This document shows positions 1 to 64,000 of a stretch of 64,000 bases of DNA, piece after piece. The notes beneath the pieces are model-generated. The model did not search any database and was not told the DNA's origin. It worked only from the letters and a program-made list of their open reading frames with translations. Source of the stretch: Nitrososphaera sp. (GTDB lineage Archaea > Thermoproteota > Nitrososphaeria > Nitrososphaerales > Nitrososphaeraceae); assembly GCA_029263715.1 (NCBI GenBank), contig JAJUFP010000004.1:153710-217709 (forward strand), read 5' to 3'. The first letter of the stretch is position 1, and each line of letters opens with the position of its first letter. The position numbers were made by a program, and so were the translations under genes.

Positions 1-1
1 G

Positions 2-1078
2 CGGCCGATAATAATGGCAGGCGGCGGCGTGATACTTTCAGGCGCCTTCCCGGAGCTTCAGGCGCTGGCAGAGTTGATGATGATTCCGGTGGTCACCACC
101 TTCAAGGGCAAGGGAGCGTTCCCGGAGAACCACCCTCTTGCCATGGGCCCCATAGGCATGCATGGCCATGCAGAGGCAAACAAGATAATCCTGGAAGCCG
201 ACTGCATACTGGCCGTCGGAGCCCGTTTTTCAGACAGGTCGGTGGGCAGGTTTGACGAATTTGGAAAGGGCATGAGCATCATCCACATGGACATTGACCC
301 GGCCGAGATAGGCAAGAACAAATCAGTGGACGTGGCCATTGTTGGGGACGTCAAGTCGTCGCTAAGAACCCTTGTCAAGTGGCTTTCAAAGAAGATAACC
401 AAGCGCGATGCAGAAGATCCGTGGCTTCGCAGAAGAAAGGAGCTCATACAGTACTACCAGGAGACCATAAAGGACTACCCCCGCGAGATCACGGCAAAAA
501 AGTCCATAAAGAAATTGCGGGAGCTGCTTCCGGCCAACGCCATCGCCACCACAGAAGTGGGGCAGTGCCAGATGTGGGCGTCTTTGCACTTCGACGTGAT
601 AACCCCGGGCACGTTCTTCAGCTCCACAGGGCTTGGAACCATGGGGTTTGGATTCCCCGCTTCCATCGGCGCCAAGGCCGCAAGGCCGCAGGTGCCGGTT
701 GTTGATATCGCAGGAGACGGCTCGTTTAACATGACAGAAAATTCGCTGGCAGTATCGGTGCTTGAAAAGTTGCCGGTGATCGTGTTTCTCATGAACAATT
801 ACATGCTGGGTATGGTTGCACAATGGCAGCGCACCTTCTACAACCGCAGGTACAGTGGCGTCCATCAGCACAGATGCCCAGATTACGTCAAGATAGCCGA
901 GGCGTATGGAGCACAGGGCATAAGAGCCCAGTCCATGGCGGAGCTGGAAAACGCGATCAAGACCGCCCTCAAGAGCGACGTGGCCACAGTGATAGACATA
1001 CCCATAGACCCAGATGAGGACGTGTACCCGTTTGTAGCTCCGGGAAGCAGCCTCAAGGACATGATAACAGGAGCGTAG
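2..1078 (+). CDS. ilvB: Acetolactate synthase large subunit, C-terminal part (5' end outside window)
   Basis: Frame open from window start; TPP-enzyme motifs (GDGSFNMTENSLAV, MGFGFPASIGAK); followed by the small subunit. Confidence 0.95.
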   Translation, partial: RPIIMAGGGVILSGAFPELQALAELMMIPVVTTFKGKGAFPENHPLAMGPIGMHGHAEANKIILEADCILAVGARFSDRSVGRFDEFGKGMSIIHMDIDPAEIGKNKSVDVAIVGDVKSSLRTLVKWLSKKITKRDAEDPWLRRRKELIQYYQETIKDYPREITAKKSIKKLRELLPANAIATTEVGQCQMWASLHFDVITPGTFFSSTGLGTMGFGFPASIGAKAARPQVPVVDIAGDGSFNMTENSLAVSVLEKLPVIVFLMNNYMLGMVAQWQRTFYNRRYSGVHQHRCPDYVKIAEAYGAQGIRAQSMAELENAIKTALKSDVATVIDIPIDPDEDVYPFVAPGSSLKDMITGA

Positions 1079-1082
1079 CAGA

Positions 1083-1583
1083 ATGTCCCAGAATGGATCT
1101 TGGTACATTGTCTCAGCGCTGGTAGAGAACAAGCCCGGCGTGCTTTTCAGGATCACGAACCTGTTCAGGGCGCGCAATTTCAACATCGACTCAATAACCG
1201 TGGGAATAACCGAGCAGCCGGATCTTTCACGCATGACCATAACCACCAAAAGCGATGAAAAGACCCTGGACCAGCTGGTCAAGCAGCTAAGAAAGCTGAT
1301 AGACGTAGTCGAGGTAAAGGTCCTAGACACTGACAAGTCTGTATTCCGTGAGCTTGCACTGATCAAGATGAAGGCAGTCGACCCCACCACCAGAAGCGAG
1401 ATAATGAATTACGCCAGCGTTTTCAGGGGCAACATCATAGACATAGGCAAGGAGACCATGACCGTCGAGATCACAGGAACTCCAGACAAGATAGATGCAT
1501 TTAAGAGTCTTGTCGAACAATATGGTATCACGCAATTGGCCAGGACAGGAGTCTCGGCTTTGCCAAGGGGAGCAGAACTATGA
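1083..1583 (+). CDS. ilvN: Acetolactate synthase small subunit (ACT domain)
   Basis: N-terminal ACT sequence VSALVENKPGVLFRITNLFRARNFNIDSITVG; adjacent to ilvB. Confidence 0.95.
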   Translation: MSQNGSWYIVSALVENKPGVLFRITNLFRARNFNIDSITVGITEQPDLSRMTITTKSDEKTLDQLVKQLRKLIDVVEVKVLDTDKSVFRELALIKMKAVDPTTRSEIMNYASVFRGNIIDIGKETMTVEITGTPDKIDAFKSLVEQYGITQLARTGVSALPRGAEL

Positions 1584-3088
1584 GCTCAGAAAAGGTAAGA
1601 ATCTTTGACACGACTTTAAGGGACGGGGAGCAGACGCCCGGCGTGACGGTAACGCCGGAACAAAAGCTGCAGATAGCCATCAAGCTTGACGAGCTTGGGG
1701 TAGACGCCATCGAGGCAGGGTTCCCCATAGTCTCGCACGGCGAGATGAAGGCCATCTCAGACATTGTCAAGCAGGGCCTGAAGGCAGAGATCTGCGGCCT
1801 TGCCAGAGCCACTGAAAACGATATCGACGCGGCCATCAAGTGCGGCCTGAATTACGTTCACACGTTCATTGCAACATCTGACATCCATTTGCAGTATAAG
1901 CTAAAGATGACCCGCGAGCAGGTGCTTGACCGGGCCGTCAAAGCCGTGGAATACGCCAAAAAGCACGGCCTCAGAGTAGAGTTCTCTGCAGAAGACGCCA
2001 CCAGGTCTGAAAGACCGTTTCTGTTGCAGATGTTCAAGGCAGTGACCGATGCCGGGGCCGACAGAATCGACATACCGGACACGGTGGGCTATGCCACTCC
2101 GCAGTACATCACCGAGCTGGTCAAGGACGTTAAAAACGCAACGCGGCTTCCAATCAGTATGCACTGCCATGATGATTTCGGCCTTGCTGTGGCCAACTCC
2201 ATTGCCGGCATCAACGCCGGTGCATCCTGTGCCCATGTCACCATAAACGGCCTTGGCGAGCGGGCCGGCAACGCGTCTTTGGAGGAGTTTGTCATGGCCC
2301 TTCAGTGCCTGTACAACAAGAGCCACAACATCAAGACCACGTCTTTGTATGAAGTATCCAGATTTGTTTCAAACACCATGGGAATTATCGTGCAGCCAAA
2401 CAAGGCGATAATCGGCGAAAACGCCTTCGGTCACGAATCCGGAATACACACGCATGGCATACTCAACAACCCCCTTACCTATGAACCCATAAGCCCGGAA
2501 CTTGTCGGCCGCAAAAGATGGCTGCAGGCAGGCAAGCATGCCGGAGCGCACGGCATCAAGGCAATGCTAGAGGAGTTTGGGATAAGCCCGACAGATGACC
2601 AGTTGCACGTCATAGTCGAGAAGCAGAAGAACATGGCAGACAAGGGCAAGTCTATAACAACTGCAGAATTGCTGGCCGTCGCCGGTGAGGTCATGCACAA
2701 CAGCCAGTTTGAAGAACGGTTCAAGCTGTATGACTTTCACATAGTAACAGGAATGAACATCATACCCACGGCGGTAGTCAGGCTAAACGCTGAAGGAAAG
2801 GACCTCATCGCTTCTGAAATAGGCGTGGGCCCGGTAGATGCAGCGTTAAAGGCCATACAAAAGATAGCAGGGGAGGTGGCCAGCATCAAGATCCGCGAAT
2901 ACAAGCTGGATTCGATAACCGGCGGCTCTGACGCCATGGCAGAGGTATCGGTCAAAGTCGAGGACAAGAACGGCAACATTGTTTCTGCAAGGAAGGCAAA
3001 CGAGGACATTGTCGTTGCGTCCGTCGAGGCCATGATGGACGCCATCAACAAGGTTCTGCTCAAAAAAGTGCTTTACTCAAAAAGCTAG
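1580..3088 (+). CDS. leuA: 2-isopropylmalate synthase family protein
   Basis: FDTTLRDGEQTPG, HCHDDFGLAVAN, GERAGN motifs; C-terminal LeuA dimer-like domain; overlaps ilvN end. Confidence 0.92.
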   Translation: MSSEKVRIFDTTLRDGEQTPGVTVTPEQKLQIAIKLDELGVDAIEAGFPIVSHGEMKAISDIVKQGLKAEICGLARATENDIDAAIKCGLNYVHTFIATSDIHLQYKLKMTREQVLDRAVKAVEYAKKHGLRVEFSAEDATRSERPFLLQMFKAVTDAGADRIDIPDTVGYATPQYITELVKDVKNATRLPISMHCHDDFGLAVANSIAGINAGASCAHVTINGLGERAGNASLEEFVMALQCLYNKSHNIKTTSLYEVSRFVSNTMGIIVQPNKAIIGENAFGHESGIHTHGILNNPLTYEPISPELVGRKRWLQAGKHAGAHGIKAMLEEFGISPTDDQLHVIVEKQKNMADKGKSITTAELLAVAGEVMHNSQFEERFKLYDFHIVTGMNIIPTAVVRLNAEGKDLIASEIGVGPVDAALKAIQKIAGEVASIKIREYKLDSITGGSDAMAEVSVKVEDKNGNIVSARKANEDIVVASVEAMMDAINKVLLKKVLYSKS

Positions 3089-3106
3089 AGACCCGCCGTG
3101 ATCTGA

Positions 3107-4132
3107 TTGGCAAGATACAATCTTTCGCTGATAACAGGAGACGGCATAGGCCCGGAGCTTACCGCCTCGGCAAAGAAGATCCTTGAGGCCATAAGCGATA
3201 ACTCGTCAACCAAGTTTTCCATAACTGAAGTGGAGGCCGGGGACGCAGCGCTGGCAAAGCACGGAAAAGCCCTTCCAGACTTGACGGTGGACATCATCAA
3301 AAAATCAGACGCCTGCCTGAAGGGCCCGGTGGGCGAAAGTGCTGCCGATGTGATAATAGTTCTCCGGCGCATGTTTGACCTGTACGCAAACGTTAGGCCT
3401 GCCAAGTCTTACCCCAACATACCGGCGCTCTCAGACAAAGTCGACATGGTGACGGTCCGGGAAAATACAGAGGACCTGTACCTTGGCCTGGAGTTCAATG
3501 TCGACCCAAACACGGTCGTGGGCCTGAGGGTAACTTCAGAAAGAGCCTCGCGCAGAATAGCAGAATACGCCTTCAAGACGGCCGCAATCAGGGATGGCAA
3601 GCGCAAGGTCGTGGCAGTGCACAAGGCCAACGTCATGCGCAAGGGCGACGGCCTGTTTGCCGCAACGTGCAGAGACGTGGCAAAGAAATATCCGGAAATA
3701 CAGTACAGCGAGATGTACGTCGATGCAGCATCCATGAACCTTATCCGCAACCCGGAGGATTTTGATGTCATAGTAACTACCAACCTGTTTGGAGACATAC
3801 TCTCAGACGAGGCCGCGCAGGTAGTCGGCGGCCTTGGCATGGGGCCGGCGGCCAACATTGGCGAGAGCTTTGCACTATTTGAGCCTGTTCACGGGGCGGC
3901 CTTTGATATTGCAGGAAAGAATGTTGCCAACCCGTCATCCATACTGCTGTCATCCAAGATGATGCTGGAATGGATTGCAGACAAGTACAGCGACAAAAAG
4001 GCTTCCGAGGAAGGCAAGCGTATAGAGGATGCCATAGTAAGATTGCTGGGTCAGAACAAGAAAACAAAGGATATCGGCGGCAGTCTGACCACCACGGAAT
4101 TCACCGATCTTGTGGCAAGAGCCATGTACTAA
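3107..4132 (+). CDS. leuB: Isopropylmalate/isocitrate dehydrogenase family protein
   Basis: LITGDGIGPEL, NLFGDILSDEAAQVVGGLGMGPAANIG; TTG start; follows leuA. Confidence 0.88.
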   Translation: MARYNLSLITGDGIGPELTASAKKILEAISDNSSTKFSITEVEAGDAALAKHGKALPDLTVDIIKKSDACLKGPVGESAADVIIVLRRMFDLYANVRPAKSYPNIPALSDKVDMVTVRENTEDLYLGLEFNVDPNTVVGLRVTSERASRRIAEYAFKTAAIRDGKRKVVAVHKANVMRKGDGLFAATCRDVAKKYPEIQYSEMYVDAASMNLIRNPEDFDVIVTTNLFGDILSDEAAQVVGGLGMGPAANIGESFALFEPVHGAAFDIAGKNVANPSSILLSSKMMLEWIADKYSDKKASEEGKRIEDAIVRLLGQNKKTKDIGGSLTTTEFTDLVARAMY

Positions 4133-4506
4133 TCTGCTCTAGGCGCGCGCCTCTGCCATGCAAAAAGCATGAACATGAAGGGGATCGTCATGATGGCCGT
4201 GGCAATGATGACTGGCTGAAAGACCGTCAAGTCCGGGTTGTATCCAAAGGCGTGCATGAAGGGGATTGGGAACACCATAAATATCCAGAAGGCGGAGATT
4301 ATTCCCAGAATCCATACGTTTCTCCTGATCACGGCTGCAAAGCTGATCTTGTTTACATTGTTTCGATGGCACTGAATGCACTTGACAGTCATCGTGCTTC
4401 CTGTCACGTCTGGAGGTGTTATGCATGAGGTGCAGATCTTGTTCTGGCAGAAATAACATTTCTTTTCTGCAAACCTGGATCCGCACACGGAGCAGCTGGC
4501 CATCAA
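4129..4506 (-). CDS. Zinc-ribbon plus two-TM small membrane protein, hypothetical
   Basis: CSVCGSRFAEKKCYFCQNKIC cysteine pairs and two hydrophobic segments. Confidence 0.7.
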   Translation of the reverse strand: MMASCSVCGSRFAEKKCYFCQNKICTSCITPPDVTGSTMTVKCIQCHRNNVNKISFAAVIRRNVWILGIISAFWIFMVFPIPFMHAFGYNPDLTVFQPVIIATAIMTIPFMFMLFAWQRRAPRAD

Positions 4507-4674
4507 TCAGAGTTATCCAACAGTATTATTTATTCAACACTGATGAAATCGTGCACACTTTGCATGCGGTTTGTATGCACACAAAGCAAAATGCAGATTT
4601 AGAGAATTCCCGAGAAATAATTTTTCAAAGCAAGACTTAAATTTCCTCTTCAAAACAGATGGTGAGGGTCAAAA

Positions 4675-5892
4675 ATTCCGACACTTCAACAGACCTATAC
4701 CGGCTATGCAGCCAAGCTGATGCTGGAAGACGGTACTATTTTTGAAGGCACTGGCTTTGGCTATCCAACCGAAATTGCCGGCGAGGTTGTTTTCAACACA
4801 GGGATGGTCGGGTATACCGAGACTCTGACAGATCCGTCGTACCGCGGTCAGATTCTTTGCATGACCTACCCGCTGATAGGCAACTACGGCGTTCCAAGCT
4901 TTGACATTAAAGACGAGTACGGCCTGCCCAAGTACTTTGAGTCAGACAAGATCCAAGTCAAGGCTCTTTTGATACATGACCTTTCAGACGTTGCAAGCCA
5001 TTGGACCTGTACAAAGACTCTGGACCAGTGGCTGTACGAGGAAAAGATACCCGGCGTCTATGGAATTGACACGCGTGAGCTGACAAAGAAACTGCGCGTG
5101 CACGGCGTGATGATGGGAGTCGTTTCAGTCTCAGACAAAGGCCCGGTGGACAATGCAAGGCTCAAAAAGCTGGTTGCAGGCGCCAAATACGAGGGTCTTA
5201 ACTTCATGCCTGAGGTTTCAACTTCTGAAGTCAGGGAGTACGGCGACAAGGACAAGGATTGTGTCGTCCTTTTGGATACTGGCACCAAGTACAGCATCAT
5301 CCGAAACATCATGCGCACCGGCTACAGGGCAGTCCGTATGCCGTGGGATGCGTCGTATGACCAGATAATGTCGTACAAGCCCAAAGGTGTTGTGGTAAGC
5401 AATGGACCAGGGGATCCAAAGGTCTGCACCAGCACCATCAAGACGGCATCAAAACTCATCAAGACATCAACGCCAACGCTGGGCATATGCCTTGGAAACC
5501 AGATACTTGCGCTGGCCGGCGGGGCAGACACTTACAAATTAAAGTTCGGCCACAGGGGTCAGAACAAGCCCTGTGTTGATTTGCGTGACAACCAAGCGTA
5601 TGTTACAAGCCAGAATCACGGTTACGGAATCGATCCAAAAAGCCTTGAAGGGACCGGCTTTAAGGTCTGGTTCTCAAACGCCGACGACGATACTGTGGAG
5701 GGAATCGAGCATTCCACAAAGCCGGTGATAGCGGTGCAATTCCATCCTGAAGCATCGCCTGGTCCCTACGACTGCATGTTTGTGTTTGACAGATTCAAGC
5801 AGATAATAGATTCAGGCCGCATAACAGACGGCGTAAAAGAGGCCGCCAAAAAGAAATCAAAAGGGGGGAGGAAGAGAGTCGCCAAAAGATGA
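4675..5892 (+). CDS. carA: Carbamoyl-phosphate synthase small subunit (first ATG of track at 4720; conserved coding extends upstream, see findings)
   Basis: GEVVFNTGMVGYTETLTDPSY, LGICLGNQILALAGGA, QFHPEASPGPYD; upstream IPTLQQTYTGYAAKL in the same frame. Confidence 0.93.
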   Translation: MPTLQQTYTGYAAKLMLEDGTIFEGTGFGYPTEIAGEVVFNTGMVGYTETLTDPSYRGQILCMTYPLIGNYGVPSFDIKDEYGLPKYFESDKIQVKALLIHDLSDVASHWTCTKTLDQWLYEEKIPGVYGIDTRELTKKLRVHGVMMGVVSVSDKGPVDNARLKKLVAGAKYEGLNFMPEVSTSEVREYGDKDKDCVVLLDTGTKYSIIRNIMRTGYRAVRMPWDASYDQIMSYKPKGVVVSNGPGDPKVCTSTIKTASKLIKTSTPTLGICLGNQILALAGGADTYKLKFGHRGQNKPCVDLRDNQAYVTSQNHGYGIDPKSLEGTGFKVWFSNADDDTVEGIEHSTKPVIAVQFHPEASPGPYDCMFVFDRFKQIIDSGRITDGVKEAAKKKSKGGRKRVAKR

Positions 5893-8800
5893 GACCATAA
5901 AGAAGGTTCTTGTTCTCGGAAGCGGGGCAATCAAGATCGGAGAAGCAGGCGAAAGCCAGTAGCCTTGTGGGCCTGGCCGCAAATTTGACTACTCCGGTTC
6001 TCAATGCCTCAAGGCGCTGGCCGAGGAAGGAATCAAGAGTGTCCTGATAAACCCCAACATAGCCACGATACAGACAGACACACGGTTTGCCGACAAGGTG
6101 TATCCGGTCCCCATAAACACCGACTACGTGGAGAAGGTGATCCAAGAAGAAAAGCCGGACTCTATAATGCTGGGCTTTGGCGGGCAGACGGCCCTAAACT
6201 GCGGAGTGGCCCTGCACGAGCGGGGCATACTGCAAAAGTACGGAATCAGGGTTCTTGGAACCCAGATAAACGGCATAGAGATCACAGAGGACAGGCAGCT
6301 GTTCAAGGATGCCATGGCTAAGAGCAACGTTCCGGTTCTCCAGAGCCATGCCGTAAATTCCATCGAGGAGGCCAAAAAGGCAGCAAACGAGATAGGATAC
6401 CCGGTCATCATACGGGTGGCATACACCCTTGGCGGGCGCGGCGGCGGAGTTGCATACAACGAACTGGACCTTGAAGAAATTGTGCAGCGCGGCCTCAACC
6501 TGAGCATGGTGCACCAGGTCCTCATTGAAAAGTACGTAGGCCACTGGAAGCAGATAGAGTACGAGGTCATGCGGGACTATAGCGGCAACAGCATCATCGT
6601 CTGCAACATGGAAAACGTGCTTTCCATGCGCGTGCACACCGGCGACAACATCGTCATCGCGCCGTCGCAGACCCTGAACAACTTTGAATACCACATGCTC
6701 CGGTCCGCTGCAATACGCGCCGTAAGCCACTGCGGTATAGTGGGTGAATGCAACATCCAGTTTGCCCTGGACCCCACGTCGGAGCAGTACACGGCCATAG
6801 AGATAAACGCAAGGCTTTCCAGATCCTCGGCCCTTGCCAGCAAGGCCACCGGCTACCCGCTGGCGTACATGGCTGCCAAGATCGCTCTTGGGTACACCTT
6901 GCCAGAACTTCTCAACAAAATAACCAAGGTAACGACGGCCTGCTTTGAGCCGTCCCTTGACTACGTGGTCCTCAAGATGCCGAGGTGGGACTTTAGCAAG
7001 TTTGAGCTGGTAAAGCGCAAGCTTGGAAGCGCGATGAAGTCCGTCGGCGAGGTGATGGCCATCGGCAGGAACTTTGAGGAGGTGCTGCAGAAGGCCATAC
7101 GGATGTCGTCTATAGGCAAGGACGGCCTCGTGGCCAATGGAAACAGTCACCAAGAAACAGACATCGAACGGATTGAACAGGCGCTGCTGCAGCCAAACGA
7201 CGAGATAATCTTTGCCGTGGTGCAGGCCATGAAGGCCGGCATGAGCATTGAGCGCATCTACCAGCTCTCGGCCATCGATCCGTGGTTCCTGACAAAGATA
7301 AAGAACATCGTGGAGATGGAAGAGCAGCTCATCAAGGCCGGCAACTTTGACCCAGAGGTTGTCAGGAAGGCCAAAAAGATCGGTTTTTCAGACCGGCAGA
7401 TAGCCCGCTGCTTCAACTCGGACGAGATGCAGGTAAGAAGCCTGCGGGAGAAAGCAGGGATAAGGCCAGTTGTCAAACAGATAGACACCCTGGCTGCTGA
7501 ATGGCCAGCCAAGACCAACTACCTGTACCTGACGTACGGCGGCATTGCCGACGACGTAGTGGTCAAGGACGTCAAAAACAAGAGCAGGATGATAGTGCTT
7601 GGCGCCGGGCCGTACAGGATTGGAAGCAGCGTCGAGTTTGACTGGGGCACCGTCAACATGGTCTGGGGCCTCAAGGAAAACGGCGTCAAAGAGATATCGG
7701 TCATCAACTGCAACCCGGAGACCGTTTCAACCGACTACGACATCTGCGACCGGCTTTACTTTGAAGAGCTTACACTTGAGCGCGTCCTGGACATCTGCGA
7801 CAAGGAGCATCCCACAGGCATCGTTACCTGTGTCGGCGGCCAGACAGCTAACAACCTGACCCCCAAGCTGGCCAAGAACGGTATAAAGATAATCGGGACC
7901 AGCAGCGAGGATGTTGATAGGGCAGAGGACAGGGCCAAGTTCGGGCAGCTCTTGGACCAAGTGGGAATCAAGCAACCGGCCTGGAGCAAGTTTACCAGCC
8001 TTGCAGAGGCAAAGGGATTTGCAGAGTCTGTCGGCTATCCTGTCTTGGTAAGGCCATCATACGTTCTAAGTGGGGCGGCAATGAAGGTAGTCTGGGGCGA
8101 TCAGCAGCTGGAACGCTTCCTTACCGACGCCACCAACGTCAGCCCGGACCACCCGGTGGTCATCAGCAAGTTCCTGCAGGATGCTGCCGAAGTGGAGGTT
8201 GACGCAGTGGCCGACGGCAAGGACGTCGTTATCGGCGCGATAATAGAGCACATCGATAACGCCGGCATACATTCCGGTGATGCCATGATGTGCATACCAC
8301 CTTGGAGACTAGACAGAAACACCATAGACACCATAACCGATTATACAGTCAGAATAGGCCGGTCGCTCAACGTCAAGGGACCTTTTAACATACAGTACCT
8401 GGTCAAAGACGACCAGGTTTCGGTGATAGAGGCCAACGTCAGGGCATCACGTTCGATGCCGTTTGTGTCAAAGTTTGCTGGCCTTAACCTGATCAACCTA
8501 GCGGCAAAGGCCATGCTTGGACGGCCGCTTCCCGCCTCGGCCAAGGACCTCTGGCTCAAAGCCCCCGGCTTTGGAGTCAAGGTGCCGCAGTTCTCCTTCA
8601 TGCAGCTGGAGGGCTCTGACATCGTCTTGGGAGTAGAGATGCAGTCCACCGGCGAGGTGGCCTGCTTTGGCAGCAGCTTCTACGATGCCCTGTCCAAGGC
8701 GTACATGGCTGCGGGATACTCGCTTCCCCTGTCGGGCTCTGCACTGATAACCATCGGTGGCCAGAAGAATAAGGAGAAGCTGCTTCCGCTGATATCCATG

Positions 8801-9163
8801 ATAACTTCGATGAACTACAAGATCTTGGCCACAGAGCACACCGCCGAGTTCATGGAGAACAACAAGGTCAAGGATGTGCAGCTGGTGCACAAGATAAGCG
8901 AGCCAAACCGCAAGCCCAACATCGCAGACTTGCTGTACGAACGCAAGATCGATTTCATAATAAACATCCCGGCCACCTCGACCATTGAAAAGTACGTTGG
9001 GATGCTGTACGACGAGTACCAGATCCGAAGAAAGGCCGTCGAGATGGGAGTTCCAGTGCTGACGACGGCCGAGTCTGCCAGCTCCTTTATCAAGACGCTG
9101 CAGTGGCTCAGAAGCAACACCCCAAAGCTTGGGCCGCTTGGCAACTATGTCAAGCTTGACTAG
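5891..9163 (+). CDS. carB: Carbamoyl-phosphate synthase large subunit; 5' region contains an in-frame UAG within a 30-nt insertion; ORF track begins at GTG 6098
   Basis: Translation of the 5891 frame gives [21 protein letters not shown][SQ*PCGPGRK][16 protein letters not shown], then intact ATP-grasp domains to 9163. Confidence 0.93.
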
Positions 9164-9915
9164 AGCACGTTCTGCAGTACGGAAGTATCTCCAACTATCG
9201 AGCCGTCTAAAGTAACTACCATGCACTTTTGCACCGCGCTGTCCTGCTCAAGTATCCTGGAGATTATTGGCGACAAGGATCTCCGCGGGCTTCTTTCGCC
9301 AGAAGTGTACAGGTACTTGTTGAAGCTTGGCACTACTACAATATCCATAGTGCCATCTTCAGAAAATATAGAGTTCTTGTCCACCTGCAGGTAGACCCAG
9401 ACTCGCTGGCCGTTGACTATGCTTCCTTTCTTTGTAAAGACAGGATGCAGGTGACCCATCACTATCCTGCTGACGTTTGAGCGAGCATCAGACGGCATGC
9501 TGTGGCCGTGGACAAACAGCGTATCGCCAAGAACCATGCCCCTGCTGCTGATGACGTTTACCGACTCTGGAACCAGGTGCCGTATGTTGCCGTCATGGTT
9601 GCCGGGAACCAGATAAACGTCAGCTTTAGATGCCAGCTTTTTAAAAAAGCCGGGAATTTCGTCCCATTCCTGCTTGCTTATGGACCCGACAGAATTCTTG
9701 ATATCGCCAAGCAGTATCAGGCCCTGCGCTTTTTCTGATTCAACTATTGAAAGCAGGTCCTCGGCCATCTCCTGGACAAGGCTTGAGCGGACCGTGATAC
9801 CCTTCGACCCAAGCTCTGACTCCAGTCCTATGTGCAGGTCAGAGACCGCGATGTAGCGCTTGTTTTCGTCATCCAGCAAAAGCGCAGCGTGTGGGTGCAG
9901 CGGGCGAACCTTCAA
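9160..9915 (-). CDS. Metallophosphoesterase (calcineurin-like)
   Basis: AVSDLHIGLE, LLGDIKNSVG, VPGNHDGNI, VHGHSMP, GHLHPVF motifs. Confidence 0.9.
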   Translation of the reverse strand: MKVRPLHPHAALLLDDENKRYIAVSDLHIGLESELGSKGITVRSSLVQEMAEDLLSIVESEKAQGLILLGDIKNSVGSISKQEWDEIPGFFKKLASKADVYLVPGNHDGNIRHLVPESVNVISSRGMVLGDTLFVHGHSMPSDARSNVSRIVMGHLHPVFTKKGSIVNGQRVWVYLQVDKNSIFSEDGTMDIVVVPSFNKYLYTSGERSPRRSLSPIISRILEQDSAVQKCMVVTLDGSIVGDTSVLQNVL

Positions 9916-9960
9916 CTTGCAGCTTTATATCACGAATCGCGCAAATAAATCACTCGAAGG

Positions 9961-10260
9961 TTGTCAGAACAGACCGAGACTGGAAGCGTGAAATTGATGG
10001 TCTTCAGGCCCAGCGGGAAAAAGATCTGGACCGTCGTTGGCAAGGACAACGAATACTGGGTTGACCCTGAGACGGAATTCTGCTCCTGCAACAGCTTTTA
10101 CTTCAAGACCCTGTCTGGCGGAGAACCCTGCTACCATATCAGGGCCGTGAAAAAAAGCATGCAAAACGGCATTGGCGCAATAGAATTTGACGATGAAGAT
10201 TATCTGCGGATCCTTCAGGCCGTTGCAGAGGACGCTGAAAAGTTCCTGCTGCGCAGGTAA
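9961..10260 (+). CDS. SWIM-type zinc finger small protein
   Basis: Pattern CxC...CxH (FCSCNSFYFKTLSGGEPCYHI); TTG start. Confidence 0.7.
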   Translation: MSEQTETGSVKLMVFRPSGKKIWTVVGKDNEYWVDPETEFCSCNSFYFKTLSGGEPCYHIRAVKKSMQNGIGAIEFDDEDYLRILQAVAEDAEKFLLRR

Positions 10261-10300
10261 GCAGTCAAGCAATTTATTATCCAGCAGTTTTTACCCGGCT

Positions 10301-11587
10301 GTGACACCTGAGAAGGTCGTTCTGGTTATCGGTTCAGGCGGCAGGGAGCATGCCCTTGGTTGGAAGCTCGCCCAGAGCCGGCATGTTAAGAAGGTCTATT
10401 TTGCCCCTGGCAACGGCGGCACGTCTGAGAACGTTGGTATAAAGCAGAACGATATAGACAGGTTGGTATCTTTTGCCAAACAGTTTGGACAGGACTGCCT
10501 TGTCGTCGTCGGCCCGGAAGAGCCGCTCTCTCTGGGCGTTGCAGATGCCTTTGCAAGAGAAGGATTGAGGATATTTGGCCCTACAAAAGACGCTGCCATG
10601 CTTGAGGCAAGCAAGGTCTTTGCCAAGGAGTTCATGCACAAGGCGGGTATACCCACCGCGCCCTTTGCAGTGTTTTCCGACGCAGGCAAGGCAAAGGACT
10701 ACATCAGGGGCCAGGACAGGCCGCTGGTGGTCAAGGCCGACGGGCTTGCCGCCGGAAAAGGAGTCATAGTCTGCGACAATGCAGAGCAGGCCCTACAGGC
10801 TGTTGATGAGATCATGGTCAAAAAAGAGTTTGGCGCTGCCGGCAGCAAGATAGTTGTAGAGGAAAGGTTGTCAGGCGAAGAGGCCTCGTTTATTGCCATC
10901 TGCGACGGCCAAACCATAATCCCGCTTGCTTCAAGTCAGGACCACAAGCGCGTCTTTGACGAAGACAGGGGCCCCAACACCGGCGGCATGGGCGCATACT
11001 CGCCGGCTCCGGTGGTAGACGACAAGCTCTACCACAAGATAGTCAGCCAAGTGATGGAGCCGGTGGTAAGGGAGATGAGAAACCGCGGAACTCCATTCAA
11101 GGGTTTTTTGTACGCCGGCATAATGGTAGACGAAAAGACAAAAGAACCGTACGTGCTTGAATTCAACGCCCGCATGGGCGATCCTGAATGCCAGCCCATA
11201 ATGATGCGGATGGAGTCCGACCTGTACGAATACATAGATGCTGCGGTGGACGGCAGACTGAAATCGATGCCGCCCATCCAATGGAAGGACAGGACTGCCG
11301 TATGCGTCGTAATCGCTTCAAAGGGCTATCCTGGCAGCTACGAAAAGGGTAAGGTGATCCAAGGGCTTGGCTCTGATTTTGGCCCCGATGTCATGGTATT
11401 TCACGCAGGAACGACAAGGAACAACAACGACGTCGTTACCAACGGAGGCAGGGTCCTTGGTGTCACGGCACTTGGAGACGATACAAGGCAGGCAATAGAC
11501 AGGGCCTACCAGGCGGTCAAAAAGATAAAGATTGGCAACGATGAGCAGCACTACAGGACTGACATCGGAAGAAGGGCCCTTCGCTAA
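10301..11587 (+). CDS. purD: Phosphoribosylamine-glycine ligase
   Basis: VLVIGSGGREHALGWKL, ATP-grasp motifs, RMGDPECQPIM; GTG at 10301 preferred over the track start 10187. Confidence 0.94.
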   Translation: MTPEKVVLVIGSGGREHALGWKLAQSRHVKKVYFAPGNGGTSENVGIKQNDIDRLVSFAKQFGQDCLVVVGPEEPLSLGVADAFAREGLRIFGPTKDAAMLEASKVFAKEFMHKAGIPTAPFAVFSDAGKAKDYIRGQDRPLVVKADGLAAGKGVIVCDNAEQALQAVDEIMVKKEFGAAGSKIVVEERLSGEEASFIAICDGQTIIPLASSQDHKRVFDEDRGPNTGGMGAYSPAPVVDDKLYHKIVSQVMEPVVREMRNRGTPFKGFLYAGIMVDEKTKEPYVLEFNARMGDPECQPIMMRMESDLYEYIDAAVDGRLKSMPPIQWKDRTAVCVVIASKGYPGSYEKGKVIQGLGSDFGPDVMVFHAGTTRNNNDVVTNGGRVLGVTALGDDTRQAIDRAYQAVKKIKIGNDEQHYRTDIGRRALR

Positions 11588-12102
11588 AAGTACACAAAGC
11601 CGTTGTCTGTGACCAGCGAGTCAAGCCTTCTATCAAACCTGCTCTGCGGCAGGCTTTCTATCACTTGAAAAGAGTAGCAGACCCCTACTGAAAACAGCGC
11701 CGGCCGCTGCGACAGAAACCTGTCATAGTAGCCCTTGCCGTAACCTATCCTAAAGCCGCTGCTGTCAAAGGCCACTCCCGGCACAAGAACCATGTCCACG
11801 GTCTTGACGGGCCGTTTTGGAAGCGGCTCTTTAATTCCGTACTTGCCCTCAACTAGATCGTCTGGAGAAGTCATTTCATAAAAAAACATCTTGTCGCCCT
11901 CGATCCTTGGCAGGGCCAAAGTCTTGCCCTGGCTTTTGGCAGCCGTCATGATCATGTCTGTGCGCACTTCAGACCCTATGGCAGAATAGGCGCCCACAAC
12001 ATTTGCTGACTGGAACATGGCGCTTTTTATCACGTTTTCCTGCACAAGCTGGCTTAGCCTTTCCACCTCAGCAGGCGGCAGGGCATTGCGTTTCTCTAGC
12101 AT
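11584..12102 (-). CDS. 5-formyltetrahydrofolate cyclo-ligase family protein
   Basis: LVPGVAFDSSGFRIGYGKGYYDRFL motif. Confidence 0.9.
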   Translation of the reverse strand: MLEKRNALPPAEVERLSQLVQENVIKSAMFQSANVVGAYSAIGSEVRTDMIMTAAKSQGKTLALPRIEGDKMFFYEMTSPDDLVEGKYGIKEPLPKRPVKTVDMVLVPGVAFDSSGFRIGYGKGYYDRFLSQRPALFSVGVCYSFQVIESLPQSRFDRRLDSLVTDNGFVYF

Positions 12103-12159
12103 CAGCCGGCGGATCTTTTGTTTTTCTTTCCTGATAGTGTGAGGCTTTTCAGCAGACAG

Positions 12160-13074
12160 CTACTGGTTCATCCCTTTGGCAACAGACGCCGCGGTGACAG
12201 TATTTTTCATGAGCATGGCGATGGTCATGGGCCCGACGCCACCGGGGACTGGGGTGATCCATGACGCCTTTTGCTTGACTGCCTCAAAGTCAACGTCGCC
12301 GGTAAGCTTGCCGTTTTGCCGGCTGGTGCCAACATCTATTACCACGGCCCCGTCCTTGACCATGTCCGCGGCAAGTGTAAACCGCTGGCGGTTGCCCACG
12401 GCCGTTATTATCAGGTCAGCCGCCCTCAGCTTGTCGGCAAGGCCTTTTGTCCTAGAGTGGCAGACGGTCACCGTTGCATTCTTTTCAAGAAGCATGAGCG
12501 CTAGCGGTATGCCAACCAGGTTGCTTCGATTGACTATAACCGCGTCCATTCCAGAGACACCTATCTTGTAGTAGTCTAAAAGCTCCATCACGCCGGAGGG
12601 GGTGCATGGTTTGAGGACGGCCATCCCGTTTTGCAGCATCCCGGCACTGTACGGCGTCAGGCCGTCAACATCCTTGAAAGGACTTATGGTGTTGATAATG
12701 TCAAATTCATTGATGTGGGACGGCAGTGGCAGCTGCACCAGTATCCCGTGCACATGTTGATCGTTGTTTAAGAGCTGTACAAGCTCGACAAGCTCATGCT
12801 GCTTAAAGTTTGCAGCAAGCCGGTGGTCGCGGGTTGCAATACCAAGCTCAGACGCCGTCTTTTGCTTGCTGTTTACGTACGTTGTGGAAGCCGGGTCGTT
12901 TCCAACCAGCACTGTGGCAAGGCATGGCTGTACGCCGGTTTCTTTCAATTCTTCGGCTGCCTTTTTCACCCTTGCCTTGACTGCTGCAGAGACTTCAAGC
13001 CCGCTGATTATCTTGGCTACCAAACGATCAGCATGACTTGCGGACGTTATTTTGCTTTTGCGATTGCTGGCCAA
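12160..13074 (-). CDS. folD: Bifunctional methylenetetrahydrofolate dehydrogenase/cyclohydrolase
   Basis: GNDPASTTYVNSKQKTASELGI, GILVQLPLP, VIVNRSNLVGIPLALMLL, TPVPGGVGPMTIAMLMKNT; TTG start at 13074 assumed. Confidence 0.93.
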   Translation of the reverse strand: MASNRKSKITSASHADRLVAKIISGLEVSAAVKARVKKAAEELKETGVQPCLATVLVGNDPASTTYVNSKQKTASELGIATRDHRLAANFKQHELVELVQLLNNDQHVHGILVQLPLPSHINEFDIINTISPFKDVDGLTPYSAGMLQNGMAVLKPCTPSGVMELLDYYKIGVSGMDAVIVNRSNLVGIPLALMLLEKNATVTVCHSRTKGLADKLRAADLIITAVGNRQRFTLAADMVKDGAVVIDVGTSRQNGKLTGDVDFEAVKQKASWITPVPGGVGPMTIAMLMKNTVTAASVAKGMNQ

Positions 13075-13104
13075 AACTAAATTAATAAGAATCGGGTAGT
13101 TTGG

Positions 13105-13554
13105 TTGCCGATGGACAGTCAGTTTTTCCGCAGACGCTGGCTTGATTTCAGAAATGGCCACAGCATCTACCTTGCCTTCGTGCTTTCCTTCATCAACTTT
13201 ATACTCATAGTTTACAACCTTGGCATATCCCAGGCCCCTGTGTTCAAGGAAGCCCTCAGCAACGTGTGGATCTTTGCGGCCATCTTTATCCTGATATACA
13301 TCCCGGCAGCCACGCTTATCGGATACTGGCATCGAAAAAAGCAGTACTCGGTGGAAAACGAGGCCTGGTTGCAGGAGAACTGGATATGGGCCTGGATATC
13401 AAATTACCAGATCCGGCTGATTGAGGGCAAGGCCACGCCAGAAGAAACCAAGCAGGTCAAAGAATACCTTGAAGCGATACTGAAAAAGCAGAAAAAAGAG
13501 TTCTTGATTGGACAGGACCAGGAAGACGCGCTTAACAAGCAACGCAGGTTCTGA
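13105..13554 (+). CDS. Small two-TM domain protein
   Basis: Two hydrophobic helices followed by a charged tail. Confidence 0.65.
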   Translation: MPMDSQFFRRRWLDFRNGHSIYLAFVLSFINFILIVYNLGISQAPVFKEALSNVWIFAAIFILIYIPAATLIGYWHRKKQYSVENEAWLQENWIWAWISNYQIRLIEGKATPEETKQVKEYLEAILKKQKKEFLIGQDQEDALNKQRRF

Positions 13555-14385
13555 CTATATTCCCAGCCGGCTTTTGATGCGCTCGATCTGCATCCTTCGT
13601 ATGTAGCGCCGGATCTCTTCGCTGTGCATGCTGTCGTAGCCTGCCTCCTTGGGCCTGTATGAAAGGTAGTGGTACAGCATGTACAGAGACCCTAGCCGGC
13701 CGGTCGGCCTTCCGGTGATAAAACAGACAAGGAATCTTCCAAGTACGAAGAGGGGATGATAGCCCAGTGTCCTCATGCTGGCCCCAAATTCATAAAAGTG
13801 GTGGTTCTTTCCAAGCGGCCGCAAATGCACAAACCGCGCGTCGTCAAAGACCCGATAGGTGTAGCCTTGCTGGGCGGCGCTGTAAAGCACAAGCGACTCG
13901 TATCCCATCTTTTCAGGATACAGGTTGTAGTAATTGTTGAAAAAAGAGTTTCTTACAAACCGGCCGGCACCGTGCGGCGTAGTTGCATCCTGCCCTTCGT
14001 AGTTGCCCGACGCGATGGCGATCTTTGGATCTGCATCCATTTTCTGCAGGATCTTTTCTGCATAGTCCCTTTCGTACACTATGTCATCGGCGCTTATCAT
14101 GTGGTAATCAGTATCTTGATGTTTTTCCCGCGCAAGCTGGATAGCCTTGTTCCAGTTGCTTACAACGCGGGTGATGTTGTACCCAAGGTCTGGATTGGTG
14201 ATGACGTAAAGACTGCCCCATTCTGATTGTATCTTCTCCAAGATCTGCGGCGTCCCATCCCTTGAGCCGTCGTCAACAACTATGACGCATGCAGGGCCAA
14301 CCGTCTGGTTCTTCAGAGAAAGTATTGCTTCTTCGATGCTCTTCTCTGAATTCCTGCAAGTTACGATGGCAAAGTATGTACCCAA
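13555..14385 (-). CDS. Family 2 glycosyltransferase
   Basis: FAIVTCRNSEKSIEEAILSLKNQTV...VIVVDDGSRDGTPQIL; TTG start near 14385 preferred over 14562. Confidence 0.85.
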   Translation of the reverse strand: MGTYFAIVTCRNSEKSIEEAILSLKNQTVGPACVIVVDDGSRDGTPQILEKIQSEWGSLYVITNPDLGYNITRVVSNWNKAIQLAREKHQDTDYHMISADDIVYERDYAEKILQKMDADPKIAIASGNYEGQDATTPHGAGRFVRNSFFNNYYNLYPEKMGYESLVLYSAAQQGYTYRVFDDARFVHLRPLGKNHHFYEFGASMRTLGYHPLFVLGRFLVCFITGRPTGRLGSLYMLYHYLSYRPKEAGYDSMHSEEIRRYIRRMQIERIKSRLGI

Positions 14386-14429
14386 CAGCAGTGCATATTT
14401 GTCAAAAATTCCTATAAAGTATTTGCCAG

Positions 14430-15632
14430 CTACAGCTTTTCTGCCGGCTTGATGGTTCTGCTGACAAAAAGCCGCCACCAGATTTCCAGCGCAAGTATTC
14501 CAAGCATCTTGTTTACGTAGCGCACGTCCAGACCAGGCCTTACCCAAGTCTTGCTGATCCATTCGCTGCTTATGACGCCGGCCCTGACCACCTCTGATTC
14601 GCTGTTAACGTATCTGCCAGTGATCTCTTTTGCACTTTTCTTCCACAATGTCAGGGTGTTGACTGAAAACCCCCTTTTGACCGGATCGACGTTGATCCCC
14701 TTGCTCCGCAATAAGGATAGCAGCAGTAGTTTGCCACTGGCCGTCTGCGGATCGTATTTGAGCTGCCAAGGGATGTGAGTGGCAAACCGGACCATCGCGT
14801 TTGATAGAAAGACAGACCTTGTCCTTACGCCCAGAAACCGTGCAAACGCCCCGTTTACTGGAAGCCAGTCATGAAGCAGCTTGCCGTTAAAGTCGGCAAG
14901 GAAAACCTGGTCCAGTGGGTCGAGGCGGTTGACAAACGATTTCCCAATTGACAGATAGATCTTGTCCCATGAAAACCGCACCTTTGGACCAAAGAGCCTG
15001 TCTTGGTCGGGTACCCAGTCGCGTTCATGGCATGCCAGATAGAGTTTCACCCTATCCTTCCAGCTGTTTGCTGGAAAAAGAGACAGGTACTTTTGATACC
15101 TGAACGTGTAGCCGCCAAAAAGCTCGTCGCCGCCATCGCCGGTGAATACTGTCTTGGACTTGGTGCTGGCCAGCTCCAGCGGGTAGTACTGGTACAGGTT
15201 CCACCTTGGCTCCTTTACTATGCTGATCAATTTTGGCAGATCCTGCAGTATGTCTGGCTTGCATATGCTGTAAAAATCGCAGTTGCAAAGCCTTGCCGCC
15301 TCCTTTGCAGGGCTGATCTCGTCGTCCCCATCGCCAAACCCCATGCTTATGCAAGATAATTTGAGGTCCGGTCTGCAGGATTTCAGCATGGTCATGGTAA
15401 GCACCGAGTCCACCCCGCCGGAAAGTAGTATTGATGCGTTTTTGGAAAGCCTCCGTCCTACCAGGTCCTGCTCGATTATCTTGGCAGCCTGCGATTTGGC
15501 CTGCTCTGTGTTGATTTTGGACGGCCAAAAATCTTTGGCAGTTAGCGGTGGTCTTGCTGGAGGTTTGGTTGGGTTATAGCGCAAAGTCAGAATCGCAGAA
15601 ATGTCATCATAATCGATGATTGGCACCGACAA
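14430..15632 (-). CDS. Asparagine synthase-domain protein
   Basis: ASILLSGGVDSVLTMTML PP-loop and VFTGDGGDELFGGYTFRYQKY. Confidence 0.88.
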   Translation of the reverse strand: MSVPIIDYDDISAILTLRYNPTKPPARPPLTAKDFWPSKINTEQAKSQAAKIIEQDLVGRRLSKNASILLSGGVDSVLTMTMLKSCRPDLKLSCISMGFGDGDDEISPAKEAARLCNCDFYSICKPDILQDLPKLISIVKEPRWNLYQYYPLELASTKSKTVFTGDGGDELFGGYTFRYQKYLSLFPANSWKDRVKLYLACHERDWVPDQDRLFGPKVRFSWDKIYLSIGKSFVNRLDPLDQVFLADFNGKLLHDWLPVNGAFARFLGVRTRSVFLSNAMVRFATHIPWQLKYDPQTASGKLLLLSLLRSKGINVDPVKRGFSVNTLTLWKKSAKEITGRYVNSESEVVRAGVISSEWISKTWVRPGLDVRYVNKMLGILALEIWWRLFVSRTIKPAEKL

Positions 15633-15657
15633 AACAGAGTGTTTGCTTTTTTATAAG

Positions 15658-16239
15658 TTAGTCCTTGTCCATTTCTACCTGCTCTAAACGCGTCAGAGCC
15701 TGCATTATTTCCTTTTGGAGCTGGTCGATGCTCTTTTCTTCTGATCGGAACTGCTTTTGTTCCTGTTCTTCCTTTGGCTTTTCAGGAACAGGCATCACCT
15801 GAACTTTTTCCACTATGACAGGCTTAGTTCCTTCCTTGGATAGTTCGGCCAGCTTTTGATCCAGGGCCGATATGCGGTTTTCAAGAAGCGAGACAAGGCC
15901 GTTTCGAAGCTCTGTCAGGTCAGTGACATCGGCAACCGGCTGCAGTGCGGCAATCCGCTCATTTATCGCGTCCAGCTGCTGTTTGTATTTTACCAAAAGC
16001 CTGTCGCGTTCAAGCCTGTCTATCCGCCCCTCCTGCGAGGCCTCGTAGACGCGTGTAATTGCCTCAGCAGCAAGGCCTTTTTCAAACATCAAAGATGCAA
16101 GCTCTGATTTTGCTGCGTTGGAAGTCAGCTGCGGCTTCTTTTCTAACCTTGCCCGGGCTCTTGACAGCCTTTCTAGTACCGCCGCCGAAATAGCGCCTGC
16201 CACCGACGAGCCGGCTACGACAGCTAGCTCTTCAACCAT
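15658..16239 (-). CDS. Coiled-coil hypothetical protein
   Basis: N-terminal hydrophobic segment, then heptad-rich charged sequence. Confidence 0.6.
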   Translation of the reverse strand: MVEELAVVAGSSVAGAISAAVLERLSRARARLEKKPQLTSNAAKSELASLMFEKGLAAEAITRVYEASQEGRIDRLERDRLLVKYKQQLDAINERIAALQPVADVTDLTELRNGLVSLLENRISALDQKLAELSKEGTKPVIVEKVQVMPVPEKPKEEQEQKQFRSEEKSIDQLQKEIMQALTRLEQVEMDKD

Positions 16240-16276
16240 CCCACAATCACTGAAAGGAGGGGACAGTTAAGCTTTG

Positions 16277-16447
16277 CTAAATGACCTGCCGCTTGATCCA
16301 GGTGTACCCTCGGATCTGTGGATCTGGGTACCCGCACTTGGCGCAGCGTTTGTGGCGGCGATGGAAAGCGTTGTGGCCGCACCTTCTGCAGCGTATGTGG
16401 GTCTTTTTGCGGGTGAAATTACCCATCGATGTTGTTCCTTTCGTCAT
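16277..16447 (-). CDS. rpl37e: Ribosomal protein L37e
   Basis: Reverse-strand translation [56 protein letters not shown]; too short for the ORF track. Confidence 0.92.
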
Positions 16448-16457
16448 CTGTTTTCAC

Positions 16458-16688
16458 CTACTTTGGAGGAGGAGATATGATGACCACGTTGTCGCCTCTG
16501 ACAACGATGGTGCCAAGATCGTTGGACTTGCCCTCTTCTTGGATCTCTACGGAATCCTCGAGCAACAGGTTCATGTGCTGATCAAAACCGTGAAGGTTGC
16601 CCCTGATAACCTTGCCACCTTTCAACTTGATAAGAACGACTTTTCCAAGGCTCTCGTCGAGAACCTTTACAGCCATATCAACCGACAA
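16458..16688 (-). CDS. Sm-like (LSm) RNA-binding protein
   Basis: [31 protein letters not shown] and [13 protein letters not shown] Sm1/Sm2 motifs; next to L37e. Confidence 0.92.
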
Positions 16689-16791
16689 TATATTCTACCT
16701 ATGGTTAAGGCTAATGTAGGCATATATTAAATTTGCAGTCCCTGATAGCCAGACCATGAAACAAGTCCCAAGACTGCTATCTAGTACAACT

Positions 16792-18132
16792 CTACTGAGG
16801 ATGCCTGTCTTTAAGAACTTGCTTCGCGGATCTTACCAAGCCAAGAATGGTTATCACGACAGAACCCAGAATTACCATGAAAACTATTTGCGGATACAGC
16901 TCTGCGTTTGGCAATCCCAGCGTTATTGGGACGGTGGAGAGCACCGCTGCGGCAAGCCCCCTAGGCATCATGAAGGATGTAATCTTACGATCATACCGTA
17001 GGATTTCCACGTTTTCGACACGCAGATCAAGCGGGAGCATCTTATCCAGCCATCTCATGATAGAATTCCCTGCCCAGAAGGTGAATTTCGTAGCGTAGAT
17101 TCTGCCCAAGAGAAGCAAGAGAGCCATGCCTATGCCGGCTGCTACGTACTCTGCCTTCCCAAAAGTCGCAAGGAGACCTATGAATACGAAGAAAAAAGTC
17201 CTCACCAAGAACACGACCTCATCATGAAACGGGTCGTCTGTCGAGACCTTCTCTAGGTCCACCTTTAGAAATTTTGCCAGCAGGCTTCTGTTTCCAATCG
17301 TCAGCCCGAAGATGAGTGCTGTCAAGGCACCGGATTCCCCAAGAGATCTTGCCGCGAAAAACAGGCTAAACAGGGCAGCCAGCGTAAACATATACGAGTG
17401 TTTGCTGTTGTGAAGTTTCGATTCGACTATTATCCACGGGATGCCGGCACCTACTCCAAGCCCCAAGCCCACTACAACAGACGTTAATGCCGTTCCAACG
17501 ATCTGGACAGGTTCAATCTGTCCGGCAACTACGATTCCAAACATTATGAACGCGCCGAGGGTAGCCAAAATGTCGGTTAATGCGGATTCGAAACTAAGCA
17601 TAGCTTTGGTTTCTTCCTTTAGCGGAAGCCTTCTTACAAGACCAAATACTATGATGGAACTGGCACCACCCACCATGACCCCCAGAAGAACGCCGGAAGT
17701 CCAGTCCCAAGATAAAGTGAATACGGCGACAATTGCCACAACAAGAACTGAGACCAGAAAACCGGCAACTGCCAGGATAGCCGCGTAGTGGGCGGTGCTC
17801 ACAAGATTCTTTATGGATATATTGAGACCGCCGTCAAACATGATCATCATGAGTGCTACGGCGGCAAAGTAGGGGACAATCGCGACGGTGACAGAAGCTC
17901 CCACTATTCCGAGGACAGGTCCGATAACCAATCCAAGAACCATCAAGAAGGCCACATCAGGAATTCCTGTCTTTCTGAAGAACGCCTCTCCAATGACGCC
18001 TATTGTGATAATGACGGCTACTGCAAGAAGAATGATCTCTGGAGAGGCTACTGGTGGCGGAGGGATCACGGGAACCTCGGGAATTGGCAATGAATCCGTC
18101 GCATTTGCAATAAGGTCTCCACCCAACGTCAT
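16792..18132 (-). CDS. Cation/proton antiporter
   Basis: About 12 hydrophobic segments; GLVIGPVLG, MIMFDGGLN, SFESALTDILA. Confidence 0.85.
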   Translation of the reverse strand: MTLGGDLIANATDSLPIPEVPVIPPPPVASPEIILLAVAVIITIGVIGEAFFRKTGIPDVAFLMVLGLVIGPVLGIVGASVTVAIVPYFAAVALMMIMFDGGLNISIKNLVSTAHYAAILAVAGFLVSVLVVAIVAVFTLSWDWTSGVLLGVMVGGASSIIVFGLVRRLPLKEETKAMLSFESALTDILATLGAFIMFGIVVAGQIEPVQIVGTALTSVVVGLGLGVGAGIPWIIVESKLHNSKHSYMFTLAALFSLFFAARSLGESGALTALIFGLTIGNRSLLAKFLKVDLEKVSTDDPFHDEVVFLVRTFFFVFIGLLATFGKAEYVAAGIGMALLLLLGRIYATKFTFWAGNSIMRWLDKMLPLDLRVENVEILRYDRKITSFMMPRGLAAAVLSTVPITLGLPNAELYPQIVFMVILGSVVITILGLVRSAKQVLKDRHPQ

Positions 18133-18329
18133 TCAGAGATCCCTGAATAGATCAGAGTGCAACTATAAAGAATCATCGGGGGTCTACTCGTCAAATGCCC
18201 AGCTTCGGGTACGGATTGGTGGTTACTCAAAAAATGAGGTATCAGTATCCCAAAGACCAGAGCATCGATGCACTTTGCGTCGAATTAAGAGTAGTTCAAT
18301 GGCATAAAGACTCTAAAATTTCATTGATT

Positions 18330-19043
18330 TCAGGATTCCAGTTCCAGTATAGTTTTGGAAAGGCCCTCGATTATCTCGTCAATAAGCTGTTTGCCCTTTT
18401 CAGCTGTGGCCTTATTTGGGTCTCCCCACACGCCGCTGCCGGTTATCCTGACAAAGGAGCCGGGAGCGTTGGTCATGGTAGCGTAGGCTGCTTTTGATTT
18501 TGAAAGCCTCTTTGAGTTTGCCCGTGCCAGGTTCATCCTGACCAGGTCCGGGGCGATGGCAAGAACCAGCGAGGTCTCTACCTCGCCGGCATGATCGAAC
18601 TGGTCTTTCATCATGTGCCAGTAGTGCAGCGTGTTGACCGACACGTCAGCATGGACCCTGCCGTGGAGGTCCTGCGCCAGGTACTGCAGCGCGCCGATGT
18701 TGCCGTGATGGCCGTTGATCACGACTATCTTCTTTATACCGTTGGCTGCAATAGACGAGCAGACATCGCAGACAAGTGAAGACAGCATGGAATGTCCGAT
18801 GGAAATGTTAAACATCGGGCTGTGCTCAAACGAGACGCCAAACGGGATGACAGGGAAAACAAAGGCGCCCACCTTGGCCGCAACCTGCCTTGCAAGGTAT
18901 TCAGAGATTATAGAATCGGTGGACACTGGCAGATGATCCCCGTGCTGCTCAAGGGAGCCTACTGGAATTATGGCCAGCCGGTTCTTCTTTACGGCCTTGG
19001 CAAAATCATGCTGGCTCATCCCAAAGACGTCAACGGACATCAT
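18330..19043 (-). CDS. Creatininase family protein
   Basis: IIPVGSLEQHGDHLPVSTDS, VINGHHGN, HAGEVETSL motifs. Confidence 0.9.
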   Translation of the reverse strand: MMSVDVFGMSQHDFAKAVKKNRLAIIPVGSLEQHGDHLPVSTDSIISEYLARQVAAKVGAFVFPVIPFGVSFEHSPMFNISIGHSMLSSLVCDVCSSIAANGIKKIVVINGHHGNIGALQYLAQDLHGRVHADVSVNTLHYWHMMKDQFDHAGEVETSLVLAIAPDLVRMNLARANSKRLSKSKAAYATMTNAPGSFVRITGSGVWGDPNKATAEKGKQLIDEIIEGLSKTILELES

Positions 19044-19075
19044 GACTGAAGCGCCATGCCTCTGTTAAGAACTTA

Positions 19076-19951
19076 TCACTTCTTTTTCTTGCCGTCATGG
19101 ATGAAGACCTTGCCCCAGTACACCTCAAGCCTGTTTTCCAGGTACAGCTTGACGGCCTCAAACAGGGTCTCGGCCTCAAGCTGCTGCCCCTTCTTCTTTA
19201 TGGATTCAAGCGTGTCGCTGTCGCTTACCTTGAACGACTCTTGGCAGATTATGGGGCCCTGGTCAAGGTCTTCCGTTACAAAATGAGCCGTGCACCCCAC
19301 TATCTTGGCGCCGCGCTCGTAGGCCTGCACGTAGGCATACGCGCCGGGAAATGCAGGAAGCAGGGAAGGATGAATGTTGATCACCCTGTTTGGATAGCGC
19401 CACACAAAGTTTGGTGTCAATATCCTCATGTACCGGGCCAGAACAATCAGGTCGACGTTGTACTGGTCTATCAGCTGCAGAATCTTGTTCTCGGCTGCAG
19501 CCTGGTCTGTGTGGGCAACACTGTGGAAGGGGATGCCTGCCTTGTCAGCTAGGGGTTTTAGCGTGTCCTCGCTTCCAATCACCACTGCAAGATTGGCAAA
19601 GATCTCGCCCTTTTCGCTGGCCTTGAGAATGCGCTCTATGCAGTGCGGCTCCTTGCTTACAAAGATGGCCACATTTCGAAGCCTGTCGGGCTCTTGGTAG
19701 TGTACCTTGATCTCCATCTCCAGCTTTTTTGCCAGATCTTTTAGCCCCTCGTCCAGATGCTTTCTGTTTGTCTGCTGAAAGGATGCTTCAAGCTGCATGC
19801 CAAAAAGCCCGCGCACGACATTCTGGCTTATCTTTTCGATGTTGCCGCCGTTCTGAAAGATAAAGTTGGTTATATCGGCCACCACGCCCTTGCGGTCCTT
19901 TCCCACAACCGTGACTTCGATTATAGTCTTGTTCTTCTCGCCGGCAAGCAT
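19076..19951 (-). CDS. purU: Formyltetrahydrofolate deformylase
   Basis: N-terminal ACT domain; LARYMRILTPNFV, INIHPSLLPAFPGAYAYVQAYERG, GCTAHFV. Confidence 0.94.
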   Translation of the reverse strand: MLAGEKNKTIIEVTVVGKDRKGVVADITNFIFQNGGNIEKISQNVVRGLFGMQLEASFQQTNRKHLDEGLKDLAKKLEMEIKVHYQEPDRLRNVAIFVSKEPHCIERILKASEKGEIFANLAVVIGSEDTLKPLADKAGIPFHSVAHTDQAAAENKILQLIDQYNVDLIVLARYMRILTPNFVWRYPNRVINIHPSLLPAFPGAYAYVQAYERGAKIVGCTAHFVTEDLDQGPIICQESFKVSDSDTLESIKKKGQQLEAETLFEAVKLYLENRLEVYWGKVFIHDGKKKK

Positions 19952-20199
19952 CGCAGGCTGATAGCTTTTCTGAAAGATAAATAAATCTTACACGTTTTTC
20001 TGCAATAACGGTCTGGAAAACCAGATATCTGATACTAATTTTTAACCGTCAGGGCACCAGATCAGGCACGTCATGCTTAAATAATGGGTTTGTTAACTGA
20101 GACCGTTGAATACAGCTTGCCAATCTTGTCTGGCATCTGAGGTATCTTAGATAATGCACGTGATAACCTTTCTCATCTTATTGCCTTGAGGCACGATTT

Positions 20200-20394
20200 A
20201 TGAAGCCGCAACCAAAACAACAAAAGCCAACAACATCAAAACAATCCCGGAAAGACTACGACTACAACAAGCCGGTCGGCAAGTGCGTAGTTTGCTATAC
20301 CCTTTCTGGCTGGCACTGCTACGAATGCGGAAACGACTTTTGCCAGTCCCACTACCACGAGCATAAAGAACGGAATCAATGCAAATCAAGTTAG
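20200..20394 (+). CDS. Small zinc-finger protein
   Basis: CVVCYTLSGWHCYECGNDFCQSHYHEH spacing. Confidence 0.6.
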   Translation: MKPQPKQQKPTTSKQSRKDYDYNKPVGKCVVCYTLSGWHCYECGNDFCQSHYHEHKERNQCKSS

Positions 20395-20930
20395 ATCTAA
20401 TGCCCATCCAGCTAAACGCAATAATATCCAGGGTCTCGTCCGGCAAATGCAGCAGGTTTCTTGCCGGCGATGGAATAACCACGCCGGATTTTACAATCAA
20501 TGGCCTTCCCGGCATATTTGAACGAGTCTCCATCGATGCAAGAGCAGCAAAGAAATACTCCCCATCGTTTGGAGAGGCTTTTAGCATCGCAAAGAACCTG
20601 GATGAGTACCAGCACCGGATCTGTGTGCTGATGCCGTCGCTTGCCGACAGCAACCCATTCAAGGTTCAGCTGCAGAAATACAGGGTTGGCATAGTGGCCG
20701 CATTTGCCAAGATGGTACCGATTTTTAAGGCAGGCAGTGACCTGGCAGGATGGAACTTTCATGCCAGAAGGCTGCTGGTTGAGGCATCGGACCTGTATGT
20801 CATTGCTACTTCAAAAACCGCCAAGCAGATTCCAAAGGTCAAGATGGATGAAGTCTTTTCATATCTCGAAATACCCGAGGAGTCGCTGGACAGGGCAGTA
20901 AAGGCGCTTTACCTGAATCAAGACCTGTAA
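20379..20930 (+). CDS. Hypothetical protein
   Basis: Uninterrupted 183-aa ORF with native-like composition, downstream of the zinc-finger ORF. Confidence 0.65.
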   Translation: MQIKLDLMPIQLNAIISRVSSGKCSRFLAGDGITTPDFTINGLPGIFERVSIDARAAKKYSPSFGEAFSIAKNLDEYQHRICVLMPSLADSNPFKVQLQKYRVGIVAAFAKMVPIFKAGSDLAGWNFHARRLLVEASDLYVIATSKTAKQIPKVKMDEVFSYLEIPEESLDRAVKALYLNQDL

Positions 20931-20946
20931 CTGTACGCTGTAGATA

Positions 20947-21384
20947 TTACGATATTTTCTTTATTATCTTTGAAACGGCGGCCTGGCAGGATACTGCTGG
21001 ATCCATCGAAACGCACAGGTATCGGTCATTTCTGCTGGTAAGCGGTATCGTCACCAGCTTGACGTTGTCGTATTCTGTCAGCTGGTATCGCAGACCCCCA
21101 AGGTGTGGCTCAAACGCCTTGAGCATGGAAATTGAGATGTAGCTGGTGTGAAATGAATTTTTTTTCTGCTCTGTCAGAGGGCTTGAGTTGATGAGTGGCG
21201 ATTCAATGTCCTTCCTGTACTTGCCAACAAGAAGCTTTCCGCCGTCGTCTATCACTCCTGCAAATCTAATGTTCTTGTCTACCCCCAGAGTTGTGTCGCA
21301 AAGTTCGTAGAAGAAGTCCCTCTCTTCCATCCACGCTATCAGAATTTTTGCTCCTGTTGGCACATAATAACTATATGCTGGCAA
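20947..21384 (-). CDS. Hypothetical protein
   Basis: 145-aa ORF with globular composition, no competing ORF. Confidence 0.6.
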   Translation of the reverse strand: MPAYSYYVPTGAKILIAWMEERDFFYELCDTTLGVDKNIRFAGVIDDGGKLLVGKYRKDIESPLINSSPLTEQKKNSFHTSYISISMLKAFEPHLGGLRYQLTEYDNVKLVTIPLTSRNDRYLCVSMDPAVSCQAAVSKIIKKIS

Positions 21385-21580
21385 TTAGAGGAAAAACGCC
21401 CTATAGAGAAAAGCTGTGGTTCTCCAAACATTTACTATTTTCATGTTTCATGCTTGCAAACACACGTGGATGGCCGCCCATTTTTACTGACAAGCATGTT
21501 GTTTTCTGCGGCCTACATCATTTACTCAAAGGGGCGATATTTTCAACGGCAGACCGCCCTGACCAAGTAGTGTAACATGA

Positions 21581-22492
21581 TCACCGGCGAGCGGTTACGC
21601 ATATGACTTCGTTGTTCAGATTAACCGTGTTGTCAGAACCAGCGTACTGCCGGACTGCCTGCGTGATGGCCTGCCATATTTCCTTCTTCTTTTCCTCAGT
21701 CTGACCGGATATCATGACATGGATAGGAGCGGCTATTGCCTGCTGAAAATGGGTATATCTTTCCGGGGAGTCAAATGAGAAAGTCACTGTCAGCTTTTCG
21801 ATGTACACGTCTCTGAACCCGGCCTGGACAAATGAACGTCGAAGGGCGTTGGCATCTGCCAGACTGAAGGGGCCTGGAATGTTTGAGGCTTGGGCGGTGC
21901 CAACATATCTTCTGACGGTGCTAAAGGCCGTGTCCAGCAGTGGAACTTTTGATGGTGCTGACCATACCGCCGCGGATATCACCCCGTCAGGCACCAGCAC
22001 TTCTCGCATACTCTTTAACGTGGCAACAAGGTTTGGTAGGAACATCAGCCCCCATCGCGAGAGGACGGCATCAAATGCAGAATCCTGCAAGTCAAGCGTC
22101 TCTGCATCGCCTTCTTTGAATTCCATTATGTCCTGCAATCCAAGCGACGTGGCCCTGGATCTTGCGATTTTGAGCATCTGAGCCGATATGTCTGTGGCTA
22201 GCACCGACCCGGTAGGCCGAACATGCCTGGCGGCCGTGACGGCCGGTTCGCCTATCCCCGTTGCCAGATCCAACACCCTGTGCCCAGACTTTATCTGGGC
22301 AAGCTCTACCATCCTGTCACTAAGCTTTTGTGCACCGCGTTCAAAGGTTTCCCACCACGTTTGCCAGCCGTGTGCGGCGCTGTCCCATATCTGGCGCTGC
22401 GCCTCCTTGTACTGTTCCGGATCAAACGGCTTATTGCTCATACTGATAATCATCCCTCCGTAATTCTTTAAGGGTTTTTCTTGCATGTACAT
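21581..22492 (-). CDS. Class I SAM-dependent methyltransferase
   Basis: VLDLATGIGEPAVTAARHV motif I and later SAM motifs; inner start MSNKPFDPEQYKEAQRQIWD likely. Confidence 0.88.
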   Translation of the reverse strand: MYMQEKPLKNYGGMIISMSNKPFDPEQYKEAQRQIWDSAAHGWQTWWETFERGAQKLSDRMVELAQIKSGHRVLDLATGIGEPAVTAARHVRPTGSVLATDISAQMLKIARSRATSLGLQDIMEFKEGDAETLDLQDSAFDAVLSRWGLMFLPNLVATLKSMREVLVPDGVISAAVWSAPSKVPLLDTAFSTVRRYVGTAQASNIPGPFSLADANALRRSFVQAGFRDVYIEKLTVTFSFDSPERYTHFQQAIAAPIHVMISGQTEEKKKEIWQAITQAVRQYAGSDNTVNLNNEVICVTARR

Positions 22493-22600
22493 CTACATCG
22501 ATGATGCTGACAAGCATCAAGATTAACAGAAAATTAGATGTCCTTTGTAAGAGACAAAATTTGAATATTTATCAAACAATTCGTGAAGCAATAGAGAAGG

Positions 22601-22720
22601 TGCGGGGGGTGGGATTCGAACCCACGGACCCCTAAGGGACGGGATAACCCATTTTTCGAGATCTTAAGTCCCGCGTCTCCAATATTGTAAGCCAATTTGG
22701 CCAGGCTCTACAACCCCCGC
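22601..22720 (-). tRNA. tRNA-Leu(UAA) with a 17-nt intron after position 37 and an over-long D-arm region
   Basis: Acceptor GCGGGGG/CCCCCGC; T-arm GTGGGTTCGAATCCCAC; loop CTTAAG|ATCTCGAAAAATGGGTT|A between CGGGA and TCCCG. Confidence 0.9.
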
Positions 22721-22805
22721 CCGCAGACAGAGCATGGAGCTGTCTGTAATTAAATCTTGACCGTTCGATACCTTAATCAAACCCTCAGACTTTGTTCTTG
22801 CTTGC

Positions 22806-22879
22806 GCCTTGGTAGCTCAGCCTGGTAGAGCGTTACCTTGGTAAGGTAGAGGTCGCGGGTCCGAATCCCGCCCAAGGCT
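22806..22879 (+). tRNA. tRNA-Thr(GGU)
   Basis: GCCTTGG...CCAAGGC acceptor; anticodon loop TTGGTAA in TTACC/GGTAG; T-arm CGGGTCCGAATCCCG. Confidence 0.92.
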
Positions 22880-22994
22880 TTCAAACATGATTTGCTGATT
22901 TGTCATAGCGCAACAGGAAATCTAGCATTGACAGGCAACTGATAACAACGCAGTGCAAGCAGGTTTTATGACTATCATCAACGAATAATTCGTC

Positions 22995-23117
22995 ATGGAG
23001 CTGCTGGAAGCCTTCCTTTGGGTTGCGCTGGGATTTGTGACGACATACGTGGGATTGGAAGTCGCTTGGAAAGAAACCATCCTGAAGAGAAAGATGGCAG
23101 AGGCTGCTGTGCACTAG
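22995..23117 (+). CDS. Small 40-aa single-TM peptide
   Basis: MELLEAFLWVALGFVTTYVGLEVAWKETILKRKMAEAAVH; not in ORF track. Confidence 0.5.
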   Translation: MELLEAFLWVALGFVTTYVGLEVAWKETILKRKMAEAAVH

Positions 23118-23150
23118 GCGGCCTCCCTTCCTTTTATTATGCTGGCCGGC

Positions 23151-23474
23151 TTACCTGCCAAAAATTATTTTCATGTAATACGCGCCAACAAGCTTTTCCA
23201 TGGACGTGACGCATGAAGCACAGTACTGGCCATCCCTCAGCTTTGTTTCAAAGAGTTTACCGCGCTTGCCGCATTTGCTGCAGACCTTCAGAGATTTTGA
23301 ATCTGCTGATTGCCCCACCGCCCATTCTGCAATCGTCGTATCGATAAAGATGCCGCGCGATATTGTTTGACTGTTTTGTTTTGGCATATTTATCTGCAGA
23401 TTATAGTTCTTACAAACATCTGAACCGCGGTTTTGTTTGATTTGGAAACCCTTTATAGAGCAAATTGCTATCAA
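23151..23474 (-). CDS. Small zinc-ribbon protein
   Basis: CSKCGKRGKLFETKLRDGQYCASC; N-terminal part overlaps the next gene, so the true start is probably internal. Confidence 0.65.
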   Translation of the reverse strand: MIAICSIKGFQIKQNRGSDVCKNYNLQINMPKQNSQTISRGIFIDTTIAEWAVGQSADSKSLKVCSKCGKRGKLFETKLRDGQYCASCVTSMEKLVGAYYMKIIFGR

Positions 23475-24262
23475 TGATCGTGTCAGCAGCCCACGAATTC
23501 AAGTTAGTGTATTCAAAGGAATTGCCGGAGCTAAAGTCGGTACCCTTCCTCGTTTGCGGGTTTCCAGGAAGCGGGTTTGTTGGCAAACTGGCTGTCGACC
23601 ATTTGATCCAGGAATTGAAGGCCAGACATCTTGCAGACATTTACTCAAGCGCATTTCCGCCCCAGGTCATGATAAGGCCAGATGGTACGGCGGACCTGAT
23701 GAAAAACAGCATTTACTGGTGGGAGGAAGGCAATTCAAGCATGCTGCTGCTTACCGGAGATTCCCAGCCATCGCTTCCGGATTCAGAGTACCTGCTGTCT
23801 GAAAAAATTCTAGACCTTGCCGGCAGGTTTGGGACTCAGCAGGTGTTTACCCTTGCGGCATACATCACCGGCGTGTTTGTAGAAAAGCCCCGGGTGTTTG
23901 GCACTGCCACGGATGTGGAGACCATCAAGACTTTTGAAGAGCGGGGCATCTCTGTAATGGATGGCGGCAGCATAACCGGCATGAATGGCCTGATAATTGG
24001 GGCTGCCAAGCTGCGGGGCATGAAGGGAATGTGCCTGCTTGGCGAGACATCCGGCTACGTGGTAGATGCGAAAGCTTCCAGATCAGTGCTAGAAGTCTTG
24101 CTGGGCATGATAAACGTCAAGGTGGACATGACCAACCTGGACAAGAGGGCAAAAGATACTGAGATGTTGATCCAGACGATAGAACAGCAGATGGCGTCAG
24201 GTAGGGGAAAGCCCCCCCTCGAAGTGCAGCAAAAGCCCCGGGACACGGGGTACATCAGTTAA
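23474..24262 (+). CDS. PAC2-family protein (proteasome assembly chaperone-like)
   Basis: FLVCGFPGSGFVGKLAVDHLI...ITGMNGLIIGAAKLRGMKGMCLLGET. Confidence 0.88.
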   Translation: MIVSAAHEFKLVYSKELPELKSVPFLVCGFPGSGFVGKLAVDHLIQELKARHLADIYSSAFPPQVMIRPDGTADLMKNSIYWWEEGNSSMLLLTGDSQPSLPDSEYLLSEKILDLAGRFGTQQVFTLAAYITGVFVEKPRVFGTATDVETIKTFEERGISVMDGGSITGMNGLIIGAAKLRGMKGMCLLGETSGYVVDAKASRSVLEVLLGMINVKVDMTNLDKRAKDTEMLIQTIEQQMASGRGKPPLEVQQKPRDTGYIS

Positions 24263-24546
24263 AGCTTTTTCAGCTTGCCGAACTTGCCGACACTGAGGCT
24301 GTTCTCGCCCTTGAAGGTGTTGATGTAGCCGTTTTCCACCGAGACCTTGTCGCCTGCTTGAACCTTGCTGATGTCGTCGCCCCACAGCGACAGTTTTATG
24401 CTGCCACTTTCATCAGAAATCACTGCATCGGCGACGGTGCTGGTTCCTCCGCTCTTCAGGTTGACGGTTCTTGGCTGGCCCACACTTTCTATCTTGCCAA
24501 CGACGCTTACGTTGCGCATCCCAGCCTTGAGTTCGCTTATCTTCAT
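24259..24546 (-). CDS. OB-fold single-stranded DNA-binding protein
   Basis: MKISELKAGMRNVSVVGKIESVG...ADAVISDESGSIKLSLWGDDISKVQAGDKVSVENGYI. Confidence 0.88.
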   Translation of the reverse strand: MKISELKAGMRNVSVVGKIESVGQPRTVNLKSGGTSTVADAVISDESGSIKLSLWGDDISKVQAGDKVSVENGYINTFKGENSLSVGKFGKLKKL

Positions 24547-24586
24547 GCCGATTTCTTGAGAAACAACTTGTAATAAAGGTTAGGGT

Positions 24587-24727
24587 CTAGACGTTTGTCA
24601 CTACCTGGGAAAACCCGCAATCGGTGCAAACCACCTTGGTTCCTGCCACGGTCTTGTCCCGGATTTCATGCACGGTCTTTGTGTGACATTTGATACACAG
24701 CCTGGTTACTGTCTGCGGCTTGGTCAT
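24587..24727 (-). CDS. 46-aa zinc-ribbon protein
   Basis: Reverse-strand translation MTKPQTVTRLCIKCHTKTVHEIRDKTVAGTKVVCTDCGFSQVVTNV. Confidence 0.75.
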   Translation of the reverse strand: MTKPQTVTRLCIKCHTKTVHEIRDKTVAGTKVVCTDCGFSQVVTNV

Positions 24728-24821
24728 ACTGCAGTATCTTGGGTTGCAAAAGGGTTACAAATTAACTTTAAGGTTGTGGCCGCAACTATGAAATAAGGTT
24801 CTCAGACCAGAACGCTTGCAT

Positions 24822-24962
24822 GGAGGGGTAGCGAAGCCTGGTCAAACGCGCAGGACTCAAGATCGATGCGCACGACATCATTTCCTCCCGCTACATTCCG
24901 AGACGGCGAGATGAGTGATCCCGTCCCTTAGGGGTTCGTGGGTTCGAATCCCACCCCCTCCA
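24822..24962 (+). tRNA. tRNA-Leu(CAA) with a long intron (about 56 nt)
   Basis: GGAGGGG...CCCCTCC acceptor; D-arm GCG...CGC; CTCAAG|ATCGATGC...GAGTG|A; T-arm GTGGGTTCGAATCCCAC. Confidence 0.9.
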
Positions 24963-25043
24963 CTTTACCCCAACTTCAAATCCTTTCCTCAAAAGGCAGA
25001 TTACAACGTGTCGATTCAATGCGATGATTTGATTCGGATGTCA

Positions 25044-25685
25044 TCAGGACCTTTCGGTTAAGAATCGCCCGTACCCAACTATCCCGTTTCCATCGGCTTT
25101 CCATTGCGGAGTAAGTATCCACAGGTATCCGCCACTATCAATCTCCAGATCAAGCCTCGGAAGCACATTTGAAGGGGGTCCTTGCAACGCCGCGGGCCCC
25201 TGGTAGGCTTTGCCTGTCAGTACGTCGTACATGCTTCCATGGCAAGGGCATTGACCATTGCCATCGATCATCTTTGACGGATCCTCTGGGTCAGGTCTTC
25301 GTGGGAAATACTTCCAAAGGCACCAGAGATGCAAGCAGACCATGCTGTACATCCTGAACGCACTAACATCGTTCCTGTCTCCGCCAAGCTCCTTTGGAAG
25401 TCTGATCAGCTGCCAAGTCCTGAACGCCTCCTTGTTGAGCACAGGATCATCTGTCTTTGGGTAGATTATGGACTCTGAATGATTAACCGGAAACGAATTG
25501 ATATTGGCCTGAGAGCCGTCTGGCATCTCCACCTTTGCTTTCTGAGCCTCAGATGATCTGATGTTGGGCAAAAATTTCCCCCAGTCGACAAAAGGAGTAA
25601 ATGTCATGATCGTGCCGGCGGCTGCCATAAGTTTAAGGAAATCACGGCGGGAGACTTTTCCCACACCCATGGTGGAAGCAGTCAT
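25044..25685 (-). CDS. Rieske [2Fe-2S] protein with Tat-like signal
   Basis: SRRDFLKLMAAAG Tat-like motif; CLHLWC and CPCHGSMYD cluster motifs. Confidence 0.9.
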   Translation of the reverse strand: MTASTMGVGKVSRRDFLKLMAAAGTIMTFTPFVDWGKFLPNIRSSEAQKAKVEMPDGSQANINSFPVNHSESIIYPKTDDPVLNKEAFRTWQLIRLPKELGGDRNDVSAFRMYSMVCLHLWCLWKYFPRRPDPEDPSKMIDGNGQCPCHGSMYDVLTGKAYQGPAALQGPPSNVLPRLDLEIDSGGYLWILTPQWKADGNGIVGYGRFLTERS

Positions 25686-25826
25686 TACATGACTGTATTC
25701 CCGCTTCAAACCTTTAATATTTTGTCCAAATGGTTTATGCAGACAAAGAGAGGAATACCATGGGCTGTAAAAGTTGCACAGTTGGTTGAATGGCAAGGTT
25801 TTACCGATATTGTGCCAAAGTGGCAG

Positions 25827-26534
25827 TTAGACAGATTTCTTTTTCCTAAAGAACACAGCTTCAGGCAAAAACAGATCCTTGGCATCTTCAGGTACGGCAG
25901 ACTCTTCTATCTCTGCATTTCCCGTGGCGAAGTTCTTGATGAAATCCAGGCCAAAGGTTTCAACCAGGCTTCTGACAGGCCTTATGTAAATATCGGCTAT
26001 CCACATTGGATAGCTTGGTCTAAGATACGGATACGGCCTTATGATCTCTAACGTGAAAAACCAGGCAAGGCCCTCCCTCAGCTGGTGTGGATAGCTCTTT
26101 GGAATTACGCAGTGAATCATTTCATGAAGATACTGGGCAAACTTGGCAACGTCTTTGCGTATTATTATCTCGCTCAGGTTATAATCGGTTATTGCCATAT
26201 AGTCCGGTGAGCGGAGTCGGTATTTCTTGCTATTGCCGCGTTCCCGGGATATAACCTGCAGTTCCATGCACCAGCCGCCATCACAGACAAGAACGTCGTA
26301 CTTGCATTTGCTGCCAAAATAATCAGAGACCATTTTGCCGGCTACTTCTAGCATCTTTAGTATCTTCTGCCTTTCCTCCCCTTCGGCTTCGTAAAGAAAT
26401 TCCACCTTCCCACAGTATCCGGCTTCTGACTCAGGCATGGACGTCATTTGCTGCACTCCACGATAACTGCATACTGAAAGGTATGATGATCGGGACACTG
26501 GCCACACTCCAGGCGCAGCCCTACACGGGCGCAA
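25827..26534 (-). CDS. Hypothetical protein with HExxH motif
   Basis: LHEMIHCVIPKSYPHQLREGLAWF resembles a gluzincin-like HExxH...E arrangement. Confidence 0.6.
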   Translation of the reverse strand: MRPCRAAPGVWPVSRSSYLSVCSYRGVQQMTSMPESEAGYCGKVEFLYEAEGEERQKILKMLEVAGKMVSDYFGSKCKYDVLVCDGGWCMELQVISRERGNSKKYRLRSPDYMAITDYNLSEIIIRKDVAKFAQYLHEMIHCVIPKSYPHQLREGLAWFFTLEIIRPYPYLRPSYPMWIADIYIRPVRSLVETFGLDFIKNFATGNAEIEESAVPEDAKDLFLPEAVFFRKKKSV

Positions 26535-26595
26535 TCAGTGTTATGTGAACAGTTGGTCATGGTCACCATAAGTAATATATAAGATAAAGAATATA

Positions 26596-27186
26596 ATGGT
26601 TGTGGTGGGGGTGACCATGACTTTAAGCCTGACAAAACTCAAGATTTTAGAGCTCTGCTCGCAGGCTCCGGGTGCCAGGTGGAGTCAGATAATTGATCAT
26701 CTGGGGATCGACAAGAGAAATGTAGCCATCCACCTCAGAGAATTGAAATCTATGAAACTTTTGAATCAGGTAGGGCGCGGCCTGTACAGAACTACCGAGC
26801 AGGGCTCAAAGAGGATTCAGGAAGTCAGGATTTCACAGGTCGACCTAAGGCATGAGCTGCTTGACAAAAATGAAAAGATCTCTTTTATGGAAAAGTTCCT
26901 CGGCGGGCTTGTTGACACAAGTTCGCAGGGTCTGTTCTGTATTTTGCCCAGGTCTGCAGTGAAAAATCCGCTGGCCATGGCAGAATCCTTCTCCATAAGG
27001 GCCACTGGGATAGACCCCAGCAGAATCTCGCGTGATTCAAAGCAAGAGATATGCGAGCTGGCCTGGAAACTTGCCCAAAAGTTAGCTGAAAGCGCAGGGG
27101 AGACCCCAAAAGCCAGTGCATTTGCCATAGACGTATCCATCGATTCTTCAAAATTAAGGGCAGACCGACACAATCAGCCGTCATAA
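26596..27186 (+). CDS. Winged-helix transcriptional regulator
   Basis: LTKLKILELCSQAPGARWSQIIDHLGIDKRNVAIHLRELKSMKLLNQVGRGLYRTT wHTH. Confidence 0.8.
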   Translation: MVVVGVTMTLSLTKLKILELCSQAPGARWSQIIDHLGIDKRNVAIHLRELKSMKLLNQVGRGLYRTTEQGSKRIQEVRISQVDLRHELLDKNEKISFMEKFLGGLVDTSSQGLFCILPRSAVKNPLAMAESFSIRATGIDPSRISRDSKQEICELAWKLAQKLAESAGETPKASAFAIDVSIDSSKLRADRHNQPS

Positions 27187-27225
27187 ACCAAAAGTTCAAA
27201 TTATTTCCAAGCACCTTCATGATTC

Positions 27226-27717
27226 GTGGCACGCAAGTCCGCGGTGCTTATTCCGGTCATTGTCGCTGCCGTCGCGGTAGGCGGCCTTGGCCTGGCATTT
27301 ATCCCGCCGGATGTCAAGAACAAGGATGCCGATTTATCAAAGGGCACAGTCAGGATAGACGATGACGTAATAACCGTCGAGATTGCAGAGACTGCGGCAG
27401 AAAAACAAAGGTGGCTGACGTTTAGACAGGACAGGCTTCCCTTTGACACGGCCATGCTGATAAAGCATGACAGGCCAGACCTTCACGAGATATGGACATT
27501 GAACATAGAGTACAATATCGACCTGATATGGTTTGATGAAGGCGGAAACGCCGTTTATATGAAGAAGGACGTGCCGCCCTGCCCCAACATGCTGGACCAG
27601 GTGGGCTGCACCTACAAGCCCACGTCGCCGGCGCTATACGTGATGGCGGCAACTTCGGGCTTTATTGACGAGCACGGCATCTCGATCGGCTCAAAGATGA
27701 CGCCCATATCAATTTGA
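27226..27717 (+). CDS. DUF192 family protein with N-terminal membrane anchor
   Basis: EKQRWLTFRQDRLPFDTAMLI...IDLIWFDEGGNAVYMKKDVPPCP. Confidence 0.82.
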   Translation: MARKSAVLIPVIVAAVAVGGLGLAFIPPDVKNKDADLSKGTVRIDDDVITVEIAETAAEKQRWLTFRQDRLPFDTAMLIKHDRPDLHEIWTLNIEYNIDLIWFDEGGNAVYMKKDVPPCPNMLDQVGCTYKPTSPALYVMAATSGFIDEHGISIGSKMTPISI

Positions 27718-27771
27718 CTTAAATTCTGCAATTGTCGACATGCTTATATCTTTAGAATGCCATAATGATGC

Positions 27772-28290
27772 ATGTCAGTTTCAATCATCCTGGCAACGGT
27801 CACACTGCTTTTTGCTGGGATGGCCTACCCGCTGGCAGCGGCGCAGTCCGACGAATTGAAACTACCGTTGTTGCTCAAGACTGAAAACGAGTCGGTAAAC
27901 GTGATGGTCGACTGGAATCCAAAGGAGATCGAGCCGGGCAACGAAGTGGACATTAGCATGGATTTTCAACACCCCTTTGCCGGGACGTCGCTATCCCATG
28001 TGAATTACAACCTTAGAATATTGGATGAGAGCGGCGCCGAAGTAGAATCCCTGACCAATCTGCACACGCATATTGGACAGGACGTCCAGACGGTGACTTT
28101 TGACAAGACGGGCAACTTTAAGCTGATGATCGAGATCATTGGGACCGGCATAAACCCGCCCTTTGACACCACCAGAAGCGGCACCGTGGAGGCCGCAGTG
28201 ATGGTGGTGCCTGAATTCCCCATAGTTCCAGCAGTCATGGCCGCAGCTACAGCACTGGCAGTTCTGGCAGCACGGTTCAGGTTCAAGTAA
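27772..28290 (+). CDS. Secreted/anchored protein with PEF-type C-terminal sorting-like signal
   Basis: Signal peptide; C-terminus VVPEFPIVPAVMAAATALAVLAARFRFK. Confidence 0.75.
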   Translation: MSVSIILATVTLLFAGMAYPLAAAQSDELKLPLLLKTENESVNVMVDWNPKEIEPGNEVDISMDFQHPFAGTSLSHVNYNLRILDESGAEVESLTNLHTHIGQDVQTVTFDKTGNFKLMIEIIGTGINPPFDTTRSGTVEAAVMVVPEFPIVPAVMAAATALAVLAARFRFK

Positions 28291-28327
28291 GCTGCCTTTA
28301 ATTAAAGGCCAGGACAAGCAATGGTAG

Positions 28328-28780
28328 TTGAGGTTTCTGCTAGCAGACAGAACAGCCAGGCCGCTTGGCAGGAAGGAGCTTGGCAAGTTTCTAGCCAAGC
28401 CCAACATCCTTCGCCTGGCCATCATAGATGAACGCGACGGCTGGCCAATTGTTCATCCAGTCTGGTACCATTACAAGGCCGGCAAGTTTCTAATCGCCAC
28501 AGACAGGCAAGGCGTCAAGGCCCGCTCGTTGCGAAAGAATCCCCACGTGTACTTTTTAGTCGATGTTAGCCCAGAAAACAGCCCGCCGATGGGAGTAAGG
28601 GGCAAGGGCCTTGCCAAGGTCATCGACGATCCAGACTATGCGGCCAAGCTGACAAAGCAGAACACCATCAGATACATGGGCAACATTGAGGGCGAGAAGG
28701 CCAAAGAGGTCATGGAGCTTGGCAAGAATTCAAGCGTTGTAGAGATAAAGCCGGTCTACATGGCCACGTGGAAGTTCTAA
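28328..28780 (+). CDS. Pyridoxamine 5'-phosphate oxidase-like FMN-binding protein
   Basis: LAIIDERDGWPIVHPVWYHYKAGKFLIATDRQGVKARSLRKNPHVYFLVD. Confidence 0.85.
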   Translation: MRFLLADRTARPLGRKELGKFLAKPNILRLAIIDERDGWPIVHPVWYHYKAGKFLIATDRQGVKARSLRKNPHVYFLVDVSPENSPPMGVRGKGLAKVIDDPDYAAKLTKQNTIRYMGNIEGEKAKEVMELGKNSSVVEIKPVYMATWKF

Positions 28781-30720
28781 CCCAGCACCTTTTTCAGTTC
28801 CTCGTACGCCTGCCTCACTTCATCGATGGCGGCTCCGTCTTCAAGGGTGGTGATGTCGCCTATCTTTTCTCCACTGGCAATGGACTTGAGCAGCCTTCGC
28901 ATTATCTTGCCGCTACGGGTTTTTGGAAGCTTGCCCACAAAGTACAGCTCGTCAGGAGCGGCTATGGGCCCCACGGTCTTTCTGATGTGCTCCACGATTT
29001 CCTTGCGCAGCGCCTCGGATTTTGAGATGCCCTCCTTGGTCACAAGGAAGGCGATTATGACCTCACCCTTTGTTGGATCCGGTTTGCCAGCAACCGCTGC
29101 CTCGGCTATCGCCGGATGCGAGACAAACGCGCTTTCCAGCTCCATGGTTCCAAGCCGGTGGCCGGCCACCTTCAGAACGTCGTCTGCCCGGCCCAAAAGC
29201 CAGAGGTAGCCATCATGGTCGACAAGGGCGTAATCGCCGGGATAGTAAACGCCGTCAAACTTGCTCCAGTATGTGTCTTTGTACTTCTCGTCATCTCCCC
29301 ACAGCGACAGAAGCATTCCTGGCCAGGGCTTTCTAACCACAATGTAGCCCTTGGTGCCGGGGCTTACTGGCCGGCCGTTTTCATCCACCACGCCAGCGTC
29401 GACTCCGGGCATTGGGAATGTTGCTGATCCAGGCTTCATGGGGACCATGTCGATGCCGGTGCATGCACCAAGCATGATGCCGCCGGTCTCTGTCTGCCAC
29501 CAGGTATCGATGATGGGGCAGCCCTCCTTGCCGATGGTCTTGTAGTACCACATCCAGACCTCCGGGTTGATGGGCTCTCCAACCGTGCCCAGAAGGCGTA
29601 GGGAAGAAAGATCAAACGAGTTGGGTATCGCGTCCCCGTACTTCATGTACATTCGCAGGGCGGTTGGCGTGGTATAGAGTATGGTCGCACCGTGCTTTTC
29701 AACAACTGCCCAGTACCTGTCAGGCTTTGGATAGTCCGGCGCACCGTCATACATTACCTCGGTGATGCCATGCATCAGCGGGGCGTACACAATGTAGCTG
29801 TGGCCGGTGACCCACCCGATGTCTGCAGTGCAAAAAAAGACGTCGTCCTTTTTGTAGTCAAAGACCCATTTTGCGGTGGAGTAAAGATGTGTCAGATACC
29901 CGCCAGTGCCGTGCATTACGCCCTTGGGCTTGCCTGTCGTGCCTGACGTGTACAGGATGTAGAGCGGATGCGTGCTTTCCACCATCTCCGGTTCGCAGTA
30001 CGGCGCGGCCTTTTCAACAGCTTCATGCCACCAGAGGTCTTTTGGACCCATCCTGACTTCGTTGCCCATCCTCTTGAACACGACTACATGCTCAACTGAT
30101 GGAGTGGAACCTATGGACTCGTCAACCACCTTCTTTAGGTCCACCAGCCTTCCTTTGCGCATGCCGCCGTCGGCCGTCACGATCACCTTGGACCCTGCGT
30201 CGTTGATCCTGTCTATCAGCGCCTGCGAGCTAAAACCCGAGAAAACCACGGAATGCGTGGCACCGATCCTTGCGCAGGCCAGCATGGCCACAGGAAGTTC
30301 CGGCACCATGGGCATGTAGATGGTAACCCTGTCGTCTTTGCGCACCCCAAGGTTCCGAAGCACGTTTGCAAACTTGTTTACATGACGGTAAAGCTGAAAG
30401 TAGGTAAGGGTCCTTGACTCGCCGGTCTCCGACTCCCAGATTATGGCGGCCTTGTTCTTTGTCTCCGAGTTCATGTGCTTGTCAAGACAGTTTACAGACG
30501 CATTTAGCAGTCCGCCGGCGAACCACCGGGCAAACGGCGGGTTCCATTCTAAGACCCGGTCCCATTGCCGGCTCCAGACAAGGTTCCTGGCTTGCTCTGA
30601 CCAGAATTTTTCCGGATCAGACAAAGCCTCTTTTGAGACTTTTTCAAGGAGCCTTCCGGGCTTGACGGTGACCTTGAGTTTGCCGCTCTCCTCGTATAGC
30701 TTTGAAGGAACATCTGACAA
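28777..30720 (-). CDS. acs: Acetyl-CoA synthetase
   Basis: YTSGTTGKPKGVMHGTGGYL, WWQTETGG, KTRSGKIMRRLLK. Confidence 0.96.
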   Translation of the reverse strand: MSDVPSKLYEESGKLKVTVKPGRLLEKVSKEALSDPEKFWSEQARNLVWSRQWDRVLEWNPPFARWFAGGLLNASVNCLDKHMNSETKNKAAIIWESETGESRTLTYFQLYRHVNKFANVLRNLGVRKDDRVTIYMPMVPELPVAMLACARIGATHSVVFSGFSSQALIDRINDAGSKVIVTADGGMRKGRLVDLKKVVDESIGSTPSVEHVVVFKRMGNEVRMGPKDLWWHEAVEKAAPYCEPEMVESTHPLYILYTSGTTGKPKGVMHGTGGYLTHLYSTAKWVFDYKKDDVFFCTADIGWVTGHSYIVYAPLMHGITEVMYDGAPDYPKPDRYWAVVEKHGATILYTTPTALRMYMKYGDAIPNSFDLSSLRLLGTVGEPINPEVWMWYYKTIGKEGCPIIDTWWQTETGGIMLGACTGIDMVPMKPGSATFPMPGVDAGVVDENGRPVSPGTKGYIVVRKPWPGMLLSLWGDDEKYKDTYWSKFDGVYYPGDYALVDHDGYLWLLGRADDVLKVAGHRLGTMELESAFVSHPAIAEAAVAGKPDPTKGEVIIAFLVTKEGISKSEALRKEIVEHIRKTVGPIAAPDELYFVGKLPKTRSGKIMRRLLKSIASGEKIGDITTLEDGAAIDEVRQAYEELKKVLG

Positions 30721-30804
30721 GTATCAGAGATTAAGGGAAATTTGTTTTAAAAATTGTTCGTTTGATAATAGAAAGGGTAGCCGGGTTTGATGGCCCCGGT
30801 TTGT

Positions 30805-31587
30805 TTATTTCTGGATTACCTGGTGAAGCCAGCTGGATTCCTGTGAATCGCCGGTAGCTGCGACTGCCACGGGTTTTTCTTCGGTTGTCGGCGCACTTGC
30901 TACCTGCGGCACTTCAACGGGCGTGGGACTCACTTCTGCAGGACTCTCCTTTGGTTGAGCCTCTGCCGGTGCTGGCGCGGCTGTTGTTCCAATGTTTTCC
31001 AGCGTGAGAAGCGAGATCTTGTTTCTGACGTTGGAGATCTCGGTCTTTTCGTTATCGATGTGCTCCACAAGCTCATCGGTGTTGAGCTTGATCTGCTGGT
31101 AGGTTTCTTCCTTCATCTCGTTGCTTCTGAACTGGAGCTTGGCGTCAAACAGCACGGACTTGACGTTCTTGGCTTCCGCATCAAGCTCGCCAAGACGGGC
31201 GTTCAGTTTTTCTACCACTGCCTTTTCTGTTTCTTCCAGTTCGTGGAGTTTCTTGTCGTACTTGACGTAGATCAGTTCAGCGTCATCCTTCATCGAATCG
31301 TTTTCAGCGACTATCTCCTGCAAAGCCTTTATCCTTTTTAGTGTCAACGATTTCTGTCGTATGAGCTTCTGTGCTTCAAGCCGCCACTTGGGGATGAAGA
31401 AGACGTACTCCCCCTGAACCACCAGCTGCTCGTAAGGCAGATGCTTGATGCCGGATGAACCGCAATCCACGCTGATGGACTCGATCTCGCCATCTATCTC
31501 TGTGATTATTCCGACTACTCTTCCTATGTAAGTACCATAGATGTCCTTGACCTGTTTGCCTACAAATGCGAGCTTTTCTTCGCTCAT
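30805..31587 (-). CDS. cdvA: CdvA-like cell division protein
   Basis: N-terminal PRC-barrel-like KQVKDIYGTYIGRVVGI, central coiled coil, Pro-rich linker and short conserved-looking C-terminus ESSWLHQVIQK. Confidence 0.85.
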   Translation of the reverse strand: MSEEKLAFVGKQVKDIYGTYIGRVVGIITEIDGEIESISVDCGSSGIKHLPYEQLVVQGEYVFFIPKWRLEAQKLIRQKSLTLKRIKALQEIVAENDSMKDDAELIYVKYDKKLHELEETEKAVVEKLNARLGELDAEAKNVKSVLFDAKLQFRSNEMKEETYQQIKLNTDELVEHIDNEKTEISNVRNKISLLTLENIGTTAAPAPAEAQPKESPAEVSPTPVEVPQVASAPTTEEKPVAVAATGDSQESSWLHQVIQK

Positions 31588-31829
31588 GCGCATTCTAAAG
31601 TAAGTAGGTATAATGACAATAGTGTCAAAATTGTTACATAAACTGTGCAAATTCTGTAGATAGATCTTCCAAAACGGATTCTAATGAATTGTACTAGCAG
31701 AGTTTTCACGTAGTTAATCATTTTGTTCGTGATTTTGGTTATCCTGTAACAAGTGAAATCGCCTCCCTTTTGTTGCAGATTTTAAGTGCAAGAAGGGGTG
31801 GAAATATACTAAAGAGACCACAGATTGGA

Positions 31830-32783
31830 CTAAGACAGGAGATGGATTGGATACATCTCCGGGGAGTCCGGTGTCATCTTGTATTTCCAACGGTTGGGCT
31901 TAAAGACTTGAAAGCGCTTTCGTTTGGCAAAATGAAGACCGCGTAATGTCGCGTCTCCAATAACAATACCATCACCTGGCGCGGCAGACTGAATTTTCGT
32001 AGCTAGATTGATGGTAAATCCGATCAGATCTTTGTGCATTTTGACTGCTGCATCTCCAACGGTCTGGACAAGAGCATCACCAGAATCGATTCCGATCCTG
32101 AAGTGTATTTCAGGTAGTCCTCTATCTTTTAACAGCGGGTTAATTCCTTCGTGAATCATCCGCTTCATCGCAATAGCGCAATCAACAGCAGTATCGTCCA
32201 TGCCGGGGAACACTAGAATAGGAAAATATGCTATAAGTCCATCCCCCACATACTTGAGCACGAACCCATTATAGTTTCCGACGAGTGATGCCATCTCTTG
32301 TAGGAAGACCATTATCACTTTTGCATTGTCTTTCGATGAGATCTGTTGACTCATTTTCGTTGAGCCTTTGATGTCGATACATAGAATAACGAACCACGCT
32401 TCATGGTCGTTAACAAGTTTTGCAAGGAAATCGTCTGATGCATCCTTATGTTGATAACCCACTTCTTGTTGTCCATCAAGAAGATTCCGCACTATTGCTT
32501 TGCGCTGGCCCACATAGTATAGAAAGTCTGTTATCTTTGGACGGATCATACCCACCGGAACGCCTTTCATATTCCTTGTAATCTCCTGCATTGTTTCCTC
32601 GTATGGTCCGATCAGTTCCTTGTCAAATTTGTCATAGAGATAGTCAATGCCATCGACTATGCGATGCTCGTAACGTTGCGGGTCTGGAACAATCTTGCAG
32701 TTATACAGATTTTGCTTGCCAGGTATTCTGACAAGTTCTTTAAATTCAAAGTCAATTCTTTTTCTAGGATACTTGGTCGGCAT
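31830..32783 (-). CDS. Class III nucleotidyl cyclase
   Basis: VILCIDIKGSTKMSQQ, YVGDGLIAYFP, FRIGIDSGDALVQTVG, GFTINLATKIQSAA. Confidence 0.85.
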   Translation of the reverse strand: MPTKYPRKRIDFEFKELVRIPGKQNLYNCKIVPDPQRYEHRIVDGIDYLYDKFDKELIGPYEETMQEITRNMKGVPVGMIRPKITDFLYYVGQRKAIVRNLLDGQQEVGYQHKDASDDFLAKLVNDHEAWFVILCIDIKGSTKMSQQISSKDNAKVIMVFLQEMASLVGNYNGFVLKYVGDGLIAYFPILVFPGMDDTAVDCAIAMKRMIHEGINPLLKDRGLPEIHFRIGIDSGDALVQTVGDAAVKMHKDLIGFTINLATKIQSAAPGDGIVIGDATLRGLHFAKRKRFQVFKPNRWKYKMTPDSPEMYPIHLLS

Positions 32784-32993
32784 CGTTTACTGTAATAGTC
32801 ACTAGATCGCCTACTGTGGTTTTAAACTTTCGGGTTTTACCGCCGTTACGAATCCTTGTGATACCACTACGCAGGTTGTGCACTTGACGCTGTACTGAAA
32901 CGTCGAGGCGTCCTGATCGCTCATCAATGCAACTAGCCCTCCAGTCCATGCCCGCATTCCGGCGACATAGTCAAGATATTGGATGAGTATTCG

Positions 32994-33758
32994 TCAGTAA
33001 TCGATAGATTTTCTAGTATAAGTTACCATATCTTCAACTATCGTGATGTATTTTTGAGCATCTGTTTCTTCTAACTTGAAGGGGCGCTTTAGGTATCTGG
33101 CTGCATCTGTTAATCCTCGCAACTGATTCAGAGTGTCTTTGTACTCCGATTTGGCATTTCCAATATTGATAAATGCGTTGTATCTTTGTTGAGTCCGATT
33201 ATGTGTTTGTTTTTTAATATAGTCTTTTTCTGACATCGTGAAAAGATGTGCAGTGGCAAGTAGCTCTACTGCGCTAAAGAGATTGTCTACGAATGGCCGA
33301 TCGAGCTTGTTCTGATGGCACAGTTTCGCCCCTTCAAAAAATTGGAGTGCAGAATCGAAGAGCTTTTTGGCTCTGCCCTTATTCTGTCGAAAGTCAAAAT
33401 GGATATACCAGTTATCTCTAAGTTTGAGCATAGTTAGGTGGCCCACATTCGGACTGTCCTTGTCAGTCAATGTGATGTCAACGATGTCTTCAACTTCATC
33501 TTCATAGATCTTCTCATTTGGTTTTTTCTTTACTCCTAGCTTTAGTTTGAGCTTACCTAGCGCCAAAACTTCATCGTTAAGTCTTATTATGACCCGGTCT
33601 GCATCGGGGTCCATTATTACCTGGGCCTTTTCTAGTGGAAAATTATCTGCAAGTTGACCTTGCTCTTTTCGTTTCCTGATTTCAGGATTTATCCAGAGCT
33701 CTAGTATGTTATTGAAAAAAACCTTCGAACCCTCCACTCCAAAAATATCTTTGGACAT
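32994..33758 (-). CDS. Hypothetical protein with HEPN-like helical domain
   Basis: FFEGAKLCHQNKLDRPFVDNLFSAVELLATAHLFTMSEKDY...RYNAF. Confidence 0.55.
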   Translation of the reverse strand: MSKDIFGVEGSKVFFNNILELWINPEIRKRKEQGQLADNFPLEKAQVIMDPDADRVIIRLNDEVLALGKLKLKLGVKKKPNEKIYEDEVEDIVDITLTDKDSPNVGHLTMLKLRDNWYIHFDFRQNKGRAKKLFDSALQFFEGAKLCHQNKLDRPFVDNLFSAVELLATAHLFTMSEKDYIKKQTHNRTQQRYNAFINIGNAKSEYKDTLNQLRGLTDAARYLKRPFKLEETDAQKYITIVEDMVTYTRKSIDY

Positions 33759-33929
33759 AAGTAGCGCAACAGAAATTAACTATAAAAGATAGCTAAATGT
33801 ATCGCTATCAAGGATGATCTTTTGGTTTCTGTTCTAGGTAGTAGCAGAACCAGTCAACTTTTCAAAAGTAGAAAAACTATTAGAACAAAAAAGGAAAAAA
33901 CGCGAAAGGCTGATGCCTTTCTTCGTATT

Positions 33930-34379
33930 TTATCTTGTGAACTGCTGCTGTGCTTGTGAGTAGAATGCAGTCCAGGCCTTAGCAACGTTGGTGCTAAAGT
34001 CAGTGACAGCATCGACGGTCCTGTTGTAGATCTTTAGGTTCTCTCTTGCTGCGTCAAGGGCGTTGATGGTCAGCTGGTTGTTGATTCCAATGGACCTGAT
34101 GACGTTGTTGGTCATCTCGGTTGACTGCTTTACATACAGGTCGGTGTACGGCATAGCTGTCGGTACGTTCCAGTTGCTTGCCAGCTGCTTCTGAGCAGAG
34201 ATGGCAGTCTGGATCATGTTCTTTGTGGTCTGTATGTAGTCCAGTTGCAGGTTAGAAAAAGACTGTAAATACTGTGGTTGAGCCTTTGCAATCTCGTCTA
34301 CGGTCCTAATAAAATTCTCTCTCACTGCGTCAAAAGCGTCGGTTCTTGGGGTTTCGTCTTTGGCTATTTTGTCGGCCAT
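33930..34379 (-). CDS. Phasin-like helical protein
   Basis: Entirely helical amphipathic sequence with repeated DAARENLK/FDAVRENF elements. Confidence 0.5.
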   Translation of the reverse strand: MADKIAKDETPRTDAFDAVRENFIRTVDEIAKAQPQYLQSFSNLQLDYIQTTKNMIQTAISAQKQLASNWNVPTAMPYTDLYVKQSTEMTNNVIRSIGINNQLTINALDAARENLKIYNRTVDAVTDFSTNVAKAWTAFYSQAQQQFTR

Positions 34380-34470
34380 TTTTATTACCGTATATTGGTA
34401 TTAAATGGCAGTATATAAACTTTGGTTCACAATGGTATTGATTGGTAATGTATGTCGGCAGGTGCCTACT

Positions 34471-36114
34471 CTACCCATTAGCCTGCTGCCTCTTTTTCTC
34501 GGTCCTCTTCTCCGCATCAAACCTTTCCAGCTGGTACCGCTCCATGTCCACAAAACGAATGCCTTGGGCCAGAACGGGATGCACCCTGCTTATCTGGCGG
34601 TACATCTGCTGGCAGACGGCCCGGTAGTCTGGATGGCCCTGCGGCACGGTGCGAAGCTCTATCATGTGGCAGGCCTCGCGCAGGTTGAGCTTGATAAAAT
34701 ACGGGTAGCGGTATGCAAAATTCACGACGTACTGCGCTTCCTCCGGCATGGTCTTTGCAATCTCTTCGTACACTTCCTTGGACAAGGACATGCATTCTCG
34801 GAACTCCTTTTCGATTCCGGCCTCGACTAACTCTGCTGGCATGTCGTATCCATGCCGCGTTGAAAGCAGCTGCCGCTCCATCGTCAGGATCCGGTGCCTG
34901 TGCAGGTCGCGAAACATCCCAAAGTTCGTGCAAAGCTCAAAGGTGTAATCCACCATTTCAAAAGCCCTGCCGGGCCGCTGTCGGCGGTTCTGACGGAACT
35001 GCGTATAGGCGCCAATTACCCGGTGCCGGTCTTCTGAGGCCAGGGATTTGACGTACCGCATTATGCTTTCTAGCGGCATGCCTTCAGCCTGCTCGTACAG
35101 GATTGCCGATGCCACCCGGACCTCGGCTTCAAAGTTATCGGCAAAGTCCAGAAGTCGGACCGGCTCAGGCGTAGAAGATGTCAGCCCGGCAAGATGGTTT
35201 TTTGCCAGCTTTTTAATCTCGCCTTCAGTTTTTGTCAAATAGTCCTGCAGCGCCTGCCCGTGCCTGTCGCTGGCGCGCCGGACAAACGATGGTATTACCG
35301 CAGACAGCTCTTCGAACATCTGTGCAGAAATGGATGTTACCTCGGCCAGCTTTGATCCGTGCATCAGGGTTATGAGGTATTCAAATGCCCTTCCGTTGCC
35401 GGTTATGCCGACGTTGGTCAGAGTTGCGGCAGGCAAAAGCCCGCGCAGCAGATCCAGAGTCTTTGCGCGTATCGTGGCCTTGTAGATCCGCTTTGCCGCT
35501 TCGATGTCCTTTTCAACCCTTAGATCTCCAAAGGGCTTGTCCTTCTGCGAAGACGAATCAAAGAAGATGAACCGGTCTATAGGCTCGCGCTCCTCTATGT
35601 ACTTCTGCAGCGGCTGTATGTTTTTGCTGTAAACGTCAAAGGAATGATCGCAGGCGCCGATGTACCTGTCTGCATGGCGAGAAGAAAGGATACGCGCCTC
35701 TCTGCAGTATCTGTATAGTCCCCTCACCTTCTGGTCAAAGGGCACGTACCTGGATGACTTTTCCAGGTAGGACAGGCCGATTCTGCGGTCCTCTATTTTT
35801 TTGGCAGCAATGTTGGATATGCCTTCCACCGCTATCTGGGCTATCCCAAGCTCCGCAACCGAGTCGTCACCGTACTCCAAAAGCACTTTTTGGTAAAACT
35901 CTTCGCCGCGGTTTGGATTTCTGGCAAATTCATCCAGAAATACGCGGCGCATGCTCTTGTCTGTCCGGGAATACCTAGACATCAGAGCCCCCCTGTCCAC
36001 CTGTTTTGGGGTGATTATTGCAAAGACAGCCTTGTCAGTGTTGGAAAAATGCCCCCTTAGAAGTGATTTTTCTTCTTCAGAAAAGCTGTCAAGGAAAATG
36101 GTATTATCAGACAA
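34471..36114 (-). CDS. thyX: Tandem-domain ThyX-like flavin-dependent thymidylate synthase
   Basis: [20 protein letters not shown] in the N-terminal half and [24 protein letters not shown] in the C-terminal half. Confidence 0.85.
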
Positions 36115-36227
36115 GCCCGCAGTAGAGATTGGTTTGGGTGTTTAATAAAACCAACCTATGCAATCATCAAATTATCAGGTGTTTGGCACAAGAATTAATA
36201 AATATGGCAAAATAGAAGGTTATTTCG

Positions 36228-36863
36228 TTGTCCACCACGACAGTATCGGAGTATATCTGTGAAGACTGTGGAACTCTGTTGATACACAGCAATCCGATTA
36301 CCCTTCAAAGCATGAAGGAAGTTCACGATCAACTGTGTTTTGCAAAGAGGCAGAAGGCAAGGGCGGCCGAGGCTGCCAAGGCGGCACCCAAGCCAGCTGC
36401 TGTCCCGTCTCCGGCTGCCGCGGCTGCTCCAAAACCATCCGCAGCGCCTCCGCCTGCCATGCCATCCCCGGCTGCACCGGCAGCTGGCGGCAACACCACC
36501 ATATCCCTGTCAGGGACAGGCACAAGCTACTCCAAGGTGGACGGACCCATAGACACAGGCTTTAAGTCAAAGAGGCAGGTGGTCGGCCAGTACAGCGGCA
36601 TAAACGTGTGGGGGCCGCTAGACGCACCCGGCCAGCTGGGAATATGGGGAAGCAACGTCTGCGTTGATTTTGATATATGCGTGGCCGATGGGGCATGCAT
36701 CGAGGCCTGCCCAGTCAACGTGTATGAATGGCTGGAGACGCCTGGACACCCTGCATCAGAGAAGAAGGCTTTCATGATAAGAGAAAAGGATTGCATATTC
36801 TGCCTCGCATGCGAGAACGTATGTCCGCCGCAGGCCATAAAGATATTCCAGAAGGCCGGATAA
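36228..36863 (+). CDS. 4Fe-4S ferredoxin with N-terminal zinc-finger and Ala/Pro linker
   Basis: [12 protein letters not shown]...[45 protein letters not shown] start. Confidence 0.9.
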
Positions 36864-36901
36864 CTTAACCGTATATATCACGACATTTCCCACTAGTAGC
36901 G

Positions 36902-37399
36902 TTGGCTAGATTCCGCGTTGTAGCCACCGGTGGAACCTTTGACGAGATCCATGCAGGCCACATCGCGCTTTTGCGCAAGGCCTTTGAAGTCGGCGAGAAG
37001 GTCATAATCGGCGTTTCAAGCGACGCATTTGCCTGGAAAAACAAGGGAAAAAAACTGAACCACAGCTTTGAGCAGCGGGTTGAAAGCCTCAAAAAGGCAA
37101 TCGAGGCGGAATTTGGGGACGTCGATTACGTTATTGCAAAACTGGACAATGATTTTGGACCGGCAGTCATCTCCGGAGACGTTGGCGCGCTGGTGGCGAG
37201 CTCAGAAACCCAGTCAAAGGGCAAGCTGCTCAACGAGATCCGGGCAGAGAGGGGGCTGAATCCTGTTGAGGTTATTGCAGTCAGCCTGGTCAAGGCAGAA
37301 GACGGCCTGCCGATTTCATCGACGCGCATCAGGGCCGGCGAGATAGACAGGCAGGGCAGGTTGTTAAAAGACAGTCGCAGCAGGCTCAACAATAGTTGA
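36902..37399 (+). CDS. Archaeal-type phosphopantetheine adenylyltransferase
   Basis: ATGGTFDEIHAGHIALLRKAFEVGEKVIIGVSSD; ISSTRIRAGEID. Confidence 0.92.
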   Translation: MARFRVVATGGTFDEIHAGHIALLRKAFEVGEKVIIGVSSDAFAWKNKGKKLNHSFEQRVESLKKAIEAEFGDVDYVIAKLDNDFGPAVISGDVGALVASSETQSKGKLLNEIRAERGLNPVEVIAVSLVKAEDGLPISSTRIRAGEIDRQGRLLKDSRSRLNNS

Positions 37400-37418
37400 T
37401 TATCGGAATTTTATCCTG

Positions 37419-37775
37419 TTGATGAGAAAACGGGCCGTGTATCCGGAAAGACCCATCGACTTTGCCGCACGGAAGATAGAAACATCGGTCAAGAACCTTA
37501 GAGAGGGGCTTGATCCCGACATCCTTGCCTACTGGTACAAACGAGTCGAGGACAGATCAAAGGAGATGGTTCCGCCGCACCTCAAAGACAAGATCAGGTT
37601 TGAGCAGGACAGGATACTGTGGATGAAGTTCAGCATGGACGTGTCAAAGCGGGCCGTCCCGTACGTCATGCAGGTCATCGAAGAATACATACCCATGATG
37701 CCGTACTCAACGGGCCTTTATTTCCGCAAGGTGCAGGAGATCCTCACCAACGAGATGAACAAGGACCTGCGCTAG
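37419..37775 (+). CDS. Conserved-looking hypothetical protein
   Basis: 118-aa ORF, no competing ORF, between two genes. Confidence 0.65.
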   Translation: MMRKRAVYPERPIDFAARKIETSVKNLREGLDPDILAYWYKRVEDRSKEMVPPHLKDKIRFEQDRILWMKFSMDVSKRAVPYVMQVIEEYIPMMPYSTGLYFRKVQEILTNEMNKDLR

Positions 37776-38059
37776 TCGCTTATTGTTATCTCGGCCACGG
37801 ATCCGTCAAAGTCGCTTGCCTGTATGCTGGTTTTTCCTTCAGCCACAACCTGCAATAGGTTCTTGAGCCGGCCAGCACTCTCCTCGTCCTTCATGATCAC
37901 GGCATGCGAAGAGTGGTCCTTGAGTTTTATCACGACCTCTGTCCCAACCACCGCGGATATGCCTGCAATGTACACCGTATAGTCTTTCTGCACAGAGACA
38001 AGGCCTGCCAGCTTTTCTGCCTCGTACCTGTCCTCACACTCAAATTTTATGGTCTTCAT
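37772..38059 (-). CDS. Hypothetical protein
   Basis: 95-aa ORF overlapping the trpS start by 4 nt, consistent with an operon. Confidence 0.65.
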   Translation of the reverse strand: MKTIKFECEDRYEAEKLAGLVSVQKDYTVYIAGISAVVGTEVVIKLKDHSSHAVIMKDEESAGRLKNLLQVVAEGKTSIQASDFDGSVAEITISD

Positions 38060-39264
38060 GCCTCAAACGGCTTTTCGTCGTACATGAACATGGCCACCAC
38101 ATCCTTTGCCTTCTCGCGCCGTTTCCGAAACTCGGTTATAAACGGCCTTACTCCTTTTGCCAGGTCTGACTTGCATTCGCCGCAAAGCAGGTTGCCGCTC
38201 TTGCACTTCAGCAGCCGCTCGTCTGACTGCTTTTCCGTGTCAAAAAAGTAACGCAGATACCAAAAGACAGGGCAGCCAATGGGATTGGCGCCCAGCTGCC
38301 TCTGCAGCGCCACTGTCGGCTGGCCGCCGGTAAACGCCGAGGAGACCTTCTTGTCGGCAACCTCCGGCGCGTCGGTGGTAAAGATGGCCGTTTCCGGCTT
38401 TGAAGACGACATCTTGCCTACCATGCCCAGGCCCGGCAGGAACTTGCTGTGTATCTGAGCAGGCTTGTAGTACCCCATCCTGTCGGCAACGTCCCGCGTC
38501 ATCCTCCAGTACGGGTCCTGGTCGATGGCCGCCGGTATGAGGACCGGCGTCGGCCTTCCTTCTATTATGGAGGGCAGAAAGCAAGGCGCGGCCTGGATAG
38601 GCGGAAAGCCTATCATGCCAATGTTGGTTGAATTGTTAAATCCAAATACCGCCTTGGCTGTGGAAAACGTGATCCGCTTTGCCACTTCCGTGGCTATGGG
38701 GTAGAGGTGCTGTATATGCTTGGTATCCACTATTATCTTGGTCTTTTTGGGATCGAAACCCACGGCTATGATGTCCAGTATGTTTTCGTATGTGAAGCGC
38801 CGGACATCCTCTCGAGTCCTCTCCTGGCTGTAGAGGAATTTTTCATCATCTGTCAGCTGGAACAGCAGTTTTGAATCGAACTTGTCCTGCAGGTACTTTG
38901 TGAATATCCAGGGCATTATGTGGCCCATGTGCACCATACCGGACGGCCCGCGGCCCGTGTAAAGGTAAAAGTTCTCCCCCTTTTCGCGCTTGTCTAAGAT
39001 CCAGTCAAAATCCCGGTGGGAGAAGAAATACCCCAGCCTCAGCATTGGATGGATCTCGCCGGTGGCCCTTTTGACCTTCTGCAGAAGTTCTGGAGTAATG
39101 GGCTGAGTCCCAAACTTTTCTACAAGGCGGCCGTAGTCAATCTCGCCTTCCACCTCCCACGGCGTGACCTTGAACTCGCCGTTCTCCTCTGCAATTTCGT
39201 TGGGCTTGTCCATCGATGTTGCAGACATTGTGTTAACGTTTAAAAAGTCTTCTTCATTTGTCAA
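38056..39264 (-). CDS. trpS: Tryptophanyl-tRNA synthetase
   Basis: YTGRGPSGMVHMGHIMPW (HIGH-like) and GKMSSSKPETAIFTTD (KMSKS-like). Confidence 0.95.
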   Translation of the reverse strand: MTNEEDFLNVNTMSATSMDKPNEIAEENGEFKVTPWEVEGEIDYGRLVEKFGTQPITPELLQKVKRATGEIHPMLRLGYFFSHRDFDWILDKREKGENFYLYTGRGPSGMVHMGHIMPWIFTKYLQDKFDSKLLFQLTDDEKFLYSQERTREDVRRFTYENILDIIAVGFDPKKTKIIVDTKHIQHLYPIATEVAKRITFSTAKAVFGFNNSTNIGMIGFPPIQAAPCFLPSIIEGRPTPVLIPAAIDQDPYWRMTRDVADRMGYYKPAQIHSKFLPGLGMVGKMSSSKPETAIFTTDAPEVADKKVSSAFTGGQPTVALQRQLGANPIGCPVFWYLRYFFDTEKQSDERLLKCKSGNLLCGECKSDLAKGVRPFITEFRKRREKAKDVVAMFMYDEKPFEA

Positions 39265-39273
39265 CTGTAATTA

Positions 39274-40764
39274 ATGAGTATTGACGTTTCGACTCTTCAT
39301 CCCATTGAGCGCTCGATTCTTGGAGAGATCGCAAAGAATGAACCGCTCTCCATCGAGAGGCTTGCTGAAACATGCAAGATGTCTTTGGATCAGGTGCGCC
39401 GGGGAGTTGAATGGCTCAAGTTCAAAAATCTGATATCGGTAAAGGAATTGTCCAGTTATTTTGTCTCGCTGGCACCTGCAGGCCAGGCTGCCCTGCAGTC
39501 AGGCCTTCCAGAAAGAAGGCTTGTCAGGGCAATAAAGGAAGGCAAGAGCATCATGTCCGAGATTCTTGCCAGCGGCATGCTAGATGGCCAGGAAGTAAAC
39601 GCTGCCGTGGCCGGCGCAAGAAGAAACGGCTGGATCCTGTTTTCTGAGGGAAGCAGAATGTCCCTGACAGAGGCGGCCGACAAGCCTTCTGCAGAAGAAA
39701 CGCTTCTTGCAAGGCTGCAGCAAGGGGAATTGGAACAAGGAAAGCTGTCAGAGGACGAAAGGAAGGGGTTTGAGCTTTTAAAGAAACGCCCCGGCTATGT
39801 AGAGGTAAAGGAGCAAAAACAGATCCTCGTCCAGATTACAGAGCAAGGCAGGAACTTGCTTCCGGCTCTGTCTGAAGAAAAGCCGCAGGAGCGCCGGCTG
39901 ACAAGCGAGCTCATCACGTCAGGACGATGGAAGCAGGTTGAACTAAGCTCCCTGGATGTTGAAGCCGCGGCTCCATCGGTGTTTTCTGGAAGGAGGCACC
40001 CGCTGGCAGACATCATTGAAGAAGTAAAGGAGATCTTTGTTGGCCTGGGATTTTCAGAGATAGACGGCAACATGGTCCAGTCAGGGTTCTGGAATTTTGA
40101 CGCGCTTTTCACGCCGCAGGACCATCCAGCCAGAGAGATGCAGGACACATTCTACATTTCAGGAAGAAAACATGCGATCCCGGCAAGCAAGGACCAGATA
40201 GCAAGAGTATCGCGTGTCCACAAGACAGGGTGGGGCAGCTGGAATGCTGAGGAGTCTGAGCGCGTGGTCCTGCGAACCCACACCACGCCGGTGACGCTGC
40301 AGCACCTTGCCAGGGCAAGGCCGGAAAACGCGCGGTACTTTTCGGTAGGCCGGGTTTTCAGAAATGAAAAGGTCTCCTACAAGCACCTGGTCGAGTTCCA
40401 CCAGGTAGAGGGCGTTGCAACAGCGCAAAAGGCCTCGCTTAGGGACCTGATGGGCCTTCAAAAAGAGTTCTATGCCAAGATGGGCATAAAGAAGGTCAAG
40501 TTCTGGCCGACTTTCTTTCCGTACACCGAGCCGTCGTTGCAGAGCATGGTATACAACGAACGTCTAGAGAAATGGGTTGAGTTATTCGGTATGGGCATCT
40601 TTAGGCCCGAAGTCACGCAGCCACTGGGCATCAAAAACCCGGTGCTTGCCTGGGGCGGAGGGCTTGAGAGGATAGCCATGCTCCGGTTCGGCTTAGACGA
40701 CGTGCGCGAGCTGTACACAAACAGGCTTGGATGGCTGAGGAGTGTTCCAAAATGCCAGTTGTAA
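39274..40764 (+). CDS. pheS: Phenylalanyl-tRNA synthetase alpha subunit
   Basis: N-terminal wHTH; HPLADIIEEVKEIFVGLGFSE; HTTPVTLQHLA; GGLERIAMLRFGLDDVREL. Confidence 0.96.
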   Translation: MSIDVSTLHPIERSILGEIAKNEPLSIERLAETCKMSLDQVRRGVEWLKFKNLISVKELSSYFVSLAPAGQAALQSGLPERRLVRAIKEGKSIMSEILASGMLDGQEVNAAVAGARRNGWILFSEGSRMSLTEAADKPSAEETLLARLQQGELEQGKLSEDERKGFELLKKRPGYVEVKEQKQILVQITEQGRNLLPALSEEKPQERRLTSELITSGRWKQVELSSLDVEAAAPSVFSGRRHPLADIIEEVKEIFVGLGFSEIDGNMVQSGFWNFDALFTPQDHPAREMQDTFYISGRKHAIPASKDQIARVSRVHKTGWGSWNAEESERVVLRTHTTPVTLQHLARARPENARYFSVGRVFRNEKVSYKHLVEFHQVEGVATAQKASLRDLMGLQKEFYAKMGIKKVKFWPTFFPYTEPSLQSMVYNERLEKWVELFGMGIFRPEVTQPLGIKNPVLAWGGGLERIAMLRFGLDDVRELYTNRLGWLRSVPKCQL

Positions 40765-42395
40765 ACATCTCCTTTGATCGTCTAAAGGAATTCCTTCCCG
40801 GCGTCAAGACAGACAAGGCTCTAGAAATGCTCCCGTTCATAGGCCTTGACATCGAGGGCATTGATGACAGCATCGTTCGCGTGGAATACAACCCAAACAG
40901 GCCGGACTTTTCCTCCGATTACGGCATCATAAGGGCGCTGCGCGGCCTTTTAGGCATCGAGACAGGAATGCCAAAATTCAGGCTTGCCGGCAAGAGTGGT
41001 TTTTCAGTCAAGGTTGGAAGGCCGGTAAAGAAGGTCCGGCCGTACGTGGCGGCCCTTGCGGCAACGGATGGAAGGCTTGACGACGAGACGGTGAGGCAGA
41101 TAATAGCCATGCAGGAGGACCTTCACAACGGGGTTGGCAGAAGAAGAAAGAAGGCGTCCATTGGAATCCACAACCTAGATGCCATATCCTTTCCGGTGAC
41201 GTATACCGCGCTCTCTGAATATTCTTTTACGCCGCTTGGAGAGTCTTTGAAAATGACCACAAAACAGATCCTGTCAGATACAGAGACCGGCAGGACGTAC
41301 GGCCACATCCTTAAGGGTGACAGGTATCCGGTCATATACGATAGCGCCGGCACCGTCCTTTCGTTTCCGCCCATAATCAACGGCAAAGAGACCATGGTTG
41401 ACACTAGTTGTAAGAACCTCTTTGTCGAAGTCACGGCCACAGAGCGAAAGGCAGCAGAAGACATGCTTGCCGTGATTGCCTTTACCCTCTACGATGCAGG
41501 CTTTAAGATAAAGACGGTAATCATCGAGGATGCAAAAAAGACGGAAACGCCGGTGGCTGCGCCGGCACGGATGGACATAGACGTCAGCTACGTTAACGAA
41601 CTGCTTGGCCTTGACCTGGATGCAGGCAAGATTGTAGACTGCCTTAAAAAAAGCCGGCTTGACGCCAAATCCAGCCGTGGCAGGATAACATGCTCCATCC
41701 CCCGCTATCGGACAGACATAACACATCCGGTCGATCTGGTGGAGGAGGTGGCCATAGGATACGGCGTCTATAACTTTGAGCCGACTTTTCCAGCCTCAAA
41801 TACTGCAGGGCAGAAATCTGCTCTCTCGACGTATTTTGAGGCCATCCGGCAGACCCTGACAGGGCTTGGAATGCTTGAATCATTCAACTTTTCTCTGACC
41901 AGCAGGCAAGTGCAGTACGAGCTGTCAGGCCGGCCGGCAGAGGACGTGATTTCGGTAGACGCCTCAAAAAGCGCGGAGCATGAGGTGCTCAGGAACTCGC
42001 TCATCCCGTCGCTGCTTCAGTCGCTTTCACGAAACGTGCACGAGGAGTATCCGCAGAAACTTTTTGAGATAGGCAAGATCTTCAGAAAGGAAACTGACCG
42101 GATCGAAGAAAGATGGCATCTGGCTGCACTAACTTCCCATGACGAGGCCGGTTTTACAGAGATCAAGTCCATCATGCAGGCCCTGTTCAGTTCAGGCTTT
42201 GGAATGACGGCTTCCACCAAGGCAGCTTCAGACCCCCTGTTCATCAAGGGGAGATGCGCCCAGATTTTGTTGCAGGACAGGCCAGTAGGCGTAATCGGTG
42301 AAGTCTCGCCCCTTGCCATACAGAACTTTAAGCTTAGAATGCCTGTTGCGGCCTTTGAGGTAGACCTTTCCGGGCTATATTCAGGGCAGGATTAG
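40752..42395 (+). CDS. pheT: Phenylalanyl-tRNA synthetase beta subunit
   Basis: VEYNPNRPDFSSDYGIIRALRG; RTDITHPVDLVEEVAIGYG; overlaps pheS. Confidence 0.95.
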   Translation: MPVVNISFDRLKEFLPGVKTDKALEMLPFIGLDIEGIDDSIVRVEYNPNRPDFSSDYGIIRALRGLLGIETGMPKFRLAGKSGFSVKVGRPVKKVRPYVAALAATDGRLDDETVRQIIAMQEDLHNGVGRRRKKASIGIHNLDAISFPVTYTALSEYSFTPLGESLKMTTKQILSDTETGRTYGHILKGDRYPVIYDSAGTVLSFPPIINGKETMVDTSCKNLFVEVTATERKAAEDMLAVIAFTLYDAGFKIKTVIIEDAKKTETPVAAPARMDIDVSYVNELLGLDLDAGKIVDCLKKSRLDAKSSRGRITCSIPRYRTDITHPVDLVEEVAIGYGVYNFEPTFPASNTAGQKSALSTYFEAIRQTLTGLGMLESFNFSLTSRQVQYELSGRPAEDVISVDASKSAEHEVLRNSLIPSLLQSLSRNVHEEYPQKLFEIGKIFRKETDRIEERWHLAALTSHDEAGFTEIKSIMQALFSSGFGMTASTKAASDPLFIKGRCAQILLQDRPVGVIGEVSPLAIQNFKLRMPVAAFEVDLSGLYSGQD

Positions 42396-42541
42396 CAAAA
42401 GCAAAAATATCTAGCAGTGCATTATATGGTAACCCCGTCAAAGAGCATGCCGAGGAGCTACAGGCTAACCAATGAACGCATGTGAGTCAGAGGCGGGGCA
42501 CACAAATTTATAACGAATTACACAGGATGGCCTTGTATATT

Positions 42542-43573
42542 ATGTCGCAGGATAACGCGGACAAGGTAGAAAAGAAGCCAAAGGCAGTGGCGTTGTTATC
42601 CGGAGGGCTGGACAGCAACCTGGCTGTTCGCATGATGCTTGAGCAGGGCGTTGACGTGGAGGCCGTGGCTATCAAGACTCCGTTCTGCGATTTTGACTGC
42701 GGCAAGGGCTGCGGCCACAAAGTCAAGGAAGTGGCCGACGAGCTGGGCGTCAAGCTAAAGACCGTGTATTTTGGCGAGGAATATCTGCGGATGATGAAGA
42801 ACCCCAAGCACGGGTATGGGTCTGGCATGAATCCGTGCATAGACTGTAGGGGCATGATGTACGATGCTGCCAAAAAGCACATGGAAAAGACAGGCGCCGA
42901 CTTTATCATAACAGGCGAGGTTCTGTTTCAGCGGCCCATGAGCCAGAACAACAGGGCGCTGCATATAATTGAAAACGAATCCGGTCTGGCCGGCAAAGTA
43001 TTACGACCACTGTCAGCAAAGCATCTGGCACCCACCGACGCCGAGAAGGCAGGGCTTGTCAAGCGCGAAAATCTTGGCGACATAAAGGGCAGGTCCAGAA
43101 AGGGTCAGCTGGCTCTGGCAAAGCACTTTGGAGTGCAAGAGCCACCCAATGCTGCCGGCGGATGCCTTTTGACAGACCCGGCATTTTCAAAGCGTGTAAG
43201 CGACCTGATGGAGCATGTCGAGGACATTCCAAGCATCAACGATATCGAGCTTTTGAAGGTGGGAAGACACTTCCGCCTTACACCCAAGGCAAAGCTGGTG
43301 GTGGGCCGAAACAAGGATGAAAACGAGATCATCGCGGCCCTGGCCGAAGAGACGGACGTGGTTCTTGAGGCCAAGGACCATGTTGGGCCGGTCTGCATAC
43401 TGCGTGGAGAGAAAGACGATGCCATGCTGGCCAAGGCTGCTGGAATTGTCCTCCGATATTCCGACGCGCCCAAGGACGTACGGTCCAAGGTTAAAGTTGC
43501 TGCAAACGGCATAGAAAAAGAACTGGACGCCATGCCTGAGGACAGCTCTGACATTGAAAAGCTGCGCATCTAA
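42542..43573 (+). CDS. PP-loop tRNA thiolation-type protein (ThiI/MnmA-like)
   Basis: AVALLSGGLDSNLAVRMMLEQGVDVEAVAIKTPF; CIDCRGMMYDAAK; start 42542 inferred. Confidence 0.83.
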   Translation: MSQDNADKVEKKPKAVALLSGGLDSNLAVRMMLEQGVDVEAVAIKTPFCDFDCGKGCGHKVKEVADELGVKLKTVYFGEEYLRMMKNPKHGYGSGMNPCIDCRGMMYDAAKKHMEKTGADFIITGEVLFQRPMSQNNRALHIIENESGLAGKVLRPLSAKHLAPTDAEKAGLVKRENLGDIKGRSRKGQLALAKHFGVQEPPNAAGGCLLTDPAFSKRVSDLMEHVEDIPSINDIELLKVGRHFRLTPKAKLVVGRNKDENEIIAALAEETDVVLEAKDHVGPVCILRGEKDDAMLAKAAGIVLRYSDAPKDVRSKVKVAANGIEKELDAMPEDSSDIEKLRI

Positions 43574-43667
43574 CCGCAATCTCAAGCTAAAATCAACTAT
43601 TCGGTGAACGAGTTTTGACCAGCAGGACTATTGAGTAGCCGGCGGGTTTTAGCTTTAACCTCAATAG

Positions 43668-43970
43668 TTGAGTTGGATGACAGACAGACCCACGCAGACA
43701 CACAAAACCCCGGTTTACCTGAAGGCCCTTACCCTACGGGATATCACGGACATCGCTGCGATAAAAGAAGACATCAAGAAGCACATGATCCTGATACTTC
43801 GGGTTACGCCGCTGGCACAGAAGGACGTCGAGGAACTCCGAAAGGTCATCGAGGAGCTTTATGCCTACGCCCAGTCCATAGGAGGCGACATTGCCCGGCT
43901 TGGGGAGGAGAGGATTGTCCTTACCCCGCCAGACGTCAAGATCTGGCGCGGCGCCTACGACCTAAAGTAG
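43668..43970 (+). CDS. sepF: SepF-like cell division protein
   Basis: YLKALTLRDITDIAAIKEDIKKHMILILRVTPLAQKDVEELRKVIEELYAYAQSIGGDIARLGEERIVLTP. Confidence 0.85.
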   Translation: MSWMTDRPTQTHKTPVYLKALTLRDITDIAAIKEDIKKHMILILRVTPLAQKDVEELRKVIEELYAYAQSIGGDIARLGEERIVLTPPDVKIWRGAYDLK

Positions 43971-45851
43971 TTTTACTGCTTCCTGCACCAGCGGATGCTG
44001 CGTCGGGATCTTGAATATCTTGTTTATCGAGCTGGCAAGGTTCTGCGCCTTGGGCCGCTCGCCGTGGTTGACCAGAACCTTTCTTAGTTTTGGCCGCAGC
44101 CGGCTGACGTAGGCCATCAGCTGGTTGTAATCGCTGTGGCTGGTAAAGCCGTCGATTTTTTCTACCTGGCATCGTATTGTAATGGTTTCGTTGCTTACCG
44201 ACACCTGCCGGGCTCCATCCTGTATCTGCCTTCCAGGCGTGTCAACTGCCTGGTACGATACCAGGATAAGCTTGCTTGAAGGATCGCCGGCTATCTGCTT
44301 AAGGTACGATACCGACGGCCCGCCGGCAAGCATGGAGGAAGGCGCAAGCACCACTGCCGGCTCGCCCTGTTTAAGGGATGCCGGCTCGACAGAAATTGAA
44401 GGCTCGCCAAAGGGGTTTTGCTCTGACTCGCTGATGATTTGCCGGATATCCCGGGAAAGGAATTCAGGGTACGTTTCGCATATGGCCGTGGCCTCTGCAA
44501 TTATCTTGTCTACCAGTATCTTGACTGGAGGTATCCTGCCGGTACCGATCATCGTGTTTAAGACGACCAGCAATTCCTGCGATATTCCAACTGCAGGAAC
44601 CGGTATCAGGACTCGGCCGTTGTTTGATATGGTTGAACTTATCAACGCCGCCAGGCTGGCCTCGGCTTCTTCCCTTGAGCTGACAATATCCTCCTTGCCG
44701 CCATACGTGGCCTCGATGATCATGGTCTCGACCCGGGGGAAATTCCAGAATGCGTTTTCCAGCGTTACAGTCTTGCCGAATTTCATGTCGCCGGTATAAA
44801 CAAGGTTGTGGTCTCCGTTTCCGATGTGCAAGTGTGCCGATGCTGAACCCAGTATGTGGCCCGAGTTTGAGAGCACCAGCTTTACGTCCGGCGAAATGTC
44901 CGTTACGATGCCGTGGGTAAGCGGGACTGCATGTACTACGGCTTTTTCAACATCCTTGTCTGAATAAAGAGCGCTCTTGCCGGCGCGCCTTATGTAGTCC
45001 TGCTGCAGGATCCCCATCAGCAAGATGGTTGGCTCGGTGCAGTACACCGGGCCCCGATAACCGTACTTGAAAAGGGCCGGCAGAAAACCGGTGTGGTCAA
45101 GGTGTGCGTGGGTAAGAACCACCGCGTCCAGTTCAGACATGCTCAGGCCAGCAATGTCAAACCGGGGCAGAGAAGAAAGCGAGTCTCGGCCCGTCTCGTT
45201 GATGCCACAATCAAGCAGGATCTTGCTTTCCCTGGTCGACAAAAGCATGCAGGACCGGCCCACCTCGGCAAAGCCGCCAAGGGCGATCAGGCTGGCCTCC
45301 GCCTGCTCGCTTAACTTGTCTCGGAATATCTTGTTGCCCACCTCGCGGTAAAACTTGGTGCGCTCGACAACGCTTTCGTCAAGGATCCTGTAGAAATTTT
45401 CAATGTACGACATGCTTTGCGGGGCTTTTCTTATCCTTACCCGCCAGCCGGTCTTTTCGGCCAGGTCTATGTTGTCAAACTCCTCGCCCACCTGGGCCAG
45501 CATCCATGGCCTTTTGGCAAAGACAACTGCCTCGCCCAGCACTGCGTCAAAGAACATGCCGGCCAGGCCGACTTCTTTTGGTATCGACTTGGATATTATC
45601 TCCGTTGATTCTGGCCTTGGTTTTCTGATGGATTCATCGGTCCTTATAACTATGCGCTTTTTGATGCTGTTGACCATGTTGGAGACCAGCTGGTTGTTCT
45701 GCATCAGGTACACCGGATTTTTCGTGTACAGGGCTATTCTTGGCCCCTCGTACTCTATCTTGGTCAGCGCAGCTTCTTGCGGCAGACTCTGCAGTATAAC
45801 TGCCATGATGTTCTGACTGGCAGATTCTTGGGGAGGAGGTTTACGTTGCAT
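43962..45851 (-). CDS. Archaeal CPSF-type beta-CASP ribonuclease with N-terminal KH region
   Basis: VVLTHAHLDHTGFLPALFKYG, YTGDMKFG, beta-CASP motifs, DGFTSHSDYNQLMAYV, VNHGERPKAQNLA. Confidence 0.93.
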   Translation of the reverse strand: MQRKPPPQESASQNIMAVILQSLPQEAALTKIEYEGPRIALYTKNPVYLMQNNQLVSNMVNSIKKRIVIRTDESIRKPRPESTEIISKSIPKEVGLAGMFFDAVLGEAVVFAKRPWMLAQVGEEFDNIDLAEKTGWRVRIRKAPQSMSYIENFYRILDESVVERTKFYREVGNKIFRDKLSEQAEASLIALGGFAEVGRSCMLLSTRESKILLDCGINETGRDSLSSLPRFDIAGLSMSELDAVVLTHAHLDHTGFLPALFKYGYRGPVYCTEPTILLMGILQQDYIRRAGKSALYSDKDVEKAVVHAVPLTHGIVTDISPDVKLVLSNSGHILGSASAHLHIGNGDHNLVYTGDMKFGKTVTLENAFWNFPRVETMIIEATYGGKEDIVSSREEAEASLAALISSTISNNGRVLIPVPAVGISQELLVVLNTMIGTGRIPPVKILVDKIIAEATAICETYPEFLSRDIRQIISESEQNPFGEPSISVEPASLKQGEPAVVLAPSSMLAGGPSVSYLKQIAGDPSSKLILVSYQAVDTPGRQIQDGARQVSVSNETITIRCQVEKIDGFTSHSDYNQLMAYVSRLRPKLRKVLVNHGERPKAQNLASSINKIFKIPTQHPLVQEAVKLL

Positions 45852-45998
45852 TTATCTAATCACTAAGACGGGCATCGTTGGCATAATCTCGATGCAGGTA
45901 TTATCTGGCTATCAACGATGATTGCCACAGGCCAGTATTAAATATTTGGGCAGGGTCAAAGTTGAAATAATCTTCCGTGTTACTAGAGGCGACGTAGT

Positions 45999-46319
45999 TT
46001 GGAAAGCGAACCAAGACGATACGGCGGCCCAAGACGTTTCAGTGGCCCAAGACCGTTCAGGCTTGCTCCAGTCAAGGTCGGAGAAGAATACACCGTCAAG
46101 ATCGAATCCATGAGCAGACGCGGCGACAGCGGTGTTGCCAAGATTCAAGGCCTGGTGGTCTTTGTAGCGAATTCTAAAGTCGGCGACGATGTGAGGGTCA
46201 GGATTTCCAAGTTAGGACGCGGCTTTGCAACAGCGGATGTTGTTGCTGACGCTGAGAAAGCCATAGAAGCCATGGAACCGGAAGCCGAGGCAGAGACTTC
46301 CAGCGACAGCGACGAGTGA
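45999..46319 (+). CDS. TRAM-domain protein
   Basis: VGEEYTVKIESMSRRGDSGVAKIQGLVVFVANSKVGDDVRVRISKLGRGFATADVV. Confidence 0.9.
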   Translation: MESEPRRYGGPRRFSGPRPFRLAPVKVGEEYTVKIESMSRRGDSGVAKIQGLVVFVANSKVGDDVRVRISKLGRGFATADVVADAEKAIEAMEPEAEAETSSDSDE

Positions 46320-46325
46320 TTCCCT

Positions 46326-47399
46326 ATGTTTCTGACCATGACTTCTCCAAAACACCTCATGGAACTTCCAAGGAAGATCCTGATTGGAGAAGAGGTTCTT
46401 TCAGAGATTGGCTTGTTCGTAAAGTCTCTTGACGCCAATTCGTCAAACGTGGCCGTGATAACCGGCCGGGTGGTCATGGAACGGGCCGGCCAGGAATGCA
46501 AAAAGTCGCTGCGAAAGTCATCCCTCAAGAGCAAATGGTACGTGGTTTCCGACGCATCTGTTGACACTGTAAACAAACTGTATTCCAAGATTAACGAGGA
46601 TGCTCCTGACATTGTGATCGGGTTTGGAGGAGGAAGATCCGTGGACGTTGCAAAAATGACGGCCCACAGACTGGAAAAGCCGTTTCTCAGTGTGCCCACT
46701 TCGGCTTCGCATGACGGCATATCAAGCCCCTTCGTGTCAGTCAGGGGGACCGAAAAGCCATATTCCATAAAGGCCACCACCCCCATCGGGGTGCTGGCAG
46801 ACATCAACCTGCTGGCGCAGGCGCCGCCCCGGCTCTTGGCAGGAGGCTGCGGCGACCTGGTGGCCAAGATAACAGCGGTCAAGGATTGGGAGCTGGCCCG
46901 CGATGAAAATGGCGAGTACTTTGGCAGCTACGCGGCCAACCTGGCATACATGAGTGCAAAGATTGTTTTAGACGAGTCTGAAAGACTGAAGAAAAAGGAC
47001 AAGTTCAGCATCAGGACCATAGTTGAGGCCCTGATAAGTTCTGGCGTGGCTGCCTGCATAGCGGGAAGCAGCAGGCCCTGCTCTGGTGCGGAGCACTTGT
47101 TCAGCCATGCGCTAGAGTACGTTGCAGGCCCGGATTGCGGCCTCCACGGCGAGCGGGTTGGCCTTGGCACGATATTGATGGCCAAGCTCCACGGCCTTGA
47201 CTGGGAGAGGATTGCCCACACCCTTAAGGAGATGGGCGCTCCAACCAAGGCAAAGGAGATCGGGCTTTCAGAGGACCAGGTGGTCAAGGCCCTTGTCAAG
47301 GCGCAGTCCCTCAGGCCGGACCGCTACACCATCCTAAGCAAGATAAAGATGGATGAAAAGTCCGCCCTGGCCCTGGCCAGGTCTGTCAGGATGATCTAG
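46326..47399 (+). CDS. egsA: sn-glycerol-1-phosphate dehydrogenase
   Basis: VIGFGGGRSVDVAKMTAHRLEKPFLSVPTSASHDGISSPF; GSSRPCSGAEHLFSHALE. Confidence 0.94.
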   Translation: MFLTMTSPKHLMELPRKILIGEEVLSEIGLFVKSLDANSSNVAVITGRVVMERAGQECKKSLRKSSLKSKWYVVSDASVDTVNKLYSKINEDAPDIVIGFGGGRSVDVAKMTAHRLEKPFLSVPTSASHDGISSPFVSVRGTEKPYSIKATTPIGVLADINLLAQAPPRLLAGGCGDLVAKITAVKDWELARDENGEYFGSYAANLAYMSAKIVLDESERLKKKDKFSIRTIVEALISSGVAACIAGSSRPCSGAEHLFSHALEYVAGPDCGLHGERVGLGTILMAKLHGLDWERIAHTLKEMGAPTKAKEIGLSEDQVVKALVKAQSLRPDRYTILSKIKMDEKSALALARSVRMI

Positions 47400-47835
47400 C
47401 CAGCGCCCTTATCGTGGCCTGTCTTCTGTGAGCAAAAATTTGCTCCAGCCTTTTGCTTGTGTAGCCTTCAAACACGCGTCCAAGCGGACCGTATGGCAGC
47501 TCAAAGTCTATCTCGTCGATGACTTTGGTGCCGTCGCCGGCCTCTTGAAACGCATGGACGTGCTTCCAGACCTTAAACCTGCCGGAAAGCATCTCGTCAA
47601 CATACTGATACGGGGAAAGCGACGTTATCTTGGAATGCCATTGGCTTTTGGTTACCAGTTTTCCCTCAAGCCACACTTCCGTGCCCTGGAGCAGTTTTCT
47701 GCCGGTGGTGGATTTTAAGACCTTCAGTCTCATTTCCGGTGGCGTGATAACCTCAAGGTGACCGATGTCGGTGTAGAAATCCCATACTCTGTCTATATCT
47801 GCATCAACAATAAACGCATGGGAAAAACGGCGCAA
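47386..47835 (-). CDS. SRPBCC-family protein
   Basis: FIVDADIDRVWDFYTDIGHLEVITPPEMRLKVL...GTKVIDEIDFELPYGPLG. Confidence 0.82.
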   Translation of the reverse strand: MRRFSHAFIVDADIDRVWDFYTDIGHLEVITPPEMRLKVLKSTTGRKLLQGTEVWLEGKLVTKSQWHSKITSLSPYQYVDEMLSGRFKVWKHVHAFQEAGDGTKVIDEIDFELPYGPLGRVFEGYTSKRLEQIFAHRRQATIRALARSS

Positions 47836-48001
47836 CCTGTCTAGAAAGCACCGTGCGACATTTTAGATTTTTCCTAACGTTAAGGTGCGGAAGAGATTTG
47901 ACTCTATGTTCGCTCTTTTTTCATCCCGAACTAGTGACAAACGAAGTGATGCGCCTGCCATAAAACAGTTATAAGCAAAACAGGACTAGAGTAATCTGCC
48001 C

Positions 48002-48214
48002 ATGGCTACAAAACAAGCTGCTAAGGCAAGCTCCGACGAGGAAGGACTCTGGCCTGAAGAGATCGAAGCTATGAAGAATATCAAAAGCGGCAAGACCAAG
48101 ATGATAACAATGACTGCAGAGGAATTCTTTGCCGAGATGGATAAGCATATTGAAGAAAGAAGAAAGAGAGACATGGCAACTAAGAAAGCCAAAAGGCTGA
48201 CAAAAACAGCTTGA
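48002..48214 (+). CDS. Antitoxin-like small protein
   Basis: 70-aa Lys/Glu-rich helical ORF immediately upstream of a RelE-like reading frame. Confidence 0.55.
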   Translation: MATKQAAKASSDEEGLWPEEIEAMKNIKSGKTKMITMTAEEFFAEMDKHIEERRKRDMATKKAKRLTKTA

Positions 48215-48443
48215 CTGTCTTCCCTTCCATATTGAAAAGAAGCTGCGTTCAGTCTTATGGGAGTTAGTACATCTTGAAGACCCTCGAATCTTTGGCGTGT
48301 ATGAAAAGAATCTGAAATACGGTTCTGCCTATGTCTTGAGATTGGATAAGTCACATAGACTCTCTTATCAGGTTGATTTTGATGAGCACTTGATCAGCTT
48401 GCTGAGGGTTGGCGACCACAAATCTGTAGGTTCTAAAGAATGA
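48201..48443 (+). pseudogene. RelE/ParE-like toxin reading frame without a canonical start codon
   Basis: Frame from 48201 reads QKQLDCLPFHIEKKLRSVLWELVHLEDPRIFGVYEKNLKYGSAYVLRLDKSHRLSYQVDFDEHLISLLRVGDHKSVGSKE then TGA; no ATG/GTG/TTG near its beginning. Confidence 0.55.
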
Positions 48444-48580
48444 CTTGAATCCTTGCAGTTTTTCTGTTGTCAGTCTTGAGGAGTTTGTTCTTGTATCGCA
48501 GCCTGCTTTGTTGTAGATGTCCCTCACGCAACCTAATGTTTCATTCCATTTTATGTAGAGATTAAAACATAGCTGAAGAG

Positions 48581-48665
48581 GTGGGGAGGGGATTCGAACC
48601 CCTATAAATCCGCTGACTGCACAGGCATGCTGCAGGCGAACGCATGGCCGCTCTGCCACCCCACC
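48581..48665 (-). tRNA. tRNA-Cys(GCA) with a 15-nt intron after position 37
   Basis: GGTGGGG/CCCCACC acceptor; TTCGC CTGCAG|CATGCCTGTGCAGTC|A GCGGA; T-arm AGGGGTTCGAATCCCCT. Confidence 0.87.
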
Positions 48666-48694
48666 GTCCGTGGCATTATCTTGTCGGATCTAAT

Positions 48695-49177
48695 TTAAAG
48701 CATTAGGGAATTGACTGACCGGGCGGCAAGTTTGGCCACGCGGACAGGCTCTGGTACCGAACCCTGCAGGGTAAAGGCATCCAGGACGGCAGTGGCACGC
48801 CTTCTGTCTATACCCCAGTACCGGATATACAGGTCCTTGCCGGTCTTGAGCATAATTCTTTCCCGCGCACCCAGCCCCTTGTACATGGTCATTTTGGATG
48901 ACCAGTCATCCGGGAAATGGCTCATTATGGCATCCTCAAGCCCCTTCGAGTCTTCAAAGGTTACTGCGATGACTGCAAGCCCCGTTTCTTGGGCCACCCT
49001 GCCTCCGTCTATGATGTTGTACATGCTTATGACAAGGCCGTCGACAAGTATGCAGTTGATGTCATCGCGGTCAAGAGACCGGTACATGGAAATGATCTGG
49101 TCGGTGGCGTCGTCCCCCTCCACGGTCGCGGCTCCAAAGACCATGCCGTCTATTACCAGGTCGCGCCGCATCACCAC
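48695..49177 (-). CDS. DUF99 family protein
   Basis: RRDLVIDGMVFGAATVEGDDATDQIISMYRSLDRDDINCILVDGLVISMYNIID. Confidence 0.82.
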   Translation of the reverse strand: MVMRRDLVIDGMVFGAATVEGDDATDQIISMYRSLDRDDINCILVDGLVISMYNIIDGGRVAQETGLAVIAVTFEDSKGLEDAIMSHFPDDWSSKMTMYKGLGARERIMLKTGKDLYIRYWGIDRRRATAVLDAFTLQGSVPEPVRVAKLAARSVNSLML

Positions 49178-49302
49178 CCCAGCAAGTGTGGACTTGGCCG
49201 CTGGTTTTTTAAAGCTCTCAGCTATTGCCAGTACTCTTACCCCTTTCTTTTCGGAATGAACTCGGCGGATGGCAGCAAGATGACGACGGCATCAGATAAG
49301 GG

Positions 49303-50232
49303 TTATTGCAATGCCCCCTTGCCGATTATCCTTATGCTCTGGCTGTCCGGCTTGAGTAGTACGCAGTTTTGCCCGGGCTGATATGCGGCTGGTTTTTCGG
49401 ACGTGACCTCTAAAAGCTCGCCGGCCTGCTTTACCCTTACTGCTCTTATCTGCATGCCAATGGACGCCATGTACATTTGGTTTTCTGCCAAGTCTCCTTT
49501 GAAGAAGGGGCTTTTTTCAAACTTGGCTTGCATCGCACCGGATGACACCCTGACGGCATCCGGAGTGCAGATGACGTCGCCCCGTGATATGTCGGCTGCA
49601 GAAACACCCTTTATCGCCAGCCCGACTCTTGCGGGGCTTGAGGAGCTTTCCACAGGATCGTCGTGCATCTGGACGGACTTTACCAGCACGTTCTTTTTTG
49701 CCGGCATGATGACTAGCTCGTCGTATGCCTTGACGGTGCCTTGTTTGACCACCCCCAGGACAACGGTGCCAACGCCCTTGACATCAAATGCATGGTCAAC
49801 GGGGATCACGACGGCCCCTTCTCTGCCTTTGGGCTGCAGCTTGCCTATCTCCTGTTTTAGCTGGTCAAGGCTATCAACAAACTGGTAGTTGGCAGCGGCG
49901 GTGTTTTTGATGAGGCCTTTGAGCTTTTCGCGGTCAACCTCGTAGGAATGCATGATAAAGCCGTCCTTAAGCCCGGCCATGTCAAGGGCCACTATCTGCT
50001 CGCCAAGGAACTTGTCCAGCTTGGTCACGTTTAAGATGGCATACTCGGCCATGTTCACTGCCTGCAAAAGAGGCTGAATCTTGTCTGGAAACGTGTTTGG
50101 CGTCGTCCAGGTATAGACGGTGTCAGAAGTCTTGCGGTCGTATATTGTTATGTCAGTTGATGTCCCCTTCTTTCCCAGCTCGGCTGCAACAGCGTAATCG
50201 CCAAGAACCACGAAGTTGATGCTCTTCAACAC
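49303..50232 (-). CDS. EF-Tu/SelB-like protein with degenerate GTPase region
   Basis: VIPVDHAFDVKGVGTVVLGVVKQGTVKAYDELVIMPAKKNVLVKSVQMHDDPVESSSSPARVGLAIKGVSAADISRGDVI; no GHVDHGKT-type P-loop. Confidence 0.8.
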   Translation of the reverse strand: MLKSINFVVLGDYAVAAELGKKGTSTDITIYDRKTSDTVYTWTTPNTFPDKIQPLLQAVNMAEYAILNVTKLDKFLGEQIVALDMAGLKDGFIMHSYEVDREKLKGLIKNTAAANYQFVDSLDQLKQEIGKLQPKGREGAVVIPVDHAFDVKGVGTVVLGVVKQGTVKAYDELVIMPAKKNVLVKSVQMHDDPVESSSSPARVGLAIKGVSAADISRGDVICTPDAVRVSSGAMQAKFEKSPFFKGDLAENQMYMASIGMQIRAVRVKQAGELLEVTSEKPAAYQPGQNCVLLKPDSQSIRIIGKGALQ

Positions 50233-50264
50233 GGCTTGGTAGCTCTGCCTGTAGGTATAATGCT

Positions 50265-50552
50265 TTACGCTTGTACCTCGTCAATGGTGAACACGAATCG
50301 CGAGCCAGCAAATTCCTCGGTTCCCTCGCGCTCCCAGTTCACCTTGTACTCCTTGGTCACCTGCTTGCCTATGATCTTGATGGTTCTGGGCAGGTCCGAA
50401 TATAGGTTCTCGACTTTTTCCTTGTTCTTGGTCATCAAAAGTGATCTTCGCCTCTTCATAAGATACTTGACGGCCACGTTTCGGTGGACGTGGCCTTCTA
50501 CTGGTATCTGATCTTTGCCCGTATCAATGGTGAACTGGCGTTTGGCCATCAA
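50265..50552 (-). CDS. Hypothetical basic protein
   Basis: 95-aa ORF directly upstream of the SelB-like gene. Confidence 0.65.
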   Translation of the reverse strand: MMAKRQFTIDTGKDQIPVEGHVHRNVAVKYLMKRRRSLLMTKNKEKVENLYSDLPRTIKIIGKQVTKEYKVNWEREGTEEFAGSRFVFTIDEVQA

Positions 50553-50615
50553 CTAGAATCTAGAATAATCGTAGAAAAGCTTTGTGCTTAAAAAAAGAGA
50601 AAAAGGGATGATGAT

Positions 50616-51713
50616 TTACTGCATCATCATTCCGGAGTCAGTGTTTTCTTCGAGCCAAGCTCTTGAAGGTACCATTGTTCCCGCTGGGTGGTCATCCGGA
50701 GTCGAGTCATTGGTTGCCAAGACTGCGAATGCTGCGCCCTTGAGGACGTGGCTCATGTTGTGGTCGACACCTACGTAGACGCCTTCTTCTGGGAAGACTG
50801 CCTCAACTACAGTGCCAGAGCCTGGTGGGATGGTCCATGTCTCATCGTTCTTCAGCTGGGTTCCATAGCGGTTGATGATAGAACCATCGCGTACGTCTAT
50901 CATGCCAGCAATGAAGTGGAATGCGACATATTCGTTCGGACCTGGGTTGATGAGGTACCATCTTGTCAGCTCGCCTGGCTTGACCTTAAAGATCTCTGCA
51001 TTGGCGTTCAGTGGGATCTCGACGGCCTTGCCAATTGCTGGCACATACTTGTGGGCCATACCGTTGGTCAGTATGAGGTCTGGGTTGCTTGTCCACAGCT
51101 TGCCGATATCAAATGATCCTACCTTGCCATCAGTGCCCACGAACGGACCCTGGTCAGCACCGTTGTAGATCTCACCGAATACCACGTAGAACTCCTTGGC
51201 TGGGGCCTCGTTCTCTGGGTGAACTACAATGCCACCGTACATGCCGTTGGCGATGTGCTCCCATACGCCGTTGAGACCATCAGCACCGCAGTGGTACAGG
51301 AATACACCAGCATTGACTGCCTTCATGGTCCATGTCTTGGTTTCACCTGGGCCAACGTTTCCAGACAGAGCCTGGCTTGGGCCAAAGCCTGCGTGGAAGT
51401 CAAGGCTGTGGATAACCTTGCCGTTGTTTGTCAAGGTGAACTCGACTGTGTCACCTTGGTTTACGGCAACTACTGGACCTGGAATGGTGTCACCGAAGAC
51501 CATTGCGTTGTATTTGATTCCACCTGGATGCAACGGATTGTCTGGAGCCACTTGGACCTCCATTTCATTTGCAGTCAGTGTAACTTTTCTTGTGACGCCG
51601 GTATCGTGATCAGCTTGCGCTGAAGATAGTGGGGAAACGCTAAACAGTGGACTAAAAATCAGTCCCACTACCAGAACACCGGCAGCCAACCCTGCAATGA
51701 TTGCCTTGTTCAT
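50616..51713 (-). CDS. nirK: Copper-containing nitrite reductase (NirK-type)
   Basis: Signal peptide; VIHSLDFHAGFG, VFLYHCGADGLNGVWEHIANGMYGGIVV, EYVAFHFIAGMID; start MNKAIIAGLAAG. Confidence 0.88.
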   Translation of the reverse strand: MNKAIIAGLAAGVLVVGLIFSPLFSVSPLSSAQADHDTGVTRKVTLTANEMEVQVAPDNPLHPGGIKYNAMVFGDTIPGPVVAVNQGDTVEFTLTNNGKVIHSLDFHAGFGPSQALSGNVGPGETKTWTMKAVNAGVFLYHCGADGLNGVWEHIANGMYGGIVVHPENEAPAKEFYVVFGEIYNGADQGPFVGTDGKVGSFDIGKLWTSNPDLILTNGMAHKYVPAIGKAVEIPLNANAEIFKVKPGELTRWYLINPGPNEYVAFHFIAGMIDVRDGSIINRYGTQLKNDETWTIPPGSGTVVEAVFPEEGVYVGVDHNMSHVLKGAAFAVLATNDSTPDDHPAGTMVPSRAWLEENTDSGMMMQ

Positions 51714-51831
51714 CACTTTACTGCATGCCGGGCTGTTGTATATAAGAATTGCCAATTTTTCCTGCTCATACTTGGAATGTATATAATTGCCTACAAGATG
51801 TCTTTAAATTGCCTTGGCAACGTCTGTTCAG

Positions 51832-52056
51832 ATGTTGCCTGCTTTAGCTGGTAAGAGGTTTCCAAGGGCCGCAAGACGTGCAAGAAAGCCCCTGAAAGAG
51901 AATTGGGTTAGAGTTCCCAGAGGCAAGTGGCTCAAATGCACGTACGAAAAGTGCGGCTATGTATGGCAATACTTCGGCGGCCATAGCTGGGCAGAGTGTC
52001 CTGCCTGTCGGTCCACGATGAAGGTGGCCGCAGCCGTTAGAAATTACAAGAATTAG
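51832..52056 (+). CDS. Zinc-ribbon protein
   Basis: WLKCTYEKCGYVWQYFGGHSWAECPACRSTMKV. Confidence 0.75.
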   Translation: MLPALAGKRFPRAARRARKPLKENWVRVPRGKWLKCTYEKCGYVWQYFGGHSWAECPACRSTMKVAAAVRNYKN

Positions 52057-52286
52057 ACAAAGAACGAATTCTCGTCCTTTGCCATTTGCAGTTCCACTTT
52101 ATTGTGGTCATGGTCATGAATCACAAGCAGGCTTTTTTCAAGCCCGTACTTTTTGGCCAGGGTCTGTAAATGAAAGTTAAGTGTATACAAATCATCAAAG
52201 CTTTCCGACTCCAGCAGTTTTAGGTTTTCATCGTACAGACTCAGTTCTGTGCTGGCTGACGACTTGACTATCATTGCAAAGTGCAC
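52053..52286 (-). CDS. Hypothetical protein
   Basis: 77-aa ORF ending against the upstream zinc-ribbon gene. Confidence 0.6.
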   Translation of the reverse strand: MHFAMIVKSSASTELSLYDENLKLLESESFDDLYTLNFHLQTLAKKYGLEKSLLVIHDHDHNKVELQMAKDENSFFV

Positions 52287-52301
52287 AGGGCTGTCAACAA
52301 C

Positions 52302-53333
52302 CTAGGAGATTTTAAATGCTGCCTTAAATCTGGCAAGGGCTATGACAACGGCCGTGACAGAAGCAAGTCCGAGCACGGCAAACGGGAATTCCGGGATCGT
52401 TCTGACTCCCTGCACCTGAACCTCGTGGTCGCCGCTTGGGACAAAGAATTCCAGATGAACTGTGCGCCCATCCAGCGTGACGGTGGTCTCATCGTACGGC
52501 TTGCCGTCCAAAAGCACTGTCAGGGTCTGATCCTCGAACATTTGCGGTACCTGCAAGATTGCTGGCCCGCCGTTGGGGTTGTAGTGCTTGATGCCAAACA
52601 TTATGCTGTCGGTTGTGTTGTCATACCTCAGGCTGCTTACCTTTGCCACGGCTTGAAGGTTGTACGGGATGAACTGTCCGTCTCCCACCGGCAGGGTAGT
52701 TATTGGATCATCGACATCAAAGCCGGCGCAGCTGTAATAGTAGACCTGCGACTTGATGGCCGGGTCTGGCATGGCCATAAATGTGGCTTCCTCTCCGGGC
52801 AGGAGGACCTCGATAATGTTGGTTCTCACGCTGTCCAGATGGACCGTGTTTTCATCATGGACCGATGCGAACACGCTGAGGTTTCGGAATTCAAATGGGC
52901 CGTTGTTGCGGACCGTGCCTACAAGCATCTTTTCCTCGCCGACGGCCATGTTGGTGTAGTTAAAGATAAGCGTATCAAAGTACGGCTGGTTGACCTCCTC
53001 GATGCTAAGCACGTAGGGCTTGCCTACTGCCCTGCTTTCTGGTTCTATCATGAACTTGAAGGGCGCGCCTTTCGAGGGGAAGAGCACCCTGCCGTAGGGC
53101 GTCTCCTGCAGGACTTTTGTCTGGCCATCCTTGTCGACTATGTTCAGCCCCAGTGTGGCCTTGATTGGTGTATCGCCCTTGTTGTTGATGACACCAACAA
53201 CGCTTGTCATCCCTGCAGAATCAACAAAAGTATAATCAGACGTCTTTATCTCGTAGTTATTGGCGGCATAAACAGACGGAGCAAAAACAAGCAGTGTGAA
53301 GGCCAAAAGCGCCAGTGCGGGCAGGATCAACAT
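52302..53333 (-). CDS. Secreted protein with FxLYD-like domains and PEF-type C-terminal anchor
   Basis: Signal LILPALALLAFTLLVFAPSVYA; C-terminus IPEFPFAVLGLASVTAVVIALARFKAAFKIS. Confidence 0.8.
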   Translation of the reverse strand: MLILPALALLAFTLLVFAPSVYAANNYEIKTSDYTFVDSAGMTSVVGVINNKGDTPIKATLGLNIVDKDGQTKVLQETPYGRVLFPSKGAPFKFMIEPESRAVGKPYVLSIEEVNQPYFDTLIFNYTNMAVGEEKMLVGTVRNNGPFEFRNLSVFASVHDENTVHLDSVRTNIIEVLLPGEEATFMAMPDPAIKSQVYYYSCAGFDVDDPITTLPVGDGQFIPYNLQAVAKVSSLRYDNTTDSIMFGIKHYNPNGGPAILQVPQMFEDQTLTVLLDGKPYDETTVTLDGRTVHLEFFVPSGDHEVQVQGVRTIPEFPFAVLGLASVTAVVIALARFKAAFKIS

Positions 53334-53373
53334 GCATTCTTACTAGTCGGTTCGGCAATTATAAGCTTCCCGG

Positions 53374-53541
53374 CTAGCCGCCAGCGTTTTCGCCGCTTAA
53401 AGTAAGGCTGTCCTGATAGACGTTGATAAGCTCGTTTATCGCGTCGCTGTAATCCACGTCGTATTTTTTGGTGTGTGCCATCTCCTGCATGACGGAGGCA
53501 AGCCGCCTGTACGTCTGGTCGTCTACGGTCAGTGTTTTCAT
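53374..53541 (-). CDS. Small antitoxin-like protein
   Basis: MKTLTVDDQTYRRLASVMQEMAHTKKYDVDYSDAINELINVYQDSLTLSGENAGG. Confidence 0.6.
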   Translation of the reverse strand: MKTLTVDDQTYRRLASVMQEMAHTKKYDVDYSDAINELINVYQDSLTLSGENAGG

Positions 53542-53576
53542 CAACAGATACTTTGCCCACAGTTTGTTATTTAGTT

Positions 53577-54740
53577 TCAGATCAGAAGGGCCGTCAAGTA
53601 CATCACCAGCATTCCGGCTGAGACACCGGCGATGACGTTTCCTGAACGGAAATGCTCGCTGCTTTTTCCTGCAAACTTGAATATTGCATAGACCACCTGG
53701 AAGACCGCGCCAGCCCCCACAGAAAGGAATACCGTCGAGGCCAGAGGCGATGGAGTGAATCCGCCGATCCACGTTCCGATGATGGCAGGAACGCCGGCTA
53801 TGAGCCCAAGCGCGATAACCCGTATTATCTTTGGCCTTTCCCGCGCAAGTGGCGAGACTATGGCAAGCCCTTCCGTGGAGTTGTGGATGGTGAATCCCAC
53901 TATCAGAAAGGTGCTTAGCGCCACTTCTCCTATCAGCATCGCAGAACCTATTGCCAGACCTTCCCCGAGGTTGTGAAGCCCGATGCCTACGGCTATCATG
54001 GTTGCAATGGCAAAGGAGCTTGCCAGCTGCCTCTTGGTCCGGCTTACCAACCTTTCTGAAACGTAGACAAGGACCAGGAACGAGACAACGGTTACAGCGG
54101 CGATGAGCATCGGACCCTTGAAGACGCCGGCAAGGTTCTCCACAGAGATCTCGTTTGCCTCCACCAGCGCGTCGATGCCAAGGAAAATCAGCAGCCCGGC
54201 GGTGAAGCTTATGAAGAACATGTAGCTTGAATTGGACAGTCTTTTGAGGAAGGGAAGCCAAAGCAGCCCAATGAGGACCGGGATAACCCCCACGTAGGTG
54301 CCGATAAGCGTCATCAAGGACACCTGGCCGGCGTCAGGCAGCGGTGTTGGAGCCGCAGCGGCGACTGCCTTTGAGAACCGGGTTCCATCAGACGTAGTCA
54401 CGCCAACTTCGTACGGCTGGCCGGCAATCCAGTCAAAGGGTATCACCACCTTTGCTTCAGCCAATCTTTCAATCGTCTTGGACGGTTCTATTGCCGCCGG
54501 CAGTATCCTGTCGTTTACGTCGGCCTGCGCTATCGATACCGTTTCCGGCCCCGTGTTGCGTATGTATGCGACTATAAGGCGGTCGTGGAATTCTATGCGT
54601 TCTATGGTTACGTCTGGCAGCGGGATACCGATGTTTAGGATGCTGTTGCCGGGCCAAAGCACAAACGCAATCATCCCGGCCAATATGACCAGCGGGATTA
54701 TGGCGCTTGCTGCAAACCTGGCAGAGCTGACGGTCTCCAT
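53577..54740 (-). CDS. ZIP-family metal transporter
   Basis: GIGLHNLGEGLAIGSAML and TIHNSTEGLAIVSPL ZIP motifs; multiple TM helices. Confidence 0.9.
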   Translation of the reverse strand: METVSSARFAASAIIPLVILAGMIAFVLWPGNSILNIGIPLPDVTIERIEFHDRLIVAYIRNTGPETVSIAQADVNDRILPAAIEPSKTIERLAEAKVVIPFDWIAGQPYEVGVTTSDGTRFSKAVAAAAPTPLPDAGQVSLMTLIGTYVGVIPVLIGLLWLPFLKRLSNSSYMFFISFTAGLLIFLGIDALVEANEISVENLAGVFKGPMLIAAVTVVSFLVLVYVSERLVSRTKRQLASSFAIATMIAVGIGLHNLGEGLAIGSAMLIGEVALSTFLIVGFTIHNSTEGLAIVSPLARERPKIIRVIALGLIAGVPAIIGTWIGGFTPSPLASTVFLSVGAGAVFQVVYAIFKFAGKSSEHFRSGNVIAGVSAGMLVMYLTALLI

Positions 54741-54745
54741 TGCAC

Positions 54746-55765
54746 TTACTCCTTGACCTGGAACAGGCCTGTCCAGCCCTTCTCTGCAAATTCAGTCTTG
54801 TGGGCATGGAACATGTACTGGCCAGGGTACTTGTACGAGAATTCCAGTATGGATCTTTCGGCCTGGCTCATGGTTATCATATCGGTATACTCGTCAGGAG
54901 TAAGGCCTGTTCCGGTCTTGTAGACGTGGAACAGGTTTCCGTGGAGATGGAAGTTGTTTATCTGATCGAACTCCAGTATGTTGACAAGGTACACGCGCAC
55001 CAGCCGGTCCTTTTCAATCTGGATCGGGTGATGCATGTAGTAGAACGGGATTCCGTTGACAGTGTAAAAGTTGTTCTCGGTATCAAAGTCGGTGTCGTAG
55101 CCGTTCATTACCATCACCATTTCATCGGCGTCAGTCCTCGGCGTCTTGGGGTCGACTATGTAAACACCGTACAGTCCGTGCGAGATATGCTCTTCAAGTG
55201 GCTGTACGTGGCAGTGGTATAGATGCAGGCCGAAAGGCTCGGCATAAAATTCGTAAGTGAACTTGCCGCCGGGTCCCACCTTTTCAAATACTCCGTCCAT
55301 TTCCGCCTTGTGGATGCCGTGAAAGTGCATGGTGTGCTCCTTTGTTCCGTTGTTGATGAAGTGGATCCGAACCAGGTCACCCTCGGTGGCACGGATGGTT
55401 GGTCCCGGCACGGTGCCGTTAAACGTCCAGACGTTGTAAAAGACGCCCGGCGAGACTTCCATAACCTGCCTGTCATCGGCGACTATGGTAAACTCGCGCA
55501 GAGTCGTGCCATCTTCCAGTTTGGAGACCGTGCCGTAATCGAATTCGCGCAGGTATTTCATCGGGTCGATTTCATCAAGATTAACCCGAGCGTCCTCACC
55601 CTCAGGGTTCAGAACGTCGCCGGTGGTCCTGTAAACGCCGGCACTATGGCCAACAACCATCTTGTCCTCGCTTTGGGCCTTTACCTGCAGGTTTGACATA
55701 ACAGCAAAAGCTGTGCCTGCAATGGCTACAACCATAATGACTATTAGCAGTTTGTTAAAGCGCAA
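54746..55765 (-). CDS. Multicopper oxidase
   Basis: HTMHFHGIH, HLYHCHVQPLEEHISHGLYG, NNFHLHGNLFHV, YMFHAHKTEFAEKGWTGLF. Confidence 0.92.
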   Translation of the reverse strand: MRFNKLLIVIMVVAIAGTAFAVMSNLQVKAQSEDKMVVGHSAGVYRTTGDVLNPEGEDARVNLDEIDPMKYLREFDYGTVSKLEDGTTLREFTIVADDRQVMEVSPGVFYNVWTFNGTVPGPTIRATEGDLVRIHFINNGTKEHTMHFHGIHKAEMDGVFEKVGPGGKFTYEFYAEPFGLHLYHCHVQPLEEHISHGLYGVYIVDPKTPRTDADEMVMVMNGYDTDFDTENNFYTVNGIPFYYMHHPIQIEKDRLVRVYLVNILEFDQINNFHLHGNLFHVYKTGTGLTPDEYTDMITMSQAERSILEFSYKYPGQYMFHAHKTEFAEKGWTGLFQVKE

Positions 55766-55797
55766 ATTGGAGACAGCCTCCTTTGCTAAATAGAGTG

Positions 55798-55841
55798 TTA
55801 GCCTGCGTAATAAATGTTAGCCTTGGCTAATATTCTTAGCC
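55798..55841. promoter_or_regulatory. Putative operator: perfect palindrome TTAGCCTTGGCTAA flanked by two TTAGCC half-sites
   Basis: TTAGCC at 55798, palindrome 55817-55830, TTAGCC at 55836; upstream of the multicopper oxidase. Confidence 0.65.
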
Positions 55842-55892
55842 ATAACTACTTTCCGTGAAGTTTATTTTGCTTTCAAAACGATATCTCTGCTG

Positions 55893-56459
55893 ATGCAGCG
55901 CTACTTTGTCCACCTTGAAAACAGGACGTTTACGCCCAAAGACGCAACTTCCCTGTTGCTGAAGGCAAGGGATCTGGTGGAAAAGCTGGACGTTGTTGTG
56001 CGCGACTCGCGGGTTTCTAAAAAGTACCTGGAATTTGACACGAGCATCCCTGATTCACTGAATGTCGCCGAGATGGTAGGAAAATTGGCGACTATATCCC
56101 CGGTGGCCAGCTACGAACAAATAGTAGAAAAACACATGGAAAAAGATGAGGCCATCAGACATGCTGTTGAGCTTTTCAACGAGGAGAAGTACTGGGGCAC
56201 CCACGAAGCTCTGGAAGCTGTTTGGAAGTCCATGTCAGACGGAAAGGAGCGCCGGCTGATTAACGGCATAATACTTGTTGCGGCAGCCTTTGTTCACGAC
56301 GAAAAAGACGAGCAAGAGATCTGCCTGTCCATCCTGCGGCGGGCCATGAAAAAGTTTGAAGGTGTTACCGGCGTCTACCACGGCATAGACATGGACAGAA
56401 TGATTTCATTGGTATCCACGATAATTGTCACCGGCAAGATAGAGCGGTTTACCATCTGA
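55893..56459 (+). CDS. DUF309-domain protein
   Basis: AVELFNEEKYWGTHEALEAVWKSMSDGKERRLINGIILVAAAFVH. Confidence 0.85.
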   Translation: MQRYFVHLENRTFTPKDATSLLLKARDLVEKLDVVVRDSRVSKKYLEFDTSIPDSLNVAEMVGKLATISPVASYEQIVEKHMEKDEAIRHAVELFNEEKYWGTHEALEAVWKSMSDGKERRLINGIILVAAAFVHDEKDEQEICLSILRRAMKKFEGVTGVYHGIDMDRMISLVSTIIVTGKIERFTI

Positions 56460-57744
56460 TTGCGCGCATTACCGCCAGAACAACGGTGCTTATCACAGAA
56501 AGAACAAGAAGAGAGGTTCCAGCCATCATCAATTCACTGCTGGCCAAAATTTCGCCGAAAAGCACCAGCACAAGACTGGCAAGCCATGCAGCTACCAAGA
56601 CGTACTTTACTTTGCCAGCCTTCAAGCTTCTCTTCCTGCTTGCAAGAACAAGCGCCACCGACAGCGGGGCAAAGTAAATTGCGCCGACCAAGGAGCTGGC
56701 GGTAAGGCCGGCGCCCATTATCGCGGCTTCTTTGTTAAACGAAAGCAGATCGTAAACGGCCGTGCTCAGGTCCAAAATTCCAAGCAGTGGATAGACCGAT
56801 GTTCTGACAAGGCCTTTTAGCCAGGAAGCTTCGCGTTCGTAATCGGCCACCGCCGGGCTGAATGAATAGTACCAGGAGTTGAAGACGTTCATGAAGCTGC
56901 TTCCGGCAAAGGTCTGCAGTGCCACCCCGTCACGGAAGGTCCGAAGTTTCTGCACCTGCGGCGCAAGCTCGCTTCCAAAGGCTGCTGTGGCGATTAGGCA
57001 GCCGCTTTGCTGGCCGTTGCCGTTCAGGTTGGTGGTGGAGCCAACCCCAAGACCGGCGGCCTGCAAGACCACCACGTCGGAACTGTACTGGTCAGAATCT
57101 GCTACCAGCGAATACCTGACAGCCTTGTAGGTTTGCAGTTTTTCAGTTACAACGATGCCAAACCCCGCCTCCTGCCCCGAAGCCAGACTGGTGCTCCCAT
57201 ACCCGGGTTCGGCCAGTGCCCGGCCTATGGATACCACTTTGCCGTCTTTATCGTACAACGTAGCTATCACTATCGCGTTGGTTGCAGTGAGATCCCCGTC
57301 ATTTCTGGCAATTACGTTGATGTAATAGGTCCCAAGAACATCAAGACGGGAATTGGACGTTAGTATCTTGAGCTGTTTTGGTTTTACCTCTGCTGGCTGG
57401 CCGGTTGCTGACAGCGTAAAGTTTGCCACGCGGTCAACGGTCTTTTGGTCCAGGTACAACGCTTCAAAGGGAGCAGACCCACCGGGGCCAATAACACGCA
57501 GCTCCGGCTGCCGCTGATACTCGTTTAAAAGATTGCCATCCTTGTCATAGAAGGAGGCCGTGATGAGGATGTCTTTGATGGCAGCGCCTGACTCGTTTTT
57601 GATTTCACCGTAAACATGCATTATTTTGGTCTCGTCCACAAACGACGACTGGTTGTGAAATGTGAATTCCTGCGCCGCGGCCTGACTTGCAGTCGCTGTA
57701 AGGAGCGCCAACATCAAAGGAACGGCTAGCAGGCGGAACTGCAT
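56449..57744 (-). CDS. Secreted FxLYD-like protein with CFI-box-like C-terminal region
   Basis: Signal peptide; repeated FxLYDKDG-type sequences; GCLIATAAFGSELAPQVQKLRTFRD followed by TM helices. Confidence 0.82.
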   Translation of the reverse strand: MQFRLLAVPLMLALLTATASQAAAQEFTFHNQSSFVDETKIMHVYGEIKNESGAAIKDILITASFYDKDGNLLNEYQRQPELRVIGPGGSAPFEALYLDQKTVDRVANFTLSATGQPAEVKPKQLKILTSNSRLDVLGTYYINVIARNDGDLTATNAIVIATLYDKDGKVVSIGRALAEPGYGSTSLASGQEAGFGIVVTEKLQTYKAVRYSLVADSDQYSSDVVVLQAAGLGVGSTTNLNGNGQQSGCLIATAAFGSELAPQVQKLRTFRDGVALQTFAGSSFMNVFNSWYYSFSPAVADYEREASWLKGLVRTSVYPLLGILDLSTAVYDLLSFNKEAAIMGAGLTASSLVGAIYFAPLSVALVLASRKRSLKAGKVKYVLVAAWLASLVLVLFGEILASSELMMAGTSLLVLSVISTVVLAVMRAIRW

Positions 57745-57846
57745 GACAATTGCGGTACCGTTGTCCAGAATGGGTATTTAAATTTGAAAGGAATTTTGGG
57801 CAATAGATATTATAATATGTGAAATCGAAACAAGTTCCGAAAAGCA

Positions 57847-58734
57847 TTGTCGGAGATATCGGTGATCGCCGGGCCCTCGTCGCCGGAACTTGCTGCCGGT
57901 ATTGCCAAGCATCTTGACGCCGAGCTTGTCTCTGCAGAACTAAGAGTGTTTTCAGACGGCGAAAGCAAAATAAGGATAGGAAAGCCCTCCAGCAAAAACT
58001 GCGTTGTTGTCCAGTCTACACACCCGCCGGTGGACACACACCTGATGCAGGCCATGATGATGTCGATGAAATGCACAGGCGACGGCGCCAAGGTTTGCGC
58101 CGTGATACCGTACCTTGCCTATGCAAGGCAGGACAAGAGCTTTCTGGAAGGCGAGGCGATAAGCGCCGCCCTTGTTGCAAGGCTGCTGGAATCATCCGGC
58201 GTTAGCAAAGTTATCACGGTAGACATCCACAGCAAGATAGCTTCATCATACTTTTCCATCGATGTTCTTGATGTCTCATCCATACCGCTTCTGGCAGAAC
58301 ACGCGTCAAAGATGAGCCTTACAAGACCCATAGTGGTTTCTCCAGACACCGGCGGCATCCAGAGAGCTGAAGAGTTTGCCAGAATCCTCAAAACAGATAT
58401 GATGGCGCTAAAAAAATCCCGCGACAGGAATACCGGCGAGGTTTCTGTAGAAGAACGGATAGACGTTGACATTTCTGGCCGCGATGCGATCCTGATAGAT
58501 GACATGATAAGCAGCGGCGGAAGCATCGTAAAGGCGGCCGAAGTTTTACACAAGAACAAGGCAGGGAAAGTCTACGCCATGTGCGCCCACGCTCTTTTGC
58601 TTGGAGATGCAGCGCAGAGAATCTTTGCCGCCGGAGTTCAGGACATCATTGCCACGAACTCGATACCCGGCCCGTACGCCAGGGTCGACCTCAGCGCGGC
58701 TCTGGCAGAGGCAGTCCGTTCCAGCTTTTCCTGA
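57847..58734 (+). CDS. prs: Ribose-phosphate pyrophosphokinase
   Basis: DGESKIRIG, CAVIPYLAYARQDKSF, VVSPDTGGIQRAEEFA, ILIDDMISSGGSIVKAAE; TTG start. Confidence 0.95.
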   Translation: MSEISVIAGPSSPELAAGIAKHLDAELVSAELRVFSDGESKIRIGKPSSKNCVVVQSTHPPVDTHLMQAMMMSMKCTGDGAKVCAVIPYLAYARQDKSFLEGEAISAALVARLLESSGVSKVITVDIHSKIASSYFSIDVLDVSSIPLLAEHASKMSLTRPIVVSPDTGGIQRAEEFARILKTDMMALKKSRDRNTGEVSVEERIDVDISGRDAILIDDMISSGGSIVKAAEVLHKNKAGKVYAMCAHALLLGDAAQRIFAAGVQDIIATNSIPGPYARVDLSAALAEAVRSSFS

Positions 58735-58780
58735 CAAGCATAAATTTGGCTCCATCCCATGGGTCTTTGCCTTGGTAAAC

Positions 58781-59692
58781 ATGCAGATGGTGTTTCTTGG
58801 AACTTCTTCCGCTGCACCCACCATCCAGCGGGGACTTTCATCAATAGCAATAATGCGTGATGGCGAGCTTTTGCTTTTCGATGCCGGCGAGGGGATGCAG
58901 CGCAACTTCATCAAAGCAGGTTTAGGAATGAACCGGAAAATGAAGGTCTTTGTATCTCACATGCATGCGGATCACTGTGTGGGCCTGCTGGGACTTTTGC
59001 AGACCATGGCGCTGCAGGGCAGGGAGAGGAGGCTTGATGTTTACGGCCAGCCACGACTCAAGGAATTTTTGATCGAAAACATGCGGATAATCAACTTTGG
59101 ACTGACCTTTGATGTTGCGATCCACACCATAGAGCAGGAAGGCGTCGTCGTGGAGGAAAACGACTACCGCGTGCTTTGCTGCGAGGCCAAGCATTCGGTG
59201 CCTTCACTGTCATTCAAGCTGGAAGAGCTGGACAGGCCCGGCGTCTTTGACGTTGAAAGGGTAAAGAAGATGGGAATACCGCAAGGAGAGCTTTACAGCC
59301 GGCTGCAGCACGGCCAAGACATAGAGTACATGGGCAAGGCAGTCAGGTCCAGAGACGTTGTTGGACCTTCACGGCCTGGAAGGAAGATCGGGATTTCCGG
59401 CGACACCAGACCCACCGATAAGCTGGCCAAGTTTTTCAGCGGCTGCGACATTCTTGTTTTTGAATCGACTTATGCCCATGACAAGCTTCAGAAGGCCCTT
59501 GAAACATCCCATTCAACGGCCACTGAGGCGGCCACCCTGGCCAAGCAGGCCGGTGTAAAGAAGCTGTTTCTTACCCACTTTAGCGCAAGGTACGACGAGA
59601 CGTCGCAGCTTGTCAGCGAGGCCAAAGCCATACATGATGACGTTGAGGCTGCTGAAGACCTAAAGGTAGTCGAGATACCCTACCCCGCCTAG
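58781..59692 (+). CDS. rnz: Ribonuclease Z
   Basis: MVFLGTSSAAPTIQRG, VSHMHADHCVGLLGLLQTMAL, ISGDTRPT, LTHFSARY. Confidence 0.94.
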   Translation: MQMVFLGTSSAAPTIQRGLSSIAIMRDGELLLFDAGEGMQRNFIKAGLGMNRKMKVFVSHMHADHCVGLLGLLQTMALQGRERRLDVYGQPRLKEFLIENMRIINFGLTFDVAIHTIEQEGVVVEENDYRVLCCEAKHSVPSLSFKLEELDRPGVFDVERVKKMGIPQGELYSRLQHGQDIEYMGKAVRSRDVVGPSRPGRKIGISGDTRPTDKLAKFFSGCDILVFESTYAHDKLQKALETSHSTATEAATLAKQAGVKKLFLTHFSARYDETSQLVSEAKAIHDDVEAAEDLKVVEIPYPA

Positions 59693-60633
59693 TCCAGGAC
59701 TTTTACGTACTTTGACAAATCTTCTGCATCCTTGATCTCCGCAAGGCGGTCCGCGTCCACGGAAATGTACGCGGCTTTGAAGTCTTGATAGGCTTCCCTG
59801 CTTGAAAACAAGGTCAGGATCATCCTGTCATGATCGATTTTGAATCCCTGGCAGGGCTCGTGGCCCCTGACAACGGTTCTTGTTCCGGTGGCGGCAAGCC
59901 ATCTTTTCGTTGCCTGGCTGCCAAAATGTCTTCCGATTCCTCTGCTGGACCGGTCCCAGCCCAGCTTGCTGACTATTGGACGCGGGTCGTTCCATAGCAG
60001 TTCCTCAAGCACCCTGCTGTGGACATGGTTTTCCTGCGCAAGAGATATAGATTCTCTGAAATCCTCCAGCGCGTCAGGTTCCGTGGGCAGACCGCCGTGC
60101 ACCAAGAGCAGGTCGTTTCTTATCACCACCGCCAAGGTAGTCAGCTTGAAAAATTCCAGAATCCTGCGGTAGATCATCTTTGCATCGTCACCAAATCTGT
60201 CGATGAGGTCGTATGGAAGGTCATGCGGCGAGAAGGGGAATTCAGCCGGGGCTTCATGGTTCCCCCTCATCAACAGGACAGAATCAGGATGCCGGCTTTT
60301 CAGGGAGCAGACGGAATACAGGATGCCAACAGAATCGCTTCCCCGGTCAACGTAGTCGCCTAGAAAGACCAGTTTGTTCAGAGGGTTTGACAGGAACTTG
60401 TCGTATTCAATTTCGCCAAGGATCCGGAAAAGAGATTCCATATCGCCATGCAGGTCGCTTACTATAACCAGATTATCCAGTTTCTGGATTTCAACGAGAC
60501 CGCCCCTCACGATGCTGCCGGCCATGGTTTTTGCCTGCCTTTGCAACTGCATCGCCTCCGCAGCCTCTCCAAGCACTTTCAGAAATTCAGCTGATCCAGC
60601 TTGCGAGGCGGATTCTGCCAGTCCAGAAGCCAA
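59689..60633 (-). CDS. PPP-family serine/threonine protein phosphatase
   Basis: VSDLHGDMESL, VFLGDYVDRGSDSVGIL, LLMRGNHEAP, VHGGLPT, VRGHEPCQGF. Confidence 0.93.
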   Translation of the reverse strand: MASGLAESASQAGSAEFLKVLGEAAEAMQLQRQAKTMAGSIVRGGLVEIQKLDNLVIVSDLHGDMESLFRILGEIEYDKFLSNPLNKLVFLGDYVDRGSDSVGILYSVCSLKSRHPDSVLLMRGNHEAPAEFPFSPHDLPYDLIDRFGDDAKMIYRRILEFFKLTTLAVVIRNDLLLVHGGLPTEPDALEDFRESISLAQENHVHSRVLEELLWNDPRPIVSKLGWDRSSRGIGRHFGSQATKRWLAATGTRTVVRGHEPCQGFKIDHDRMILTLFSSREAYQDFKAAYISVDADRLAEIKDAEDLSKYVKVLD

Positions 60634-60711
60634 TGTATAGTATTGCCGCAGGCTTGCTAATTACCTCTCCGAAGAGGAATTATAACTGGCGGCCTGCCGC
60701 CAATCCGGTAA

Positions 60712-61035
60712 ATGCATCACGAGGTATGGCTTGAAATAAGACCGTGCACCGAGCCCTCCAACGCGAGGGAGATAAATCCAGCAATGTTGCCGAGGTTTCC
60801 GGCCCTGTCGGAAGGCCTGAAAATTGCAGAGAACGCCGGCGAAAAGGCGCGCTTGAAGAACGCTGGAAACCTGTGGGATTATTCCCGGCGGCTTGATGCA
60901 GGCGAGGTTGCAGATATCTCGGAGATTTTTGACAACTGGGAGACAAAAGAAGACGACAAGTCCGTATCCCGTACCGTCAACATCACATACAACGGAGCTT
61001 GTTACAGCCTGACGTTGTTTTCATACAAGGCGTAA
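60712..61035 (+). CDS. Hypothetical protein
   Basis: 107-aa ORF without competitor. Confidence 0.6.
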   Translation: MHHEVWLEIRPCTEPSNAREINPAMLPRFPALSEGLKIAENAGEKARLKNAGNLWDYSRRLDAGEVADISEIFDNWETKEDDKSVSRTVNITYNGACYSLTLFSYKA

Positions 61036-61087
61036 TTCACGGCCGCAGGATTACGATCCGCGAGGTGAAAAGATTATCGTGCAGGAC

Positions 61088-61519
61088 TTAATGCTCGCTT
61101 TTGAAATGAGCTACGGTTTTCTTTATCTTCTGGGCCATCTTGAACCCTGACTTGGTTGCCTTGATAGCTTTGAAGAGCTTGAATGCAGCCTTCATGAATT
61201 TGAGTGGCATGAGAAGGGGGATCAGTGCGGTCATGATGATATCCAGCCAGTATTTTTTCACAAGTGCCTTCAGGCTTCCGACCTTCAGGTACTTGATGTA
61301 AATGTCTACAAGCAATAGTCCGAAGACTATCCACGGTATCAGTTCAAAATACGACTCCAGTTCATGGGGTATATGGACTGGGCTTTCATGCAAGCCAAGC
61401 AGCGCATAATCAAAGGCCAGAAAAGAGACAAAGAATATCGCAAGCAGTACCACCACTGCGATGTCTATGGCCTTTGAATAAACAACAAGATGGCTGGAAG
61501 GCATTAGTTTGTTTGGCAA
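61088..61519 (-). CDS. Small membrane protein
   Basis: Three hydrophobic helices and a basic C-terminal tail. Confidence 0.65.
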   Translation of the reverse strand: MPNKLMPSSHLVVYSKAIDIAVVVLLAIFFVSFLAFDYALLGLHESPVHIPHELESYFELIPWIVFGLLLVDIYIKYLKVGSLKALVKKYWLDIIMTALIPLLMPLKFMKAAFKLFKAIKATKSGFKMAQKIKKTVAHFKSEH

Positions 61520-61807
61520 TACTATGTCAAAAATGCGTATAAAAGGTTGCTATCGTTGAGCTATAAAAAATCATATTTCGTTTTGAGCAGACTTAGAAAA
61601 AGTGCTTTTTTCGCGATAAGCAAAATCATTGCTTAATTGTTCTCAGCGTCTAATTTTACAGCAAACTACACTGAAAACACGTCGTAATCTTTCTTTTTCT
61701 AAGAATGCAAACGTTCTCTTGCAATGGCCTGACAGACCATGCAGAATACTTCGGTCTTCAGACGGCCGGCATCACAAATGTAATATAATGATTGTACACA
61801 GTATTTT

Positions 61808-62127
61808 GCGGAGGCAGGGAGGGTCGGGGTGCTAGCCGTGCCCCATATCGGAAATCGGCTTCATGCCGGGACCAGTAACTGCTGGGTAAATCCGCTGGGA
61901 GGAGGTACCCGCTTGCCTTGCTGAAATGAAATCACGCCGTGTCGGATGGTTATGAGTAGCGATCTGCGCGAAGGCGCGGCGTCGACTACGAATCGTCGAA
62001 ATGGGTGAGGTCCGGGAGGGAGCAACCCTAAGGCGGCGTAGCCATGCTAGCACGTCTACGTGGTGGATCTTGCAGGGCTTGAGATGGGGTCTTTTGCCAA
62101 CGGTGGTACCGGTGGGCTGCCTCCGCC
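61808..62127 (+). ncRNA. Archaeal 7S SRP RNA
   Basis: Terminal helix gcggaggcag (61808-61817) pairs with ctgcctccgc (62117-62126); contains gtgaggtccgggagggagcaaccct, matching the SRP helix 8 core. Confidence 0.88.
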
Positions 62128-62165
62128 TTTCGGATGATTTAAATTAAATTCTGGGAACAATTTTT

Positions 62166-62480
62166 TTGAGTTTGCCTATAGACCCTGACTTTCAGATGCA
62201 CAGGCAGGTAGCGCTTGTCTACGAGAATCTGAAAGTATGGCAAGATTCCAAAAGCAAGTTTGGCATCTATGGTACAGATGTCGCAGTGGACTTTGACCTC
62301 TGCATAGGAGATGGTGCCTGCATTGACGTCTGCCCGGTCAACGTTTTTGAATGGCACTATGAAGGCGTGGACAAAAAAGCCATACCCACCAGGGAGCGGG
62401 ATTGCATTTACTGCTTTGGCTGCGAGGCTGTCTGCCCCAAGTTTGCGATTCGGGTTACGCCACCGGTGAGAAAAGCATGA
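62166..62480 (+). CDS. 4Fe-4S ferredoxin
   Basis: LCIGDGACIDVCPVNVFEW; CIYCFGCEAVCPKFAI. Confidence 0.93.
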   Translation: MSLPIDPDFQMHRQVALVYENLKVWQDSKSKFGIYGTDVAVDFDLCIGDGACIDVCPVNVFEWHYEGVDKKAIPTRERDCIYCFGCEAVCPKFAIRVTPPVRKA

Positions 62481-63478
62481 TCAAGATAGACGAGAAGAGG
62501 ATCTTTGAGGTAATAGAGCAGCGCAAGCCCAGATCTGTTGCCCTAAACGGAGCTGAGGCGCTGATACCAAGGTTTCAGGATGTTGCAGACCACATCACTG
62601 AAAGGTTTGGCATACAGGCCTACGTCATAGGCGATACCTGCTGGGGGTCCTGCGATCTGAACACCCATGCGGCAGACATGCTTGGCGCAGACATACTTTT
62701 CAGCATCGGCCACACGGTTGCAATGGAAACCTTTGGCGAGAAGGTGGTCATGATAAACGCCTTTGACGACGTCTCTTTTGATACTGTGGCCCGCAAGTGT
62801 GCCAAGGAGCTGCAGGGCAAATACAAGACAGTATCGCTGCTCACGGACAGCCAGCACCTTGAGCAGGTTGAGGGCGTAAAAAAGATCTTTGAAGAGTACG
62901 GCTACCAGGTCATAATCGGCAGGGGCAAGGGTCAGCTGCTTGATGCCCAGGTATTTGGCTGCGAATTCTATCCTGCATGGAACGTGCAAAGAAAGGTTGA
63001 TGCCTACATTTTCCTGGGCCAGAGCATGTTTCATTCTGCCAGCGTCGCCATGGCTACAGAGAAGCCGACCTTCATGCTGGACCCGTACTTTGAGGAATAT
63101 TCCCAAGTCAACGAGTTTGCGCAGGGGCTGCAAAAACGCGCGATACTTGCAATTTACAAGGCTCTTGACGCTGAAAGGATCGGCCTCATAATTGGCCTGA
63201 AGGAAGGGCAGTTTGCGCATGTCCGCGCGCTGGAATTGAAAAAGGAATTCGAGAGATTGGGCAAAAAAGTGCAGCTGATAGCCCTGACAGAGATCACTGA
63301 CGACAGGGTCCAGATCTTCAAGGGCATCGACGCGTTTGTGCAGGTTGCATGTCCTAGGATAGCCACCGACAACCATTTCAAAAAGCCGATGCTCTCCGTT
63401 CCGCAAGCTTTGGCGTTGATAAAACTGCTGAAAAAGGAGCCAATAGAAGACTTTTTAAGAATTCAGCACTGGTTATAG
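62477..63478 (+). CDS. dph2: Diphthamide biosynthesis radical enzyme
   Basis: AYVIGDTCWGSCDLNTHAADMLGADILFSIGHT; VQVACPRIATDNHFKKPML; start 62477 overlaps the ferredoxin stop. Confidence 0.92.
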   Translation: MIKIDEKRIFEVIEQRKPRSVALNGAEALIPRFQDVADHITERFGIQAYVIGDTCWGSCDLNTHAADMLGADILFSIGHTVAMETFGEKVVMINAFDDVSFDTVARKCAKELQGKYKTVSLLTDSQHLEQVEGVKKIFEEYGYQVIIGRGKGQLLDAQVFGCEFYPAWNVQRKVDAYIFLGQSMFHSASVAMATEKPTFMLDPYFEEYSQVNEFAQGLQKRAILAIYKALDAERIGLIIGLKEGQFAHVRALELKKEFERLGKKVQLIALTEITDDRVQIFKGIDAFVQVACPRIATDNHFKKPMLSVPQALALIKLLKKEPIEDFLRIQHWL

Positions 63479-63859
63479 GAAAATAGCTTATCGTTTTTGC
63501 CAGGACCGACTCTAATAAGCCTTTGTGCAAAGGAATAAATAGCAGCATAAAACTTGCGATTTTTCATAGAAAACACACATTTTATACAGTTGTCGAATAC
63601 TCTTGTTAAATTTATTGGAACAATATATGCTGTTATGTGTAAAATATTGCACATATTACTGTTATTTTCCAATGATTTATTTGTAACATTTGCAAGAAAC
63701 TCAGGTCGTAGATTATATCAATTTTGACAAAATGTCCGTTTTGATAATAAAAAATTTGTATAAATCTTATATAGATATTGTGTTATATATAGAGCAAGGG
63801 GGAATGAACTAAGGTAAGGTGGTTGTCCGCCTGAACTAGTGTTTTCCTGGTGAAAAAAG

Positions 63860-64000
63860 ATGACTTGCAAGGGTATATGCATACGTCACAAGGCTCAAAA
63901 GCCAGTCGGCTCTGGAAGGTACGCCAGTGGACAGAAACGCTGCCAGATATGTGAGATCTTTATCAAGTGGGATGGTCTGTGGTGCCCATGCTGCGGCTAT
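63860..64000 (+). CDS. Zinc-ribbon protein, 5' part (truncated by window end)
   Basis: MTCKGICIRHKAQKPVGSGRYASGQKRCQICEIFIKWDGLWCPCCGY. Confidence 0.8.
   Translation, partial: MTCKGICIRHKAQKPVGSGRYASGQKRCQICEIFIKWDGLWCPCCGY

What the first reader, a model, noticed from the sequence alone, without database searches (positions are those of the whole stretch)
5954..5983. 30-nt in-frame insertion with UAG inside the most conserved N-terminal motif of CarB
Reading the CarB frame gives [41 protein letters not shown]. CarB proteins run directly from (Q/E)AGE to FDYSGSQ, so agccagtagccttgtgggcctggccgcaaa is extra: exactly 30 nt, frame-preserving and stop-containing. The remaining ~1020 codons are intact, which argues against an old pseudogene. 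The segment can fold (GCCAG 5955-5959 with CUGGC 5973-5977, inner GCC/GGC, flanking AAA/UUU). Options are a tiny unrecognised mRNA intron, stop readthrough with a tolerated 10-aa insert, ribosome bypassing, a fresh inactivating insertion, or an assembly error. I could not draw a canonical bulge-helix-bulge at the three possible splice registers.
Basis: partly seen in the sequence, partly recalled or inferred. Interest (0 to 1): 0.82.

Follow-up and report, generated by a model that had tools for sequence, protein, structure and literature searches.

The report
Conserved tiny intron splitting archaeal carB
A 30-base, stop-containing insert in an essential metabolic gene of an ammonia-oxidizing archaeon is almost certainly a real, ancient RNA intron shared by well over a hundred related species, and archaeal protein-coding introns of this kind were so far reported in essentially one gene.

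Summary
In detail: window 5954-5983 is a 30-nt insert with an in-frame UAG exactly between CarB motifs ...IGEAGE and FDYSGSQ..., in the genome's only carB. It is not a fresh lesion or an assembly error. An insert sits at the same codon boundary in 133 of 301 genomes of the order with a strict pattern, about 165 once variants are counted; about 105 are cleanly intronless. Lengths run from 20 to 40 nt in all three phases (84/69/45 loci), which excludes read-through. Insert and flanks fold into a bulge-helix-bulge (BHB): exon GGCG pairs with intron CGYH, two 3-nt bulges are cut after their second base, and the intron hairpin has strong compensatory covariation. Exon wobble bases that pair are conserved only in intron-bearing genes. 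The genome encodes a two-gene, crenarchaeal-type splicing endonuclease and RtcB. Best explanation: an EndA/RtcB-spliced mRNA intron, the same kind as the cbf5 intron but in a new gene and lineage, ancestral to at least the Nitrososphaeraceae plus Nitrosopumilaceae-type clade, with repeated precise losses. No RNA or protein evidence could be run.

The parts
4720..5892 (+). carA (carbamoyl-phosphate synthase small subunit), upstream gene; its TGA stop overlaps the start of the carB frame
   Evidence: ORF of 390 aa
5879..5953 (+). carB exon 1 ([25 protein letters not shown]); start codon position is TCG 5879-5881, unusual
   Evidence: Spliced translation; alignment of start regions
5954..5983 (+). 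Intron, 30 nt: A GCCAG TAGCCTTGTGGGC CTGGC CGCA AA
   Evidence: Same-site inserts in relatives, covariation, model hit E=3.0e-16 (the model was built from these sequences)
5984..9163 (+). carB exon 2 (FDYSGSQ... to TAG)
   Evidence: Spliced product matches TIGR01369 end to end
5936..5946 (+). Outer helix, 5' strand in exon 1; pairs with 5987-5998 (A.A mismatch and a bulged A inside)
   Evidence: Fold; pair counts 95.4%
5948..5951 (+). Central helix, 5' strand GGCG in exon 1; pairs with 5978-5981 (CGCA; G5948.A5981 is a mismatch here, C or U in most relatives)
   Evidence: exon-intron compensation in G040
5952..5954 (+). 5' bulge AA^A; predicted EndA cut between 5953 and 5954
   Evidence: Bulge tally AA^A 79, AG^A 25, AA^T 5
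5955..5959 (+). Inner helix, 5' strand GCCAG; pairs with CTGGC 5973-5977
   Evidence: Pairs 109/109, 109/109, 109/109, 104/109, 77/109 among distinct sequences
5973..5977 (+). Inner helix, 3' strand CTGGC
5978..5981 (+). Central helix, 3' strand CGCA in the intron
5982..5984 (+). 3' bulge AA^T; predicted EndA cut between 5983 and 5984
   Evidence: Bulge tally AA^T 81, AT^T 15, AG^T 13
5987..5998 (+). Outer helix, 3' strand in exon 2

Best explanation
5954-5983 is a protein-coding (pre-mRNA) bulge-helix-bulge intron. In the carB transcript, exon 1, intron and exon 2 fold into a BHB. The tRNA-splicing endonuclease (a two-gene EndA encoded in this genome) cuts after the second base of each 3-nt bulge, and RtcB joins GAA to UUU, which restores the motif [10 protein letters not shown] and a full-length CarB. 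Shown here: the insert, its conservation, the RNA structure with covariation, restoration of the frame, and presence of the enzyme genes. Inferred: actual cleavage, ligation and translation of the spliced RNA. The element is ancestral to at least the Nitrososphaeraceae plus Nitrosopumilaceae-type clade and has been cleanly lost several times.
For: Same-site inserts in 133 of 301 genomes by strict pattern, reversed control 0, plus variants. Lengths 20-40 nt in all three phases, 84/69/45; 108 of 109 distinct forms meet a stop if not removed. Inner helix pairs 109/109 with compensatory changes; 67 cells changed on both sides against 18.5 in shuffles, 96.3% paired against 18-51% when slid. Exon-intron double change CG to UA in the central helix of G040. 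Wobble bases of the paired exon positions fixed only in intron-bearing genes. Fold of the window is this BHB, z=-2.9. Spliced product is a full-length CPSase; only carB copy. Two EndA genes and RtcB in the genome. Clean intronless alleles in close relatives.
Against: No RNA-seq, cDNA or peptide was available, so splicing itself is not shown. In the window the fourth central-helix pair is a G.A mismatch, so this member is slightly relaxed, as in 16 of 109 distinct forms. The outer helix is interrupted by one mismatch and a bulged base. The carB start codon is non-canonical (TCG), so how translation begins is unexplained.
Confidence: 0.95

Rival explanations
1. Translational bypassing (ribosome hopping): the ribosome skips the 30-nt hairpin as in phage T4 gene 60 or mitochondrial byp elements, with no RNA splicing.
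For: Variable-length, stop-containing gap with a hairpin; all three phases occur.
Against: The codon before the gap (GAR) and the last codon of the gap (AAA, CAA, CAG, TAA, TAT, CAT) are not matching take-off and landing codons. What is conserved is BHB geometry with exon-exon and exon-intron pairing, which bypassing does not call for.
Confidence: 0.03
2. Stop-codon read-through with a tolerated insert of about 10 residues.
For: In the window the insert is a multiple of three with a single UAG.
Against: Insert length is not a multiple of three in 114 of 198 loci; the insert sits in the most conserved N-terminal motif; UAA, UAG and UGA all occur.
Confidence: 0.005
3. Pseudogene, fresh inactivating insertion, or assembly error.
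For: An internal stop in one genome looks like this at first sight.
Against: Independent assemblies, including complete genomes and isolate records (e.g. L162, L137, L156), carry it. The remaining frame is intact and family-typical. Compensatory change keeps the RNA structure.
Confidence: 0.005
4. The hairpin is cut out of the RNA, but by another nuclease than EndA, or mainly as a regulatory cleavage that reduces CarB rather than productive splicing.
For: EndA has non-splicing mRNA substrates (Haloferax HVO_1309 5' UTR, PMC7714728); no ligation evidence here.
Against: Without ligation the only carB in the genome would yield no CarB, yet exon 2 stays under coding constraint; cuts are placed to rejoin the codon frame exactly.
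Confidence: 0.02

Closest known systems
cbf5 pre-mRNA intron of Desulfurococcales and Sulfolobales (Watanabe 2002; Yokobori 2009, PMC2738675)
   Same: Protein-coding BHB intron, 16-44 nt, cut between second and third bulge base, ancestral in a large clade with secondary losses, breaks an essential coding motif
   Different: Other gene (carB), other lineage (Nitrososphaerales); the cbf5 survey listed Nitrosopumilus and Cenarchaeum as lacking the cbf5 intron; splicing of carB not yet demonstrated
Archaeal tRNA and rRNA BHB introns spliced by EndA and RtcB
   Same: Same structural motif, with central helix between 5' exon and intron 3' part, and presumably the same enzymes
   Different: Located in mRNA; structure built from coding exons
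HVO_1309 5' UTR BHB site in Haloferax volcanii (PMC7714728)
   Same: mRNA substrate of splicing endonuclease
   Different: In a 5' UTR, not interrupting a reading frame
Phage T4 gene 60 translational bypass and mitochondrial byp elements (from general knowledge)
   Same: A gap in a coding region is skipped and a hairpin lies in the gap
   Different: No matching take-off and landing codons here; BHB geometry and exon-exon pairing instead

Membership tests
Archaeal BHB intron | Two 3-nt bulges on opposite strands separated by a 4-bp helix, with helices on both sides | tested here: met
   All four central pairs in 93 of 109 distinct sequences, three plus terminal G.A in 16 including the window; bulges AR^A / AA^T and AN^T in all; slid controls 18-51% paired
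Archaeal BHB intron | Cuts after the second bulge base restore the mature product | tested here: met
   Spliced frame gives full-length CarB; variants leave only this register
Archaeal BHB intron | Splicing endonuclease and RNA ligase encoded | tested here: met
   Two EndA genes and RtcB
Archaeal BHB intron | RNA is cleaved by EndA and exons are ligated | not testable with these tools
   No transcript data or enzyme assay available
cbf5 intron family | Located in the cbf5 gene at the conserved site | tested here: not met
   The host gene is carB; it is the same kind of intron, not a member of that family
Group I or group II intron | Catalytic RNA core of hundreds of nucleotides | tested here: not met
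   20-40 nt in 198 loci; no Rfam match near the site
Translational bypass element | Matching take-off and landing codons | tested here: not met
   GAR against AAA/CAA/CAG/TAA/TAT/CAT

The most novel reading that the evidence does not exclude
The carB intron is a formerly mobile, homing-type element that became fixed in ammonia-oxidizing archaea, where its splicing now gates CarB production. In support, a contig labelled Woesearchaeota (L200) carries the same intron, a second BHB-like insert in carB, and an ORF with homing-endonuclease-associated repeats between carA and carB that overlaps the carB start.
Probability: 0.15. Interest if true: 0.9.

Novelty: new member of a known kind. Interest (0 to 1): 0.8.

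Why it matters
A 2020 paper counts the cbf5 intron as the only reported archaeal mRNA BHB intron (PMC7714728), and no paper on a carB intron was found in the open library. This case puts one in an essential gene across most of a globally important group (soil and marine ammonia oxidizers), with cultured members in which it can be tested at once. Standard gene finders that do not expect a 20-40-nt intron would truncate, split or mark carB as broken in such genomes (inference). The many intron-bearing and intronless close relatives make gain, precise loss and function of archaeal mRNA introns testable.

Tried and rejected
Register shifts: cutting one or two bases earlier is excluded by variants with AT before TTY. 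Rfam: only a chance miRNA match at E = 0.73. Other genes with a related intron: the covariance model found none in 31 genomes beyond carB; other hits are intronless carB flanks or weak. Wider phylum: no match in 289 genomes outside the order with a generic GEAGE-insert-FDYSG pattern. Pattern hits L142 (Caulobacterales) and L178 (Mycobacterium) are chance matches not in carB. L110 (labelled Heimdallarchaeota, 2.5 kb) carries a Nitrosopumilus-like carB and is probably a misbinned contig. Pairing between exon 1 base -7 and exon 2 base +3 was tested as an extension of the outer helix: no covariation. I first considered a 1-nt deletion near 5896 to explain the missing start; relatives show instead that the frame is continuous from CCA at 5882 and only the start codon is unusual.

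Full report
WHAT IS THERE. Window 4720-5892 is carA; carB follows in the +1 frame and runs to TAG at 9161-9163. At 5954-5983 the frame carries AGCCAGTAGCCTTGTGGGCCTGGCCGCAAA, 30 nt with an in-frame TAG, exactly between GEAGE and FDYSGSQ. Without it the frame gives 1084 aa that match TIGR01369 from position 1 to 1051 of 1052 with 1457 bits. No second full-length carB exists in the genome.

IT IS NOT UNIQUE. In 61 relatives, the first 171 residues of CarB matched with an extra 21-33 nt containing a stop, or the match began only at the junction; others matched without interruption. A pattern of insert plus flanks hits 133 of 301 genomes of the order, and the reversed control hits none. The contiguous, intronless form is found in 104. 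Genomes with neither were inspected: those of the window's own family whose junction could be read all carry sequence variants of the insert; the single intronless member is G013, of the same genus. My count is about 165 intron-bearing and 105 intronless genomes in this sample, the rest having no readable carB N-terminus. Named records include Ca. Nitrosotalea devanaterra (L162), N. bavarica (L137), Nitrososphaera sp. AFS (L156), Nitrosopumilus salaria BD31 (L140), and Nitrosocosmicus, Nitrosarchaeum, Nitrosotenuis and Cenarchaeum genomes. Outside the order, 0 of 289 genomes of the phylum have an insert at this site.

LENGTH AND PHASE. In 198 loci (some genomes counted more than once) the insert is 20-40 nt long; lengths modulo 3 are 84, 69 and 45 for phases 0, 1 and 2. 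Of 109 distinct sequences, 108 meet a stop if the insert is not removed. A protein that tolerates a translated insert would need constant phase, so the insert must be removed or skipped.

STRUCTURE. The RNA can be drawn as an outer helix (exon 1 with exon 2), a central helix (exon GGCG with intron CGYH), an intron hairpin, and two 3-nt bulges, AR^A (or AA^T) and AN^T. In the window the MFE is this fold, -27.3 kcal/mol, z = -2.9. The central helix here has three pairs and a terminal G.A mismatch; 93 of 109 distinct relatives have all four pairs. The three innermost-to-bulge hairpin pairs form in 109 of 109 and the fourth in 104. Shuffling the partners gives at most 97, 98 and 82 for the second, third and fourth pair; the first is almost invariant and so uninformative. 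On 63 diverse sequences 96.3% of cells pair against 92.1% in shuffles (0 of 500 reach it) and 18-51% when partners are slid; 67 cells are changed on both sides against 18.5 expected. Most of this signal comes from the intron hairpin. G040 changes exon GGCG to GGUG and the intron strand from CGNN to CACC, an exon-intron compensation.

REGISTER. Cutting after the second base of each bulge joins GAR to TTY. Inserts ending in AT (...CCGCCAT^TTCGAC) leave only this register; shifting by one or two bases would give Asp in place of the invariant Glu.

EXON CONSTRAINT. Third codon positions that take part in pairing are almost fixed in intron-bearing genes and free in intronless ones: GGC at the central helix 108 of 109 against 1 of 23; GGA/GGG 107 of 109 against 8 of 23; ATC 102 of 109 against 4 of 23; TCY 107 of 109 against 13 of 23. 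The p-values printed there ignore relatedness. In AT-rich intron-bearing genes, C-ending codons are 31% in the rest of the gene but 90% at the junction Asp and Tyr; in AT-rich intronless genes the figures are 24% and 21%.

MACHINERY. The genome has two EndA genes. One (182 aa) aligns end to end with Aeropyrum pernix EndA, keeps the GIDHAP histidine and has K-P-K where that enzyme has K44-P45-R46 of the Crenarchaea-specific loop. The other lacks the histidine motif and looks structural. Two-gene (alpha-beta)2 enzymes with such a loop accept relaxed motifs (PMC6379350). RtcB is present. The assignment of catalytic and structural roles is by sequence only.

EVOLUTION. On a CarB tree the trait needs 10 changes against 23 in shuffles. 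The intron is the common state in the Nitrososphaeraceae and the Nitrosopumilaceae-type clade, with scattered intronless branches (G013 beside the window's species; several Nitrosopumilus-type lineages) that are most simply read as losses. The empty sites are precise, as expected if spliced RNA was copied back into DNA, a route proposed for cbf5 (PMC2738675). A contig labelled Woesearchaeota (L200) has the same intron and a second 32-nt insert between GSGA and KIGEAGE that can be drawn with the same BHB layout, and a 448-aa ORF with four homing-endonuclease-associated repeats (PF18780, E = 7.5e-33) between carA and carB, overlapping the carB start. The binning of that contig is unchecked and its CarB sits on a long branch.

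ALTERNATIVES. Read-through is excluded by phase. Bypassing is disfavoured: codons before and after the gap do not match, and the conserved features are those of an EndA substrate. Assembly error and pseudogene are excluded by conservation. A dispersed DNA element is not indicated, because the covariance model finds nothing similar elsewhere in 31 genomes.

COMPARISON WITH THE KNOWN. It works like, and by every feature testable here belongs to, archaeal BHB introns, specifically protein-coding ones, of which cbf5 is the reported case (PMC2738675; PMC7714728 says only one is known). Sizes and gain/loss history are alike; gene and lineage differ. Full-text searches found no carB intron, but subscription papers and preprints are not covered.

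VERDICT. A real, conserved pre-mRNA BHB intron family in carB: confidence 0.95, with no direct RNA evidence yet. New member of a known kind, of high interest because protein-coding BHB introns were reported in essentially one gene and this one spans a major ecological group.

Noticed in passing
window 5879-5881 (TCG) and the carB start in L006-L258: The codon in the carB start position is TCG or GCG in the window's genus, CTG in many Nitrosopumilaceae-type genomes, and TTT, ATA, ATT or CTA in others, against ATG/GTG/TTG elsewhere; the carA stop overlaps it and a GGAGG (5867-5871) precedes it. Translational coupling, a non-canonical start or C-to-U editing are open.
   Followed up: partly
L200 (JAGVZX010000036.1, labelled Woesearchaeota), minus strand, carA-carB region: carB carries the same intron plus a second BHB-like 32-nt insert between GSGA and KIGEAGE; a 448-aa ORF with four homing-endonuclease-associated repeats (PF18780) lies between carA and carB.
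   Followed up: partly
G266: C10:18787-18833 and C35:576-621: One genome has two different copies of the carB intron region, either two carB genes or a mixed bin.
   Followed up: no
window 48578-48665, minus strand: ARAGORN calls an 88-nt tRNA-Ala(TGC); the length and sequence suggest a long-variable-arm tRNA or an intron-bearing one misread.
   Followed up: no
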